A DNA stretch of 64,000 nucleotides from Polytrichum commune (lineage: Eukaryota > Streptophyta > Polytrichopsida > Polytrichales > Polytrichaceae), in assembly GCA_950295325.1 (NCBI GenBank), contig OX485806.1:22506001-22570000 (forward strand). The letters run 5' to 3'. Numbering within the stretch: position 1 is the stretch's first letter; every line of letters begins with the position of its first letter. Under the pieces are notes generated by a model. It searched no databases and was not told the origin of the DNA. It worked only from the letters and a program-made list of their open reading frames with translations. This document shows, one piece after another, positions 1 through 64,000 of this stretch. A program made the position numbers and the translations under genes.

Positions 1-298
1 TTAAGGAACTAAGCAACGAATTAATGACATGTATGAGAAGCCGCAAGTCTGCCTGCTCCGCCTGAATCTCAGGAACTCCCATTAACGCGTGGCAGTTTTT
101 ATAAACCTGTGCCAAGTATGGACGCATGTGTGGCCCGCATTGAGTGTCATTTGGATTTAATGCCAATGACGCTTCTTTCATCCATTGAAGTTTATTTGCT
201 GTGTCCTTCAATAAATTGTGCGAGAGTTTGTGGATGAGCACTAGAAGCACTCCTTGGCTTAAAGGAACGGGCACTGCTGAAAGAATACTTGGGTTGAC
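1..298 (-). CDS. VCS: VCS-like exon 13 (last coding exon, stop just outside)
   Basis: It starts at CCAG/GTCAACCC and reads [20 protein letters not shown], continues through [20 protein letters not shown] and [11 protein letters not shown], and ends [15 protein letters not shown] at base 1. Arabidopsis VCS ends a few residues after HVINSML, so only a short tail and the stop are missing. Confidence 0.92.
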
Positions 299-3200
299 CT
301 GGCCACAAACGAGGAGGATGATGATTAGGTGCAAAAGGGAGGAAGAAGTGTGGGTGGTATTTGGTTTGTTTTTCACGTTCTCCAACTTCTACTGATTAGA
401 TTTACACAACGAAATTTGTGTTGCACTATCAAATCCACGATGCAGCATAGGTAAAAAGGTCCTCCCAATTGTGCTCATTATTGAATGTGCAGTAGTTAAT
501 AAAACTTGAAGATATAGTCCAATCTCTGTTACACATGTGTCTTTATAGTGTTTATCTTTTGATCCTCACTGAACCATAAACCAATCAATGTAACCAAATA
601 CCATTGCGTACTGTAAGGCAGAAATATAATGAACTTCAAATTATAACAAGAGTTTTCCTTTGATTCAACGAGAACTTTTTTGGGGAGTTGGTTCCCTATG
701 ATTATTCCATTGGTTGTTTTGCGTATATAACCAATCATTTCTTTCCACTTGTGGTGCATCCTTGAAGGTAGTGTTTGAGATTGAATGAAGAGCAACCTAT
801 TTCGGTTCATTGAGAGCCAAACTTAATGTAGCACCTCTTGGAATGCCAAAATGAGTTTGACCCTAAACATAGAACGTTCTTTGTCCCAAACCTCCATCCA
901 AAACTTACCAAACATGGAATGTGTTGGATGCAAATTTCAAAACAACCAACTCCCGACCAAAAGTCATGTTGAGTTAGAGAACCACTCAAATGCAGCTCAA
1001 AATTGCATTCTTTTGAGAAGCCAATTTTCCAGAAAATCCTTGCAAGATTAGGCATATGTCTTCCTTAGGTCATTCATTCAATCAATAAATGTAGGAGCTG
1101 GAGGTGGCAGAACTTACCTGATTACATAACCAAGATACAATTTGCAAGTCAGTACTCTGTAAGGCCTTGGTGAAGGCTTCCTCCATCTTTGATTCCTGAA
1201 GTAGTCTGTTCAGCTCAATAGTCGGGTCCAAAGATGCCTCAATATCTTGCAAAGAGTGCACCTGCTTTAAAAAGGTAGGTGCTCACTTAGAGACCAAAAT
1301 TGCAATATACGACCTCCGTGGAAACTGCCAAGGATGTTTAATAATTGAAGCACATAGCAGCTGTCTTTAAGGGTTTTGGGTCAACATGACCTTAGTTCTT
1401 AGCCACACATGCTTATGAGCCCCGAATCCCTAAATCCTGACTGTTGAGTTTACAACTTCAAAGAGCAAGATTTATACCTGTTCGGGGTTATGTCCCTGGC
1501 TTTGATAGGCCTCTCCATAGCGTGCCTCAGCTGAATCCACAAGTGCCAAGAGTTTGGATGTGCTATTTTGAAGATCAACTTCCAGAACTCTTGCAAGGGA
1601 TGAGGCTTTCTCAACTACTTGCTGTGGAGATGAACATGACATCAACAAAGTAAGTAGGCAACCTTTTATTTTCAATATCGATCATTATCATGTCTTGGAA
1701 ACAAAACTCTTTATGGTACCCAAAAAAGGAAAGGATGTGTAGTTGAAGTGAAATGCATTTCTGTTGGCTACTTCACAATCATGGTCATTAAAAAAGTGTG
1801 CACTGCTTCAACTACCTTTGAAGTTCTCAATTTGACCAAGTGAGTCAATTGATTAAAAGAAGCTTCTAGACTTCCAATACAATATGTAACAATGATTCAG
1901 CAATAAGAGCAACTGTGTAAATGAACAGGAAGGATGGTGCAAAATACCTCAAGGATGGTGGCCAGATCAGTATTTTTGGATGCAAGTTGTTGCTGAGCCT
2001 GAGTAATATGCTCTGCCATACCCGTCTGGAAAGCATTCTCAATTTGCTCTGTCATAGCCCGGCACGAGCGTTCAAATGTAGGGTTGATCATGCTTTCGAA
2101 ACCTAATCGAACCGCATCCTGGAAAACATGGCAAACATCAGAACAGAATGCTACATGCTGCGTAGAGGACAAATATTTTTTGAAAATAAGAACTAATTCC
2201 CATTCCTACCAATCTAAAAGTACAATGAACGGGGAACTGGTTGGGTTTAAACAGTCCTTAGTGAAGATGATCATGCAAGCTTAGGTTTATTTTTGAATGA
2301 CCTTCCAGATCATATTTGTTAGGTGTCTCTGAAAACCGAACATCACAAGAACCACATGGACTACAGATTGCAAGTTATATTGTGTTCTTCTGACTGTGTA
2401 TTTCATTTATATCAGTCGCACTTACGATCAGCGCTTGTTTTCCAGTTGTCTGAAACTGAGTCTTGAGCTGTCTGGTTACTGTTGCCTCCAGCTTAGCAGC
2501 TGTTGATTTCTCCAACTGAGGTAGAACTTTCTCAATCACACTCTTCTGTGCAAAATCCCACCACCCACCCCATCCTTGTGTTAATTAAAATCTCCAAACT
2601 AGAGTTCTCCTTTGACTCAATGAGACTTTTTGTTGGGAGTTGGTCCCGTATGATATTCCAGTGGTTGTTTTGCATACTATATCAATAATTTCTTTCCACT
2701 TGTGCTGCATCCTTGGAGGTAGTGTTTGAATTTGAATGAAGAGCAACCTATTCCAATTCATGGAGGACCAAACTCATTTAGCACCTCTTGGCATGCCAAA
2801 ATGGGTTTTACCCTCAATGAACTGATATAGAATATTCTTCCTAGTTCAAACTTCCACACCACCTCCAAGCATGCAACAGAAAATTACAATACAATGGAAG
2901 GTGTTGTGTGCAAAACAACCAACCCATGACCGAAAGTCAAGTTCAATTAGAGGATGACATTATTATAGACTTAAGTTGATAGATATACACTAACAGAAGC
3001 TGCCATCAAGCATGTTTTGATAGATATTTTAATGATTGATAGGAAAATTAATCAGTGAGCTACCTGAAAGATATCAGTCACAGTTGATGACAATGCCTTA
3101 TGAAGAGGGGGTACAAAACTATTAGCAAAAGTAGATCCCAAAGCAAGAAACTCCTTTTTTAGGCCACGCTCCAATGCATTTGGCACATCCTTGGCCATGA

Positions 3201-6200
3201 AAGTATTAAGGATGTTGGTAACTTGCTGTGCCCTATCCCGGTCTTGTTTCTCGCGTTTTGCATTTTCTTCAGCAAGCCGTGCCCACACAGAATCCACATT
3301 GGCTTTCAAAACTTTCTCGATTCGCTGGGCCAAAGCACCTTGAACACATGCAACAAATGGCATCTGTCAAGACTTCAAGATTGGGAGCGTGGTGGAAATC
3401 CTGATGAGTTTAAACCTCAATGAACTGATATAGAATGTTCTTTGTTCAAATATCCATACTACTACCTCCAAGCATGCACCGAAAACCTAACCAATATGGA
3501 AGATGTTGTATGCAAAACAGACAAATTCCGACCAAAAATCATGTTGAGTTAGTAGATAACTCTAAAATTGATCAGATTTCATTGCTGCATTCAGCTCATC
3601 AGAATCAACTAACACTTTGCTCTCCATCTTTGAAAAACACCTGAAGGCCATTGTAGCCATGACATTCCTGACATTTGCTTGACTTAAGTTATCCTCTGAC
3701 TCAACATGAATTTTCGTTGGAAGTTGTTTGTTTTGAATGCAACACCTTACCATGTTTGGTAAGTTTTGGGTGCATGCTTGGAGGTAGTAGTGTGGAGGTT
3801 TGAAAGAAGAACATTCTATATTAATCCATTGAGGGTTAAACTCATTTTGGCATGGCAACAGGTGCTAAGAATGAGATTGGCCCTCAATGAATTTATATAG
3901 ATTGCTCTTCATTCAAATTCAAACACTACATGGTTTTGTCTAATTAGTGTGGATTACCATTTGGAGTTACATGTTGGTATAGGTATTTACCGACATTATC
4001 GCTTTTTACTAACTAAAAAAAATCATATTCTTTGGTGTGCATACTAACTACTTATGTTATTTGGGTAACAAAATGATACTCTCAGTAAACAATTATAGCA
4101 ACACGTAACTCCAAATGGTAACCCACACTAATTAGACAAAACAGTGTACCTCTGAGCATGCAAACACAAGTGGAAAATAATTATTGAATTTACATGCAAA
4201 ACAATCAACAGGGGACCAACTTGTGCCAAACAATCTTATTGAGCTAGAGAATAAATCTATTGAATCCTACTTCTTTTAGAAGATGGGAAAGAGTTTGCTT
4301 CACCAGTAGCAAATATTGACAAATCGACCACTTGACTTAATTTGAATACCAATTCCTAATAAAAGCCGAGGCTGATAAAAAATCAGGCGAAGTTTGATGT
4401 TGTCATACTTCATCAACTTCTTTAAATATTTTTGTATTGAGATAGTGTTCTCATGCAATTATTTTCAAAAGATTTAATGCATACCTTCCATTCGTTTGCC
4501 CTCTTTTGCTACTGGAACTGACACCATCCCTCCCATTTTCTGGTACATTTGTTGTTGCAATGTGACCACCTGAAGAGACACGAAACTAGATGTCATTGCC
4601 ACAGTCAAACGAAATCATTGACTGTCAGACAATTACATTGCAATAATGAGATAAGTGGCACCATTCACCGGCTAAGCCAGCTTGCAGTAAACCAGATATG
4701 GAGACAAGCTACCATGAATTTTCTGATCAGAGATGCAAGCATGTTTGCATTCTCTCTAAGTGGTTATACTTTCAGAATCCTGATTCTATTTGAGATGGAA
4801 CAAATGAGCATTCTATGGTAACCTCTACAGGTAGAATCATCCTGCAAAACATCATAAGAGACCGATTTGGTCACCAATGAATTTCAGGGTGGATTTTCAA
4901 TGCAAGATAGCTTAGCCATTGACTGGCTAAGCTAGCTTGCATTGAACCATGAGATATGGAGACAAGCTACAATGAATTTCTGATTGGACATGCAAGCATG
5001 CTTGCATACTCTGAGTTTTAATACTTCCAGAATCTGCATTCTATGGTGACATCTTCTACAGGTAGAATCCTCCTCCATCATTAAAACCTTAAATGTCAGA
5101 GAGGACCGAATTGGTCACCAATCATTCTACAATGTGGACATTTTTCTGACCTTGTGACATGTAAGGGGAAAATGAAAGGGGAAAAAACGAAGGACAAAGG
5201 AGATGGACTCACTAAGAGATTTCTGATCAGAGATGTAAGCAAGCATGTTTGCATATTCTCTGAGTTCTTACACTCTCAGAATCTGCATTCTATTTGAAAT
5301 GGAACAAACGTTGCATTCTATGGTGACATCATCTACAGGTAGAATGAATCATCCTTCAGTCTCTTAACCCTTAAACGTCATAGAGGACCAATTTGGTCAC
5401 CAATGATTTTGCAGTGTGGATTTTTGCTGACCTTGTGACATTTAAGGGTTAAATGAAATGAAGGGGACACAAAAAGAAAGGACAAAGGAAAATGATGGAC
5501 TCACTAAAGAGGACCTGGTTGAGAGCCTCCTGCATGGAAGTCACTTGAGCAATGAGGCCAGGATCTGAAGAAGAAGCCGGAACTGTTGGACTATCAATTG
5601 CAATTGCACCTGAAGAAGGTGTTGCCTGAAACTGCGATGACATGAAATTGCCTCCATTTTTATTCTTGTTTCTCCTTCCTCTGGACCCTACCGAAGTTTG
5701 AGGTTGCACAGCAACAACAGGCACACTGGCTGAAGCAGATGAAGCTGTCCCTTGTAAATTGTGTCCCAGCTCCTGTGAATCATCCATGTGTCTCTCTCTG
5801 TCCTCTAACATATTATCTCCATCTTGAGCATCATCAGTTTCACTTAACTCAGGCAACTCAATTGTCGTGGAAGCATGTCTACTGTGATGAGGATTTGGAT
5901 TTCCATCTTTAAATTCACCTCCCGCTTCACCTTGTCCATCGAAGAACCCTAACAAAGAGGGAATTGATGCTTCATCATCATCTTCCCTGTCTTGATAATG
6001 ATGATGATGATGATGGTGATGATGTGAAGGCTCCTCTGAAACTTGATCAGTTTCATCAACTCCAGATCCTCTAAGGTTCCTTTCCCAGTCTCCAACATCA
6101 ATTAGGTCATGATGCTCAGGAGCTTCATGAGTTTGGATACCTTCTTCCTCCTTTGATCCAGCTGCAAGGATCATAATGTCAGAGGGGCTTACTAAAACAT

Positions 6201-9200
6201 GTGTTGAAGAAGTAGTTGGATTTGATGCATTCACATCCTCCTTTTCAAAACCTTCTTCCACCATGGAACTACTACTACTTGATGAAGAAGAGTAATTCGT
6301 CGAATATCCAGGAGCTGCCATTGCTCCTTCCGGTTCCACCCAAACTTCTTTTGTCCCATCCACTTTCGGTAATACATGATGATGATGAATTTGTCCCGGA
6401 ACATACCATGAGAGAGGATACACAGGGGTGAAGTGCATGTCAGACACTTTGGCAGGGCTTCTTGATCTTGATCGCCTCCTCGGAGGTGGTGTGGGAGGTT
6501 TTATCAGATTTGAAGATGATAGATAACCTTCTCTTGTAGAATCAATACTTCTTGCATTCAATCTGTGACCAGGTTGCACTCCAGCTTTGAATGTCAGATG
6601 GCCACCTGGAATGGTTGGTTTTCCCAACCCTAATCCTTCCGTAGTGGTTAATTTGGTTGTATCTGTTGCTTTTGATGTCTCTGTTGTCACATTCTGCCCA
6701 CGGTTTCCCAAATCCATCATGCTTCCAAACGCTACTGGCATTCTTGGTGGAATCCTAGAGTTGTTGGCAATTGAGTTTGCCATGGGCATTTGTGTCGATG
6801 ATGATGATACCACGGCCTGTTTGGGGGTACTGGGATTGGAGCCTTCGGATTGCATGTCATCACATGGCAAGGGAAAGCATTGTGACATCTTAAGTGTGTA
6901 TTGTTGGATTGCTTGTGTTTGCACACAAAACACTTGAAGGCTGCTCTCGCCAGCTTGATCGATGACCACATCATCCGCAACTGTAAGGCTGAGGATGGGG
7001 TATGTCACCGCAAACTCGGCCAAGTAGTCCATCCGGGGGTAAACAGAAGATGTTCCAAACTCCATGTGAACTGCATAGATGGCATTCCTCTTAGCATTTG
7101 CGACCAATATGAGTGCTGCTCGAGGAGCAACAACGACCTGATTATAAAACGTTGCCTCTGGCTTGCCATTACATTGAAACTCCAGGGTTTGGATGCACCG
7201 ACAAGGTGCTTGCCCAGGTTTGGAATACAACTCATCAAATGCCCACAGTTTCAACTCCCGGTTCAAAGGACCCTGCAGAAATAAAAAAGAAGGTGTACAC
7301 TATGCTCATTGAAAACACCAAACCCCAATTGTACGTCAGGAGGAAGCTTGCAAATCACATTGACACAAATCATCAAAGATTCAGATATCTTACCGCTGTA
7401 AGCAGAACATGTCGATCTGTGCTTAGTGGCATTGGCAGATAGGCCACTGTGTCCACTGAATTCCCATCGTGTGGGACAAACACAGATAAACACTGCATCT
7501 TCTCACTCCAGATTCGAACCTGCAAGAATTTCAAACACATAATATTCATCACATTCCAACAACTTTGTACAGACATTTTCTCACCTAGGTTGCCATAACA
7601 TTCTTCAGCATGTGTAGGAAGTTCTCTTCCTATTCGAGCTTTAAGAATGAAGGCAAGGATCAAGGTCCTTGACTACATGCATGAATACCAAGCACTGTCA
7701 AATAGGCAAGCTCTCATTTATAGTTGACATAACCTCATTGTTACCAATCTTCCTTCGAACAAAGCCTTCTTCCATCTACCAAGCATCCAACTTAAAGCAC
7801 TTGCCAAGAATGATCTCACCGAGTACTGTATACTCACTCTCCAAGATGCTTATTTAGGGAGAAAACATCCACTACACCACTTAAGAATGCTATAGGCTAA
7901 TGTTCCCTTTAACCTGTACATCGCGAAGAGGGTATGAAATGGTGATCTGTGTCTGTTGACTAAGTTCTCGAGGTTCTTAATGTGGACATGACACCAACAA
8001 GAGCTGTAGAAGTCTTTGCAAGGGTGTCCTAGTATTCGCTCAGAATTAGAGCAACAATTGCAGAGAGTAGCAAATAAAGACGAGATTCTCGATGAAAACA
8101 ACCAATGCGTATATGATATCATTGAGACCGTATATATGACATTGAGATCATCATAAGATCTTCGACTTAAGGAAGATTGAGAGATGAGACTTACTGTGCC
8201 ATCCTTGGAAGCTGATGCTACACGAACAGAACCTGAAAGGGAAACAGCTAATTCTGTAACCTCCTCTTCATGCTGTCCAGCAACAAACACTCCTTGTACA
8301 GGAGCTTCTAATCGACATTCCAATGGATTGTCAGCATTGAATCCCCCTGGGGGAGCTGATTGCCCGGCGTTGTTCACATCAATGGAGATTAAATACTTCC
8401 CCACACCCACTACCAGGAAGTCCTGCAGGCACATGTCAAGGGTGATCATCCCGTCAATATTGGTCAAACTGATGGCAAGAATGTTGATGGTGGTGAGGTT
8501 GAGCACATATGATGCTTCAGCAAGGAGGAGCGAATGATTTGACATAATTTCGATTGAATACCTTATGGAAGCAAGCAGTAGGTAGTGAGATATGATCATG
8601 CAAATGTTTTGACGTTTTCTTGACCAATATTCATCAAGCCTTGCAAGGGTTGGGTTTGGTTGGGACTTGGGAAGACCTGCATTCGTGATTGCCAGCATAG
8701 GCGTGGATGGCAAGTGTCCAAGTCATCACCATTGAACTGGATGGCCAGAAGGATATGCTCCGTGAGCTTTCCATGAACTCCATGGCCTTCAACGATCTTG
8801 CGTACATACACTCTCCCGTCTTGGCTTGCACTGCAAACATGAGGGAGAAACGATTATCAGATGTATTTGCAGGAGTTCTTCAAGGTCATGATGATGTATA
8901 CCTATATCATCCTGAGAGAGGCGGTAACGTCCTCTTACAACATCAGAGTCTTGATGTTCTTGATGAAGAAAGAAACGCATAAAACTTGAAGGAGGTGATT
9001 CCTTCCAGCATCGTGTAACTTTATGTAACATGAAATGCCGGATTTGAAATTGTCAACAGACACAACAAACTCAGGTAATTGAGTTTGTTTCCACAATTGG
9101 AATAACAAACTCAACAATGAGTGCAAGTTGACTCATTGATTTAGTTGCAGCCGGAGAGAGAGACAGAGAGACAGATTGATGAGCATAGCATACATCCTCT

Positions 9201-10381
9201 CAAAAGACAGCCTAAACTAGAGGATCAGAAGAAAACACATCATCAAGACAGACACTAACAGACAGACAGACAATACCACTGGAGTTGCATAAGTGAATCT
9301 ACCTTGCAAGAAGATGAGTATTCTCTGAGAGGAAAGCCATGTCAGTCACCCTCTGTCACAGATCACAAATGAAACTTTGTTTGGTTGATCTATCCTCACA
9401 GCAGATGACACAAAATTCTTCATAAAACACCACATAAAATAGGTATGATTCCCTTCCGATTCCACGAAACTCTTGTAAAAGTAAAGCAACGTCATCAATC
9501 AACAGGAGCACATGACAAAACCCATCATAACACATGAGAATCGAAGAGCCTGTCTGTCTGTCTGTCTGTCTGTCTGCATGTCTGACCTTTGTGTGGCCCC
9601 GAAGCAATGCTTTCTGCGCACTGTCAATGTTAAGGATCCGGATGGTGCCACCACGCAAGCCATAGCAGATAAATTTCTTGTTCACAGCGATCTGCCTGCC
9701 AAGAACGAACACCTGCTCCGAAGTGTACTTGGTGATTGGGCTAACTTCCAACTGGGGTTGGGCTTCCCCAAGCTTCCGAACATCCACATCGTACCCTATG
9801 TGATCTCCTCTTAGATGCCTCCCTCTCAATACTCTGGGCGGTGGTCTCCCCGGGGATGGTGAAGGTGTAGGTGCCAAGTTGACAGGTGGTGCACTTGGCA
9901 ATGCTGGCGACATGGCTGGAGCAGGAGGGTGACCATGACCATGACCACCACCACCGGAAGAAGAATCCATTCCACCACTCATCATCCCACTACTCACCAT
10001 GCCACTGCCTCCATAATGCATCGAAATTAGGGCAGCTGGAGAAATCAACTTGCTTCGTGATCCTCCTGCTGCAAGAAGATGTGGTGTAGTGGTTGTAACT
10101 CCGAGTTGAGAACCACCTATTAAGGTTGCCTCTTCCTCTTCCTCACCACCACCACCACCACCACCACCACCGCTACCACCTAATCCTAATTCAGTTCCTC
10201 CTGCTCCAGATTGTGTTGTCAGCAGAGCCATAAGACGAGCTCCATCTAGCGGTTGGCTTCCAGGAGTGCTTGGCCGGCTGTTGATGTCTGCAACGGATCC
10301 TAATTGTGGGAAAGATAATGGGAATGAACTGGACATAGGTTGAGAAGCTGGCTTGGAATGGGATGATGACCGTGAAAACAT
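1..10381 (-). CDS. VCS: VARICOSE/EDC4-like mRNA decapping scaffold (13 coding exons, 3' end just cut off)
   Basis: Family role: VARICOSE (animal EDC4/Ge-1) joins DCP2 and DCP1 in cytoplasmic P-bodies and activates removal of the mRNA cap. Exons in transcript order: 10381-9587, 9352-9303, 8830-8677, 8422-8195, 7519-7394, 7272-5515, 4569-4485, 3338-3064, 2545-2426, 2118-1948, 1621-1478, 1261-1118 and 298-<1. All have AG acceptors and GT donors, and the phases join without a break for about 1,449 residues. Arabidopsis VCS is about 1,340. Order of parts: low-complexity N-terminus with RLMALL near residue 50; WD40 region from about 192 ([11 protein letters not shown]) to about 600; a disordered Ser/Pro/His-rich linker; a helical C-terminal half with [19 protein letters not shown]; and a C-terminal domain with [10 protein letters not shown] and [12 protein letters not shown]. 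Donors after exons 1, 3 and 6 are weak (GTC). The stop codon lies outside the window. The true N-terminus may be further upstream. Confidence 0.93.
330..615. repeat. dispersed repeat copy in last VCS-like intron (others at 41,100 and 42,930)
   Basis: The string TTCTACTGATTAGATTTACA, followed by ACAACGAAA and later a TCCAATCTCT block with GTTTATCTTTTGATCCTCA, recurs with modest divergence at about 41,100-41,420 and 42,925-43,250. No coding capacity is seen. Confidence 0.7.
649..990. repeat. foldback (long inverted repeat) element in last VCS-like intron
   Basis: The left arm (TTTGATTCAACGAGAACTTT, GGGGAGTTGGT) is the imperfect reverse complement of the right arm (ACCAACTCCCGACCAAAAGT, CATGTTGAGTTAGAG). 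The centre holds GCACCTCTTGGAATGCCAAA. Related copies lie at 2,600-2,957, 3,405-3,565 (half) and 3,686-4,262. Confidence 0.75.
1118..1261 (-). CDS. VCS: VCS-like exon 12
   Basis: Forty-eight codons read [20 protein letters not shown], then [20 protein letters not shown] and IVSWLCNQ. This matches [31 protein letters not shown] of plant VCS. The acceptor is AAGCAG and the donor CAG/GTAAGT. Confidence 0.93.
1478..1621 (-). CDS. VCS: VCS-like exon 11
   Basis: Forty-eight codons read [20 protein letters not shown], then [12 protein letters not shown], ending GHNPEQ. The position and the L-L-LV pattern fit the less conserved helical segment before the C-terminal domain. The acceptor is CCACAG and the donor CAG/GTATAA. 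Confidence 0.88.
1948..2118 (-). CDS. VCS: VCS-like exon 10
   Basis: Fifty-seven codons read [20 protein letters not shown], then [17 protein letters not shown], ending [15 protein letters not shown] and AFQTGMAEH are among the most conserved VCS strings. The acceptor is TTCCAG and the donor GAG/GTATTT. Confidence 0.93.
2426..2545 (-). CDS. VCS: VCS-like exon 9
   Basis: Forty codons read [20 protein letters not shown], then [20 protein letters not shown]. This is a close match to the VCS block KLEATVARQIQ-QFQTSGKQAL. The acceptor is GCACAG and the donor ATC/GTAAGT, both phase 0. Confidence 0.92.
2600..2957. repeat. second copy of the foldback element
   Basis: Same architecture as the 649-990 copy: CCTTTGACTCAATGAGACTT and GGGAGTTGGT in the left arm, GCACCTCTTGGCATGCCAAA in the centre, and ACCGAAAGTCAAGTTCAATT in the right arm. 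It lies in the intron between exons 8 and 9. Confidence 0.75.
3064..3338 (-). CDS. VCS: VCS-like exon 8 (helical C-terminal region)
   Basis: It encodes [20 protein letters not shown], then [20 protein letters not shown], ending [10 protein letters not shown]. This matches the VCS helical region in which ALWARLQEE and VVP-EK-VSS are conserved. The acceptor is TTCAAG before 3,338. A CAG at 3,364 would extend it in a frame lacking homology. The donor is CAG/GTAGCT. Confidence 0.9.
3686..4262. repeat. third foldback copy, split by a nested MITE
   Basis: The left arm and centre (GACTCAACATGAATTTTCGT, then a GGCATGGCAACAGGTGCTAA variant of the centre) run to about 3,932. The right arm resumes after 4,142 with AACAGGGGACCAACTTGTGC and a final GAGCTAGAGAA. 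The intervening 210 bp is an independent inverted-repeat element. A separate right-half copy lies at 3,405-3,565. Confidence 0.72.
3933..4142. mobile_element. MITE with 37-bp terminal inverted repeats nested in the foldback element
   Basis: Both ends carry GTTTTGTCTAATTAGTGTGG followed by a TTACCATTTGGAGTTAC arm in inverted orientation, with one mismatch across about 37 bp. The total is 210 bp with no ORF. Related elements sharing the ATTAGTGTG-TTACTATTTGGAGTTAC end occur at 12,899, 16,238 and 28,018. Confidence 0.85.
4485..4569 (-). CDS. VCS: VCS-like exon 7 (coiled-coil segment)
   Basis: Eighty-five nucleotides encode [18 protein letters not shown] and [10 protein letters not shown] plus one base. 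It joins MQEALNQ before it and GALAQRIEK after it, reproducing the VCS coiled-coil start. The acceptor is TCTTCAG and the donor AAG/GTATGC. It is too short to show as a separate ORF and was placed by conservation and phase. Confidence 0.9.
4570..5514 (-). repeat. VCS-like intron 6: diverged tandem triplication, about 250 bp per unit
   Basis: A block with TTCTGATCAGAGATG, a TCTACAGGTAGAAT stretch and GGACC-ATTTGGTCACCAATG recurs at about 4,721, 4,978 and 5,221, with spacing about 257 and 243 bp. The last unit ends in GATGGACTCACTAA, which occurs both next to the exon 6 donor (about 5,495) and near 5,200. The duplication therefore began at the exon-intron border and copied the donor-proximal sequence. 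Confidence 0.75.
5515..7272 (-). CDS. VCS: VCS-like exon 6 (end of WD40 region and long disordered linker)
   Basis: This is the largest exon, 586 codons. It starts [16 protein letters not shown] and contains [45 protein letters not shown] and [14 protein letters not shown], all VCS hallmarks. A linker rich in Ser, Pro, Thr and acidic residues follows, with poly-Ser and a run of nine His. It ends [10 protein letters not shown] at a CAG/GTCCTC donor. A stronger-looking GTGAGT lies 10 nt downstream but would break the frame into exon 7. The His run comes from a trinucleotide repeat near 5,998-6,023. Confidence 0.94.
7394..7519 (-). CDS. VCS: VCS-like exon 5 (WD40 region)
   Basis: It encodes [19 protein letters not shown], then [22 protein letters not shown]. 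This corresponds to the VCS segment linking the WD40 'VKIW' strand to 'GPLNREL'. The acceptor is TTGCAG, the donor GCG/GTAAGA, and the exon is 42 codons in phase 0 at both ends. Confidence 0.92.
8195..8422 (-). CDS. VCS: VCS-like exon 4 (WD40 region)
   Basis: It encodes [18 protein letters not shown] through [14 protein letters not shown] to [10 protein letters not shown]. The WD40-type repeat end S-SKDGT is clear. The acceptor is CTGCAG, the donor ACA/GTAAG, and both ends are phase 0. The 3' end of this exon coincides with a family-conserved junction before VRIW. Confidence 0.92.
8677..8830 (-). CDS. VCS: VCS-like exon 3 (WD40 region)
   Basis: It begins TTTGCAG/T, completes the split Ser codon, and reads [27 protein letters not shown] and [12 protein letters not shown]. 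This aligns with the VCS block that carries the PRVCWH motif. The donor is a weak CAG/GTCTTC, but protein conservation and phase both require it. Confidence 0.9.
9303..9352 (-). CDS. VCS: VCS-like exon 2 (50-nt microexon)
   Basis: It encodes [16 protein letters not shown] plus two bases of a Ser codon, matching the conserved VCS segment after RGHT. It is too short for ordinary ORF detection. It was found by looking for the missing WD40 strand between exons 1 and 3. The acceptor is GACAG and the donor AAG/GTAGAT. It ends in phase 2, which the next exon completes. Confidence 0.9.
9587..10381 (-). CDS. VCS: VCS-like exon 1 (low-complexity N-terminus and start of WD40 region)
   Basis: The ATG at 10,381 is the first in-frame ATG of the main frame, which is open without ATG up to a TAG near 10,824. 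Seen in order: Ser-rich stretch, RLMALL motif, poly-Gly/poly-Glu, Gly/His-rich segment, then conserved [12 protein letters not shown] and [18 protein letters not shown], ending ALLRGHTK at an AAG/GTCAGA donor in phase 0. The conserved part is diagnostic for plant VCS. If the upstream exon is real, this exon extends to 10,623. Confidence 0.88.
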
Positions 10382-10811
10382 TGGCTCACAACCACAAGAG
10401 ATGGGATTATTGAGGGATAATATTGTTGCAACAGGAGATGATGGTGGCTGGATCGAAAGGGAAGAAAAGGAAGAAGAAGAAGAAGCTGGCAAGACAAAAC
10501 TACTACAACGAGAAGGACAAGAAGGAGAAGCAGATGAAGATGAATTTGCAGCAGTGGGAGAAGATCCAAGTTGCTCTTCTTCTTGGAGGTTGATGAAATG
10601 CCTGCACTGGGGCCCATGATTCACTGACTGCTGATGATGCTGAGAAGAAGGGAGGGGGTGGAGGAGGAAGAGTATAAGTGTAGAGTAATTCTTCACCCGG
10701 CCGCCTCGCAGATTTGTTGGAACAAACGTACGACGTCGTAATGCTGCTGTTGCTGCGACTGCTCCTGCTACGGGAATTCTTTGCGTCCGTAAAGTTGTTG
10801 GTGGTACATAC

Positions 10812-11013
10812 TACTGCTAATTCTGCCCTGCTGGCCGGGTGAAATTTCGGACGAGCTGGGTGGATCATGGTGAATTAGTAACCGCAAATTGCCAGTCGCA
10901 GCTTGCAGATGAGGATGCCCATGATCAGCTGATTGTTGATGATGATGTTGAGGCGGGTCATGGGGACTGATCTCGTGTGGGCCCTTCAATGTTGTTGTGC
11001 AGTGGCACTTCAT
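10812..11013 (-). CDS. candidate upstream first coding exon of the VCS-like gene
   Basis: An ATG at 11,013 opens a His/Gln/Pro-rich frame (MKCHCTTTLKG, then PPQHHHQQ). A GTATGT donor follows base 10,812. A pyrimidine-rich stretch ends in TCAG before 10,623. Splicing 10,812 to 10,623 is phase-consistent: one base plus two bases make ATG. It enters the main VCS frame and adds about 148 residues before the ATG at 10,381. This removes an in-frame TAG near 10,824 that otherwise blocks the main frame upstream. Without the splice, this frame would be an 81-codon upstream ORF. Supported only by splice-site and phase arguments. Confidence 0.35.
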
Positions 11014-11025
11014 GTGATGCGGATG

Positions 11026-11275
11026 ATGATTGCCGGCTATGAACGGGGAGAACCGACCCCTAGTTACAGAACCGGTTTGAGTTTGAGGAATAACCGGTTG
11101 CAGTTCAAGACTTCATGAAAGTTACGGATCATGTCAGAGGAATCTATGGAATATACCTTTATTCGATAAATAAAAACCGAACCATCACAACATGTAACCT
11201 AACGGGTGGGACTTGGAAACACTAAGATCTTGACTGATTATGCTGAAAAATCTCCCCGGACACTGATCGCCGGTT
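11026..11275. repeat. CCGGTT-type dispersed repeat upstream of the VCS-like gene
   Basis: It starts GGGGAGAACCGACC, contains AGTTACAGAACCGG, TTTGAGTTTGAGGAATA and CATGTAACC, and ends AATCTCCCCGGACACTGA. Other copies are the three tandem units at 39,835-40,475, an inverted split copy at 14,220-14,535, and an inverted copy at 47,950-48,170. It lies just upstream of the candidate first exon. Confidence 0.8.
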
Positions 11276-11914
11276 CCTTGCCCATGATCATTTTCAGAGC
11301 CCCCGGGCCGGCCCCATTTCCGACGGATGCAGTCAAACCTCCTCGATATTCTATTCCAATTTCCAACTGATGATGATCATGGAGTCTGTAAGTACCTATG
11401 CACATGCAGTCAGGTACGTTAACCTAACCTAACCTAACCTAACCAGAGACACACATCAGCCTTGACAGAGTTACACACACATCGAACAAAATCACGTCGT
11501 CGTAACTATCTATCTTCCAGTTACAGTTTTACGGTTTTATGGTTCTTTGGTCCTACGGAAAACCCAACAAAGATGCGGATATTCTATTTCAACTGCCGAT
11601 GGCGGTCATGTCTGTGAGCAAGTTCCATGCAACAAATGAATCGGAGGCACGTGAAATCAATGAAAGAGTTACCTGATACCTACACCACATGGATGTGCCA
11701 GTAATAAATCCCGGACTGTGGTCAGAGAGAGAGAGAGAGACAGAGAAAGAATATGAGCATGCCTCTCATTCATCCAACATAAACGCCCCAAATTAGTGTG
11801 CAGCCCCATGGTGACTTTTTCTAGTTGATCTAAGGTTGAGGAGTTTTTAATTGATAAAATAAGAGAGTTTGCATATGTTTAGGAGGAGTAATAGTGGTGA
11901 GTTATTCTTCTTGC

Positions 11915-12240
11915 GAAGAGAAACAAATTCTAAGGAGAATGCAAAACACATTAACAAAAATTTCATGAATATAGAAATTGTTACAAGTTTCGAAGGGGTA
12001 AAGTTAGGGTAGCACGTAGTCAAACCTATAGGTTAACCCATAACCATTCATCTAAATGCTAATGCTTGGCTATGACAATTGTCAAAACTCTTATGAGGGC
12101 AATCAACCACAAGCTACCATCACATAAACCTTAACTGCATTCACCTAAACATTTTAGATCTCATCCATGCCGGCATTACATGACCTTAGTGAGGAGCTAA
12201 ACTAACATGATTGACTATGGATGTCTTGACCTAAACATCG
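11915..12240. repeat. dispersed repeat, inverted partner at 21,770-22,095
   Basis: CTAAATGCTAATGCTTGGCT and ACTCTTATGAGGG recur in reverse complement near 21,900-21,950. The similarity extends over about 320 bp, including GAAATTGTTACAAGTTTC-AA and GGCATTACATGACC. It has no coding capacity. Confidence 0.75.
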
Positions 12241-12898
12241 AAATATGCTTGAGAGACCCCAAATTAGTGTACTCGAGGTCATTTGAGGTGAATCAACAAT
12301 ATACCTATAGGGGTCCACGTTTTTTTATGTTGGATGGATGCCATATACACTCATATACGGTAATCCCCTCTCTCTTGTGACTCGTCAATATATTCCAACA
12401 TTTTTACATCACACCGACAAAGTCCACTAAATGGTTTTATTAGTGTGGGTAGAAAATTAGAATGAAAACAGTCAGCATGAGCCACACCAATTTTCTAGTC
12501 AGGGTGGGACTCATGTGGGTTCAAGACCCCAGGTCTTCCCTAAGTCTTCATGAAGATCTCTTTCCAACATGTTGAATATTAGTTATGGGACAAAAGTAGC
12601 ACAAAACCAAATAATCGTCCACATTAATTTCTACTAAAAATTTACTGTGGGTTGAAAATTAATGTGGCCCCACATTAATTCTCATTCCGAGCATTAGGGT
12701 GAGCTCTAGGATGTTATTGTGGACCACAATAGTAGGACTATTTAGTGTAGTTGTAGTTGTGCATATAATTTCTATTCGAGCCAATGATGATGATGATGAT
12801 GATGATGTTTGTAAGTATGCACATGCAATACTTAACCAGACTCGCACATGAAATTTGAGAGGATTACCATTCAAACTCACATTGATGTGCTACTCTGG

Positions 12899-13103
12899 TT
12901 ATCCCAATTAGTGTGTGTTACTATTCAGAGTTACAAAGTGCTATAACTATTTGAAGAGAATGTAACATGCTACCAAGCAAAGTCATTTATATTCTAGAAT
13001 GTTCGAACAACCTATAACACTTTTGTTAGTTAAAACTAAACTCTTGAGTAAAATGTTATTGCATTGTGTAACTTTGTACAGTAGCATGCACTAGTTGGGA
13101 TAA
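12899..13103. mobile_element. MITE (ATTAGTGTG family)
   Basis: The ends are TTATCCCAATTAGTGTGTGT and, inverted, TTATCCCAACTAGTGCATGC. It is about 205 bp and shares internal sequence (AACACTTTTGTTAGTTAAAA, CTCTTGAGTAA) with copies at 16,238-16,443 and 28,018-28,222. Confidence 0.8.
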
Positions 13104-13283
13104 ACAATGTAGTTGATGAAAATTGGGGTTATCATTCACTAAATATATATCTTAATCAAACAATCTTACATAACACTAGCAACAAAGTACAAGGTGGGGA
13201 TACCTATTCCATTCAAAATGATGATGATGATGATGATGATGATGATATTATTTGAATAATGCACAATCACATCGAAAAAAGGG

Positions 13284-13500
13284 AATTATTGTATACGAGC
13301 AGACCTCTCGTTCATCCAACATAAAAACTTGACCCTATGAATTTGTATCCGATTCATCTCAAATGTCTTCTTGTAGACTAATTCGGGATCATTACAGCTA
13401 ATTGTGGTGTCAAATCAACTTAAAACAGTAACCTCCAGGCTCCACACTACTTCAGGGTTTTTACGTTGGATGAACAAGAGGTTCTCTCTCTCTCTCTCTC
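13284..13500. mobile_element. short TIR element (CATCCAACATAAAAACTTG family)
   Basis: The left end reads TTATTGTATACGAGCAGACC, TCTCGTTCATCCAACATAAA. The right end carries the inverted TTTTTACGTTGGATGAACAA. It continues into a CT microsatellite. A related copy is at 20,980-21,215 and a split one at 11,740-12,385. Confidence 0.7.
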
Positions 13501-13670
13501 CACATCAGACTTAAGAGAGCTTGATTACACCAGTTTTACGGAGTATTGTAGTTGTGGATATTCTACTTGAACTGCTGATGACTCTGATCGTCATGTCTGT
13601 GAGTTTAAATGTGCACATGAACACTTACTTACTGGAGGCACATCTCACAACAGAATTGAGAAACTTACAA

Positions 13671-15107
13671 TCACGTGGATGACGTGGGAGCAGTTTTACG
13701 TTGCACTACTGTGGGTGCTTCTGGCAACTCCACAGACAGTTTGTTGCTGTTGAAATATATTGGATCGGGACTTGTCTCATCTGACTGGTTTTTAGCAATA
13801 GTGAGTTGCACAGACCGTCATTTTCAAGTTTCAGAATTGCAGTTCAGCTGCTGCAGCAAAAGTTACTACAGGAAGCCTGGAGAGTTTCCGGTCTCATGAA
13901 ATGATCACATCGAGGGCCCTACCAGTTTGTGTTGGCTATTGAACCTAAAATGGTGGACCTAGGATATTTTGAGCACATTTTCGCAACACATGTTTTGTTT
14001 TGTATCATTCTTACTAACTGCAAAGACCGCCTTGCCATATGGGTACTACTCAAATATAGATCTGTAAATGAATTTTTTTTAAAGTGACCATATAAGGCCC
14101 ACACACGTAAATCCGCGCTTTTTGAAAGAGGTATGCATTGTCATTGCCTGCACACAATTAAATTAAGCATCTGAATTTTTCTCACGTCAGTCTTGCAAAA
14201 GCCACCATGAGGACACTGATCTCTTCACTTTAACTTAAATTCAAGTCTAAACATGTAACCAGTTGGACTTGGGAACAGTAGGGTTTTGACCGAGTATGAT
14301 ATTTTTGTTATTGAAGCTCATGCACTTTGATGCACTCTAATACAGTACGGACCATCATGTGATCAATACCAGTTTTTGTTTCAGTTTTTCTTTATTACTT
14401 TGAAGTGTATTCCATAGATTCTTCTAAAAGGACTGATACTTTTTTCCGGAAGTCGTGAACTATAACCAGTTCTTTCTCTAACTCAACTGGTTCATCTGCA
14501 AGTAATCAGTCAGTTCTCCCTGTTCATCGATCGATACAAATCCAACATTAGATATAATCAGGCCGAAGAAAGAATGGGCTTTGTATGAGAATTACGTCTT
14601 TGACCATGTACCTAGCCTACTTAGAATTACACGAGCAGAAGGAGAAAGAGTAAGAATGAGCAGTGGAGTAAGTGATGAGTGGCAGCATCGATGATCGCGT
14701 TCGCTCTTTATAAGCACCTTCTTAAACAAAATTTCCCAATTACCAAGAGTTATCATCTTCAATTATGCCGTGGTAATCAGAACACAGTGCTCATGCTGAT
14801 GATCATGCCAATGATTTGGTGTCATGACAATCTAGGTTGACACACACTCCCCTGTTTTCTGTAAAGAATTCTGCCTTAGCTGTGGCCCAACGAAAAGTCT
14901 TGGATATTCTAAGATAATTCACGGTGCAGTAAGTGCATACACAAGTAATGTTCAGCGGGCCAGCCTGAGACCCGGGGCGGCTTATAAATTGATGCTTCGG
15001 TTACAAGATCCGCTTCCCCAAAATCATCACAGCCGGCAGGTTATGATTGAATCTATCCAGCTGTGGTTTATTTTTGGGGTCAAATATCACGATTAAGGTA
15101 GATAATG
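13671..15107. other. non-coding interval with an inverted CCGGTT-repeat copy
   Basis: No gene is supported. Bases 14,380-14,535 read in reverse as GGGAGAACTGACTGATTACT, then a GATGAACCAGTTGAGTTAGA stretch, matching the CCGGTT repeat. A fragment at 14,250-14,305 (AACATGTAACCAGTTGGACT) belongs to the same family. A 74-codon frame at 13,675-13,899 has no recognisable family. Confidence 0.6.
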
Positions 15108-15434
15108 CTACACTAAATAGGTAGATTAGTGTTGGAAACACTAATAGTCGACGAAAACGCTAGATGTAAATTGTCTCTATAGTGTTAGAACACTAAATGT
15201 CAACTCTAACACTATTTGTACCAAGTAGTAACTTTAAATATTTACATGAGCGCATTTAGTGTTAGATGACATTTTGTAAATCTTGGAATGAAGAATTGAA
15301 GGAAGAAGAATATGAGAACCTCGTAAAAGGTATAATTTGTTCAAACCCTATTCAAACACTAATTGTAATATCAGTCGAAAATTAGTGTTTTAGGTAACTA
15401 TTGCATCTAACACTAATCTACCTATTTAGTGTAG
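15108..15434. mobile_element. MITE-like element with perfect 26-bp terminal inverted repeats
   Basis: The left end CTACACTAAATAGGTAGATT continues AGTGTT. The right end AACACTAATCTACCTATTTA continues GTGTAG as its exact reverse complement. The 327-bp body contains further inverted AACACTAA motifs and no ORF. A diverged relative is at 28,875-29,196. Confidence 0.88.
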
Positions 15435-17051
15435 TACTGTTACTTGAAGCAATTACCCTAGATAGTTATTCTCATATTGTCAATAATTATCATTAGTAAT
15501 TGACAAGGACTCTAATGCACCCAACTTTGTCTTATTTGAATTTTGTGCCTAGTTGGGGAAGTTATTGGTGACGTTTGACTTGGTTCTTGCATAGCCCGCG
15601 GGCGAAGTGAGTCTCCATTTAGGCTGTCCTAAATCGAGGTTGGAGTTTCTGTCTACTTATTTATCGATTTGTCTATCTTAATGCCATATGCGAAAGTAGA
15701 TGTCCCAAAATCAACACCAGAGCTTGAATATATTTATGTTGTGGACATTCTCATGATCAAGATGTACTCGTTGTGCAAGATTTTAGGGTGTTGGTTGTGG
15801 GTGGGTGTTGGTTTTAGCACCATCTACCTTAACGATAGATTGCCAACCATAATCTATTGAAGAACCAATTGATTACTTCACACACAGTAATAAGTTGGGT
15901 ACCCACTTACTGGTATTTTACTCTTAAGTGGCCACAAGGCTCCAATGTACAACCAATATACACAATTTATACAAGCCCTCAATAGGGTTTTAGCACAAGT
16001 TTCTTTTTTGAATCTAATAAAGAATGCAATCTATTACCTTACGTCAACGAGAGGGTTAAAATATATGTGTCATTGATGTGACATTGATGATCAAAATGCT
16101 AATTGTGTATTCATGACCAAGGGCACCAACATCTTGGATTCGAACCCATATCTCCGACAACATCAAGGTCTTCAACACTTCAAAAATGCATTAAGTATAG
16201 ATAGGATCAATTTTTTTAATGAAGCTAGCTGCATTGATTATCCCAATTAGTGTGTGTTACTATTTGGAGTTACGCAATGCTATAACTATTTAATGTGAAC
16301 GCAATATTTTACCGAGCAAAATCATCTATGTTTTGTAATGTCCAAACAACCCATTGAACTTTTGTTAGTCAAAAATTGAACTCTTGAGTAAGTTGTTATT
16401 GCACATTATAACTTCAAATACTATCACCCACCAATTGAGATAACCAATGTAATAATGGAAATTGTATAGCTCAAATGCACAAACGTTTTTGTGCATAGAG
16501 ACCCATGTTGGGCCTTTCACACACTTGGGGAACAAGCATGTTCATTACGTCCTAATTTTGGAAGGAGCAAAAACATGACACCTACAACGTTGCAAATACT
16601 TTTAGAGTGAAAAGTTGATATTGGAAAATAAAAATAAAAATGAAATCGTTCCGATCAAGAAGTAAAGTTCTTGGCCACTCACTACTCCTACGCTTTTGAG
16701 TTCCCAAGCTTACACGGAACTTCGGAAGACCTAATTTGCAAACCCTAATGACCCATGCCGGTACCGGAGGGTCCTTCGACTTAGTCTTATGCACAGTCGC
16801 CCTACATATACTAGGTCCACAGGCAATCTAGGATGAAAGCAAAAAAAAACCTTCCTACTCCCAAGCTCAGATATCGAATTAAAATAGGCTTGAAAAAACC
16901 AAGAAAAATATCATTAAATTAACTCTAAGCGGTGGACTCAATCCGCCCCGACTTGCCAAGTTCTTCCCCCTTTGTTTTTTGCAATTGTTTTGAAGAGAAC
17001 ATTGTACTAAATTGTTCAACTAGAAGCATCAAATAGTTGGTGTTGTGGAAA
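15435..17051. other. non-coding interval
   Basis: No gene is recognised. Apart from the MITE at 16,238-16,443, I see only unclassified AT-rich sequence. A tRNA B-box-like GGTTCGAATCC occurs on the minus strand near 16,138-16,150 without a tRNA fold. Confidence 0.6.
16238..16443. mobile_element. MITE (ATTAGTGTG family)
   Basis: The left end TTATCCCAATTAGTGTGTGT and the right end CACCCACCAATTGAGATAA are imperfect inverted repeats. The body shares AACTTTTGTTAGTCAAAAAT and CTCTTGAGTAAG with the 12,899 and 28,018 copies. Confidence 0.8.
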
Positions 17052-17433
17052 ACTTAAGAGTTTAGGTGGGCCACAACTAACACTTCTTTGGTGGAAAGGC
17101 AGGCTTTGGGGCGGGGATGAAGTAGGAATCTAGATCACTTGCGAACGTACATAAGATACTACGTATGTGGGGCCTTAGTATGTGCTCACTCTCCTCCTTA
17201 GTTGGACACCTATATTTAAGTGGTGCCATACGGCAAGGCTTGTTAGTTAGGAATGGACACAAAAAAGACACGTGTTACGATGAGATTGACCTGCTATGTG
17301 TTCAAAACACAAACACTGTACTGGGTTTAATAATAAACATATGGAGTGGGAGTGACGATGTGATCATTTAAAGAGAAAGAGAATCTTCACTATGACCTTT
17401 CCACCAAAGAAGTGTTGTAGTCCACCAAAACTC
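17052..17433. mobile_element. TIR element with about 40-bp arms
   Basis: The left arm contains CACTTCTTTGGTGGAAAGG. The right arm contains CCTTTCCACCAAAGAAGTG and GTCCACCAAAACTCT. The arms are imperfect reverse complements at the outer ends of a 380-bp segment. No transposase is encoded. Confidence 0.7.
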
Positions 17434-17878
17434 TACTTAGTCACTTCACTTTGAATCTATAACTTGAAATGACAATCCAATGTGACCCATAATTGCTAAT
17501 TGGATGAGACAATTTGTATCAACGGCCAACATCAAGTGTGGGTTCGGAAGTGTCCATAGCAGGGCGGCGTAAGGTACGTTGGCCTTATGCGGCGGCTGGC
17601 ATTTCTTAATCATGCACTTTATATGTGACAATGCTTGTAGTTTAAATTGTGTGTCACTATAGTGTCCATCCTCGAAAGGGGAGAGTAGTATTTGTCCCAA
17701 TGTCCCCTTGTCCAGTGGGCATCGGGTCATTGGCATTACGAACGGACACTTTATTCACACCGGCCCCTTGCTTGAAAGGGGTTGGAGTTTCTATCTATCT
17801 ATCTTTAAATTGGATACCAAAAATACATTCGATTGAACTTTGTTGTTCGATGTATTAACCATTCTACGTTCAACTGGT

Positions 17879-18254
17879 AACACATTTGGGAGGGTTGATG
17901 TGGTCACTTTGAAGAGAAAGAGTATCTCCACTTTGACCTCCTATAGTTTTTTTTAATCTCACCTTCAAATTTAGAAACAAGTTACAACGACCCTCATCAA
18001 GGTTCACAATTGCTAACCATATGAGAAAATTCGTGATTTGATCCACATAGGTCCACATACCATATGGTGACCGGGTTGTGGGCATCTCCAACTCCACTTA
18101 CAATTTTGGTTACTGCATCGAGTCAAGAATTTTCTCATCCGGTTAGCAATTGTGAATCTTGAAGATGGTTATTTGAAGTTGAGATGCAATAGCTAGGTAT
18201 GAGAGGTGAATGTGAAAATTCTATTTCTCTTCACATAAATCATCCCAAATGTGC
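17879..18254. repeat. foldback element with long inverted arms
   Basis: ACACATTTGGGAGGGTTGAT on the left is mirrored by ATCATCCCAAATGTGCT on the right. Inner arms pair through TTCACAATTGCTAACC on the left and GGTTAGCAATTGTGAA on the right. The whole 376-bp segment could fold as one long hairpin. Confidence 0.7.
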
Positions 18255-18431
18255 TATCTATCAAACTTAGAGCAATTATCATATTTTGAGAACATAATCC
18301 AAAGTCATTGTAACACGTGCCCTTCTGTGTCCATTCTAAGCACAAGTTGTGCTATACATCACTCAAATATAGGTATCCCTTTTAAAAAAGTGGCCACTTG
18401 AGGCCCACACACCTTACCTTACCTTACCTTA

Positions 18432-18912
18432 GGGCCACCCTACACCAACGGTTGAGGGCCCGTGACCCGCGATATACAAATGACATGATTGGCCAACAAG
18501 TTAGAGACGGTCCAAGTTCACTCTACACTAGACTTTGAAGGCACAAGGGACCAAAGAAATTCAAATGCATTAAAACATCGACATGTTGTCCTTTATGGAT
18601 ACATGTTTCATGGTCTTCTGGATATTGCGTTAGGCCCATAAAAAAAGGAGTGTGACTAACACAACACTAGAGACCATGGTAATCAACTGAATTGTCATAG
18701 ACTCCTAGAAATATTGTATTGCCTTGGTGGAGACCTTAACCCAAACATATGTCGAGGTCCCTCAACATGGTCCATTTTCCCTTTACACTAAGAATGAGAC
18801 CCGCCCATCAAGTGCAAAATTGAATGTTTATTTCCTATTGCTTTTAGATGATTCTCAAGAACCCTTGGTCTTTAGAGATTCATGGCTCTTGCTCCGTGTA
18901 TAAAGTGGCCCT
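18432..18912. mobile_element. unclassified TIR element, about 480 bp (GGGCCAC family)
   Basis: It starts GGGCCACCCTACACC and ends ATGGCTCTTGCTCCGTGTAT, AAAGTGGCCC. The internal string GGATACATGTTTCATGGTCT is shared with copies at 25,525-25,999, 47,111-47,519 and 51,950-52,453. No ORF is recognised. Confidence 0.7.
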
Positions 18913-19125
18913 AACCTAGTAGAAAATTGTCATATTGACTAGGTTCCACTAAACCGGGACGGACATGTATAGGACCATAGGTCGTCTAAATGGCCTAAGG
19001 ATAGATGGAAGCCCCTTGTGGTGGGCCCTAAATGGTTCCTTCCTTCATGTTGCCTAACTAAACTAATGCTCTTTCTCTTTACGAACCAAGGTATAATGTG
19101 AAGTCCCAAATAACTGAGGTTATGT

Positions 19126-19351
19126 CTACACTAAATATGATATTTAGTGTGACTCGCTATTTGGAATTACACAATGTTATAACTGTGTATTGTGCATCTC
19201 ATTTTTTAACCAATTATGGTCGAATTGGTTGTTTGCACACTATAGAACATTAACATCTTTACTTGGTAAAAAAAGGTACATTAATAATAAAAAGATATAG
19301 GAACATGCAACTCCGAACAATAAGTCACACTAAATATCGTATTTTGTGTAG
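19126..19351. mobile_element. MITE with palindromic ends (ATATTTAGTGTGAC family)
   Basis: The left end CTACACTAAATATGATATTT, AGTGTGACTCGCTATTTGGA is mirrored by the right end ending AAATATCGTATTTTGTGTAG. It is 226 bp. A relative is at 37,157-37,380. The termini themselves are palindromic (ACTAAATATCATATTTAGT type). Confidence 0.8.
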
Positions 19352-20979
19352 TGAGCTTGTAGAATACTAAGTTCATATAACCAAGGTAACTTTTCCACAA
19401 AGTAAGTTTGTCCGTATGTCAAAAAGAAATATAAGTAATACTATTGTTTTGTGACGTAGATGATCAACATACTAACTATGTCAATGCATGTAAGGACATA
19501 GATTTTGTTTATTTGGACATAAATTCCAAGCCCATTTAAGAAGTGTACTTGGAGAATGAATTGATCTAGATACGATCATTTTTAGCTCAATCGGTTCAAA
19601 ATGGAAGTGTGCCATGGTTCCAAAACACATATTTGTGGAATAAAATAACATGAATGAGGCCTCGTGGAGACTCACGGTTTAGAATCATCACCTTGTAGTA
19701 AGTAAGTATGCATTTGAAAACACTTTAAACATGCAAGGTTTTCTTTTTGGGTTATGTGAACCTTGTGGCATGACACTAGTGTTTCATAATACACCGGTCA
19801 TACCATGAAACTTGTGTCGACTTCAAAAATGATCAGTTGAACGCGATCATAGCGGTGTTGAGATTATCTTGACGTCATGTACACACTCTGATGTCCAAAG
19901 TCATTTTTTTATTTTTGATAACTTATAACCACAAAACCAATCATTGAGGAGGTTCTGATTTATTTGGGACACTAGTGTCCCTCCATAAAGTTCATGTTAT
20001 GAACTACATTAAATAATCCTATTAGTATGGGGCACAATCGTTCCCAATAACACACATTAATTCTCGAAATGAAAATCAAAAGGGACCACATTGATCTTCA
20101 ACCCGTGCCAAACCTTGGGTTTTAAACCAATGTGGGCCATGATACTTGCTTCTATAGGAAATTGATGTTAGTGACTATTATTTTCATAAGCCACCTCTTC
20201 TTCCGGAGCTTGAACCATGTTGCCACAAAACTTTGTCCTTATGGTCAAAAGTCTCCACGAAGAGTTATGAGAAGACCGATTTCTTGGACCCCCCCCCCCC
20301 CCCACCTTGGACCTACATTACTTCCACCATGACTAGACAAAGAGAGCAACCCACGTTTATCATTTCCACATTAATATCGACACCCACACCAATAAGGCTA
20401 TTAAGTGTGGTATGTATCAATGTCTTATTATAAGACACGTAAACAAAAGAATGAAATAGAGTATACAATTGAATCTTAGTATTATAATAAAGAGGGATAC
20501 CTTTATAAGCTAGGACTTTAGGTATGCATATACTATTCGGTTACTCTTCATAATCAGACACCTATATTTGATTAAAGTGTGGTTCATCGAGGATCAAAGA
20601 ACAAGCACCGTCATTAAAAACACACGTGTCAGAGAGATTGGGCTATGTTTTCAAATTCTATCAACTACGTCACACTCAATAGTGTACGCAATGGCGAGGA
20701 GATCTTATGTGTTCAGTAAATAATCAATGAACATGCACTTATGATAACCATAACTAAATCACATGTGTTATGATTTTCGATCTAGACAGTGTTGATGGTT
20801 CATTGTAAATTTGCTATGCAACGATTTTGTCTAAATATAATCCGTAAAAGTTAGAGAACATGAAACATGTATTGGCTAACATTGACATATCTTAGACGAC
20901 TATCGCAAGCGGTTGAGTAAGTGTGCCGTGCTTGCGTTGATTTACCTCATGTCGTAAAGAGAAGAGCATGAGTTGGGGA

Positions 20980-21215
20980 GAGAGGGAAATATTGCATATG
21001 AGCGTACCTCTCATCCATCCAATATAAAAACTTGCCCCCTATAGGTTTTTGCCGATCCATCTCAAATGACTTGCAACACATTAACTTGAGGTTTTTAAAG
21101 CTAATTGAAAAATCAACTAAAAAAATTTACCTTCAGGATGCATACTAATCCATGGCTTTTACATTGGATGAATGAGAGGTACGCTCGTGTACGATAATTC
21201 CCTCACTCTCCATCC
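20980..21215. mobile_element. short TIR element (CATCCAACATAAAAACTTG family)
   Basis: The left part TACCTCTCATCCATCCAATA and the right part TACATTGGATGAATGAGAGG, TACGCTCGTGTACGATAAT are inverted. It is homologous along its length to 13,284-13,500. Confidence 0.75.
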
Positions 21216-22469
21216 TACCTTACACCAGAATCGCATATTCATGTGAAAGCAATGTTTGGGATCGTGAGCTAAAGACATATTCAAAATTTGGACTCCTCTC
21301 ATTGAATTCGCGATTTTCTATACAAAACACGAAGGTCATTATGAGTGGCTTCAAATTTGTGCAACATTTTTCAGAAATGGAATAGAGAAAGTGATGAGGA
21401 ATGCAAGTTGTTTCATAATTTTATTCCCTTTAGATAAATTGTCTAAATAGGCAAGTAAGTCAAACCCCCTACTTGTAAAATAGAGTCTCCTTCATTCGAG
21501 CACCAAAATATCATGCTATGCATACAAAGCACACCAAATAATTAACTCAATGGCACCCAAAAATGATCACAAGTGGTGTGAAACATGACCTCTATGGCCA
21601 ATCGCCACATCCTTTTTCAGGCTACCACTTTGACAATTAGTAGAATGATACTTGTCCACAAGGTCCACACAAGAATCATTCTACTCCTAGTCTAGCGCAC
21701 CATTAGTGGCCATTCACCATTTTTAGTTTCCCTACCTTATACGATAATACCCTCTCCAACATTAAAGTTGAGGCATCCATAATCGACAAGATCCATTTAA
21801 CTGCTCACCAGGGTCATGTAATGCCGACATGGGTGAGATTTACGTTTTTTACGCGAACAGAGTGAAAGTTTATGTGTTGGCAGCCTGTGATCGATTACCC
21901 TCATAAGAGTTTCAACAACTGTCGTAGCCAAGCATTAGCATTTAGACGAGCGGTTATGGATTTAACTTATGGATTTGACTTTGTGTTACCTTAACTTGAC
22001 CACTTTGAAACTTGTAACAATTTCCATGTCCATTCATTCATTATTATTATTAGCATTCTCCTCCTTAGAAGTTGTTTCTCTTTGCAAGATGTTGAATACA
22101 GTTGATTACCAATTGTTGAATACATGTATTCAATTTAACCAACCAGGCAAGGCCCGGGAATAGGTTCCTTGCCAGGTATTAAAAGTTTGACACCTGGCAC
22201 CTGCCACGTGGCCAAGTTAAGAAAAGTATTAGCGTATGTGGCAATTTCTTATTGGCCCTGTCAAGTTGTTCACTGGACTTCAAAATCCAAGCAAAGGAAC
22301 CCCCATGGGCAATCAACTGATAAAGTCCAAGGTAGGGTCGCATTGCAGTGACAATTATTCCTGAGTCATCTATCTATCTATATAAGTCAAATAAGTCTCG
22401 AATGAAACAATGAAAATGGTGGTAATTTCGACTCGGACGGTCAATGCAATCCATGGAATATAGTTGGTA

Positions 22470-24265
22470 CACCCTAACCTTGATAATGTCACACCCTCCG
22501 TTTCACCAAAAAGTGTGATATAAACAAGGTGTGACATACTTGATAATGTCACATTTTGTGCATAATGTGATATTATCAAAATATATGTAGAAAATCAAAA
22601 TATAATTACAATTTTAAAAAAATAACAAATACGAGACTTCAATGTTTTTGAATGTAAAATCTAATTCAAAATTGTGAATAACAACAAAAGCACATCATAA
22701 TGTGTCATTGAGATCAGGTAAAGACCTCTCACTAGAGACAAAGAAGCTTCTAATGTCACATTGTTTTGTTGATGTTAAATGTGCAACACCAATTCTAATG
22801 AGTTTGTCATGGATTTTTTCCATTTCTAACAACTCATGAGTGCTAAAAATCTGAGAACCTTGGCTAGCCATAAAATTCAAAACATCTTTAGCATATTTTT
22901 GTGCATCGCTTAGCTTCACTACTTTAGACTCATCATCACTGCTATCAACAATCAATGGGTCCACTTCCATGGAATCAAGAACCTGTTTGCCATCTTGCAC
23001 TAATTGCACAAGCTCCTCAATAGAAAATTCCACCTCAAAATCATCTTCACCTTCCATGTTTATGTACTCCAAAGGACAAAGCTTTTCTACAGGCTTGCCT
23101 TCAACATCCAAACCCAAATTTAATGCGGCGATGAGTCTACCCAATTCCAAAGTTGCTTCCTTCATTTTGGACTTCATACGTTCATCAAGATTGTTTATAT
23201 CTGCATTCCACTCTGCAGGCAATATGGCGGACTTTCTCCAACAATTTCTAATGGTTTGATCATCTAATTCATGCCATGCCGCCACACACCATAGCATAGC
23301 TTGAAATACATCAACATTCAATTTCCCCAAATCTTCATTTGAGTTGTTACCAATTTGTTGCAAAGTCCAGGCAACAAGCTTGCGCTTATAACACATCTTG
23401 AATGTTGCAATCACTCCTTGATCCAAAGGCTGAACAACTGAAGTCACATTTGGTGGAAGGAACAAGATAGTGATATGGGAGAGTACAAAAGCATTAAACC
23501 CATCTATAACTTTCTTGACCTCACCATGAATATCATGGCGCCCTGCATTATCCATAATAATGCAAATCTTTCTGTCTTTCAATGCCATTCGTCGGTTCTC
23601 ACTCTTCACCCAATGTGTAAAAACATCACCATTCATCCAGGCTGAATTGTTAGAATAATAGTGTACTGTCCTATTTGGATCAAAATTCCGAGGAAAGCAT
23701 CTGGGACACGCTGCTTTGTGAATGAAAACAAGCTTCAATCGCTCCTTCCCTGAGATATTAGTGCAAAGCCCCAATGTCACACGGTCCTTCTTTTTCTTAT
23801 TTCCTTTCGCCTTCCCAATATTCAAAGTCTTATAAGGAGAGGCTCTATAATACAAACCTGTCTCATCAAAATTGAAGATGTCTTGTGGATCATATTTCTT
23901 CAATATGAATGGGATCTTTGCCATGGCCAATGCAACTCCAACTCCAACTCCATCTGCATCTCCACTTTCTCCATGCAGATAATTGAAATTACACAAGGCA
24001 TCCCACTATGCCGAAAGCAGTGAATAAGAGCTCATTCAATGACCCCCAATATGCTTTGCTTTAGCCCATGCTCACCCATGAACAATAATATCGACCCCAT
24101 GCCCACCCATACAATCCATCCATACTTGATATTATCACATTTACACTACGGATTTTGAAAAAAAATAGTGACATTATCAAGGGTGATAGGGATAATAACG
24201 AGGGAGTTTTACACTATGAAAATCGGTTTCAAACTTTTAGGTGACAATATCAAGGTTAGACTGTG
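22470..24265 (-). mobile_element. Tigger/pogo-type DNA transposon, internally truncated
   Basis: The left end CACCCTAACCTTGATAATGT and the inverted right end (CACAGTCTAACCTTGATATT in reverse) form imperfect terminal repeats. The motif CTTGATAATGTCAC recurs subterminally at 22,539 and, inverted, at 24,168 and 24,241, as expected of transposase-binding sites. The element carries one DDE ORF. At about 1.8 kb it has no room for the DNA-binding domain, so it is probably non-autonomous. The exact ends and the TA duplication are uncertain. Confidence 0.7.
22695..23996 (-). pseudogene. Tigger/pogo DDE-superfamily transposase, N-terminally truncated
   Basis: The open frame covers 433 codons and ends at a stop at 22,695. 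It begins at TTG just after an in-frame TAG; the first in-frame ATG is about 25 codons in. A DDE_1 domain is clear: FNFDETGLYYR (first Asp about residue 44), KKKDRVTLGLCTNISGKERL, IIMDNAGRH (second Asp about 149), TILFLPPNVTSVVQPLDQGV (third Asp about 192), then FKMCYKRKL. The three Asp fit the DDD triad of pogo-like enzymes. The N-terminal CENP-B/HTH DNA-binding domains of intact members are missing. The C-terminal tail is acidic and of unknown role. The catalytic core has no frameshift, so decay is recent or the fragment is retained. Confidence 0.85.
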
Positions 24266-25524
24266 CACTAAAACATCCGAATGACACTAATTGTCTTGTT
24301 GGTGACAACTAAAGAGGGTGTCAAACGACACCCGATGTTACATGATAAGTCATGAAGCTCATTCTAACTATCATGGCACACCAGTTTTAATGTCACATCA
24401 TATTGTAGCTCTCTAGCAGCTTGAGCACCTTTCTGCCTCGAGTTCTGCCTACTAATTAATTAAGTTAGTGCGAAAGTAAGTTAGGCAAACCAAAAAACAA
24501 TATTTTAAAAGTGGGCAAATTAAAATAGTAATTTAAGATAAGTTAGACATTCATCCAAGTCATTCCTATAATTCATGGATGTTTTTCCTAATATCATCTA
24601 TGGTAGCTATGATTAACCTAAACACTTCCCGAAAACCAACTTTTATTACCTTGAAGTTTGTCTTTTACTTGTATGTCAGGGTTTTGCTTTGTGTGAGAGT
24701 TATAAGGAGTGGTCTTTGTGAGAGACTAAGTCACTTGCATTAGTGTGATTTAGGCACTCTTTGAATGTTATTTCTTTCTTTTTTTTGAACAATCAACGAA
24801 ATTAACTTCCCATAAATTTAGACACCTCCAAAATTAATTATGTTATGCCCAAGCTGCTAGAAAGCTACAGTATGTTTTCAAATAATTTTAACTAAATCAA
24901 ATGTTTATTGTTGTTCGTATGTGATAAACTAACCCGATTGTTGATAAATTAGTAAAGAGTGCATCACCAACGTTTCATTGAAAGTCTACATGTTCATTAG
25001 TAGACCATGAGATGGCTTCTTTATATATATATAGAAGAAGAAGAACTCCGGTTCATGTAGAGACTCCGGCTTCTTTATATATATATATATATAGACATCA
25101 ATTGGAAGCCACTTGAATAAGTCTCATACGAAACAATGGACATGGTGGTAATTTAGAGGGTTGATTCCGTTGCAATCAATGGAATAAATTTAGTACCCTA
25201 AACGTCTATTTTAGTGTGGCCCACACTACCAATTCATTGTTGGCTCACGCTAAATTATCATGCAATCACTTGGTGGCAACTAGAGAGGGTGTTATACGAC
25301 ACTTGATGCCATATGACAAGTCATGAAGACCCCTTTTCAACTAACTTGGCACATCAATTTTAACGTCACATTAAATTAGATGTTAACTGTGTGTTTTAAG
25401 TGTGATAAACTAACCCAAATCATTGATTATTCAGTAAACAAATGCATCAACATCCTTTCATTGAAAATTTACATATTCATCAGTAGACCATGAGATGGCT
25501 AATTGACCCTTCTGAGGAGAAGAA
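24266..25524. repeat. locally duplicated segment flanking the Tigger element
   Basis: The sequence either side of the Tigger element (about 22,390-22,469 and 24,266-25,020) reappears at about 25,100-25,505. Examples are AAACAATGAAAATGGTGGTA versus AAACAATGGACATGGTGGTA, and AGTAGACCATGAGATGGCT in both. TA microsatellites lie at 25,022 and 25,076. No gene is recognised. Confidence 0.7.
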
Positions 25525-25999
25525 GGGCCACCTCACACATGAGCCAAGAGTCATGACCATGGAAAGTGTCCAAAGGCCGTCCCAAGACACCTCCGCAATC
25601 GTGTAGTGTGGTCATGGATCCTCAAGTGTAGTATGAAGCCATATGTGACCGGGACCTCAATCAAATGTTATTTCAATGAATTTCTATTCATGCGGGTCCC
25701 CACAAATGATAAAATAGAATAAATCAACGGTTGTGAGTGTTCGGTTTCCCATTTTTGTGTTAGGCCTACCTCAAAGAGGTGGTTTTTCATAATAGTCCAA
25801 GTGACCATGAAACATGATCCATTTGATACCATGCAGGAATCCACGTAGCCTTTACATCCATCTTGCATTCACATACTCCATTGGTCCCTCAAGCGTAGTG
25901 TGAAGCTTGAACTTGGACCAGATCCCGCCTTTTCCACCAATGAGAGGTATTTGAAGTGTAATGGTCACGGGCTCTCAGTCTCGTGTGTGAAGTGACCCT
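25525..25999. mobile_element. unclassified TIR element (GGGCCAC family)
   Basis: It begins GGGCCACCTCACACATGAGC and ends CTCGTGTGTGAAGTGACC. The body (ATGAAACATGATCCATTTGA, TCCTCAAGTGTAGTATGAAG) is the reverse complement of the 51,950-52,453 copy over nearly its full length. Confidence 0.78.
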
Positions 26000-28017
26000 G
26001 CACATACATACATAACTTGGTACCGATTTTCATCCTATATCGAGGTAGGGTATAGAAATTAGGATGGAAATAAATCAAGAAGTCCAAAAAAAAAAAAAAA
26101 CAATTCTTAAATCTGAAATGGATATGCCATAACATTATTTAGGTCATTAGGTTCGTTCGTGGGCCCATGAATGTATGTGGGATTATCAAAGGATCACGCA
26201 GAATATGTTGGGAGAACGAGTCAATGCAACGTTGAATATGTATGTGGAATATGAGTTTCTTCACTTAAACAAAATTCCCGAAAGATCTTCTACTAACTCC
26301 CAAAAACCCTAACCCCCCCAAACCCTAAACCCCAAACCCCAACTCCCCTTTTCGGAATGAGGAGGACAAGCCCAAGAGATTGTGTAATGGTATGACCACA
26401 ACTTCCTCCAAAATACTTAGTCTTTTTTCTATTATTTGTAAGGTAGAAATATGGAAAATGGTGAAAACAAGCTGATTCGGCCACAAGTTGTGGCTTGAAA
26501 TGTATGCAGTATATATACATAGAGTTTGAATAGAGGAAATGATGAGTAATGCAAGTTGTTTTATACTTTTATTCCTTGTTAATACATAGTTATATTTTTT
26601 CAAAGAGATAAGTAAATCAAGCCCCGGGCTAAATCACATTTGTGTTCGGCTAGGCCCCGCCCCTCTCATGCCTCCTTCACTGCTTGGTATTCTTGCCCGC
26701 ACCTGCGTGGGAACTCTTCCCTGTTGGGAACCAATGTGACAATGAAGGTATGATGTTGGTAGAAATTGTGTTTCTTGGAAACTCTATGTGAGCCCAATTC
26801 CTTGTAGAAACTGAGGTAGAAGTTGCACCCAAGTTTTTTAGAAATAAAGCATGCGTGATATTTAGCAAAAAACTCCCAAACAAATGACTATATGGCCGTA
26901 CCTAGAAAAATGGACTCTTCCAAGGATTTTGTCTATGAAAAGTAGTTTATGTATAGCTAAGAATGTCAAGGGTGACTCCATAGAAAAATGAATCATTTGT
27001 CAATGTCATTCTTCAAAGCATACATATATTTGACGGGAAATGATAAGAGATTTGTGCATATGTGATTGACTTAAGTTCGATACCATTTGTTGTGGCATAT
27101 GATTGTATGTTGGTTCCTCTTTTGGGGTAGGATTGGGTTAGAGTAATTTTAATCTCATAGACCAAGTAAATTTTGATACTATGTTTGTTTGATACAATCG
27201 CGTAGAGCATAGAAGTGTTTTGGTGGTTTTAAGGGTTAATTTCTAAAATTTCACTGCCCTTTGGATGGGAGAGGAAGGCCATTTGTAAATCATAAATACC
27301 TAAGGAAGGTGGACATCAATTGAAACATGACATTGAGAATGTGGGGGGTTGGGCATAGGGCAAGGTATTAAACAACCACTTTGCATTGATTACTCTTTCA
27401 AGTAGATGAATTTGGGTCTCGGGTTTTGCCTAATGGAACATAACATATATCAATCCTCATGGAGCATATTGTGGGCCCTCGCATCTTTAGAAAATTATTC
27501 CCATTGAATCCACTTGCCAATTGAATTCAACATGAATATAGGTTGAGGCATGAGGGCCCCGGGGGGGGGGGGGTATATGATAAATTTGTGGATATTTTTA
27601 CTTGTTGATTGGCTTGCATTGATCATGAATCATTCTTGACCTTGGAGGGGAAGTTGACATATTGTGCTACATGTTATTGCTTGGTACCCGAGACCCACCA
27701 TACCTTTCTTCCCCCAAGTCAAAACCATAAATAACCACATGTTGCTTATTAATGATACGAATTATTCTAAGACATGATTTAAAAAGGAAAGCATGTGTAT
27801 GAAGTTTGAACTCAATTTTCCGGAGGTGTCCATAGACAACAATGATGAGATTCCCAACATCCAATTAATCTTCAAAATTTGTATTGAGTTCCTAAAACAT
27901 CATTATTGGTCATGAGGTGTATGAAAACACCACAAGTGATAAGCAAGTTCGACACTTTGGTGCCAAATTGCAATTTGTTTGAGGTGACACATGGGTTTTT
28001 TGTGAAGATTTAACTAC
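26000..28017. other. non-coding interval
   Basis: No gene or structured element is recognised. It holds an A-run near 26,086, short AACCCTAA-like strings near 26,300 and a G13 run at 27,561-27,573. Frames are short and have no family signature. Confidence 0.55.
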
Positions 28018-28222
28018 TCATCCCATTAAGTATGTTTTACTGTTGGGAGTTATGCAACTCTACAACTAAGTAATGAGTGTAAAATTTTACCAAGAAAAAT
28101 CACTTATGTTCTATAATGTCCGAACAACCTATCAAACTTTTGTTAGTAATAAAATGAAACTCGTGAGTAAGATGTTCTTGCATTGCGTGATTACAAATAG
28201 TAACACACACTAAGTGGGATAA
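28018..28222. mobile_element. MITE (ATTAGTGTG family)
   Basis: Left CATCCCATTAAGTATGTTTT and right CACACACTAAGTGGGATAA are imperfect inverted repeats. The body contains AACCTATCAAACTTTTGTTA, shared with the 12.9- and 16.2-kb copies. Confidence 0.78.
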
Positions 28223-28874
28223 TCAGGGCCAATTTACACTATGGACCATGAAGCTGGACCAGGGCTCTGCAAGGTAGTTGATTGGCTATTGAAGTTTTCC
28301 CGGGACACCTTCGGTTTACACTAAGGAAAAAATAGCAAAGGGACTACGGAGGTCGAGGTCCCCAAAACATGAGTTTTAAGGCCTAATAAAAGCATTGACA
28401 TGGCCCAACAGGTTTTGCGGTGAGAGAGGCACAAGAGGTGGTTTGGTAGGAAAAGGCAAGGGCCCATGTCAAAGAAATGCCATTTTAATAAAACATTAAT
28501 GTATCTACCCTCTCTATGCCTTAATTATATCATAGCCCATGAGACACACCATTACTACCTTGCCCTACCCCTTAAACCGGCTCCCACGTGTTTCACCAAA
28601 CAACGTGGGATATCTAGAACTCAAGAATTCAAGTGCAGCTTTGTTTTTATAGTTTACCAACTGCAAAGTTTGGAATTTGGGGGCTTGTAATATACTGTTG
28701 GAAAGGTCTTGCAAATACCTTTCCAACGGTATATTACATACCCTGAAAAGTTAAAAAATTACAGCTGCAAAACAAAAAACAAAAATCTGTAGTTCTTTAG
28801 TGACTGTAGATCAGGGTGGTCAAAAGAATTGCAATGGGAAAACGATTGCGGTTCTTTTTTCGCATAGTTTTTTA

Positions 28875-29196
28875 CTACATTAAATAGGATATTTAGTGTT
28901 TGATACACTAAATATGAATGCATACACTAAATATTAACAACCCTATGAAAGTAAGTAGCATTAAATGTAAAATCGAACACTAAATATCAACTATAGTAAT
29001 ATGTGGAAGTTACATGCTTGAATTTAGTGTTAGTAAGGATATAAAAATAAATATAGATGATAAAAAGAGAATTCCAACATATCTTCTAGAAAATCTTCTA
29101 ACACTAATTATCAAATAATTGATAATTAGTGTTGAGCAAGGTAGGGTGGTAACAACATTAAATATAATCAAACACTTAATATCGTATTTAGTGTAG
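28875..29196. mobile_element. MITE-like element related to 15,108-15,434
   Basis: The ends CTACATTAAATAGGATATTT and AATATCGTATTTAGTGTAG are imperfect inverted repeats. Internal inverted ACACTAAATAT motifs and a palindromic CAAATAATTGATAATTAGTG region are present. There is no ORF. Confidence 0.75.
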
Positions 29197-31024
29197 TGAC
29201 AACACAAGGTACATGTCACATGTACAAATTAAATCGCTCGTTTTTTTCTGTAAAAATTGTTGTGAGAAGATTCGCAAGCCACATCTTTGACATATTTAAC
29301 AAGAAGGGAAGACAAGTGAAGCCCAAGAGAAGACAAGAGAATGGTCAAACTTGAATTTTTTTCAAAACTGCCCTTTTTGGGCATGTATTAAAAAAAATCA
29401 GCACCTTAACTTTTTGGTGCATGGTCATTCTTCTTGGTCCACATTCGGTTTACACCTAGAGAGGGGCCCAAGGCTTTCAAAACTAATTTTTAAAAAAGTC
29501 GGACGATAAGAAGTTGGACCATGAACTCGGACCACTGACAAAGGCCATCTTCCATGGGCCGACTTCATGATCCATAGTGTAAACTGACCCTCAATGTAGT
29601 TAAAAAAAAACGACACGTGCCACTTGGCTTGAAAAAAATACCAAACATGCTTCGAACTACGGCACTTAGAAACTATGATGGATATTCTTAGGTACCACCA
29701 AATATTTTTCCTCCATTATTATTATTCGACTCATAATTTCTCAAAGTCACGGAGAGTGGGTGGTGGGTTGTTTGTTGACAAAGTTGGGAGGACGAAGGAA
29801 GGGCTAGTGGGTGTGTAAGTTGTGTACATAAACATGGCACTTATTACTTGTACATGTTTTGGGGGGGGGGGGGGGGGGGTCGTCGTAAGACCCGGTTGAA
29901 CTAGGAGGCCCCACCTTGGTTCCTCATATCAAGGATGGATGGATCCATAGATAGATAATTATTAAGGGCCATAGGCCTTACGAATAGAGGGGCGGTCGAG
30001 TAGACGGTACTCCATCACTTGCCTTCCCATACTCGTGGCTAGGCATACTACTTTCACGATTAGTATGCTAAGGTACATGGGTCTTAAACGGTTACTTTTT
30101 CCGACTAGCGCCGACTAGCCCACTTCGCCTACGTTATGAGACATGCGATTAGTACAAGATGGTTGCCAAGGTAGCCGCTTTCCTCGTGGTTTTTGAAGTT
30201 CATAAAAATATTTTTTTATTCATTATCAAAGTGAAGATTTTCGTGCTCATTAAATGGTCATGCAGATCTTCCACCAATGTTGATCGTTGAGCTTAGAATG
30301 GTTATCATGTTTTGAGCACGCAATTCGATTTGATGTTTCCTGGAAAAATTCTCTTTTTGGTATATGTTCTTGGAGTCGCACAAAACCACATACCATTCAA
30401 TATATGTGTATGATTACGAGAAGTAACCGAACTAGGTGCGTCTACCTTACATATGGGTGGATTTACACCGTGCTCTAAGACCAAAGAAACGACAAAATGG
30501 AGTGAATCTATTGGTCGAAGCAAAAACTTTGGACCCAAGGAGTTTACACCATGGTCCTAATTCCAAGTATTTAAAATGAAGTGTCACTAATGTGGCATCA
30601 CGTTCCCATCAAATATTAGCACTTCCCATCCAAGAAACTACTCCTCCTAGTTTGAGAAACCAAATCTCCAAGTTTGGATTCAGGCTTGAGTCTAGAAATA
30701 AAGTTCATTGTGTATGTGTGTATGTTGATCCCCCCCCCCCCCCCCCTCAAGAACACAAATCTAATTGAAGTTCATCATGAGGTGTTTCAAACCCACGTTT
30801 CTTGAACATGAACCCTAATGTAAATGCACTCCAAATAAGCAACATAAACTTCATGGCGTTTTAGATAAGCTCACCAGTTGGGAAGGTGAAAATGCATTCA
30901 TTGATTCTTTGGCTTAATATGTTTATTCATTAAATAAAAATTGGATAGTAAATACCTATACATCTGACAAACCTTGAACTAGTTTAGGTTAGATTGGAAT
31001 TTATTTGGAATGAATCAACACTCA

Positions 31025-31095
<71 letters not shown>

Positions 31096-32179
31096 TTTAT
31101 AGTAGAGGCCCAAATTCATCCACGATCGATGAGTTTACGTAGACACCATAGCCTTGAACGTAATGGTAACTTTTTGGCAGAGGAGGTTTCATAAGGGATT
31201 ATCCTAAATATTGTATTTAGTGTTCTACAGAAGTTCATGTCACTGCACTTACTTTTTTAATGACACTTCTTAGGAATAAAGTGACAAGTGTTGTCATGGA
31301 TGATTGAAATCTAGATGAATTCCATGGCAATTTATGAAACAAAGATTGGTATATTCTACATCCTAACAATTTTGTAATGAAATCTTGTGATGGATGGTTG
31401 AAATTTGGACGAAAAATCACTTAGTATGTGACCATAATTGCAACATCGTAAATCTACAATGCCCAAATTTTTACAAGGAATGACAAATAAGGTTAGGTTT
31501 ACATTTAGTATTGGTGACACTACACGGGCAATTTACAATTAGTATTGAGCAAGACAAATGGAATTGGTGACACTAAAGACAACATTTAGTGTAGTTCCTT
31601 CAATGTCAAACCTCATAAATTCCATTTCAAAGCATGCAAAACTTTAAACTATGAATGTAAAGTGCAATTGGAGTAGAATATAATACTTATACTACAAAGA
31701 TCTCATCGAGGAGGAGGCTTATAGTCTTGTCCAAAAATGTTGCCCTCTTAGGCGGCCACGTCACTCGTTAGGGTTAGGGTTTTTAACTATTCTTGGGTTG
31801 TTGGGAAAGTGGAAGAAAGAGAAAGAGAAATGACCATAGAAATTCTTTTGCCCACAACCAAAATAATGCACGTGCATAAAAAGGTGGTGGATTGATGTAT
31901 TGCCTACCTTTCGCTAGGTGGGCTGCATGAGGTAAAGATATTGAGTGAGGTGTGCAAGGTGTAGGGTGCATACAAAGGATTGTTTTTTTTTTCTATTTTC
32001 TATTTAAAGAACAAATTAATGTCAGTCCTAGGAATATTAAGGGTATCTAATTTTTTAAGGAAGGTTGTATGTAGTAAAAATTTGATGCCTACAATGAGGA
32101 CGATGAGCGGAGCAACCAACCATCTATGTTGTCGAGCATCAAAGGCATAGAGATGAGTGGATTGTATTCATCAAGGTTA
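29197..32179. other. non-coding interval with dispersed-repeat copy and simple repeats
   Basis: It contains a G19 run (29,861-29,879), a dispersed repeat at about 30,070-30,440, a C17 run (30,730-30,746), an AT-then-AG microsatellite (31,026-31,094) and TTTAGTGT motifs of the MITE family. No host gene is supported. Confidence 0.6.
30070..30440. repeat. dispersed repeat (partners at 44,150 and 58,640)
   Basis: GGTTACTTTTTCCGACTAGC, TTAGTACAAGATGGTT, AAAGTGAAGATT and a GTTATCATGTTTTGAGCA string occur in the same order at 44,150-44,430 and, more diverged, at 58,640-58,990 inside an intron of the AAE13-like gene. Confidence 0.75.
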
Positions 32180-32585
32180 TGTTGGGTTCCAAACTGTAAC
32201 ATGTGTATATTTATTAGTTACCTTTTGCTATCTCTGATTCCAACTAGACTCTATTATTTGTAAGACTAGAGGGCTCCACCTTGGGAGATCTAATAGTTCT
32301 GAAAGGCAAAGGGAAGTTACCCACTAGTTGGGACTATGGTGTTACATAATGTTCTTGCCTCGTAAGTAACGACCGTTATTTCAAAGCCCTTAACTCACTC
32401 CAAAAGCATAGAGGGAGAGCCTATATGCATGAGAACTAGTTGAGGGTTAACGATATGCTTGAGGACTAGTTGGCAAGAGGTTCAATTTTTAGTTCCTTCA
32501 AATATATAAGGCTCAAGGTTGGGTGGATCATGCCTCTTATTTTTCCTTTTTTTCTTGAGATACATTACATTGGTATTAGAGCTCC
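32180..32585 (+). mobile_element. degenerate Copia-like LTR with primer-binding site
   Basis: The segment begins TGTTGGGTTCCAAACTG and ends TTGAGATACATTACA. One base later TGGTATTAGAGCTCC resembles the initiator-Met tRNA primer-binding site used by plant Copia elements. A TATA-like ATATATAAGG lies near 32,502. No second LTR or polyprotein is recognised downstream, so this is a remnant. The left boundary is inferred from the TGTTGG start alone. Confidence 0.5.
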
Positions 32586-34839
32586 AAAGATCTTGTACCT
32601 TGGTGTTTTGGGTGTTATTACTTTTATGTTGAGTGACGTTTGTGTTTCTAGTTGGGGAGAGAATTGAAGTTATTTAGTGTCACTTACTATTGAATATGAT
32701 ATTTAGTGTCACAAACTATTTGGGTTGACATTCCAGCCACATTGTACAAACTATCCTGGGGGGTCACTCCCTTGTATTTAGTGGGAACACTTGAATTAGG
32801 CGCTTTTAAGAGGGTATTGTATTGGAGAAGGTAAAAATTGTGGACCCCATTATAATATAATTTTACAATTCAATATTTTTTAGGACCCTAGGGTAGGTTA
32901 ACTTGGTATTTGTTCTTCTTTTACATGGGCATATGGTAGTTATAGCTTGCAATTTTTGTTTATATCATGTAAAATCTAACACTTACACATACAATATCAT
33001 AATTCACGCATCAACACAACATGCACACAATTTAGCTTCCTAGATTCCATTCTATTCATTCAAAACAAACACACATGAAAATGGTGTTAAAATGCTTGTT
33101 TTTCAAAACACATGCAAATTGCTTCCAATTTTGTTTTTTTTTAAATAAAAAACAATTGCATGCATACATGTGGCATTAGAACACAACCATCCAACACCAA
33201 TCACAAAGTTTGTTTTAAGGTTTACACATTTAGATATTGTAAACTAAGCTTTAAGGCCATAGCCTAGCCGAAGAGGCCAAATTTTCAGTTTAATTGCTTT
33301 TCATTTAACAAATAGCAATTAAGATCTTATTCTCAATGAGATCGGAAGGTGATAACCACTTAGGACGGTTATTGCATGTAATCTCCTTCTCTTCCCTCTT
33401 GGTGGAATAAGGAGAAGGTTGGTTAGAAAAGAAGGGGGTATTTGCTAGTTGTAATATCCAACATAGTCTTGTAGAAGGCAATAGGCTTAGTATTGGCGAT
33501 ACTCAATGATTGAGATTGGCAAATAGATAGAGCCCGGGAAGGCAATAAATTTGAATAGTGTGGCTTAGATTCTTGAAACATGCTAATCATGTTCTGTGAG
33601 TAAGTTTTGTGGCTTATGATAAATATGATATTCATTATTAAAGTTTGTAATATAAAATCAATTAGTAGGTGAAACTGATGTGAGAGATGTCAATGAGCAA
33701 AGTGTGCATTCAAGCAAATAGTATGCTAACGTAAAACGAGCGAATTGGTTGAAAGAAGATCAAATTATGATGATAATGATTAAATAAATTATAGGAAATA
33801 GCCTTGTGAAAAGAGGATCGCTAAAGAAAAAGAAGGCAAGTTTGACAAGTTCATGACTGAGAGAAAGGTTAGGAAGATTATGGCTTCAGAACCATTAAAT
33901 TGTGAGTGATAGCGAGGAGAAAACTAAGAGCAAGTGGAAGAAAGATTGTGAGAATCGAACTTGAACTTGAAAGACAAGTCTTAGGCAATAAGCTCAAATA
34001 AGATAAAGTCACGATATGAAAGTAAGTGAGCCACTAGCGATAATCCAAAGAGGAGAGGAAGCTAAGTGAGAAACTCAAGCAATTGAGGCCAGTAGAGGTT
34101 GAGTGTTGAGTAATGTAGGAGTTAATGAAAAGATAGCAAGAGCAATAGTATCAGAGAAAGACGAATGTCAAGGCTCAAGAAGGAGCAATTGCAGGTTGAA
34201 AGTTGTAGTCATAATTGAATGTGCTAACTTTAGGTGATAGCCTTGAGCTATGAACCATGAGAGTGGAGATTAGGTTTAATAAAGAAGAAATGAAGGAGTA
34301 AAAAACCTAGATATTATCAGAATCTTTCAATTAATGTGACATTAATCCTTATAGACACTAGCTTAGTCTTCCTTGAGACTTAGATCCCCGCATTATTTTC
34401 TTGGGTTAGTTTGAAGCATAGTGGAAAACATTAACTACAAATATGAAGCAATATTTGCCATTGTTCTAGTTCAAGTGGTCAAAACCATGCAATACACAAC
34501 ATCTATCTTTCTATGCTAAAGACAAAAAGTTCAAACCCTAACTTTGACCCAACGCTCCAAACTATACAATTTGCCAGAAACATTACTACAATCTCTGCCT
34601 AAAATCTTACCCAAAACAATTAATGAGCAGTTGGAGGTTTGTACTTTTTCATTTCCTCAAACAAACCAATTTTGCACTTCCACATCACAGTATGAATCAC
34701 ATAGGGCATCTTGGAGAACTTTAAACTCAATGATACTCAATTGAGCTTTTGGCTTAGCTGACAAATGCAAATTTGAATCGCTTTGATAAGCAGTAGTTCT
34801 TCTTAAACCAACCCATATTTTGCACATATTGGTTGCTCA
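32586..34839. other. unclassified interval downstream of the LTR remnant
   Basis: It includes a MITE fragment (TTATTTAGTGTCACTTACTA near 32,671) and a purine-rich stretch at about 33,750-34,330 with no long frame. It may include decayed retrotransposon interior, but no gag or pol motif could be read. Confidence 0.4.
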
Positions 34840-35500
34840 CATATTCACTTGCTGACACCCACAATGCCCCTAAACTGTTTGTTAGATCCCCAACATGACA
34901 TGACTTCCTTCAATTTAGGATCTCCAACGAGAACAAATGGTTTTGTCTCATCGGCACTAGTTTCATTCACTGCACGTAGTATCTGAATTCCTTCAGCCAC
35001 TAGTGCTTGAGGGTTAGATCCGGTCAAGACAATAGACTTCCCTGTAAAGGCTTGTCATTGGGGATGGTCACTAAACTAGACTCCCTTTCTTTGGCACCAA
35101 TTTGTGAATTTTGTTCTTGGATTGATCTTGAGTGGTGGATCCAAAATATTTACGACACTCCACACAATTGACCTTTACTACACCCACAAAATTATGGTCC
35201 GAAGACCTCAAGTGCTATTGGTGATCCTCTAGGGTTATTAGTTTCAAATCTTGCATGAGTTTCTCTTTGGTCAGCAAGTATCTAATCATAACCTCAACAG
35301 TCGCCAATGTGGACTTTAGGTCAAATGCTACATGTGTCAATGCTCTCACCACTAACTCTAAAACCGACAGGTGGAGGCAATGGCTGGTCATAGTCATCAA
35401 GAGGGGTAAAATCTTGAATTCTAGTTCCGATTTTAGTCCTAAGTGTGGTCGTATTCTCTTGAGAACATGTAAATTGAGCTTATAAGTTTTTAGGAGCCAT
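34840..35500 (-). pseudogene. degenerate protein-like fragment, family not identified
   Basis: Two minus-strand frames look coding-like. Upstream is LTHVAFDLKSTLATVEVMIR, then a TAG, then VKVNCVECRKYFGSTTQDQS and KNKIHKL. Downstream, in another frame, is ILRAVNETSADETKPFVLVG, then DPKLKEVMSCWG and FRGIVGV. The CVEC pair and the KNKI-L pattern suggest a zinc-binding, transposon-associated protein, but I cannot name it. Stops and a frame change indicate decay. Confidence 0.35.
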
Positions 35501-35633
35501 GAGGGTTCTCGTGAACTTGACTTGTCTATATCCGAAGTATTTGTTGAAGCACCCTAACACACCAAAAAGAAGATGCACCTCTAAACATTGGATGGTTGCT
35601 CATGTCCTTTTATAACTTAATCACGTCTTAATC

Positions 35634-35666
<33 letters not shown>

Positions 35667-36527
35667 CTACGAGGGTACAACAAATATTTTTTCTTTTTCT
35701 TTTTAAGTGGTCATTTTGGTTCTCCCACTTTTGCAAACTATAAAAGCTAAAATGATGTCTAAACTTTAGCATATAGTCCAATTTCATTGTGACATGTGCC
35801 TTTTTGTTGTCTACTTGTAACTTGTGTACCGATGTTTCAGATATGAGTTATGTAGTCTTATTGTGGACACTCTCAACTCCATGTACAAGTTCCAAAGTTA
35901 GATCAAAGCAGGAAGTACCTCGTCCGGTTAGCATTTATAAGTAACAAATAATCATATTTCAAGTACTACAATTGCAGATTTGATGGGAAAACTATAGAAA
36001 GATCAAATTGAAGAACCATCTATTTATCATTAAGTGGTTATTTTGGCCATTCCAATTGCATTAGCCTTGAACCTAGGACGGTTAGTAAAATTTGAACACA
36101 TAGTCTAGTCTCATTGTAGCACTTGTCATTTTGGTGGCCGTCTTAACCCTTACAAGCCCAAGCTCAAATCTCCCACAATCACCTTAAACGTTCATCCCAA
36201 CTTAGCAGCTTAACAAATAGAAATGTGTACCTCTATTGGTGGATCTAACCATACGAATACCACAATGTTTGTAAAACAAGAAAACGGTAGAACCGTGAGG
36301 CTCTGTCCTTTACGATGAAAGCCTATAATTATAGTTGTCCATTTTGCTCATGCCAATTCATGGTTATTCACTATACCAAACCTTTCTTGGATTATGGGCA
36401 CCTCCTTCTCAAATGCGGGTCAAGGATTAAAGCTACTCATTTATCACTCGAAATTTTTAAAACGAATAATCAAGAATTGTTGAAATAAGTATACTTAACT
36501 AGATTTCTTTCAATGCATTTTAGGGAG

Positions 36528-36593
<66 letters not shown>

Positions 36594-37980
36594 ATTAAAT
36601 AAAGTGGACCAAAAATAACAAGAACAAGTAACGTCCAAGTGTGAACGCAAAGTGGTTAGGAAAATTGCTCTTGAAACGAAGAAGTTGATGCATAGCCTCT
36701 GTCCTACAGACAGAGCCAAAAACATTGTCCCTAAAAAAAAAAATTTGGCAATCGTCCACACGACCCAGTGTAAAAAAGATTACAATGTAAACGAGTACGT
36801 TGGTATGGTCGGGCAACCGCCTTCTAACTTTACAAAGATGCCATCCGTATGGTTAGAGTCATCATTAGAGATACATATTCCTTAATTAAGCTATTGAATT
36901 GAGATGAACTTTTTAAGCAGTAAGATTCTCTACGTCAGTGTCCGAAATTTGTGGCAATGCATTCAAGTGACCCAACAACATTGTATACGTTAAAGTACAA
37001 ACCGTAGAAGGGCGAGGCTATATAACATGCATGCCGGCCGGTGGTTGTTTGCCACTACATTCTTAATTCAAAGATAGTATAAGCACCGATACCCAAACCC
37101 ATGTTTGGCCCCGCCTGGACCCCAAATGTTCGCCCTTGCAAAGTAAATAGTGCCAACTACACCAAATATGAGATTTAGTGTGACTTACTATTTGTATTTA
37201 CACGGTGCTATATCTCTTTTACTATTGAGATAAAATTTTACCCGGTAAAGTTGTCAATGTTCTATAATGTCTAAAATACCAATCCAACATTTGTTGGTAA
37301 AATACGAGATGTACAGCACATAGATATAGTATTGCATAATTCCAAATAGTAAGTCACATTAAATATCATATTTAGTGTACCGCTCATTTTGCAAGGGTAA
37401 CTCTGCATAAGGGAGGGAACAACCCTTGCAAAAACTCCATGCACTAGGGTGCAACACCCCAACGTTGAATAATATCTTGTGAATTGAGATGACATGTTTA
37501 AGGAGATTTGAGGTTGGCCTTTTAAAGGTTGAACAATGAGCCTTGTCATATAACCACTCAATCATAGGTGTCCGATTAAGAAATCATGTGGTCACATAAG
37601 GCCCGCATATGTTAACATTGGCATCCGATCATGAAGAGTACTACACCCTAAACTCCGTAATATCAACCTCCATAATGTCAGACACACACTCTCTCTCTCT
37701 AATATCCTGAAACCCTAGGGAACTGATGTTCGTAGTTCAAAAATCACTCCTTACTGTCACATTTTGCTCCCTTATATCATGAAAATCTGTCATTATTGCA
37801 TACCGCATTAGAAGTCAACCCACACCCTCGCATTGCCCCGTGTGTCAACATGTGGAGTGTCACCTTCTTATTCTTATTCTTCTTCTTCTCCTTCTTCTTA
37901 CGCCACTTGTTGAATGTTGGTGCATGTGTCCGCCACATCGCCCGGGAAGGCCAAGTGGAGTGGACCACACTAGCATACTA
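35501..37980. other. non-coding interval with microsatellites and MITE
   Basis: It contains a TA/CA tract (35,634-35,667), a TA-then-GA tract (36,532-36,592) and a MITE at 37,157-37,380. It grades into sequence with ACTCCGTAATATCA motifs that prefigure the 177-bp satellite. No host gene is supported. Confidence 0.6.
37157..37380. mobile_element. MITE with palindromic ends (ATATTTAGTGTGAC family)
   Basis: Left CTACACCAAATATGAGATTT, AGTGTGACTTACTATTTGTA is mirrored by right ACTATTTGGAATT-type sequence ending AATATCATATTTAGTGTA. It is about 224 bp and related to 19,126-19,351. Confidence 0.8.
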
Positions 37981-37999
37981 GGTGGCGGGAGAGTGAATT

Positions 38000-39190
38000 C
38001 AGATTGTCCTAACATCTCCTTTGTGTTATTCCATAATGTCACATGCTACACTAATTATGTAGCATCACGCATCCATGTTAACACTATAAAACTCCGTAGT
38101 ATCACGTGCACTTTGGTTGCCACATGCGTGATACTACGGAGTTTAGAGTGTACCACACCATTAAAGTGTTGCACTTTGTGTTATTCCACAATGTCATATG
38201 CTACACTAATCCTATAGCATCACGCACCCGTGTTCACACTACGAAACTCCGTAACATCACGTGAACTTTGGTCGCCACAGGTGTGATACTACGGAGCTTA
38301 GAGTGTACCTCCGTCTCATTTGACATGTACCACACCATTAAAGTGTTGCACTTTGTGTTATTCCACAATGTCATAAGCTACACTAATCCTACAACATCAC
38401 GCACCCATGTTCACACTACGAAACTCCGTAACATCACGTGAACTTTGGTCGCCACAGGTGTGATACTACGGAGCTTAGAGTGTACCTCCGTCTCATTTGA
38501 CATGTACCACACCATTAAAGTGTTGCACTTTGTGTTATTCCACAATGTCATATGCTACACTAATCCTATAGCATCACGCACCCGTGTTCACACTACGAAA
38601 CTCCGTAACATCACGTGAACTTTGGTCGCCACAGGTGTGATACTACGGAGCTTAGAGTGTACCTCCGTCTCATTTGACATGTACCACACCATTAAAGTGT
38701 TGCACTTTGTGTTATTCCACAATGTCATAAGCTACACTAATCCTACAACATCACGCACCCATGTTCACACTACGAAACTCCGTAACATCACGTGAACTTT
38801 GGTCGCCACAGGTGTGATACTACGGAGCTTAGAGTGTACCTCCGTCTCATTTGACATGTACCACACCATTAAAGTGTTGCACTTTGTGTTATTCCACAGT
38901 GTCACATGCTACACTAATCCTATAGCATCACCCACCCGTGTTCACACTATGAAACTCCGTAATATCACGTGAACTTCGGTCGCCACAGGTGTGATACTAC
39001 GGAGCTTAGAGTGTATGTACCTCCGTCCCATTTGACATGTACCACACCATTAAAGTGTTGCACTTTGTGTTATTCCACAGTGTCACATGCTACACTAACC
39101 CTATAGCATCACGCACCCATGTTCACACTACGAAACTCCGTAATATCACGTGAACTTCGGTCGCCACAGGTGTGATACTACAGAGTGGTA
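38000..39190. repeat. 177-bp tandem satellite, about 6-7 units
   Basis: GATACTACGGAG occurs at 38,130, 38,285, 38,462, 38,639, 38,816 and 38,993, and the variant GATACTACAGAG at 39,174. Spacings are 155, 177, 177, 177, 177 and 181 bp. The 155-bp unit lacks a CTCCGTCTCATTTGACATG stretch; the 181-bp unit has a four-base insert. Each unit contains ACTCCGTAA-ATCACGTG and GTGTGATACTACGGAG as imperfect inverted repeats. In the first unit an 18-bp stem is perfect (AAACTCCGTAGTATCACG). No ORF. Confidence 0.93.
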
Positions 39191-39834
39191 GAGTGTACTG
39201 CCTTCTTCGCCTGTCACTGAGCGGCCGCCGACCCCCTGAACGGCTGGTGGTGAAGGTCACAGTTGGCTCCACTGGTGCCAACTGAAAGCCAGTTGAAGAC
39301 ACTCCCTCCCTTCCCTCCCTCCCTCAGACTGATGCCTTAGCTTCGACCTTTTGTCGGGGCGGGCGGGCCGGCTGGCCCCACTCATGCCAAGCTCGTGCAC
39401 GAGCCAACAAGGAGGAGGCCTTATTGCGGAGTCGGCAAAATCAATACAATTTATTTATGCAACCCAATGGGTTAACTAAAAATAGGGAGGCCAGGAATAC
39501 AGGTTGCATTATTTGAGAGGACAGCATGGCTCCTCCAGGCTCGTGGTACATGGTCACATGCTTGCTGCTGCTACCTAACTTACGGTTGTTTGCTGATCAC
39601 AGCACTGGCCCTCCTGGCCCGGGCTGGGCTTAGTGGCAGGTGCGATGCTTTTCGCATAAGGAAACGAAATATCTCCCAAAATATCCTCCGAGTTTATCCG
39701 CCGAGGTGATGATCAAACCTTGCTTTCGTTCGTAAAAGTTGCGGCGACTTGTCAAGTTGGTTGGTGATTTGTTGCCGGCATCGTCGAGCCTTTCGATTTA
39801 TATACATATACATATATATTTGATTCCGAGGCTA
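39191..39834. other. GC-richer unassigned interval
   Basis: It is noticeably richer in GC than its surroundings (GCGGCCGCCG, GGGCGGGCGGGCCGGC). It has a CCCTCCCTTCC tract near 39,305 and no long frame. It could be a regulatory or old gene-derived sequence; nothing specific is recognised. Confidence 0.4.
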
Positions 39835-40475
39835 TGATCGGGGAGAACCGGCGGTCAGTTACAGATGAACCGGTTGAGTTTGAGGAATAGCCGGTTGAAG
39901 TTCATCAAGACTGTAGGAAAAATTACCGACCGTTTTAGAGGAATTTATAGAATAGACCCCAATTTAATAAAGGGAAACCTAAAGGATGTCATCAACATGT
40001 AACCGGTTGGACTTGCAAACACTAGGATCTCAACCGATGATTATGCCCACAAATCTCCCCGGTCACTGAGATGAACTGGTTGAGTTTGAGAAATAGCCGG
40101 TTGAAGTTCATCAAGAATGCAGGAAAGTTACCGATCGTTTTAGAGGAATTTACAGAATATACCCCAATTTCATAAAGGGAAAACCGAAGGATGTCATCAA
40201 CATGTAACCGGTTGGACTTGCAAACACTCGGATCTCAACTGATGATTATGCCCACAAATCTCCCCGGTCACTGAGATGAACTGGTTGAGTTTGAGAAATT
40301 GCCGGTTGAAGTTCATCAAGAATGCAGGAAAGTTACCGATCGTTGTAGAGGAATTTACAGAATATACCCCAATTTCATAAAGGGAAAACCAAAGGGTGTC
40401 AACATGTAACCGCTTGGGCTTGCAAGCACTAGGATGCCAACCGAAAAAGATTATGCCCAGAATCCTCCCCAATCA
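39835..40475. repeat. 205-bp tandem array, three copies of the CCGGTT repeat
   Basis: The phrase GATGAAC-GGTTGAGTTTGA begins at 39,864, 40,070 and 40,275, spacing 206 and 205 bp. Each unit carries GCCGGTTGAAGTTCATCAAG, CATGTAACCGGTTGGACTTG and AAATCTCCCCGGTCACTGA. The outer left copy starts GGGGAGAACCGGC, as in the dispersed copies. Confidence 0.9.
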
Positions 40476-41877
40476 CTCACTGTTGTGAGGCAGCTGGAAA
40501 GCGGCCTTGGTGTTGGGCCTCTGGGCACTGGGAAACCAGTGCTGCCAGTGGCCTCAATGCAAGCAATACAAAAGTCCTAAGAGACAATTGACCTGCGTCA
40601 CTGAGAAGTTGTCCTTCGTCATCAGGGAATTTGCAAATCTTTTTGGGTGGTTCTCTCACCGACGCTAGCTAGGACTCATATGTTGGTAAGTGTCCGGTGA
40701 TCAACTACACGACTTATTTGATTTAGTGTGGTCCACAATACTCCTCATCATTGACCCCAGACGTCGATGATCTTGCAATCATTGAGATAACTAAGGTGAG
40801 TGGGCTAAATGCGGTTTGATTCTTTCTTAATTAGACAATCTATATTTGAGTGGTGTGTGGTTAGGTGTAGATCTGACGGCGGATATTATAGAGACGTGTG
40901 TTTACAAGAGATTGGATTATGTGTCTGAAAGTTGTTAATCATCCCAAGTTCAGTGGTCAACATAATTGGGGGGGGGGGGTGGGACCTATGTGATCTTCGT
41001 TGTGGTTGTCTTTGAAATTTCATAAACAATTTGAGGTAGTTCTAAAACTTTATGGGATTGATCATGGCAACTTCATGTACATTTGCGGATATAATAAGGT
41101 ATGTGGGTGTTATTCGGTTTGTCTTTCATGTTCCCCAACTTCTACCAATTGGTTTTACACAACGAAACATGTGTTGCATTAGCTAATCTACAGTGAAACC
41201 TCAACAAAAATCGGACCTCCCTTGGTTTAGTTATGGTTATTGGAAGTGCATGTTTGTTGATTTCCATAGATCCTCCCAATTTTGTTCATTGTTGAGTGTG
41301 GAGTAGTTAATCAATTTCGAAGAGCAATCCAACCTCTCTTAACCATGTGTCTTTATGGTGTTTGCATTTTGATCTTCACCAAACCAACACCAATTTTAAT
41401 AAAGGTGTGGGATTAATAAAAGCAACCAAATAACACCTACTTACCTTGATATAAGGCCTTGCAACCTCATGAATCCAAGTAGCATAAAGCAACATTAAAC
41501 AATAACTAACCAAATGAGGCCTATATACCTTAGAGTGAGTGGCATGAAACTCTTGTCGCTAAATTACAAGGCACATATGTCAATTTAATTAGTGCAGCAC
41601 ATCAATTTTTTTATTGTCAATTAACATTTAAGTATATTTGGATAAACCACTTGTCTAAAATTATAAGAGATGTGCACTTGTGGGGACAAAAACATCAAAG
41701 GACAACATCAAAAGCAACAACACAACAACCACAACTCTGAGTGTTTGGCATTGTATGTTTGCCAATCATCATACTTGTGTAGTTTTGCGATCTAGTGTAT
41801 GCTATATTGGTGGTCGGAGTTGTCCAAAATTCATGGATAAATTTAAATACATTGAAATCCTAATTTTTCACATCAAA

Positions 41878-41915
<38 letters not shown>

Positions 41916-44900
41916 TAGTGCTCCAAAACAATTTCTTAGTGTTGATTGAGAATTGATGTTACAACATTTATTTCAAATAATGTGGAATAGAATAATTTAA
42001 AGTAGTTGCATCTTATAATAAACCTGGATTGTAGTAATTGTAAAATCATGGCAAAGAAAATCTACGAAGAAGCAATGTGTACCAATTTTACAACACAAGA
42101 TATTATGGTGTTTAAAATAGAGTGTATTGCGAGTCAGTCAGTGCAAGTAATCTTGTGTGTGTGTGAACCGAATTTTTGGCCATCTACTTAAACTATGTGT
42201 AGATAGGTAGTAAGAGGACGGAGTAACATCCAACCGGATGAAGATGTGTATGTGTGTGCATTTTATGTGGCACCATGATAGTTGTTATCTTGTGTCCAAA
42301 ATGAGATGAATTATAAAGTCAATTAATGTGTTTATGTTGTCCCCATCTCATATGGCACCATTGTGGTCATCTCGGGGGGTTCACTGGCAAAAATCGTAGA
42401 ACAACGTGCTATAAAAAAATAGGGTCTAATATATTCATTGTAGATAAATTTTGTAAAAAACTTACATATAATATAGGGGGTTTTAAAATAATGAAAAATG
42501 ATTACATGTAAAATACCATTACACCTTTATTTTGAAAAATACCATACCTTATAATCTTTTCAGCAAGGTAAATAGCCCCCCAATAAATAGGTTCCGAACG
42601 CACGTGTATGCAAAATATAAGAGGGAGTGAACCCCCTGAGGTGGTCATTCGTGTCCATCACACCATGCCACTTGTCATGCTCACACCTTCATTAATATAT
42701 GCAACATGCTAAGCCATGACATGCAACGTGCATCATGCCAATTCAGATTTTGTTGACAAGACACCATTATACATGTCGAACTCTATTTCCAAAGCATTTG
42801 GAAATTGATGCAATCCACTCTTTGTAATATCCACACTATTAAAAAGTGCATCCATTCTAAAATAAACAATGTACTATGCTCTTGATCAACATAGCCACTC
42901 GTGTGGAGCACACTAGGTTATCCCCTAAGGTATGTGGGTGCTATTTGGTTCGTTATTCATGTCTTTCAGCTTCTACTGATTAGATTTACACAACAAAACT
43001 CGGGTTGCATCTATGATGAAACATATGCAAAAACCGGATTGGAAATCGAACCTCGCTTGATTTAGTTATGATTATCATAAGTGCATGTTTGTTGATTTCT
43101 TAACTAGATACATAGGTTCTCCCAATCATGTTCATTATTAATTGTAGAACAATTAATAATATCTGAAGACGGAGTCCAATCTCTTTTACAAATATATGTT
43201 TATGATGTTTGATGTTTGATCCTCATTGAACCACATACCAATCAAATCCAGGGGTTCAAGTTGGAAAACGGGTCACTTAAGACCCATCTACCTTAGAAAA
43301 CTTGTCATTGTTCTAGGAACTTATGTATATCTCTAAACCTATATGATAAAAACAAGACTCCCTTATTATGAGTATTGTAAAGGTGCTTCCTAGTTCATTT
43401 TTTGATGCTGAACTATAAGATAATTTTCATGTGTGATGCAAGTGAGTCTCAAGCAAGAATTTTTCTACAATATGCTCCAATAGATAGTCTCTCTTACATT
43501 GTTGCCAAGGTGGCTCTCTCAGATCTTTGATATGTGAATTACCAGCCGTACATTGTTTTCTTTGAGCCAACCAAGGAGTGGCTACAAAACTAAAAGAACA
43601 ACTTTTTAGAAAATAAAAATAAAATGTCAATATGGTCTTCTTGGCAATGGTCTCCCTTGTACATATACTCTAAAATCACGTTCATTGATAATCTCTAACA
43701 AGTGTAGCCAATGACAATCCTTTGCTTTAAGTCTTTCTTTCAATCGGATCATCAAGCTGACATTAGTTTCCATCTCACGAAGGTCACCGCACTCCACCAC
43801 TCTAGGGAACCAACTGCTTTGAAACCATTATGATGTGATTTCGCTCTGATTAGCCTATTGACTTCCCGGACTCTAAAATCAATTTCATTTGCCTCCTTAT
43901 GGTTATCAAGAGCAAATAGTTGACATTGTCTTTGATATTACACATGTAATCCTTATAGAAAAGAAGAGCAATTAAGCTGCTACTGAATAGTATGGCTTTA
44001 CATAGCCATGGAAATAAACTTAATCCAACACAATGTGTCTCAATCATACATGTGGGGACTTCAAATGAAGACACAATGGGTTGAATTTCACATTCAACCT
44101 TGTTGACTTGCCTTTCAGTTATAATGTGCCGTGCCTAGGTAGAATCCACTTAAGGTAGATGGGTCTTAAATGGTTACTTTTTCCGACTAGCCCACTTCTC
44201 CTAGTATATGAAACGCTCAGTTAGTACAAGATGGTTAACGAATCCAGATTGAGGTCATGGTTGCTTTCCTCATAGTTTCAGAGTTCAAATAAGTATTTTA
44301 TCCATAACCAAAGTGAAGATTGTGCTCGCTAAATGATCATATAGTCCCCCCCCCTTCCCCTCATGTTGATTTATATTGAGCCTAGAAGAGTTATCATACT
44401 TTGAGCAGTGATACAATCCAATCTCTATTAAAACATACAACAACTTAGTGCATGGTTTGGGAGCTCTGCCTAACCCCATACCAAGATTTTGTTTTGTTGT
44501 TTTGTTTTTTTTAATTATTATTTTTTGGTTTTAAGAGTATACACATGTTGGCTTAACAACACAAAATTAAAAGAATGCCATAATTTGACTTTTTATTTCT
44601 TGTATCCAAATCTAAATTAACGATAGGATGCATCCTCGAAATTGGAGTTAGGTCACAAGGAAAGAGCTCTCATATCTGATGTGTTGACGATAATATTGGT
44701 TGCATATGTGACATTTGATGCATGGTTGACCCTGACATGTCAAACCACATCGTTGCTTTCGCAATCTGGATATTTTTTTTCCGTCAAGTTTATGTTCTAA
44801 TGAAAAAAAAGTTACCTCACTAATTTTAGCATCATGAAACCCCAAAGAAACACATTGCCCCATATGAATCAAATAGAAGTGTTCAATTAAGATAAATTAC

Positions 44901-46578
44901 CAAGTTAGGTATATCTTATACTAGTTACCTATACACTAGAGAGCATTGAATCTCTCAGTCATGTTCAAAGTTACAGGATCTGGACCAAGACTCAAAAGCG
45001 TAAATTGCTCATTGCTCTTCAAAAATAGCCTACCATGGGACCCTCGACTCATCTGGGAAAATCGCAATGACAGGTACGGTTTGTGCGAAAATCAGGCTAA
45101 AGTCTCTTAACTTCATAAGATTCGTAGTTTTAGAAATTTCCACAGTCAAGTGACTAAGGGCCGGTTGAGACTACCATGAAGAAGTGCACTGGTCAAGAGT
45201 TTTAGAGGAATGGAGTAATATGATTGGTTATGAAATGGGTTCTTCATCGGTCAGGGTTTACACTACAGGCAAGACTTCTTCGGTGGAGAACTTCAAACAT
45301 GCATGGAAAAATGACATGGCTGTCAACATGACAAGGCCTTTTGTTGGAGGAGTCTCCAGAGGTTACCTTTCTTGAGCAACCTCAAACCCTTGAACAAGAA
45401 ACTTGACATCTAGAGAACCGATCTTGAGGCCTTCTTTTGAATAGTTTTCTTTCCATCTTGTCCGCCATACCAAGCGTTGCCTCCTTATCTTGGTCTGAAA
45501 TTCTTGACCGACCAGTGCAATTCTTCACTTTAATCTAAACCGGTCCTAACATCACATGTCTATTAAGTGTCTAGTAGGTTGATTTCAGACCTATTCACAC
45601 TTGCTTTTTTCACACAATGGTCAAAGCGAAAAAGATGACTACTACAAACCCCGTCAACAACAACAACAACAACAACATTGAGTGGTACACTTATTTCAAG
45701 AACCAAGAAACTAACACTTGTTCTACTTGCTCACCAGACCCTGGATTAACGGCAATGTTGGTTTGCTTGCTTTACGTTGCACTGCTGATTCCTCACATGC
45801 AATTGTGACCGCTAAATTGGTCATACTAGTCACAATAAGTTTGACTATTGTGAATTTGAATCACTACACCATAATACTTCTTCAATTCCTCTTGAATTTT
45901 TGGGTTATGAGTAACGTGTTACAACACTTGGTCGGACACAAAAGATTCGTTTCTAGATGTTGGAGCATTGTTTTGTGTTGTGATTTATGACACTTCTATT
46001 GTGCATGATGTTCTTTCTTTATCATGTTTAGAGTAAGGACACTTCTCTTGTTTGTTGACTCACTCTTTGAGACAAAGGGTGACAATGATAAACAAGTATG
46101 TGAGTTACGGACAACTGTCTTGTGCCACTGGAAACTTGTCCTGCGTCAATGGAAAATCTACAAGTCTATCATAGTGATGAATTTGTATTGTCCTTTCACT
46201 GATGCAAGATGATTGCTGCTAGGACTCATATGTTAGAAGTGCGGGGGTGGTTCACACGTAAATTTTCAACAAAAATTTAGTGTACTTGCTCTTTTTCGCA
46301 AACATAAAGGCAACGGAGCATTGTATTGCCGTTGTGAATATAAGCATGTGAAGCACGAATCAATTGCCTTTAGTGTTGTTCCCATTCACACAGTTATGTG
46401 AGGAAGGTTTTTAAAACTATAAGCTTAAATGCTAATACACGTAACTAACATCTCAAAGCTAGATTTACGGTTTTTTGGGGTGAGAAATTGTGTGGTTGGC
46501 GTGCATGCAGCGCCGTGTGCTAAGTTACAAGATGACGTGGCCACCACAATTAAAATGTCACCACAAAACTTCACACAC

Positions 46579-46618
<40 letters not shown>

Positions 46619-47110
46619 CTAGACGAGGTTTGGCCTTCAGGCACCGAAAAGACTCCTTGACCCCATGAGGTCATTCGACCGAGGATGTCGCAAATTTCTC
46701 CGACAATTCCCTTGACCAAACTTCCGTTTGGGAAACTCAATGAATGATATTGGCGCTACCAAAAGTCTTATTTTCCCCACAAAATTAGTAATAATACTAA
46801 TAATAATAACAATTTTGTCGCGACTTATTGAAGGAATGCATATATTGTTGAATGCTCCAACATGCCACCATGTGAAGATATCTCTCTCTCATGGCCTAAG
46901 TGAGAAAGGTTCAACTGCAGATATTTCGACCCACTTTCGTATAAAGACGCAGAAATGTGGTTGTTGTGAGGCCGAAAGAAAAGGGCGGTTTCAACAATGA
47001 CCCACCCGCTTTACTCCCATTCCAAGTGACTCAAGTAAGTTCATGGAGGGTCCGACCCACGACCAAAAAACAAAAGGAAGAAGAAAAAGAAAGAAGAAGG
47101 TATAAGTAAG
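40476..47110. other. non-coding interval with dispersed repeats
   Basis: It holds two copies of the 330-bp-locus repeat (41,100-41,420 and 42,925-43,250), a copy of the 30-kb repeat (44,150-44,430), a CT/TA tract at 41,879-41,915 and a GT/TA tract at 46,577-46,618. No host gene is supported. Frames stay below 95 codons without family signatures. Confidence 0.6.
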
Positions 47111-47519
47111 GGTCACTTTACACACAGACCAAGAGCCATGACCATGAAAATCTAAGGGTTCTTTGAAAATCATCCAAGTGAAAATGGATCCCATTGAAGG
47201 ACCGTACCACATGTTTGGGTTTCGGCTCTGCATCATGGCAACTTAACAATTTCGAAAAGCTAACGACAATTCAATCGACTGTCCAGGCCCTTAGTTTTAC
47301 TTCAGACCCACTTGTTTTTGATGGACCTAACGCAATATTTGGTAGACCACGAAACACTACTAACAACTAAGTTTGTTGCCATGTAATTAATTATTCCATC
47401 CATTTGAATGTCTTTGGTCCCACAAACGTTCAAGCTCTAGTGTCGCGTGAACTTGGACCGTCTCCGGCTGCTCGACCGATCACAGATCAAGGGCCCTCAA
47501 GCTCGATTGTGAAGTGGCC
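47111..47519. mobile_element. unclassified TIR element (GGGCCAC family), diverged
   Basis: The left end AGGGTCACTTTACACACAGA, CCAAGAGCCATGACCATG and the right end CTCGATTGTGAAGTGGCCCC are inverted. The body matches other copies near GAACTTGGACCGTCTCCGGC. Confidence 0.65.
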
Positions 47520-47949
47520 CCGAGTCAGTATATAAGTAACCCACCGATCAATGCTCGTGCCTGTCTGTCTGTAACCATGGCGTTTCTAGAATGCTGATGA
47601 GACTTGAGATTCGCTCGTACAATAATAAGGACAAGCTCGAAACCCGGAGCATCTAATTTGATGGCGAAGAATCCATCCTGTTTCAATGAGCCCAAATTGC
47701 TCCACACCCTTCAGATCTCGATCCATACACGCAATTTGTTGATCCTTCTTGGAGACCCCAACGAACGATCGACGAGCATGCACTTCAAGCAAGGATTCTG
47801 GAGACACGCCGCTGCAATCATCAAATTAAAACTGCGAAGAAAATCAGAACAAAGATGGAAAATGAGGTCGGTCGAAGGACGTCGTTTGCATGCATCAGGT
47901 GTGTCTGGGGAGGATTTTTGGGCGGAATCGGTCGATTTCTGAGTGGTTT

Positions 47950-48170
47950 CCAGGTCCGACCGGTTACATGTTGACATCTTTCAGTCGTGCTTTGTGGGGA
48001 TTCGGGTACATTCTATAAACTCGTATGAAACGATGCGGAATGGATGATCTTCCTGAAGTCTTGAACGTCGACCATTTGTTTCTCAAACTCAGCTGGTTTA
48101 ATTAGCTGTAACTAGCAGCCGGTTCTCCTCGTTCATTGATTAGCATGATAACAGGCTCCCCGTTCGCCAA
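47950..48170. repeat. CCGGTT-type dispersed repeat, inverted copy
   Basis: Read in reverse it contains GAGGAGAACCGGCTGCTAGT, then GAGTTTGAGAAAC and CAACATGTAACCGGTCGGAC, in the same order as the 11,026 and 39,835 copies. Confidence 0.78.
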
Positions 48171-48239
48171 CCACCGTCTTAAATTAAAGAGCGCGTTCTC
48201 ATCAGTGTGGGTCTGGTATATGATAGATCAACACCAAGA

Positions 48240-48800
48240 AAGGTATCAAAGAACCTACTCTAGTGTATCAAAATTGTAATACCACTGCAACGTTGATGTT
48301 TGGTGGGTATGGCATCAAAGAACCTACTCTAGGGTATCAAACTTGTAATACCACTGAAACGTTGATGTTTGGTGCGTATGGTATCAAAGAACCTACTCTA
48401 GTGTATCAAAATTGTAATACCATTGCAACGTTGATGTTTGGTGGGTATGGCATCAAAGAACCTACTCTAGTGTATCAAAATTGTAATACCATTGCAACGT
48501 TGATGTTTGGTGGGTATGGCATCAAAGAACCTACTCTAGTGTATCAAAATTGTAATACCACTGCAACGTTGATGTTTGGTGGGTATGGCATCAAAGAACC
48601 TACTCTAGTGTATCAAAATTGTAATACCACTGAAACGTTGATGTTTGGTGGGTATGGTATCAAAGAACCTACTCTAGGGTATCAAAATTGTAATACCACT
48701 AAAACGTTGATGTTTGGTGGGTATGGTATCAAAGAACCTACTCTAGGGTATCGAGATTGTAATACCACTAAAATGTTGATGTTTGGTGGGTATGTCAAGG
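48240..48800. repeat. 69-bp tandem satellite, eight units
   Basis: CCTACTCTAG-type starts occur every 69 bp at 48,254, 48,323, 48,392, 48,461, 48,530, 48,599, 48,668 and 48,737. The period is divisible by three, so a plus-strand frame of 193 codons (48,263-48,844) stays open with a 23-residue repeat (YQNCNTTATLMFGGYGIKEP and TLV). I take that frame as a by-product. The unit and the 200 bp after it match a single copy at 60,785-61,090. Confidence 0.93.
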
Positions 48801-49864
48801 TGGGAGAATCTTTGACTGCCCGAGTTATGATTTGGGTCCTTTAAAACCAAGTTTTTGAGATGAAGACGATGTTACTTATGTATGGACTCGGGCCCTTGCA
48901 TGGTACACATACTTGAATGGTGTTGAAAAAAAAATACTATTCAAATACCCATACTCCATTGATATCTAAAAAAGTAGTTTGAAATCCTCATTATAGATAA
49001 TCCTCGGCGTGTGGCCTTAAATGGTTTATATCTTCATGTTCACTATGACATCCAACTTTGATTCGCGAACCGTAACTCGATCACATAGCCCCCGTTTTTC
49101 TTTTTTCCTTTTTACAATCTAGAAAGTGGTAGCTAGACAAATTCAAGCAGCTCATACTGCAATCTCGTTTAAAGACGCGTGTCCACACTTGAATCCACAC
49201 CTAATCACACACCACTCAAATATAGGTGTCCGGTTATAGACAAGTGACCGAATTAATTAGGGCCCCCTTTAATTGCCTTATAACCAAATCACCGCAAGCT
49301 ACAAACTCTGCAACCTCCGTTTGACAAAATCATCGGCTGCACGTGCACAACCCCAAAAATGTCAAATGCCGACCTCAAGTTCACTTAGTACAACAACATG
49401 GAAAAATGGCCGGTGCGTGACCAGGGTCGCCTTTTTAGGCGGTGCCCAGTTGACATACATATCAATGAATGTCAGCTAAAGTTACATAACTTAATTAACT
49501 TAGTTGGAATTCTCTGGGTCCCAGCTTCCACACGAGCTTCGACTCTTTAACTCGGCCATGCAGCGATCCCCGGGACGATTAATTCGTTGTTCCGAAAGTT
49601 CTTCTACCAACACCCCCCCCCCCCTTCTTTTCTTCAAATTCTTAATTAAGTCTATTGGCGCTCAAAGGTTAAATCTAGTAGTGGGGTGGCAATGGCAATG
49701 CGGTAGTAGTACGTAAAGCTCACATTCCAAGGCTGGGAGGAAGGGAAGGGAAGGGAGGCATGGCTTTTAACTTGGACTTAAACCTAACTTATGGGGACCG
49801 GCGCTTGAATAGTTACATAAGATCATGTCCAATAGCACACCTTGTTTTCTTATGGAACGATCCG

Positions 49865-49896
<32 letters not shown>

Positions 49897-51949
49897 GGGG
49901 GAGGGGGGTGGTGCACCTTTCATAACATGTATGAGTATATGTGAGTGAAAAAATACGGTATTAATTTGAACTTTGTCGTACTACGTATATATGTGCTACA
50001 CAAATTATAACTCGTAGTTATGTACATGTATGGAGGACCTCTAGGAAGTGTATGTAGATTAACATTTATCCTTGTATGGTAGGGTCACTAGACTTTGTGG
50101 GATAAGTATTTGATGTTGGATGAAACTAGGATGAACTAATTTTTTCATTTCCGCAGCTCATCCATGTATGCATGGAAGAGGTAGTATTAGGGTTTTGGAA
50201 GGGGTGGTTGAGCTCAGAACGAGGCCATTTCTTGCTCAGGGTTGCAAGAGGAATGGCTAGCGCTTCTTTGTGGTTGATGCGGGTGGTTGATGCCTTTGTT
50301 AGATCATGGGCGGCATCAAAATTGTGGAGGTTTGATTCCCAAGTGGGTTTTCTCTTAGTCGTTCCCGTGTCTTTAGTGAACCTCCAAGGTGTGCAGTAAT
50401 TTGGATTTATTATTTAGGGATCGCAATTTTTAAGATCGAGCATGGAGATTGATTTACATTGGTATAAAAAAAAGAACCAACAATAAATGACTTACAGTCT
50501 TATAGATCGGTTGGTGGTAGATTTAAAAACAATAATAGCATTAGATTTTTTGACATATATTGTTGACTAAGATGCTTATGAGTTACATCTAAGGGATGAA
50601 AAAGTCTTCAACAACTTTAATAATGATTGCTAGGGTTTCACATTATCCTTATGATGAGGGTTCATTGTAATTCAAAAGTATATTTGTGTACTTATAATAA
50701 TGCCTATATACGAGTGTAATATTTTCTACTAATACATGTTGTCACTTACAAATTTTTATCATTGAAATTGTACATGTATGTCTTGATTTTATCAAGGAAA
50801 AACTTGTATATAAGAATAATTTAGAGTATGTTGTGAACACGTGTGGTTCTTGGTTTTCAATGAAAGGTGCACCCCCGGGAAACAATGGGAACCCCCCACC
50901 CCCCACCCCCCCACGGATTTGATTACGACCAAATCACCACAAGCCATCAAACTTGATAACCACTTTGACAAAATCGGAAGCACGATCTTTGTCAAAATGC
51001 ACGACATGAAATCTCATGGAAATGGCCGGCGGCGACCGTGATGAGCCACCACCACCACCACCACAATGACCACCGCGGCTTGGGTTTTGGGGTGGTGGCT
51101 TGCAATACTATCTCGGCGACTTTTATGTGCCCAATACAATACCTAGTTACTCCTTGCCATGCAGCAATCTCCGGGGGCCGGCCGGTCGATCGATCCGAGG
51201 GAGGGCCATGATCCCGGGAGGATTAATTCTTCTACCGAGCCCGGGAACCCCCCACTTCCGATCCCACGTTTATTCTATTGAAGGGTTGGGGAGCTTTAGG
51301 TTAAACCGAGTAACGTAGTCATGGTGACGGCAATCAATCGATAGTACAAGCTCACATATCAAGGCCGGGTGGGGGGGGGGGGGGGGATATATCGGCGTTA
51401 CAACCCTAGCTTAACTTACTAGGACCGGCACATGAGTCCCGTTCTTTCCCTTTCAATCTTCACGGCCTTCAAAGCCTTCAAAGAAAGGAAAGGGAAAGGA
51501 AAGGAAGGGAAGCAAAACGAAGTCTTTCTTCCTTTTCTTTCCAAGGCCGTGGTGAGCTTGGGAAATCGATCGATTGGATGGGACCCGCGGGTGGGGGGTC
51601 ACTTCCCTTCGCGGTGCCCGAGATGTCTCGTAGGGGCCACACTCGCTCGCTCACTAACTAAATAAATATCAAGGCTTGAAGCCGGTCCCCGGCGGGGGGG
51701 GGGGGGGGGTGGGACCGTGCGCTTTTAATTGGAGCTCACAAGCTTGACCCGTTCCTTGCTTCCATCCCTTCCTTCCTTTCCCGCATGAACAAAATATTGT
51801 TCCTCTCTATCCGAAAGCATCAACCCCATTTTATCAATCAATGCGGCTATGTAGCAACGGCTGGCTACTACTACTACTACTACTACTACTACTTAATTGA
51901 TCCAATCCCCAATTTGGTCTTGTTCCCCTCGTTTTGTTTTGCTTCGCTC
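48801..51949. other. non-coding interval with G homopolymers
   Basis: The first 150 bp is the tail of the dispersed element that seeds the 69-bp array. Then come a C12 run near 49,613, a 30-G run (49,866-49,895), G16 (51,371-51,386), G15 (51,695-51,709) and a CTA trinucleotide tract (51,868-51,891). No gene is supported. Confidence 0.6.
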
Positions 51950-52453
51950 AGGACCACCTCACACACGAGACTGCGAGCCCGTGACCAGTGCACTACAAGC
52001 ACTCTCGTTGGTGGAAAAGGCGGAGCCGGTCCAAGTTCGCTACTTCACACTACGCTTGAGGGACCAACGGAGTATGTGGAATGCAGGATGGACGTAAAGT
52101 CTACATGGATTCCTACATGGCATCGGATGGATCATGTTTCATGGTTTCTTGGACTGTTTTAAAAACCACCGCTTGGAGGTAGGTCTAACACAAAACCGGG
52201 AGACCACGACACTCCGAACGCTCACAACCGTTGGTTTATTCTATTTGATCATGTGTGAGGGCCCGCATGAATGGAAATTCAACGAAATAGCATTTGGTTG
52301 AGGGCCCGGCCACATATGACTTCACACTACATTTGAGGATCCGTGACCACACTACATGATTTTGGAGGTGTGTTGGGACAGCCTTTGGTCACTTTCTTTT
52401 GGGCTCTCACAATTTCATGGTCACGGCTCTTGGCTCGTGTGTGAAGTGGCCCT
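51950..52453. mobile_element. unclassified TIR element, best-preserved copy of the GGGCCAC family
   Basis: Left AGGACCACCTCACACACGAG, ACTGCGAGCCCGTGACC; right, read inverted, GGCCACTTCACACACGAGCC, AAGAGCCGTGACCATG. The arms are about 38 bp with mismatches. It is about 500 bp with no transposase. A four-base CTCA flanks both ends and may be a target duplication. Confidence 0.75.
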
Positions 52454-55400
52454 CAGTTGCCTGTCATGTTGAGTGTCAATCGCCAAAAATTAAAAAGTAA
52501 ATAAATGATCTGCCTGGTGGGAGCCTTTGAATATCTTGGGAGCCTTTGAATATATCCGGAGCCCTCATGCACGGAAGCGCAACTACTCAATCACTTTTAT
52601 ACGAGATTGAGACATACAGTACTAACTAACCCTAACTAACTAACTAACCCTAATGTTTCCGGGAACCCGGGGTGCCTAATTCGCCGCAACAATGATTAGA
52701 AGGAAGGGGGGATAGCTAGGGAAGGATAGCCATGCCTCCCTTGTTTCGGGGAAGGTGCTTTCCTATCACTTTTTAGCTTATCCAAAGGGCCGGGGGGAAG
52801 TGGGGATTGAATAGCGATTAATAACATGATTCGAACATTTCACATGCACTTATTAGTGATATATACAAGAACGGCTTTAAAGTCACTCACGAGTCAGTTA
52901 ACCCTTAAGCATAAGCATCCGATAGGCCCAATTGGACCTCGCCATGCATAAAAATGTGTAATTATGAGCTACATACTTCCATGATTAGTTGATTATGTCA
53001 ATTGTGACCTTATCTAAGGTTATTTAAGTGCATTTCTTTTTTTGTATTAGTTCAAATATTTTGTTGTTATTGAAATGCGGGTTCAAATAGACGGTTTGGG
53101 TGCCATTGGGTATTAATACACACATAGTGCATTGATCTTCAATGTTACTTATAGATATGGATATGGATATAGATATATATATATATATACATACTTAATA
53201 TAATGTACAAAATAAAGCCTCTAACCCATTAATTTGAAGACTTGGCGAGGCTCCCATAAATTGTGTATAGGTTGAACATTAAGCCCTTTAGGCAATGGAA
53301 GGTTACGCATTAGAGGAACATTTGTGACATGATTAATATTAAGTTATTTAACCATTTGAAAAGCACACATTCATTTTGGGTCACGTGGTTTAAGGTTTTT
53401 TGTAAGGTGCTATTCATTGTGTTACATTAGGGTTTAGTGTGTAGATGCGGTTGGGGATTTTGGAGTTGGTTTAGCCATTTAAAGGAAACTCTTTGAATAC
53501 TTTGTAATCGATTACCATAACCCTAAAACCAAGACCCTTGCATTTGCCCACAAAGTTGATGCCATGTGCTCATTGTGATGTGGTTAAATGTATAAATGTT
53601 TTCTTTAGTTTGATTCATCCTGTAGATTTGAGGATTTGTATGGCAAAGCCCGCGCAGAGAGGGGGGTGGGGGTGTAAAAAAACTAGTTTGTTGAGGTGGA
53701 TTGGTATGTGAGAATCTTGCCCATAGCCATTGTAGTCTTTCCGTTGTGATTGTGGTGACATAGTTTCCTTTTCGGTTGTATGTTTGAGAGACTTCACCTT
53801 GGGTTTGGATTGTGGGTCTATATGTGACGATGTTTTTGTGTAAGTTGCATTCTTGGGTGGACAATGTAAGGTTCATGATGGGGAATGCTATCATATGAGT
53901 GGCAACGGAAAAAATTGAACCGGTATTAGGGTCACATGTTTCCTATAACCCTGAATTATTTGCCACTAAAATGTGGACCATGTACACATGTATAAATAAT
54001 TTATATGGTTATTCCATTCACCAATCACATTCATATCCACTTTAGATTGTATTGTTGTGATCAATAAAGTGTTACACAATGGGATTAAATAATACTCGAT
54101 AACACCTTTATGTTCAATTAAGTGATGGTTGGGGAAGATGCAATACTACAAAATTCAATTTTCAAATGATAGCCAAAACTTATTAATGTGAGAACGCTTT
54201 GCAACCTTCCACACAAGTTCATCTTCATCTGTGGGAGATGTAGTGTGAGGTGCACTTCCTTGTGCAAGGAGATGAGTCTCTTTTTACACAATGGAGACAA
54301 AATGACATTGGATATGGCCAAATTGCTTCCAAGCCTACAACATGGAAACCAGTTCGCTTACATGCATGAAGTGAAGCACCTGCGCAATACATAGAATCAA
54401 TAAGCATGGATTAGAACTTGGAGCGATATCAAGGCTTGTTTAACCCATTTGTCCAAGGGACCTCTTTGTTCATGAGCTAAGTTTGAGAATTGGTTAGATT
54501 AAAGAATATGTCGGTGGCTCCTACATCCACCGAAGGCACACCCTCACACTTACGAAACACATAACCAATGGATGATCTTGCCTTGTGAATGAAAAGCAAA
54601 ATGCAAAATGGTTGAGTCTACAAAAAGTCATGATATCCATTAACAAACTCATTCTCCAATAATTGAACATCCATCGCCAATATGAGTTAAACTAATGGCA
54701 TTGGCAAAAGGCAACAAAGAGGGATATTCAAATGTTACCATGACATAGGTTTCATGCACAAATTCGTAATCAATTGGTCGCACATATGTAAAGTATTGTC
54801 ATCGGTATTCTCCAATCCTTCTAGAAATGCTCTTGTAGGAAAAAATGTCATCATGTCAACTAAACAAGACCAAACAAAAATGGGCTCTCAAGTGTGTAAA
54901 TTTAGAAAAAATTAACACAAAAAATAAGAAGACTACAATTTTTATGAACAAATTTTTGTGAACATCAGGGCATGAACAAGCCAACATGTGCAAGGTATAA
55001 GGCAACCCAATGGGCATCACATCAAGGCATAAACAAGCCCAACCCCGGTTGTCCTTGCAAGGACAAATACTTATAAACATTACATACAAATATGTGCCTA
55101 AATATCAGAGCCAAAATTTGATTTTTTAAATTAAAAATGAGAAGAATTTTGAAAATTGTGGTCCTATTTTTGAGACTACAAATATAAAATTGTCATCCAA
55201 GTTCCGAGACTACAATTTTCAAAATCATGCTCACTTTTTCTTTTCCCCCCCTCCCCTTGTTGGTTTTTGTTCACACATTGGTATCTGGATATGTGGTGAG
55301 TGCATTATAAGATTGTAGCGTTGTTCAAATAAGTTGGTGATGTTGTTCGTGTGTATGCCTCCTCAGGTGTCCGTTATGAGGATGGTGCGTGTTACATGCC

Positions 55401-55832
55401 ATCTGGCAAATTCAAGGGTGTCCACCAATGTTCGGTATTTTAGCTTCTTCCTTCGGACTATAATGGTGGGTTCACGGTCTTGGCGGAAAGTGAATTCAAT
55501 GAATTGTAAGTTCGAGTTTTGGGTGGTAGAAAACGTACAAAATCTCATCTTTTATGCATCCAAATACACTTCGAGATGAAATTCCCACGGTTATAGGATA
55601 TCAGTGTATGTAAAACCATGAACATTTTCTTGCTCATCGCTCAATGCTCACATGATAGTACACTCCTACTACACTTGTAGGCGATACTTTAATTCCCTCT
55701 CACCCCCAAAAGCTGCCGCCTTCCATGAATGCACAATGTAAAGAAAATTCCTGAAGAGAGAGATAGAGGACCAATTCCGATGAGATCCCAAAAATATCTT
55801 GAAAGGTGGTTGGCGACACTACCACTTACCAG
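52454..55832. other. non-coding interval
   Basis: No gene or element is recognised with confidence. It has a CTAACTAACTAACC tract near 52,630 and TA-rich simple sequence near 53,160. A 123-codon minus-strand frame at 53,523-53,894 shows no family signature. Confidence 0.5.
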
Positions 55833-55840
55833 ATGCCACC

Positions 55841-57442
55841 CAGTGTTCAAGATTGAAGCCCTCATATGAGTTTCATTTTGAAGGGCTCTAAAATTTGAGC
55901 CCTTCGGTTGAAGGGCTAGTTCAAATTCAAGACGTCAATTCAGTAATATAGAAATAAAATATAAAAAACTCATATTAAACTTATGCATGATTTATATGGT
56001 GCATGCTTCCAATACAATGTGAAGAATTAAGAATCAACCATCTAACTCCACCTCTTCTAGTGATAATGCCCTACGCTTGTTGGTTCTTGTGCCAATTTTC
56101 CAAGATTCAAAAATACTATCCCAATCCATGAATTCAACTCCTAACCCATTTAGACTAACCCTCATTAAAGCATCTAGTGTGTCAAGGTTGAGTCTAGTTC
56201 TCCTTTCACTCTTAACCCAATTTTGCTTTGAAAAACCACGCTCACAAACAACAGTGCTAGTTGGGATCACAAGTATGGCTTGCCATAGCGACATCATAGT
56301 TGGCCAATTAATCATGAACTCCCGGTCATTGCCACAAAAAACCCAAGCTTCTTGCATACTTCGGCGTTCACAAACGGAACATAACATCTCCACGAATTCT
56401 AGCAATTCCGCATTGCATTGATTAACAAGGTCATCGCTCCAACGGAAATGTGTCACCAACCGGTTCAACCATTGTTCCGTTAATGTCCCTCTGTCCAATT
56501 CATCTACGGGATAGTGCTTCGGGCTAAAAAGCCGGGCCGCATTGAAAATGGACAAGTCAAGAAATCGATCATTGAGTGAATCGATGATTTTCTGCACATA
56601 CTGCCTCCCCAACATGATGCATGCCTCCAATGAGCCTCCTACGTCACACTCGGGCATGGAATCATAATGCAAGATATGCATTTTTTCACACCCAAAACTA
56701 TCAACATACAATATTTGCCCATTGGGTACCACCTCGCGGAGAAACTTTCCTAGGTGTTTGGTTGTCAGGCCAAAACTTACACCCAGATAGTGTCTACGAA
56801 ACAAGCTGATTGTTACATCAATCGTAGAAGCTATGCTAGTGATATCTACAAGATCAAACTGAAACTTGCGATTGACCTTATTCAACTCTGATAATATATC
56901 AGCTAGCATGTGAATGAAAAATTGGAACTGAAGAGAAGTTAGATCCTTGTACCATGTGGGTTCTTCAACCTCCCAAATTTCTAAAATTGCAGGCATACAA
57001 AATACCAATCTCTCCATGACCAAGCCACAGGATAACCATCTCACCGAATGGATCTGTAAAGTTGCACGGGATTTCAAATCAGCACTGATTTCACATTGAT
57101 TGAATCACATCACACTACAACACTGACTCAATGCTTACCAAAGAAAGGGTTGGATTCCAATCTTTTGCAAGACCTAAAAAGTTGAATTCCAAGTCAGATC
57201 GATGTTGAATGAATCATTTGCTAGGTGTTGAGGTTGTCACTGTAGCGACCTCCTCGTTGTTGTAACGACCTCCTCGTCACTGTAGCGCTACAGTGTTGAC
57301 GGGTGTAAAAAATTTGAAGACGTCAAGTGAAGTTTTCATTTTGAGTTTGGGGTTGCATTTTGAAGGGCTGTTTTGAGAGAGGTATATTTTGAAGGGCCAA
57401 ATCGCGTTTGAAGGGCATTGAAGACTTCAATCTTGAACACTG
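55841..57442 (-). mobile_element. hAT-superfamily DNA transposon with exact 8-bp target-site duplication
   Basis: The element starts CAGTGTTCAAGATTGAAG (55,841-55,858) and ends with the perfect reverse complement (57,425-57,442). ATGCCACC flanks both sides, at 55,833-55,840 and 57,443-57,450, as an exact 8-bp direct repeat typical of hAT insertion. GAAGGGC motifs recur in both subterminal regions. The only ORF encodes the C-terminal part of a transposase, so the copy is a 1.6-kb internal-deletion derivative. Confidence 0.95.
56034..57077 (-). pseudogene. hAT transposase C-terminal fragment (ZNF862-like lineage)
   Basis: The 347-codon frame ends at 56,034 and starts at a TTG. The first in-frame ATG is about 20 codons in (GLVMERL). 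RWLSCGLVMERLV matches the RWLS start of the DUF4371/RNase-H-like hAT region. The hAT C-terminal dimerisation motif lies at about 264-313: LWQAILVIPTSTVVCERGFS and TRLNLDTLDALMRVSLNG. The BED zinc finger and the N-terminal catalytic Asp are absent, and there is no room for them before the element's right end. The frame itself is undamaged. The lineage name is from general resemblance only. Confidence 0.8.
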
Positions 57443-57450
57443 ATGCCACC

Positions 57451-58380
57451 CAACCATTTTTATTTATTTTCTGTATTGGTTGCGCTATAAGATAGCTTGT
57501 TAGGTCCGTTCACCCACCCAATCGGGCATCAACCTATTTTTGTATGCAGCTTGTATAGAAATTCCGCCCAAAACCTGTATTTAGATCTGGTTGAGATGCC
57601 AAATCAAACTCAATGGTACTCGAATTTTCAAAGTATCTATATTGACACTCTGTTAGTAGCTCGAGTGCGGCGTGTACCCAAATAGTACTGAACAGGTGAT
57701 CAACTAGATCTCTAACTTACTCCTTTGGTAATTTGACTTCACAGAAGCAGTGACCAGAGAGATTTTTGCAAAATGAATATTTGAAAACATAAAAACCACG
57801 TTCGACAAAATGATCTTCAAGATCATTGAACATTACTTTGTATGGTGGACTGATGTTCTTCAAATTCATGCTCAGACCTTTTCACTACCAATTTTTGGAT
57901 ATCTATCAAGCAGTAACAACAAATATGTAAATAGAAATTATAGACTTCTAGACCGTTGTTATCAGAGGTATTTTCTGGTCGCAGTGATTTTCTAGATTGT
58001 TTCAAAGATTTGTTTGAAAGCACTCTGCCATTATTGCCCTTCGATTCACACTCTGTAGGTATCGTGAAATGAAATCCATGTAAAGAGCTCACATAATCAT
58101 GTGAACATAATATAAAAGCTCAAAGATGACTTATGTTTTTCACTGCCACCAGCCTAATGAATGTCCAAAATCTTGTCAACCAAGTCAATGTCTGATGTCA
58201 ATGAATGGAAAGCTCTCTATTGATTAAGCCTAGATCCCTTTCTACACAATGAAAGTAAGAATTTGTTTACCCCAAGTACTTGATTTTTGAGGAACAAACT
58301 TCATTAACCTAAGTTACAACTAATGGATGCAAGTGCAAAAGTTCTCGGACCTTGGACCTTTGGTAGGCGCCATGCAGAGC
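57451..58380. other. 3' flank of the AAE13-like gene
   Basis: No gene is recognised. It presumably includes the 3' UTR of the AAE13-like gene on the minus strand, immediately below the stop at 58,381. I could not fix a polyadenylation site. Confidence 0.5.
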
Positions 58381-58434
58381 TCAGATCTTCATTGTACCTT
58401 TGAGAATGAATGTTTTCAAATTCTTCTTGTTAAC
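58381..58434 (-). CDS. AAE13: AAE13-like last exon with stop codon
   Basis: It encodes [17 protein letters not shown] and TGA, following PMGK as in the family's GKVNKKEL end. The acceptor is TGTACAG. It is separated from the previous exon by a 1.25-kb intron that carries a dispersed repeat (58,640-58,990). Confidence 0.88.
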   Translation of the reverse strand, partial: VNKKNLKTFILKGTMKI

Positions 58435-61400
58435 CTGTACAATACATTGCACCGAGATCAGGGAGCTTTTCGAGGCGCTGGACATGAGATTTACCCATAG
58501 TTTCTGAGTCAAACTCTGGGCGGCGAGTTTGCCAAAACATGAGTTTGAGAGAGCTTATGCATAAGTCACCCAATTTTTCTTAAGGCATAAATTAACATGC
58601 TAAAAGTGTGGGGCCGGACTATTAAAACATGCTTTCGAAGGTAGATTGGTCTTAATTGGTTACTATTTCCAACTTGTCCACTTTTCCTAGGATATGAAAA
58701 CACGACATTGATACAAGATGGTTAGCGAATCCAATTCGAGGCTATAGGCATTTTACTCTCACGAGTGTTTTATTCATCATCAAAGTGAAGATTCTCGTGC
58801 TTGTTAAATGGTCATATACGTTCCCCAAATTTTATTGACTATTAAGCCTATAATGGTTACAATATTTTGAGCATACAATCCAATCTCTTTCAAACAATTG
58901 TCTTTATGGTATCCGATTTTGGAGCCACACCTAACCACATACCATTCATATATAGGTGTTCGATTACGATAAGTAACCAAATTAGGCACATCAACCTTAA
59001 CTTGTCATACTATGATTGGCAGACCAAGCTAACCTTGCATAGGCCAAGCTGGGATTGGGGTGGCAAGTCCCATGGACTACCCCTATTTTAGATCCCAAAG
59101 TTCTCTAAAAAATTTTGGATTGAAAGAGGAGGTCCACAAAGTTTCATCCAACTTTCAAAATTAGGTTCCAACACAAGATGCTCTTATGAGCCCTTTAGAG
59201 AAAAGTCCCACAAAGAAGTACCAAGCTAAGAGGTTGGTCCCTCTTTGAAGGACTTTGCAAATACCTCTATTGGGTTAGAACTTTAATGCTAGATACTCGA
59301 TCAATTGGTGATATGAATCTATTTGAGAGACATAGTTATGATGTCAACATAAGGTCCATGTGATTTTATTTGTCCAAAGGTTTACAAAATTCTTCAACAT
59401 CAATTGTGCAATCAATGAGGATTCCGCTAATTTTTTTTTTTTGCAAGCCGTGTATGTTATTTTGGAAATGATTGACATCATAACATTGCTCAATGTTCAA
59501 CTCTTATTCTGTGGGCCCTCAAAATATAATAGTCGGATGCTCAAAAAGCTGTGCAAGAAGACTCATGTTCAGACTGAGCTCCCAACATCCCACAAATATA
59601 TTTGGAAGGTCCATTTCAATAAGTAATGTTATGATGTTCCACAAGTGCAAAAGTATTCAAATTGCATTGAGGATAGAGATAAACCTTTCCCATAGGGTTC
59701 CGTGGGAGTGCCTCCCATACTATCAAATGCTGAGGAATCTGTAGACACCAACCAACAAGAATATACCAAAGCATGTCAACATCTCATTTCTTGGATGTAT
59801 GATCTTAAGGACATCTGACAAAAATTGATCAGCTAAAGATAACGATGTGGGGAAAGCTTCCTTTCAGTCATAAAAATCCTCATATTCATCAAGCAGTTAC
59901 CAAAATTAGGTGGCAGATTTCACTAAGAGCATAAGTCATAGCTTAATCCAGATTGGTAGTGTATGTAACACTTGAATCTCGATCAAGTAATGACAATCAC
60001 TGTAGTTTGCTTCAACTAAACCTACATCATTTAATAACATTTTAAAAAGATCTGATACAGATTGATCAGATAAATGATGTGCTGCATGCTATTCCAGTCA
60101 ATCTCAAAATCCCTCATATTCATTGTGCAGTTACTATTATCAGGTGGCAAATTCACTGAAAGTATAAGTCAGCCTAATCTGGATCGGTAGTGTATGTAAC
60201 ACTTGAGCCTTTGATTATGTAATGACATTAAGTCTAGTTTGCTTCAACTAAACCTACATCATTTAATAACATCTCAAGAAGATCTGTTACAGACCAATCA
60301 GCTAAAGATAATGATGTGCTACAAGCTATTCCAATCAATTCAAAAACCTTCATGTTCATCATGTAATTACTAATATTAAGTAAAAAATTCACATAAGAGT
60401 AAAAGTCATAGCCTAATCGGGATGATATGTTGGTTTAGAGAAAAAAAACACCTTGTAAGGGGCCAGCAGAGGGCCTGCCCATTTACGTAGAGCCTCCAAA
60501 GTGAGAACTGGTTCCCATTTTGCAGCCGCCAAGGCAGCCTTTGATTCATGAGGAACGATAATGGCCGCAATGAGCTCTCCATAGTCCTTGTCAGGAATAC
60601 CCAACACGGCGCACTCTGCTATGACAGGATGCTGCAGATTGAGCCATAGGATTACAAGAGTGCTAATTAGAATGTTGATGTTTATTCAACAGGAAAATAG
60701 ATTAGAGAATTGAGCATGATTACACTTCTTAGGGGTAAAAACCAGTGTTGGTCTGATATCGTCTTTTGTTGATACAATTCAGATGACTATAATGAGGATT
60801 TCTCATTTTTTTTGATACCAATAGGGTATGGGTGTTTTCGATACCATTTGGGTCTACATACCATGCAAGAACCTTAATAACTACGCAGAATCGCCCCAGT
60901 ATCAATATGGTTTAGACTGGTATTGACCCAAATAATAACTTGGGTGTATAAAGATTCTCTCACCTTGACATACCCACCAAATATCAATATTTGACTAGTA
61001 TTATAATTTTGATACCCATGGGTAGGATCTTTGATACCAATATTGATGTTGATTATTGATACCCTGCATTCACCTATATACCATACCAACATTGGCAGAA
61101 ACCAATGTAGGCTGCTTGTACATGTTGTGGCTGGGTATCAATACAATTTTCATGTGGTTCTGGACTACAGGTTACCCATGGGTCTGAAAAGAAGAAATAA
61201 TCGACCAGTACTGACATATGTCATATATAAATATCAAATAGAATGTTGCTATTGATAACCTTCAGTTGTGAAGACGCAAATGTCAACAGTAGATGCCTCT
61301 GATCTCAAGAGTCAAAACAAGGTTAAATATGATATCATCATTTCCATTCTATTAAGATATTATTGTAAGATGATACTTTTTTTATTTCGATAACTCAGAA

Positions 61401-63933
61401 TTGAGGATAACAACAATAGAAATTAATGAGTTGAGATAATTGACTGAGTTGGGGAACTACCAACTATTCTTCCAATATATTCATAAACCCGGCTATGAAA
61501 GGAGTGTTTTTCTAACAAATTCATAACATACTATCATTGACTTCTCCATGACTTTCACAATTTGTAACCATGATAGAAACTTGATAACCAACCAACACTG
61601 GTAGAAACCCATCACTTGAACTGAATAATGTAGATTTGACTTTATTATCATCATGATTTCTGAACCAACAGGGGGTTGAGCCACCCATGCCATTCACATG
61701 CCCTTCACATGCCGACCGCATATTGAATGGCAACTCCAGGACAGAAAATAGCAACCAATGAAACATGTAATTTGCATTCAACCCAGTCATTAAGGAGGCA
61801 AGAATGTATATCAGGATACCTCGAGCAGAACAGCTTCAATTTCGAGAGATGAGATTTTATAGCCCCCTGACTTAATTATGTCCACACTTGTCCCTGTAGT
61901 GAAACAATGGCAGTTGAAATCTGATACTCTATTCACCACTTCCTAAGTGCCAATACATAGATTTCTCATGCAAAATCCAGAAATTTGGGGTACACCAAAC
62001 AAAGGAAGGTAAGCTAGGAGATTAGAAAGCAAAAATACCAAACAAAGGATTCTCACAGAAGCACCAAGGACACAAGTCATTGGCATAACGATTCTAGCAC
62101 TTTCAGAGGTTGATGAGAAATAGGGTCCATTGTATACATACGTCCAAGAATTTTGTAATATCCATTTTCTCTAGTAACTGTGTCCCCAGTTTCGAAGAAT
62201 CCATCATCCCTGAAAGATTGACTTGTAATCTGCCAAACCCAAGTCCCCAATGGTGTTCATAAGAAAATAAAAGTTACATCCACCCTACCATAAACCACAA
62301 TGAGCTGCATATTTATTTCAGGCCTATTGAATTTCAAGAGATTTTTATTGTGTACCTGTGGTAATCTCCAATATTCATGAAACATTCCAGGACTCTTAAT
62401 GCACAGATTTCCAATACCCTCATCACTCTCCTCATCTTCTTCGATCAGCACCTGAAATCATTTACACACAGGAATTTTACTCAAGTTACTCTTTGCAACT
62501 TCAAGAAGAGGCAAGATTGAACTGTCAATAATAATTTAGCTATAGAGATTTCTCCAAACCTTCTTCTAATAACATAAATTTGGACCAGATGGGTCACTGC
62601 ATAGTGAAGGAGTGGATACAATTTAGTAAAATCTATCTCAAAGATAACAAAATGAATCAAAATTATCAACCTCAATGCCAGGTAAAGGCTCCCCAACAAA
62701 ACCTGGCCTCCTCTCACCACTAAGAGGATTCGACAGTGCCATGCCAAACTGCAAAAAGAATGGGCAATGTTATATTCCTTTGTTAGGAGCCACGAAGCAC
62801 ATAAAGCTTCATGGTGGATTAGAAGCAACAGTATAGTATAAGTCTGTCACACTCAAGAGATAAGAACACGATTACAAGGGGTCAAATAAACATCACGACA
62901 CTACATGATAGACATATTTCACATTAAAAGAGCACTGTAGTAATTGAATAAAATCAAAATAAGGCCTAACCCTCAGAGACTAAGGAATTATTCCATATTA
63001 CCTCAGTCATTCCATAACGTTCGAGAAGGCGATGGCCTGTTACATTCTCCCATTTCTCCATCACTGGTTGTGGGAGTGCTGACGATCCACACATCTGGTG
63101 CCAACAAACCAATATTGTCACTTAAAACACTGTGCTGGATTTTGCTTTGTTATTGGGCGGGCTTTTTTGTCCTGAATTCCCACCTTATTCAGGGCATAGC
63201 AATACAGCAAGACCAGGGCATTATGTGGGCACATAATGCGGCCGGCTCAAAATCCAGCATTGGGTTTTAAGTAGGGCAGGACCTTGCAAAGCGGGCTTCC
63301 TGCCCTCAAGGCAAGGCCCTTCATTTCTGGAAAGCCCTCCCCTTAGGGCATTACCTTATGCTTACATATCCTGAACAATAGACAATATTCTAAAGGGCAA
63401 CCTTTTAGAAATCCTTTACACTACAAAGGTGGTTGTGGTTGTGATTGTGATTGTGATTTACCACCACAATCAACCACAACTATAGTTTTTGTCATTCACA
63501 CTTCCTGTGGTGCAAATCCTTGTGGTTGTGGGTGATGGTGGGATCAGATTTCCAGATCGCAATCTATCAATGGTCTAGGCTCTTGGACTCGAGAGGAGAC
63601 CACTATCTGTATTTATTTATCCTTGTTGGCCTTGGTTGTAGGGCTGAAGTTGTTGCCTCCTCAACTTTCTTACTGGTCCTTGACTTTGAAGCTCTCTAGT
63701 GGTGCCACATGAGCACAAACAACCACTCAGAATCCTAAGTTTGATGGGGTAGAGGGTGGTTAAGGTTATGGTTAGCATTGATTATGCCTTTTCCATGGAA
63801 ATAGAACCAAAGAAAGTAAACCACAAAAATTTACCATAAGGCGCAACTTGGTAGCAGCCAAGGAATACTCTTTCTGGTCCTCCTCATCCAGGAGGTCATA
63901 CCCTTGAAGGAGTCGCACATAAATTGTTGGCAC
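58381..63933 (-). CDS. AAE13: malonyl-CoA synthetase-type acyl-activating enzyme, C-terminal half (9 exons; N-terminal part outside window)
   Basis: Family role: AAE13/ACSF3/MatB enzymes join malonate to CoA with ATP, giving malonyl-CoA, AMP and PPi; in plants they act in cytosol and mitochondria and clear malonate. Exons in transcript order: 63933-63835, 63094-63002, 62748-62671, 62451-62356, 62229-62142, 61893-61820, 60631-60452, 59738-59685 and 58434-58381. Phases join through 271 residues to a TGA. Adenylate-forming motifs are all present: [30 protein letters not shown] (hinge) and LPRNPMGK with the C-domain catalytic Lys. [19 protein letters not shown] is diagnostic of the malonyl-CoA synthetase branch. 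The ATP-binding P-loop-like motif and any targeting peptide lie upstream of the window. Confidence 0.93.
58640..58990. repeat. dispersed repeat in last AAE13-like intron
   Basis: GGTTACTATTTCCAACTTGT, ATACAAGATGGTTAGCGAAT and TCAAAGTGAAGATTCTCGTG match the 30,070 and 44,150 copies in the same order. The right end carries CATTCATATATAGGTGTTCG, a variant of the recurrent CACTCAAATATAGGTGTCC motif. Confidence 0.72.
59685..59738 (-). CDS. AAE13: AAE13-like short exon with catalytic-Lys motif
   Basis: Eighteen codons read [18 protein letters not shown], with the conserved Lys needed for adenylation at the end. The acceptor is CTACAG and the donor AAG/GTTTAT. It is too short for ORF scans and was found by searching for the missing motif. 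Confidence 0.93.
59816..60430. repeat. intronic tandem triplication, about 235 bp per unit, in the AAE13-like gene
   Basis: TTGATCAG or its variant occurs at 59,825, 60,062 and 60,295, spacing about 237 and 233 bp. Shared strings include TAGTGTATGTAACACTTGA, TTGCTTCAACTAAACCTACA and CATCATTTAATAACAT. Units have diverged visibly. They lie between the 60,452 and 59,738 exon borders. Confidence 0.85.
60452..60631 (-). CDS. AAE13: AAE13-like exon (C-terminal domain)
   Basis: Sixty codons read [20 protein letters not shown], then [10 protein letters not shown] and [13 protein letters not shown]. The acceptor is TCTGCAG and the donor AAG/GTGTTT. The [10 protein letters not shown] string is typical of the family. 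Confidence 0.95.
60785..61090 (-). repeat. single copy of the dispersed repeat that seeds the 69-bp satellite
   Basis: Read on the minus strand it contains TTTGGTGGGTATGTCAAGGT, GAGAATCTTT and TTCTTGCATGGTA in the same order as 48,785-48,960. It also has one diverged 69-bp unit (GATATTTGGTGGGTATG; ATCAAAGATCCTACCCATGG). Many GGTATCAA/TTGATACC strings occur. It lies in an intron of the AAE13-like gene. Confidence 0.8.
61820..61893 (-). CDS. AAE13: AAE13-like exon with hinge motif
   Basis: Two bases complete Arg, then [20 protein letters not shown] and VLLE. This is the hinge motif around which the C-terminal domain rotates between half-reactions. The acceptor is CTACAG and the donor GAG/GTATCC. 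Confidence 0.94.
62142..62229 (-). CDS. AAE13: AAE13-like exon with TGD motif
   Basis: It encodes [20 protein letters not shown], then ENGYYKILG plus one base. The Asp of TGD binds the ribose hydroxyls of ATP in this superfamily. The donor C/GTATGT is phase 1, and the codon is completed by the next exon to Arg. Confidence 0.93.
62356..62451 (-). CDS. AAE13: AAE13-like exon
   Basis: It encodes [20 protein letters not shown], then [21 protein letters not shown] is conserved in plant AAE13. The acceptor is TTTCAG and the donor CAG/GTACAC. Confidence 0.93.
62671..62748 (-). CDS. AAE13: AAE13-like exon
   Basis: It encodes [20 protein letters not shown], then PLPGIE, matching MA-SNPL-G-R--G-VG-PLPG of the family. 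The acceptor is TTTGCAG and the donor a weak GAG/GTTGAT. It is 26 codons. Confidence 0.93.
63002..63094 (-). CDS. AAE13: AAE13-like exon with RYGMTE motif
   Basis: It encodes [20 protein letters not shown], then [11 protein letters not shown]. This is the adenine/acyl-binding core motif of the family. The acceptor is CACCAG and the donor GAG/GTAATA. Confidence 0.95.
63095..63834. other. AAE13-like intron with repeat-like inserts
   Basis: It holds a GC-rich stretch bounded by inverted TGCTGGATTTTG (about 63,131) and CAAAATCCAGCA (about 63,247), then a GGTTGTGATTGTGATTGTG tract mirrored by CACAATCAACCACAAC (63,430-63,480). Both look like small inserted inverted-repeat elements. Confidence 0.5.
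63835..63933 (-). CDS. AAE13: AAE13-like exon (first in window)
   Basis: It encodes [20 protein letters not shown], then [13 protein letters not shown], matching the VPTMY-RLI-GY block and the KLRLM strand before the GSSALP motif. The acceptor is ATGCAG and the donor ATG/GTAAAT. It is 33 codons in phase 0. Confidence 0.92.
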
Positions 63934-64000
63934 CTGCATCCAACATAAAGGTTAATTAAGGGGACAAATATTGCTTGCAGTCAACTATTGTATCCTGGAG

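Follow-up and report, generated by a model that had tools for sequence, protein, structure and literature searches.

A 1602-bp transposable element found in a 64,000-nucleotide stretch of Polytrichum commune DNA (contig OX485806.1; hereafter the window) is very probably non-autonomous and Ds-like, having arisen by internal deletion within a hAT family that was active recently, and the transposase frame that remains in it is then a passenger. The features on which this reading is based are collected in Table 1. The window contained 248 pairs combining an exact terminal inverted repeat (TIR) of at least 6 bp with an exact 8-bp target site duplication (TSD), the longest of which was the 18-bp pair of the element; the next 24 in order of length were AT-rich and did not exceed 13 bp. 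When 60 windows were simulated with a Markov model, the longest TIR accompanied by an exact 8-bp TSD was 10 bp. The TIRs, CAGTGTTCAAGATTGAAG and its partner, were identical at 18 of 18 positions and, on extension, at 22 of 24, and the TSD ATGCCACC was exact on both sides, as an earlier note on this DNA had described. A 9-mer, TTGAAGGGC, occurred six times in the window (both strands), and five of the six copies lay 26–74 bp from the tips of the element. In the accessible text of PMC10368747 the transposase sites of hAT elements are subterminal, placed like the copies observed here, and these repeats are putative transposase sites. The random control for this clustering was modest: 60 of 4719 pseudo-elements placed at random showed a similar one (a 9-mer present at least four times in the ends and at most eight times in the window). 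A 20-bp tandem repeat was also present in the 5' non-coding part, and 1583-bp sister copies lack 20 bp inside it.

Table 1. Coordinates of the element, its parts and the neighboring gene in the window
Feature	Position	Strand	Remarks
Internally deleted hAT element, 1602 bp	55841–57442	-	Corresponds to bases 1–348 + 4823–6053 of the 6053-bp full-length copy L060
Left 8-bp TSD ATGCCACC	55833–55840	.	Exact
Right 8-bp TSD ATGCCACC	57443–57450	.	Exact
Left 18-bp TIR CAGTGTTCAAGATTGAAG	55841–55858	+	3' end relative to the transposase frame
Right 18-bp TIR	57425–57442	-	5' end relative to the transposase frame; pairs with CAGTGTTCAAGATTGAAG
Subterminal repeat TTGAAGGGC	55878–55886	+	
Subterminal repeat TTGAAGGGC	55908–55916	+	
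Truncated transposase frame, 356 codons stop to stop (57104–56037) plus stop codon	56034–57104	-	Stop-free
Deletion junction, 3-bp filler	57072–57074	.	Loss of about 4.47 kb relative to the full-length element
20-bp tandem repeat	57236–57284	.	5' non-coding part of the element
Subterminal repeat TTGAAGGGC	57360–57368	+	
Subterminal repeat TTGAAGGGC	57389–57397	+	
Subterminal repeat TTGAAGGGC	57408–57416	+	
Exons of acyl-CoA synthetase-like gene	59600–63020	-	Motifs near 63019, 62196, 60601 and 59705

The genome (408 Mb, 64 contigs) was surveyed for the TIR allowing up to two mismatches, and 911 + 915 matches were observed; the pattern in reverse, used as a control, gave 21 + 15. The earlier note had called for such a search and had held that the absence of other copies would refute its reading; many copies with these termini exist. 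Distinct insertions with exact TSDs numbered 57 (loci L001–L081), with TSDs that were all different and identical TIR pairs in 52; four of them belong to a sister lineage (a 4362-bp, a 1083-bp and two 1106-bp copies). The 57 were chosen for an exact TSD among loci made up of the first TIR matches listed and the best protein matches, and are thus a non-random sample. Altogether 90 partly overlapping loci were inspected, of which 73 had an exact TSD pair and 17 had none, some of the latter having only one end within the stretch fetched. These 17 comprise L001 and L002 (ends present, TSDs mismatched), L023, L059 and L065 (both ends present, TSDs that do not match), L053, L055, L062, L070 and L088 (one end missing in the stretch fetched), L003, L004, L043, L044 and L046 (no usable pair of ends), and L089 and L090, which are the flank loci returned by the joined-flank search described below. 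In the protein search 114 of 2037 candidates were scored, and class counts taken from the matches listed are lower bounds. Searches elsewhere gave no matches in a viral contig collection (by TIR and by protein), in plasmids and phages (by protein), in NCBIfam, or in Rfam at the gathering threshold; eight pattern matches in a collection of genome contigs, by protein, were not confirmed, and a literature search with the TIR string returned nothing related, as judged by title.

The deletion junction of the element was found 18 times in the genome, and its reversed control not once. Both ends and an exact TSD could be read in 16 of these 18 copies, the exceptions being L053, which diverges from the element toward its 3' end, and L088, whose second end was not found in the stretch fetched; in L066 the junction is present with small changes. 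Ten copies were exactly 1602 bp long, with pairwise divergences of 0–0.87%. One is a twin of the window copy, identical over all 1602 bases, situated about 10 Mb away on the same contig with TSD CCCACGGC and in unrelated flanks (24–30% identity). Zero differences in 1602 bases set a 95% upper bound on divergence of about 0.19%. Plant neutral rates are near 6 × 10−9 per site per year, at which the twins would have separated less than about 0.2 million years ago, an age that gene conversion could mimic. Protein identities of 91–93% had suggested that the 1602-bp class includes an older set of copies; this idea was discarded, as the copies in question carry 8–13 substitutions and frameshifts account for their lower protein identity. 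A whole-genome search with the two flanks joined matched only the flanks themselves, and no empty paralogous site was found. The youth of the copy and its mobilization by a full-length partner are thus supported by the identical twin, the 18 junction copies and the open-frame full-length relatives described below. By these sequence comparisons, a young window copy mobilized in trans is well supported, and the junction copies together with the twin point to movement in trans of a Ds-like derivative.

Full-length relatives with open frames, candidates for the donor that the earlier note had proposed to look for, are present in the same genome. Four copies of about 5.5–6.1 kb have TIRs, exact TSDs and open frames of 682–781 codons: L016 (5500 bp, 781 codons), L060 (6053 bp, 759 codons), L061 (5467 bp, 682 codons) and L063 (5680 bp, 753 codons). 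In addition, L059 has both ends and a 765-codon open frame with a TSD that finds no match, the frame of L062 is split into 458 + 299 codons, and L064 (4362 bp) represents a related lineage with about 76% DNA identity to L060 over the shared 3' part. The L060 protein contains a zf-C17orf113 domain at residues 106–158, a sub-threshold DUF4371 match and a Dimer_Tnp_hAT match (E = 3.2e-6); its motifs DESTD (265), TDGA (332), CIAH (361), RWLS (425) and ERGFS (691) were assigned by eye against residues given in the accessible part of PMC6027215. A phmmer search of the full-length frame against PDB sequences gave no hAT match at E values up to 1. The four full-length copies agree over their last 2.9 kb and roughly over their first 0.25 kb; in the 5' interior, a stretch of 2–3 kb upstream of the transposase, L063 aligns to L060 and L016 and L061 are unalignable to it. 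That these full-length copies are active seems probable.

The window copy is colinear with L060 at both ends, with a single internal deletion; identity is 94.0% over segment 1–348, a value that includes two mismatches and a gap of 20 bp within the tandem repeat, and 99.4% over segment 4823–6053. Other derivatives fall into classes of 391–392, 949, 1083–1106, 1145, 1175, 1253, 1328, 1359–1393, 1553, 1565–1602, 1780 and 1965 bp. Those aligned to L060 have different breakpoints and, leaving aside rearranged filler and short differences in repeat length, are mostly 98–100% identical to it; identity is lower for the 392-bp copy (84–90%) and for the 1083–1106-bp sister copies (76–82%). Interrupted repair of an excision gap is expected to leave micro-homology or filler at the junctions. 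Eight junctions other than that of the window copy had micro-homology of 4, 5, 6 and 10 bp in four cases, a 9-bp filler in two, and 0 or 1 bp in two. The classes also differ in what is left of the transposase: fewer than about 20 of its codons are left in the 392- and 949-bp derivatives, a TAA interrupts the matched part in 14 of the 14 rows with the 1328-class pattern among the matches listed (nine of these read as 1328 bp), and stops occur in three of the six rows of the 1553-bp class among the matches listed. The sister lineage (full-length L064, and L079–L085) has derivatives of its own, of 1083–1106 bp, with a C-terminal frame of 229–236 codons; its rows, at about 80% identity, were stop-free in 30 of 44 cases among the matches listed and contained stops in 14 (counted by eye).

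A pathway leading to the window copy can be proposed on this basis. A full-length element, about 6 kb long, would have lost about 4.47 kb internally, most likely by interrupted gap repair after excision, as the filler and micro-homology at junctions suggest. The product retained the terminal and subterminal repeats at both ends as well as the last 345 transposase codons, and would then have been moved in trans by the transposase of intact relatives. Its arrival at the window site would be very recent, and the remaining frame, as a passenger, would still be open since the copy is young.

The frame itself agrees with the single undamaged frame reported in the earlier note, being one stop-free frame on the minus strand. 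The reported length of 347 codons was not reproduced: the frame has 356 codons from stop to stop, and 327 from its first ATG, which is codon 30, at 57017. In 20 simulated windows, runs without a stop reached 171 codons at most. Residues 12–356 of the frame correspond to the last 345 codons of the transposase (full-length residues 415–759), residue 11 is a filler codon, and residues 1–10 translate what used to be 5' DNA of the element, located upstream in the full-length copy. Residues 1–414 of the 759 are absent, which bears out the reported loss of the N-terminal half; the zinc finger, both catalytic aspartates and the CxxH motif are gone, and an RW (frame residues 22–23) and a catalytic-type E (residue 288) are kept. 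The statement that the dimerization domain is preserved holds in the sense of Pfam, the frame matching Dimer_Tnp_hAT with E = 1.1e-6, and fails in the sense of Hermes, the N-terminal half being absent: according to the available portion of PMC10368747, the intertwined dimerization domain of Hermes forms a domain of its own, connected to the N-terminal BED domain. An AlphaFold model of the 356-residue frame alone had a mean pLDDT of 32 and was set aside.

Selection on the frame was assessed from variants within the derivative classes. Thirteen copies of the 1602-bp class had similar densities of variable sites in the frame (27/1068) and elsewhere (16/534), and the frame variants were 17 nonsynonymous, 10 synonymous and 0 stops; these copies were chosen for open frames, so that the absence of stops is uninformative (L022, L053, L086, L087 and L088 are omitted from the count, and L066 was aligned and left uncounted). 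Neutral fractions of 0.636, 0.306 and 0.058 for nonsynonymous, synonymous and stop changes were derived from the 1602-bp class variants and applied also to the other classes. The corresponding counts were 4:2:0 in the 1328-bp class (8 copies; L023 omitted, its frame not being recognized), 8:7:4 in the 1553-bp class (6 copies), and 28:11:0 in the 1106-bp class (7 copies of 1083, 1090 and five times 1106 bp, picked for open frames and all from stop-free rows); variants of the seven sister copies read look neutral. Pooled, the classes gave 57:30, corresponding to an omega of about 0.91, which excludes an omega of 0.1 and makes 0.5 unlikely (P = 0.004); when the 1106-bp class was removed, an omega of 0.5 became compatible (P = 0.12). 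Class estimates were 0.55–0.96 for the 1553-, 1602- and 1328-bp classes, from small counts. These values fit a frame that varies as neutral DNA does, the small counts leaving room for weak constraint. For the full-length L060 and L064, compared over 650 codons, dN was 0.13 and dS 1.26 (NG86), a dN/dS of about 0.10 with dS near saturation; YN00 gave 0.12 and 1.71. Because of this low dN relative to dS and of the neutral-looking variants in the derivatives, the complete transposase is taken to be under selection and the leftover frames not visibly so.

The 18 junction copies were also inspected for the integrity of the frame, which was whole in 13, carried a +1 frameshift in three and a TGA in L053, and was left unscored in L088. 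The three frameshifted copies (L022, L086 and L087) have the frameshift in common, at element position 756, and three different TSDs; therefore, a copy with a broken frame kept moving. In simulations of neutral decay the frame survived 1% divergence in 17–64% of cases and 3% divergence in 1–24%, depending on the assumed indel rate, and the 13 intact frames fit young copies.

The element lies 3' of the last recognized exon (near 59705) of the acyl-CoA synthetase-like gene, on whose strand its frame also runs. The piece at 60416–60685 matches acyl-CoA synthetases, luciferases, and oxalyl- and malonyl-CoA ligases in the PDB. The last exon of this gene was sought by motif and not found, and the element sits either in the last intron or downstream of the gene. 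Elsewhere in the window, a 436-codon stop-free frame on the minus strand (22698–24005) contains a DDE_1 endonuclease domain (E = 9.3e-35) and is presumably a pogo/Tigger-like transposase. Pieces of an enhancer-of-mRNA-decapping-4-like gene were recognized at 2–388 and 9359–10810, both on the minus strand (EDC4_C, E = 2.9e-14; Ge1_WD40 below the cut-off), and long tandem arrays at 38019–39198 (unit of 177 bp), 48245–48794 (69 bp) and 59873–60423 (232 bp).

The earlier note had viewed the undamaged frame as a possible inhibitor of active elements or a step toward domestication, a suggestion for which the neutral-looking variants and the frame-broken lineage with at least three insertions leave no support. 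Were the truncated C-terminal protein expressed, it could act as a poison subunit inhibiting the full-length transposase, and it does retain the hAT C-terminal region of Pfam, to which part of a Hermes-type insertion domain may be added; in the accessible text of PMC10368747, what holds the Hermes multimer together is the exchange between dimers of a helix that belongs to the insertion domain. Such a role is nevertheless unlikely, given that the zinc finger and the N-terminal half are lost and that the variants in the frame look neutral. The open frames in 13 of the 18 junction copies are what weak selection would also predict, but frames are broken in four of the 18, the sub-lineage with the +1 frameshift made its insertions regardless, and the stops in the 1553-bp class, the TAA of the 1328-bp pattern and the few codons left in the 392- and 949-bp derivatives speak against a maintained product. 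It is similarly doubtful that many independent deletions have left C-terminal fragments which, once translated, attenuate the full-length transposase, in which case the family would be restrained by its own debris. Among the papers listed in searches that covered mainly open-access literature, none on truncated hAT transposases as inhibitors was recognized by title and the start of the abstract.

That the copy is becoming a host gene is very improbable. Its frame is open and follows the acyl-CoA synthetase-like gene on the same strand, but TIRs and TSDs are still complete, variants throughout the class look neutral, and the identical twin marks a copy too young for selection to show. An old, immobile relic with ends alike by chance is hardly conceivable: simulated windows never gave a TIR with TSD longer than 10 bp, and this reading had already been refuted by the identical twin and by the 18-copy junction. 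The preferred reading remains that of a mobile deletion derivative carrying a fragment that is probably without function. A half-transposase frame found intact in a young copy calls for caution: neutral youth predicts it, and on its own it points neither to an inhibitor nor to domestication. As for the family, large, recently active and with open-frame full-length copies, it is a candidate active transposon system in this species.

Ds elements are internal deletion derivatives of maize Ac. Like Ds and other non-autonomous hAT copies, the window copy keeps its ends with TIRs and subterminal repeats and an 8-bp TSD, and like Ds it has lost an internal stretch including the catalytic core while full-length relatives exist in the same genome. 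Unlike Ds, the 1602-bp class keeps an open C-terminal transposase frame, and the transposase of the family has a zinc finger of the zf-C17orf113 type. Membership in hAT follows from the exact 8-bp TSD and the C-terminal Dimer_Tnp_hAT region of the encoded protein; a complete transposase, as expected of an autonomous element, is lacking in the window copy, and so are the loss of TIRs and TSDs and the purifying selection expected of a domesticated gene, its ends being intact and its nonsynonymous to synonymous counts fitting neutrality. The TIR starts with CAGTG, which fits the hAT consensus start (T/C)A(A/G)NG given in the accessible part of PMC6027215 and departs from the plant pattern [T/C]AGNGNNG at the last base. 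The target preference nTnnnnAn of the Ac group, also that of Hermes, was matched by 11 of the 57 TSDs, and nnnTAnnn of the Buster group by two. The 57 TSDs are biased toward a palindrome that reads roughly not-T, Y, Y, S, S, R, R, not-A; in the symmetrized set, position 2 is T in 46% and position 7 is A in 46%. This pattern differs from that of Buster and fits nTnnnnAn only partly.

Among animal systems, the Drosophila hAT elements BuT2 and Mar (Tip and Buster groups) have, according to the available portions of PMC3942097 and PMC3517528, short internal-deletion derivatives that spread with conserved TIRs and TSDs. The copies described here are alike in this respect, and differ from them in host and in TIRs. 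Hermes of Musca domestica offers a comparison at the level of the protein. Residues D180, D248 and E572 matter for its activity (PMC2533014 and PMC6027215, accessible parts), and Hermes 550–599 aligns with the retained C-terminal stretch, placing E288 opposite position 572 in a weak match (E = 0.25). Unlike the Hermes transposase, the window copy has neither zinc finger nor catalytic aspartates.
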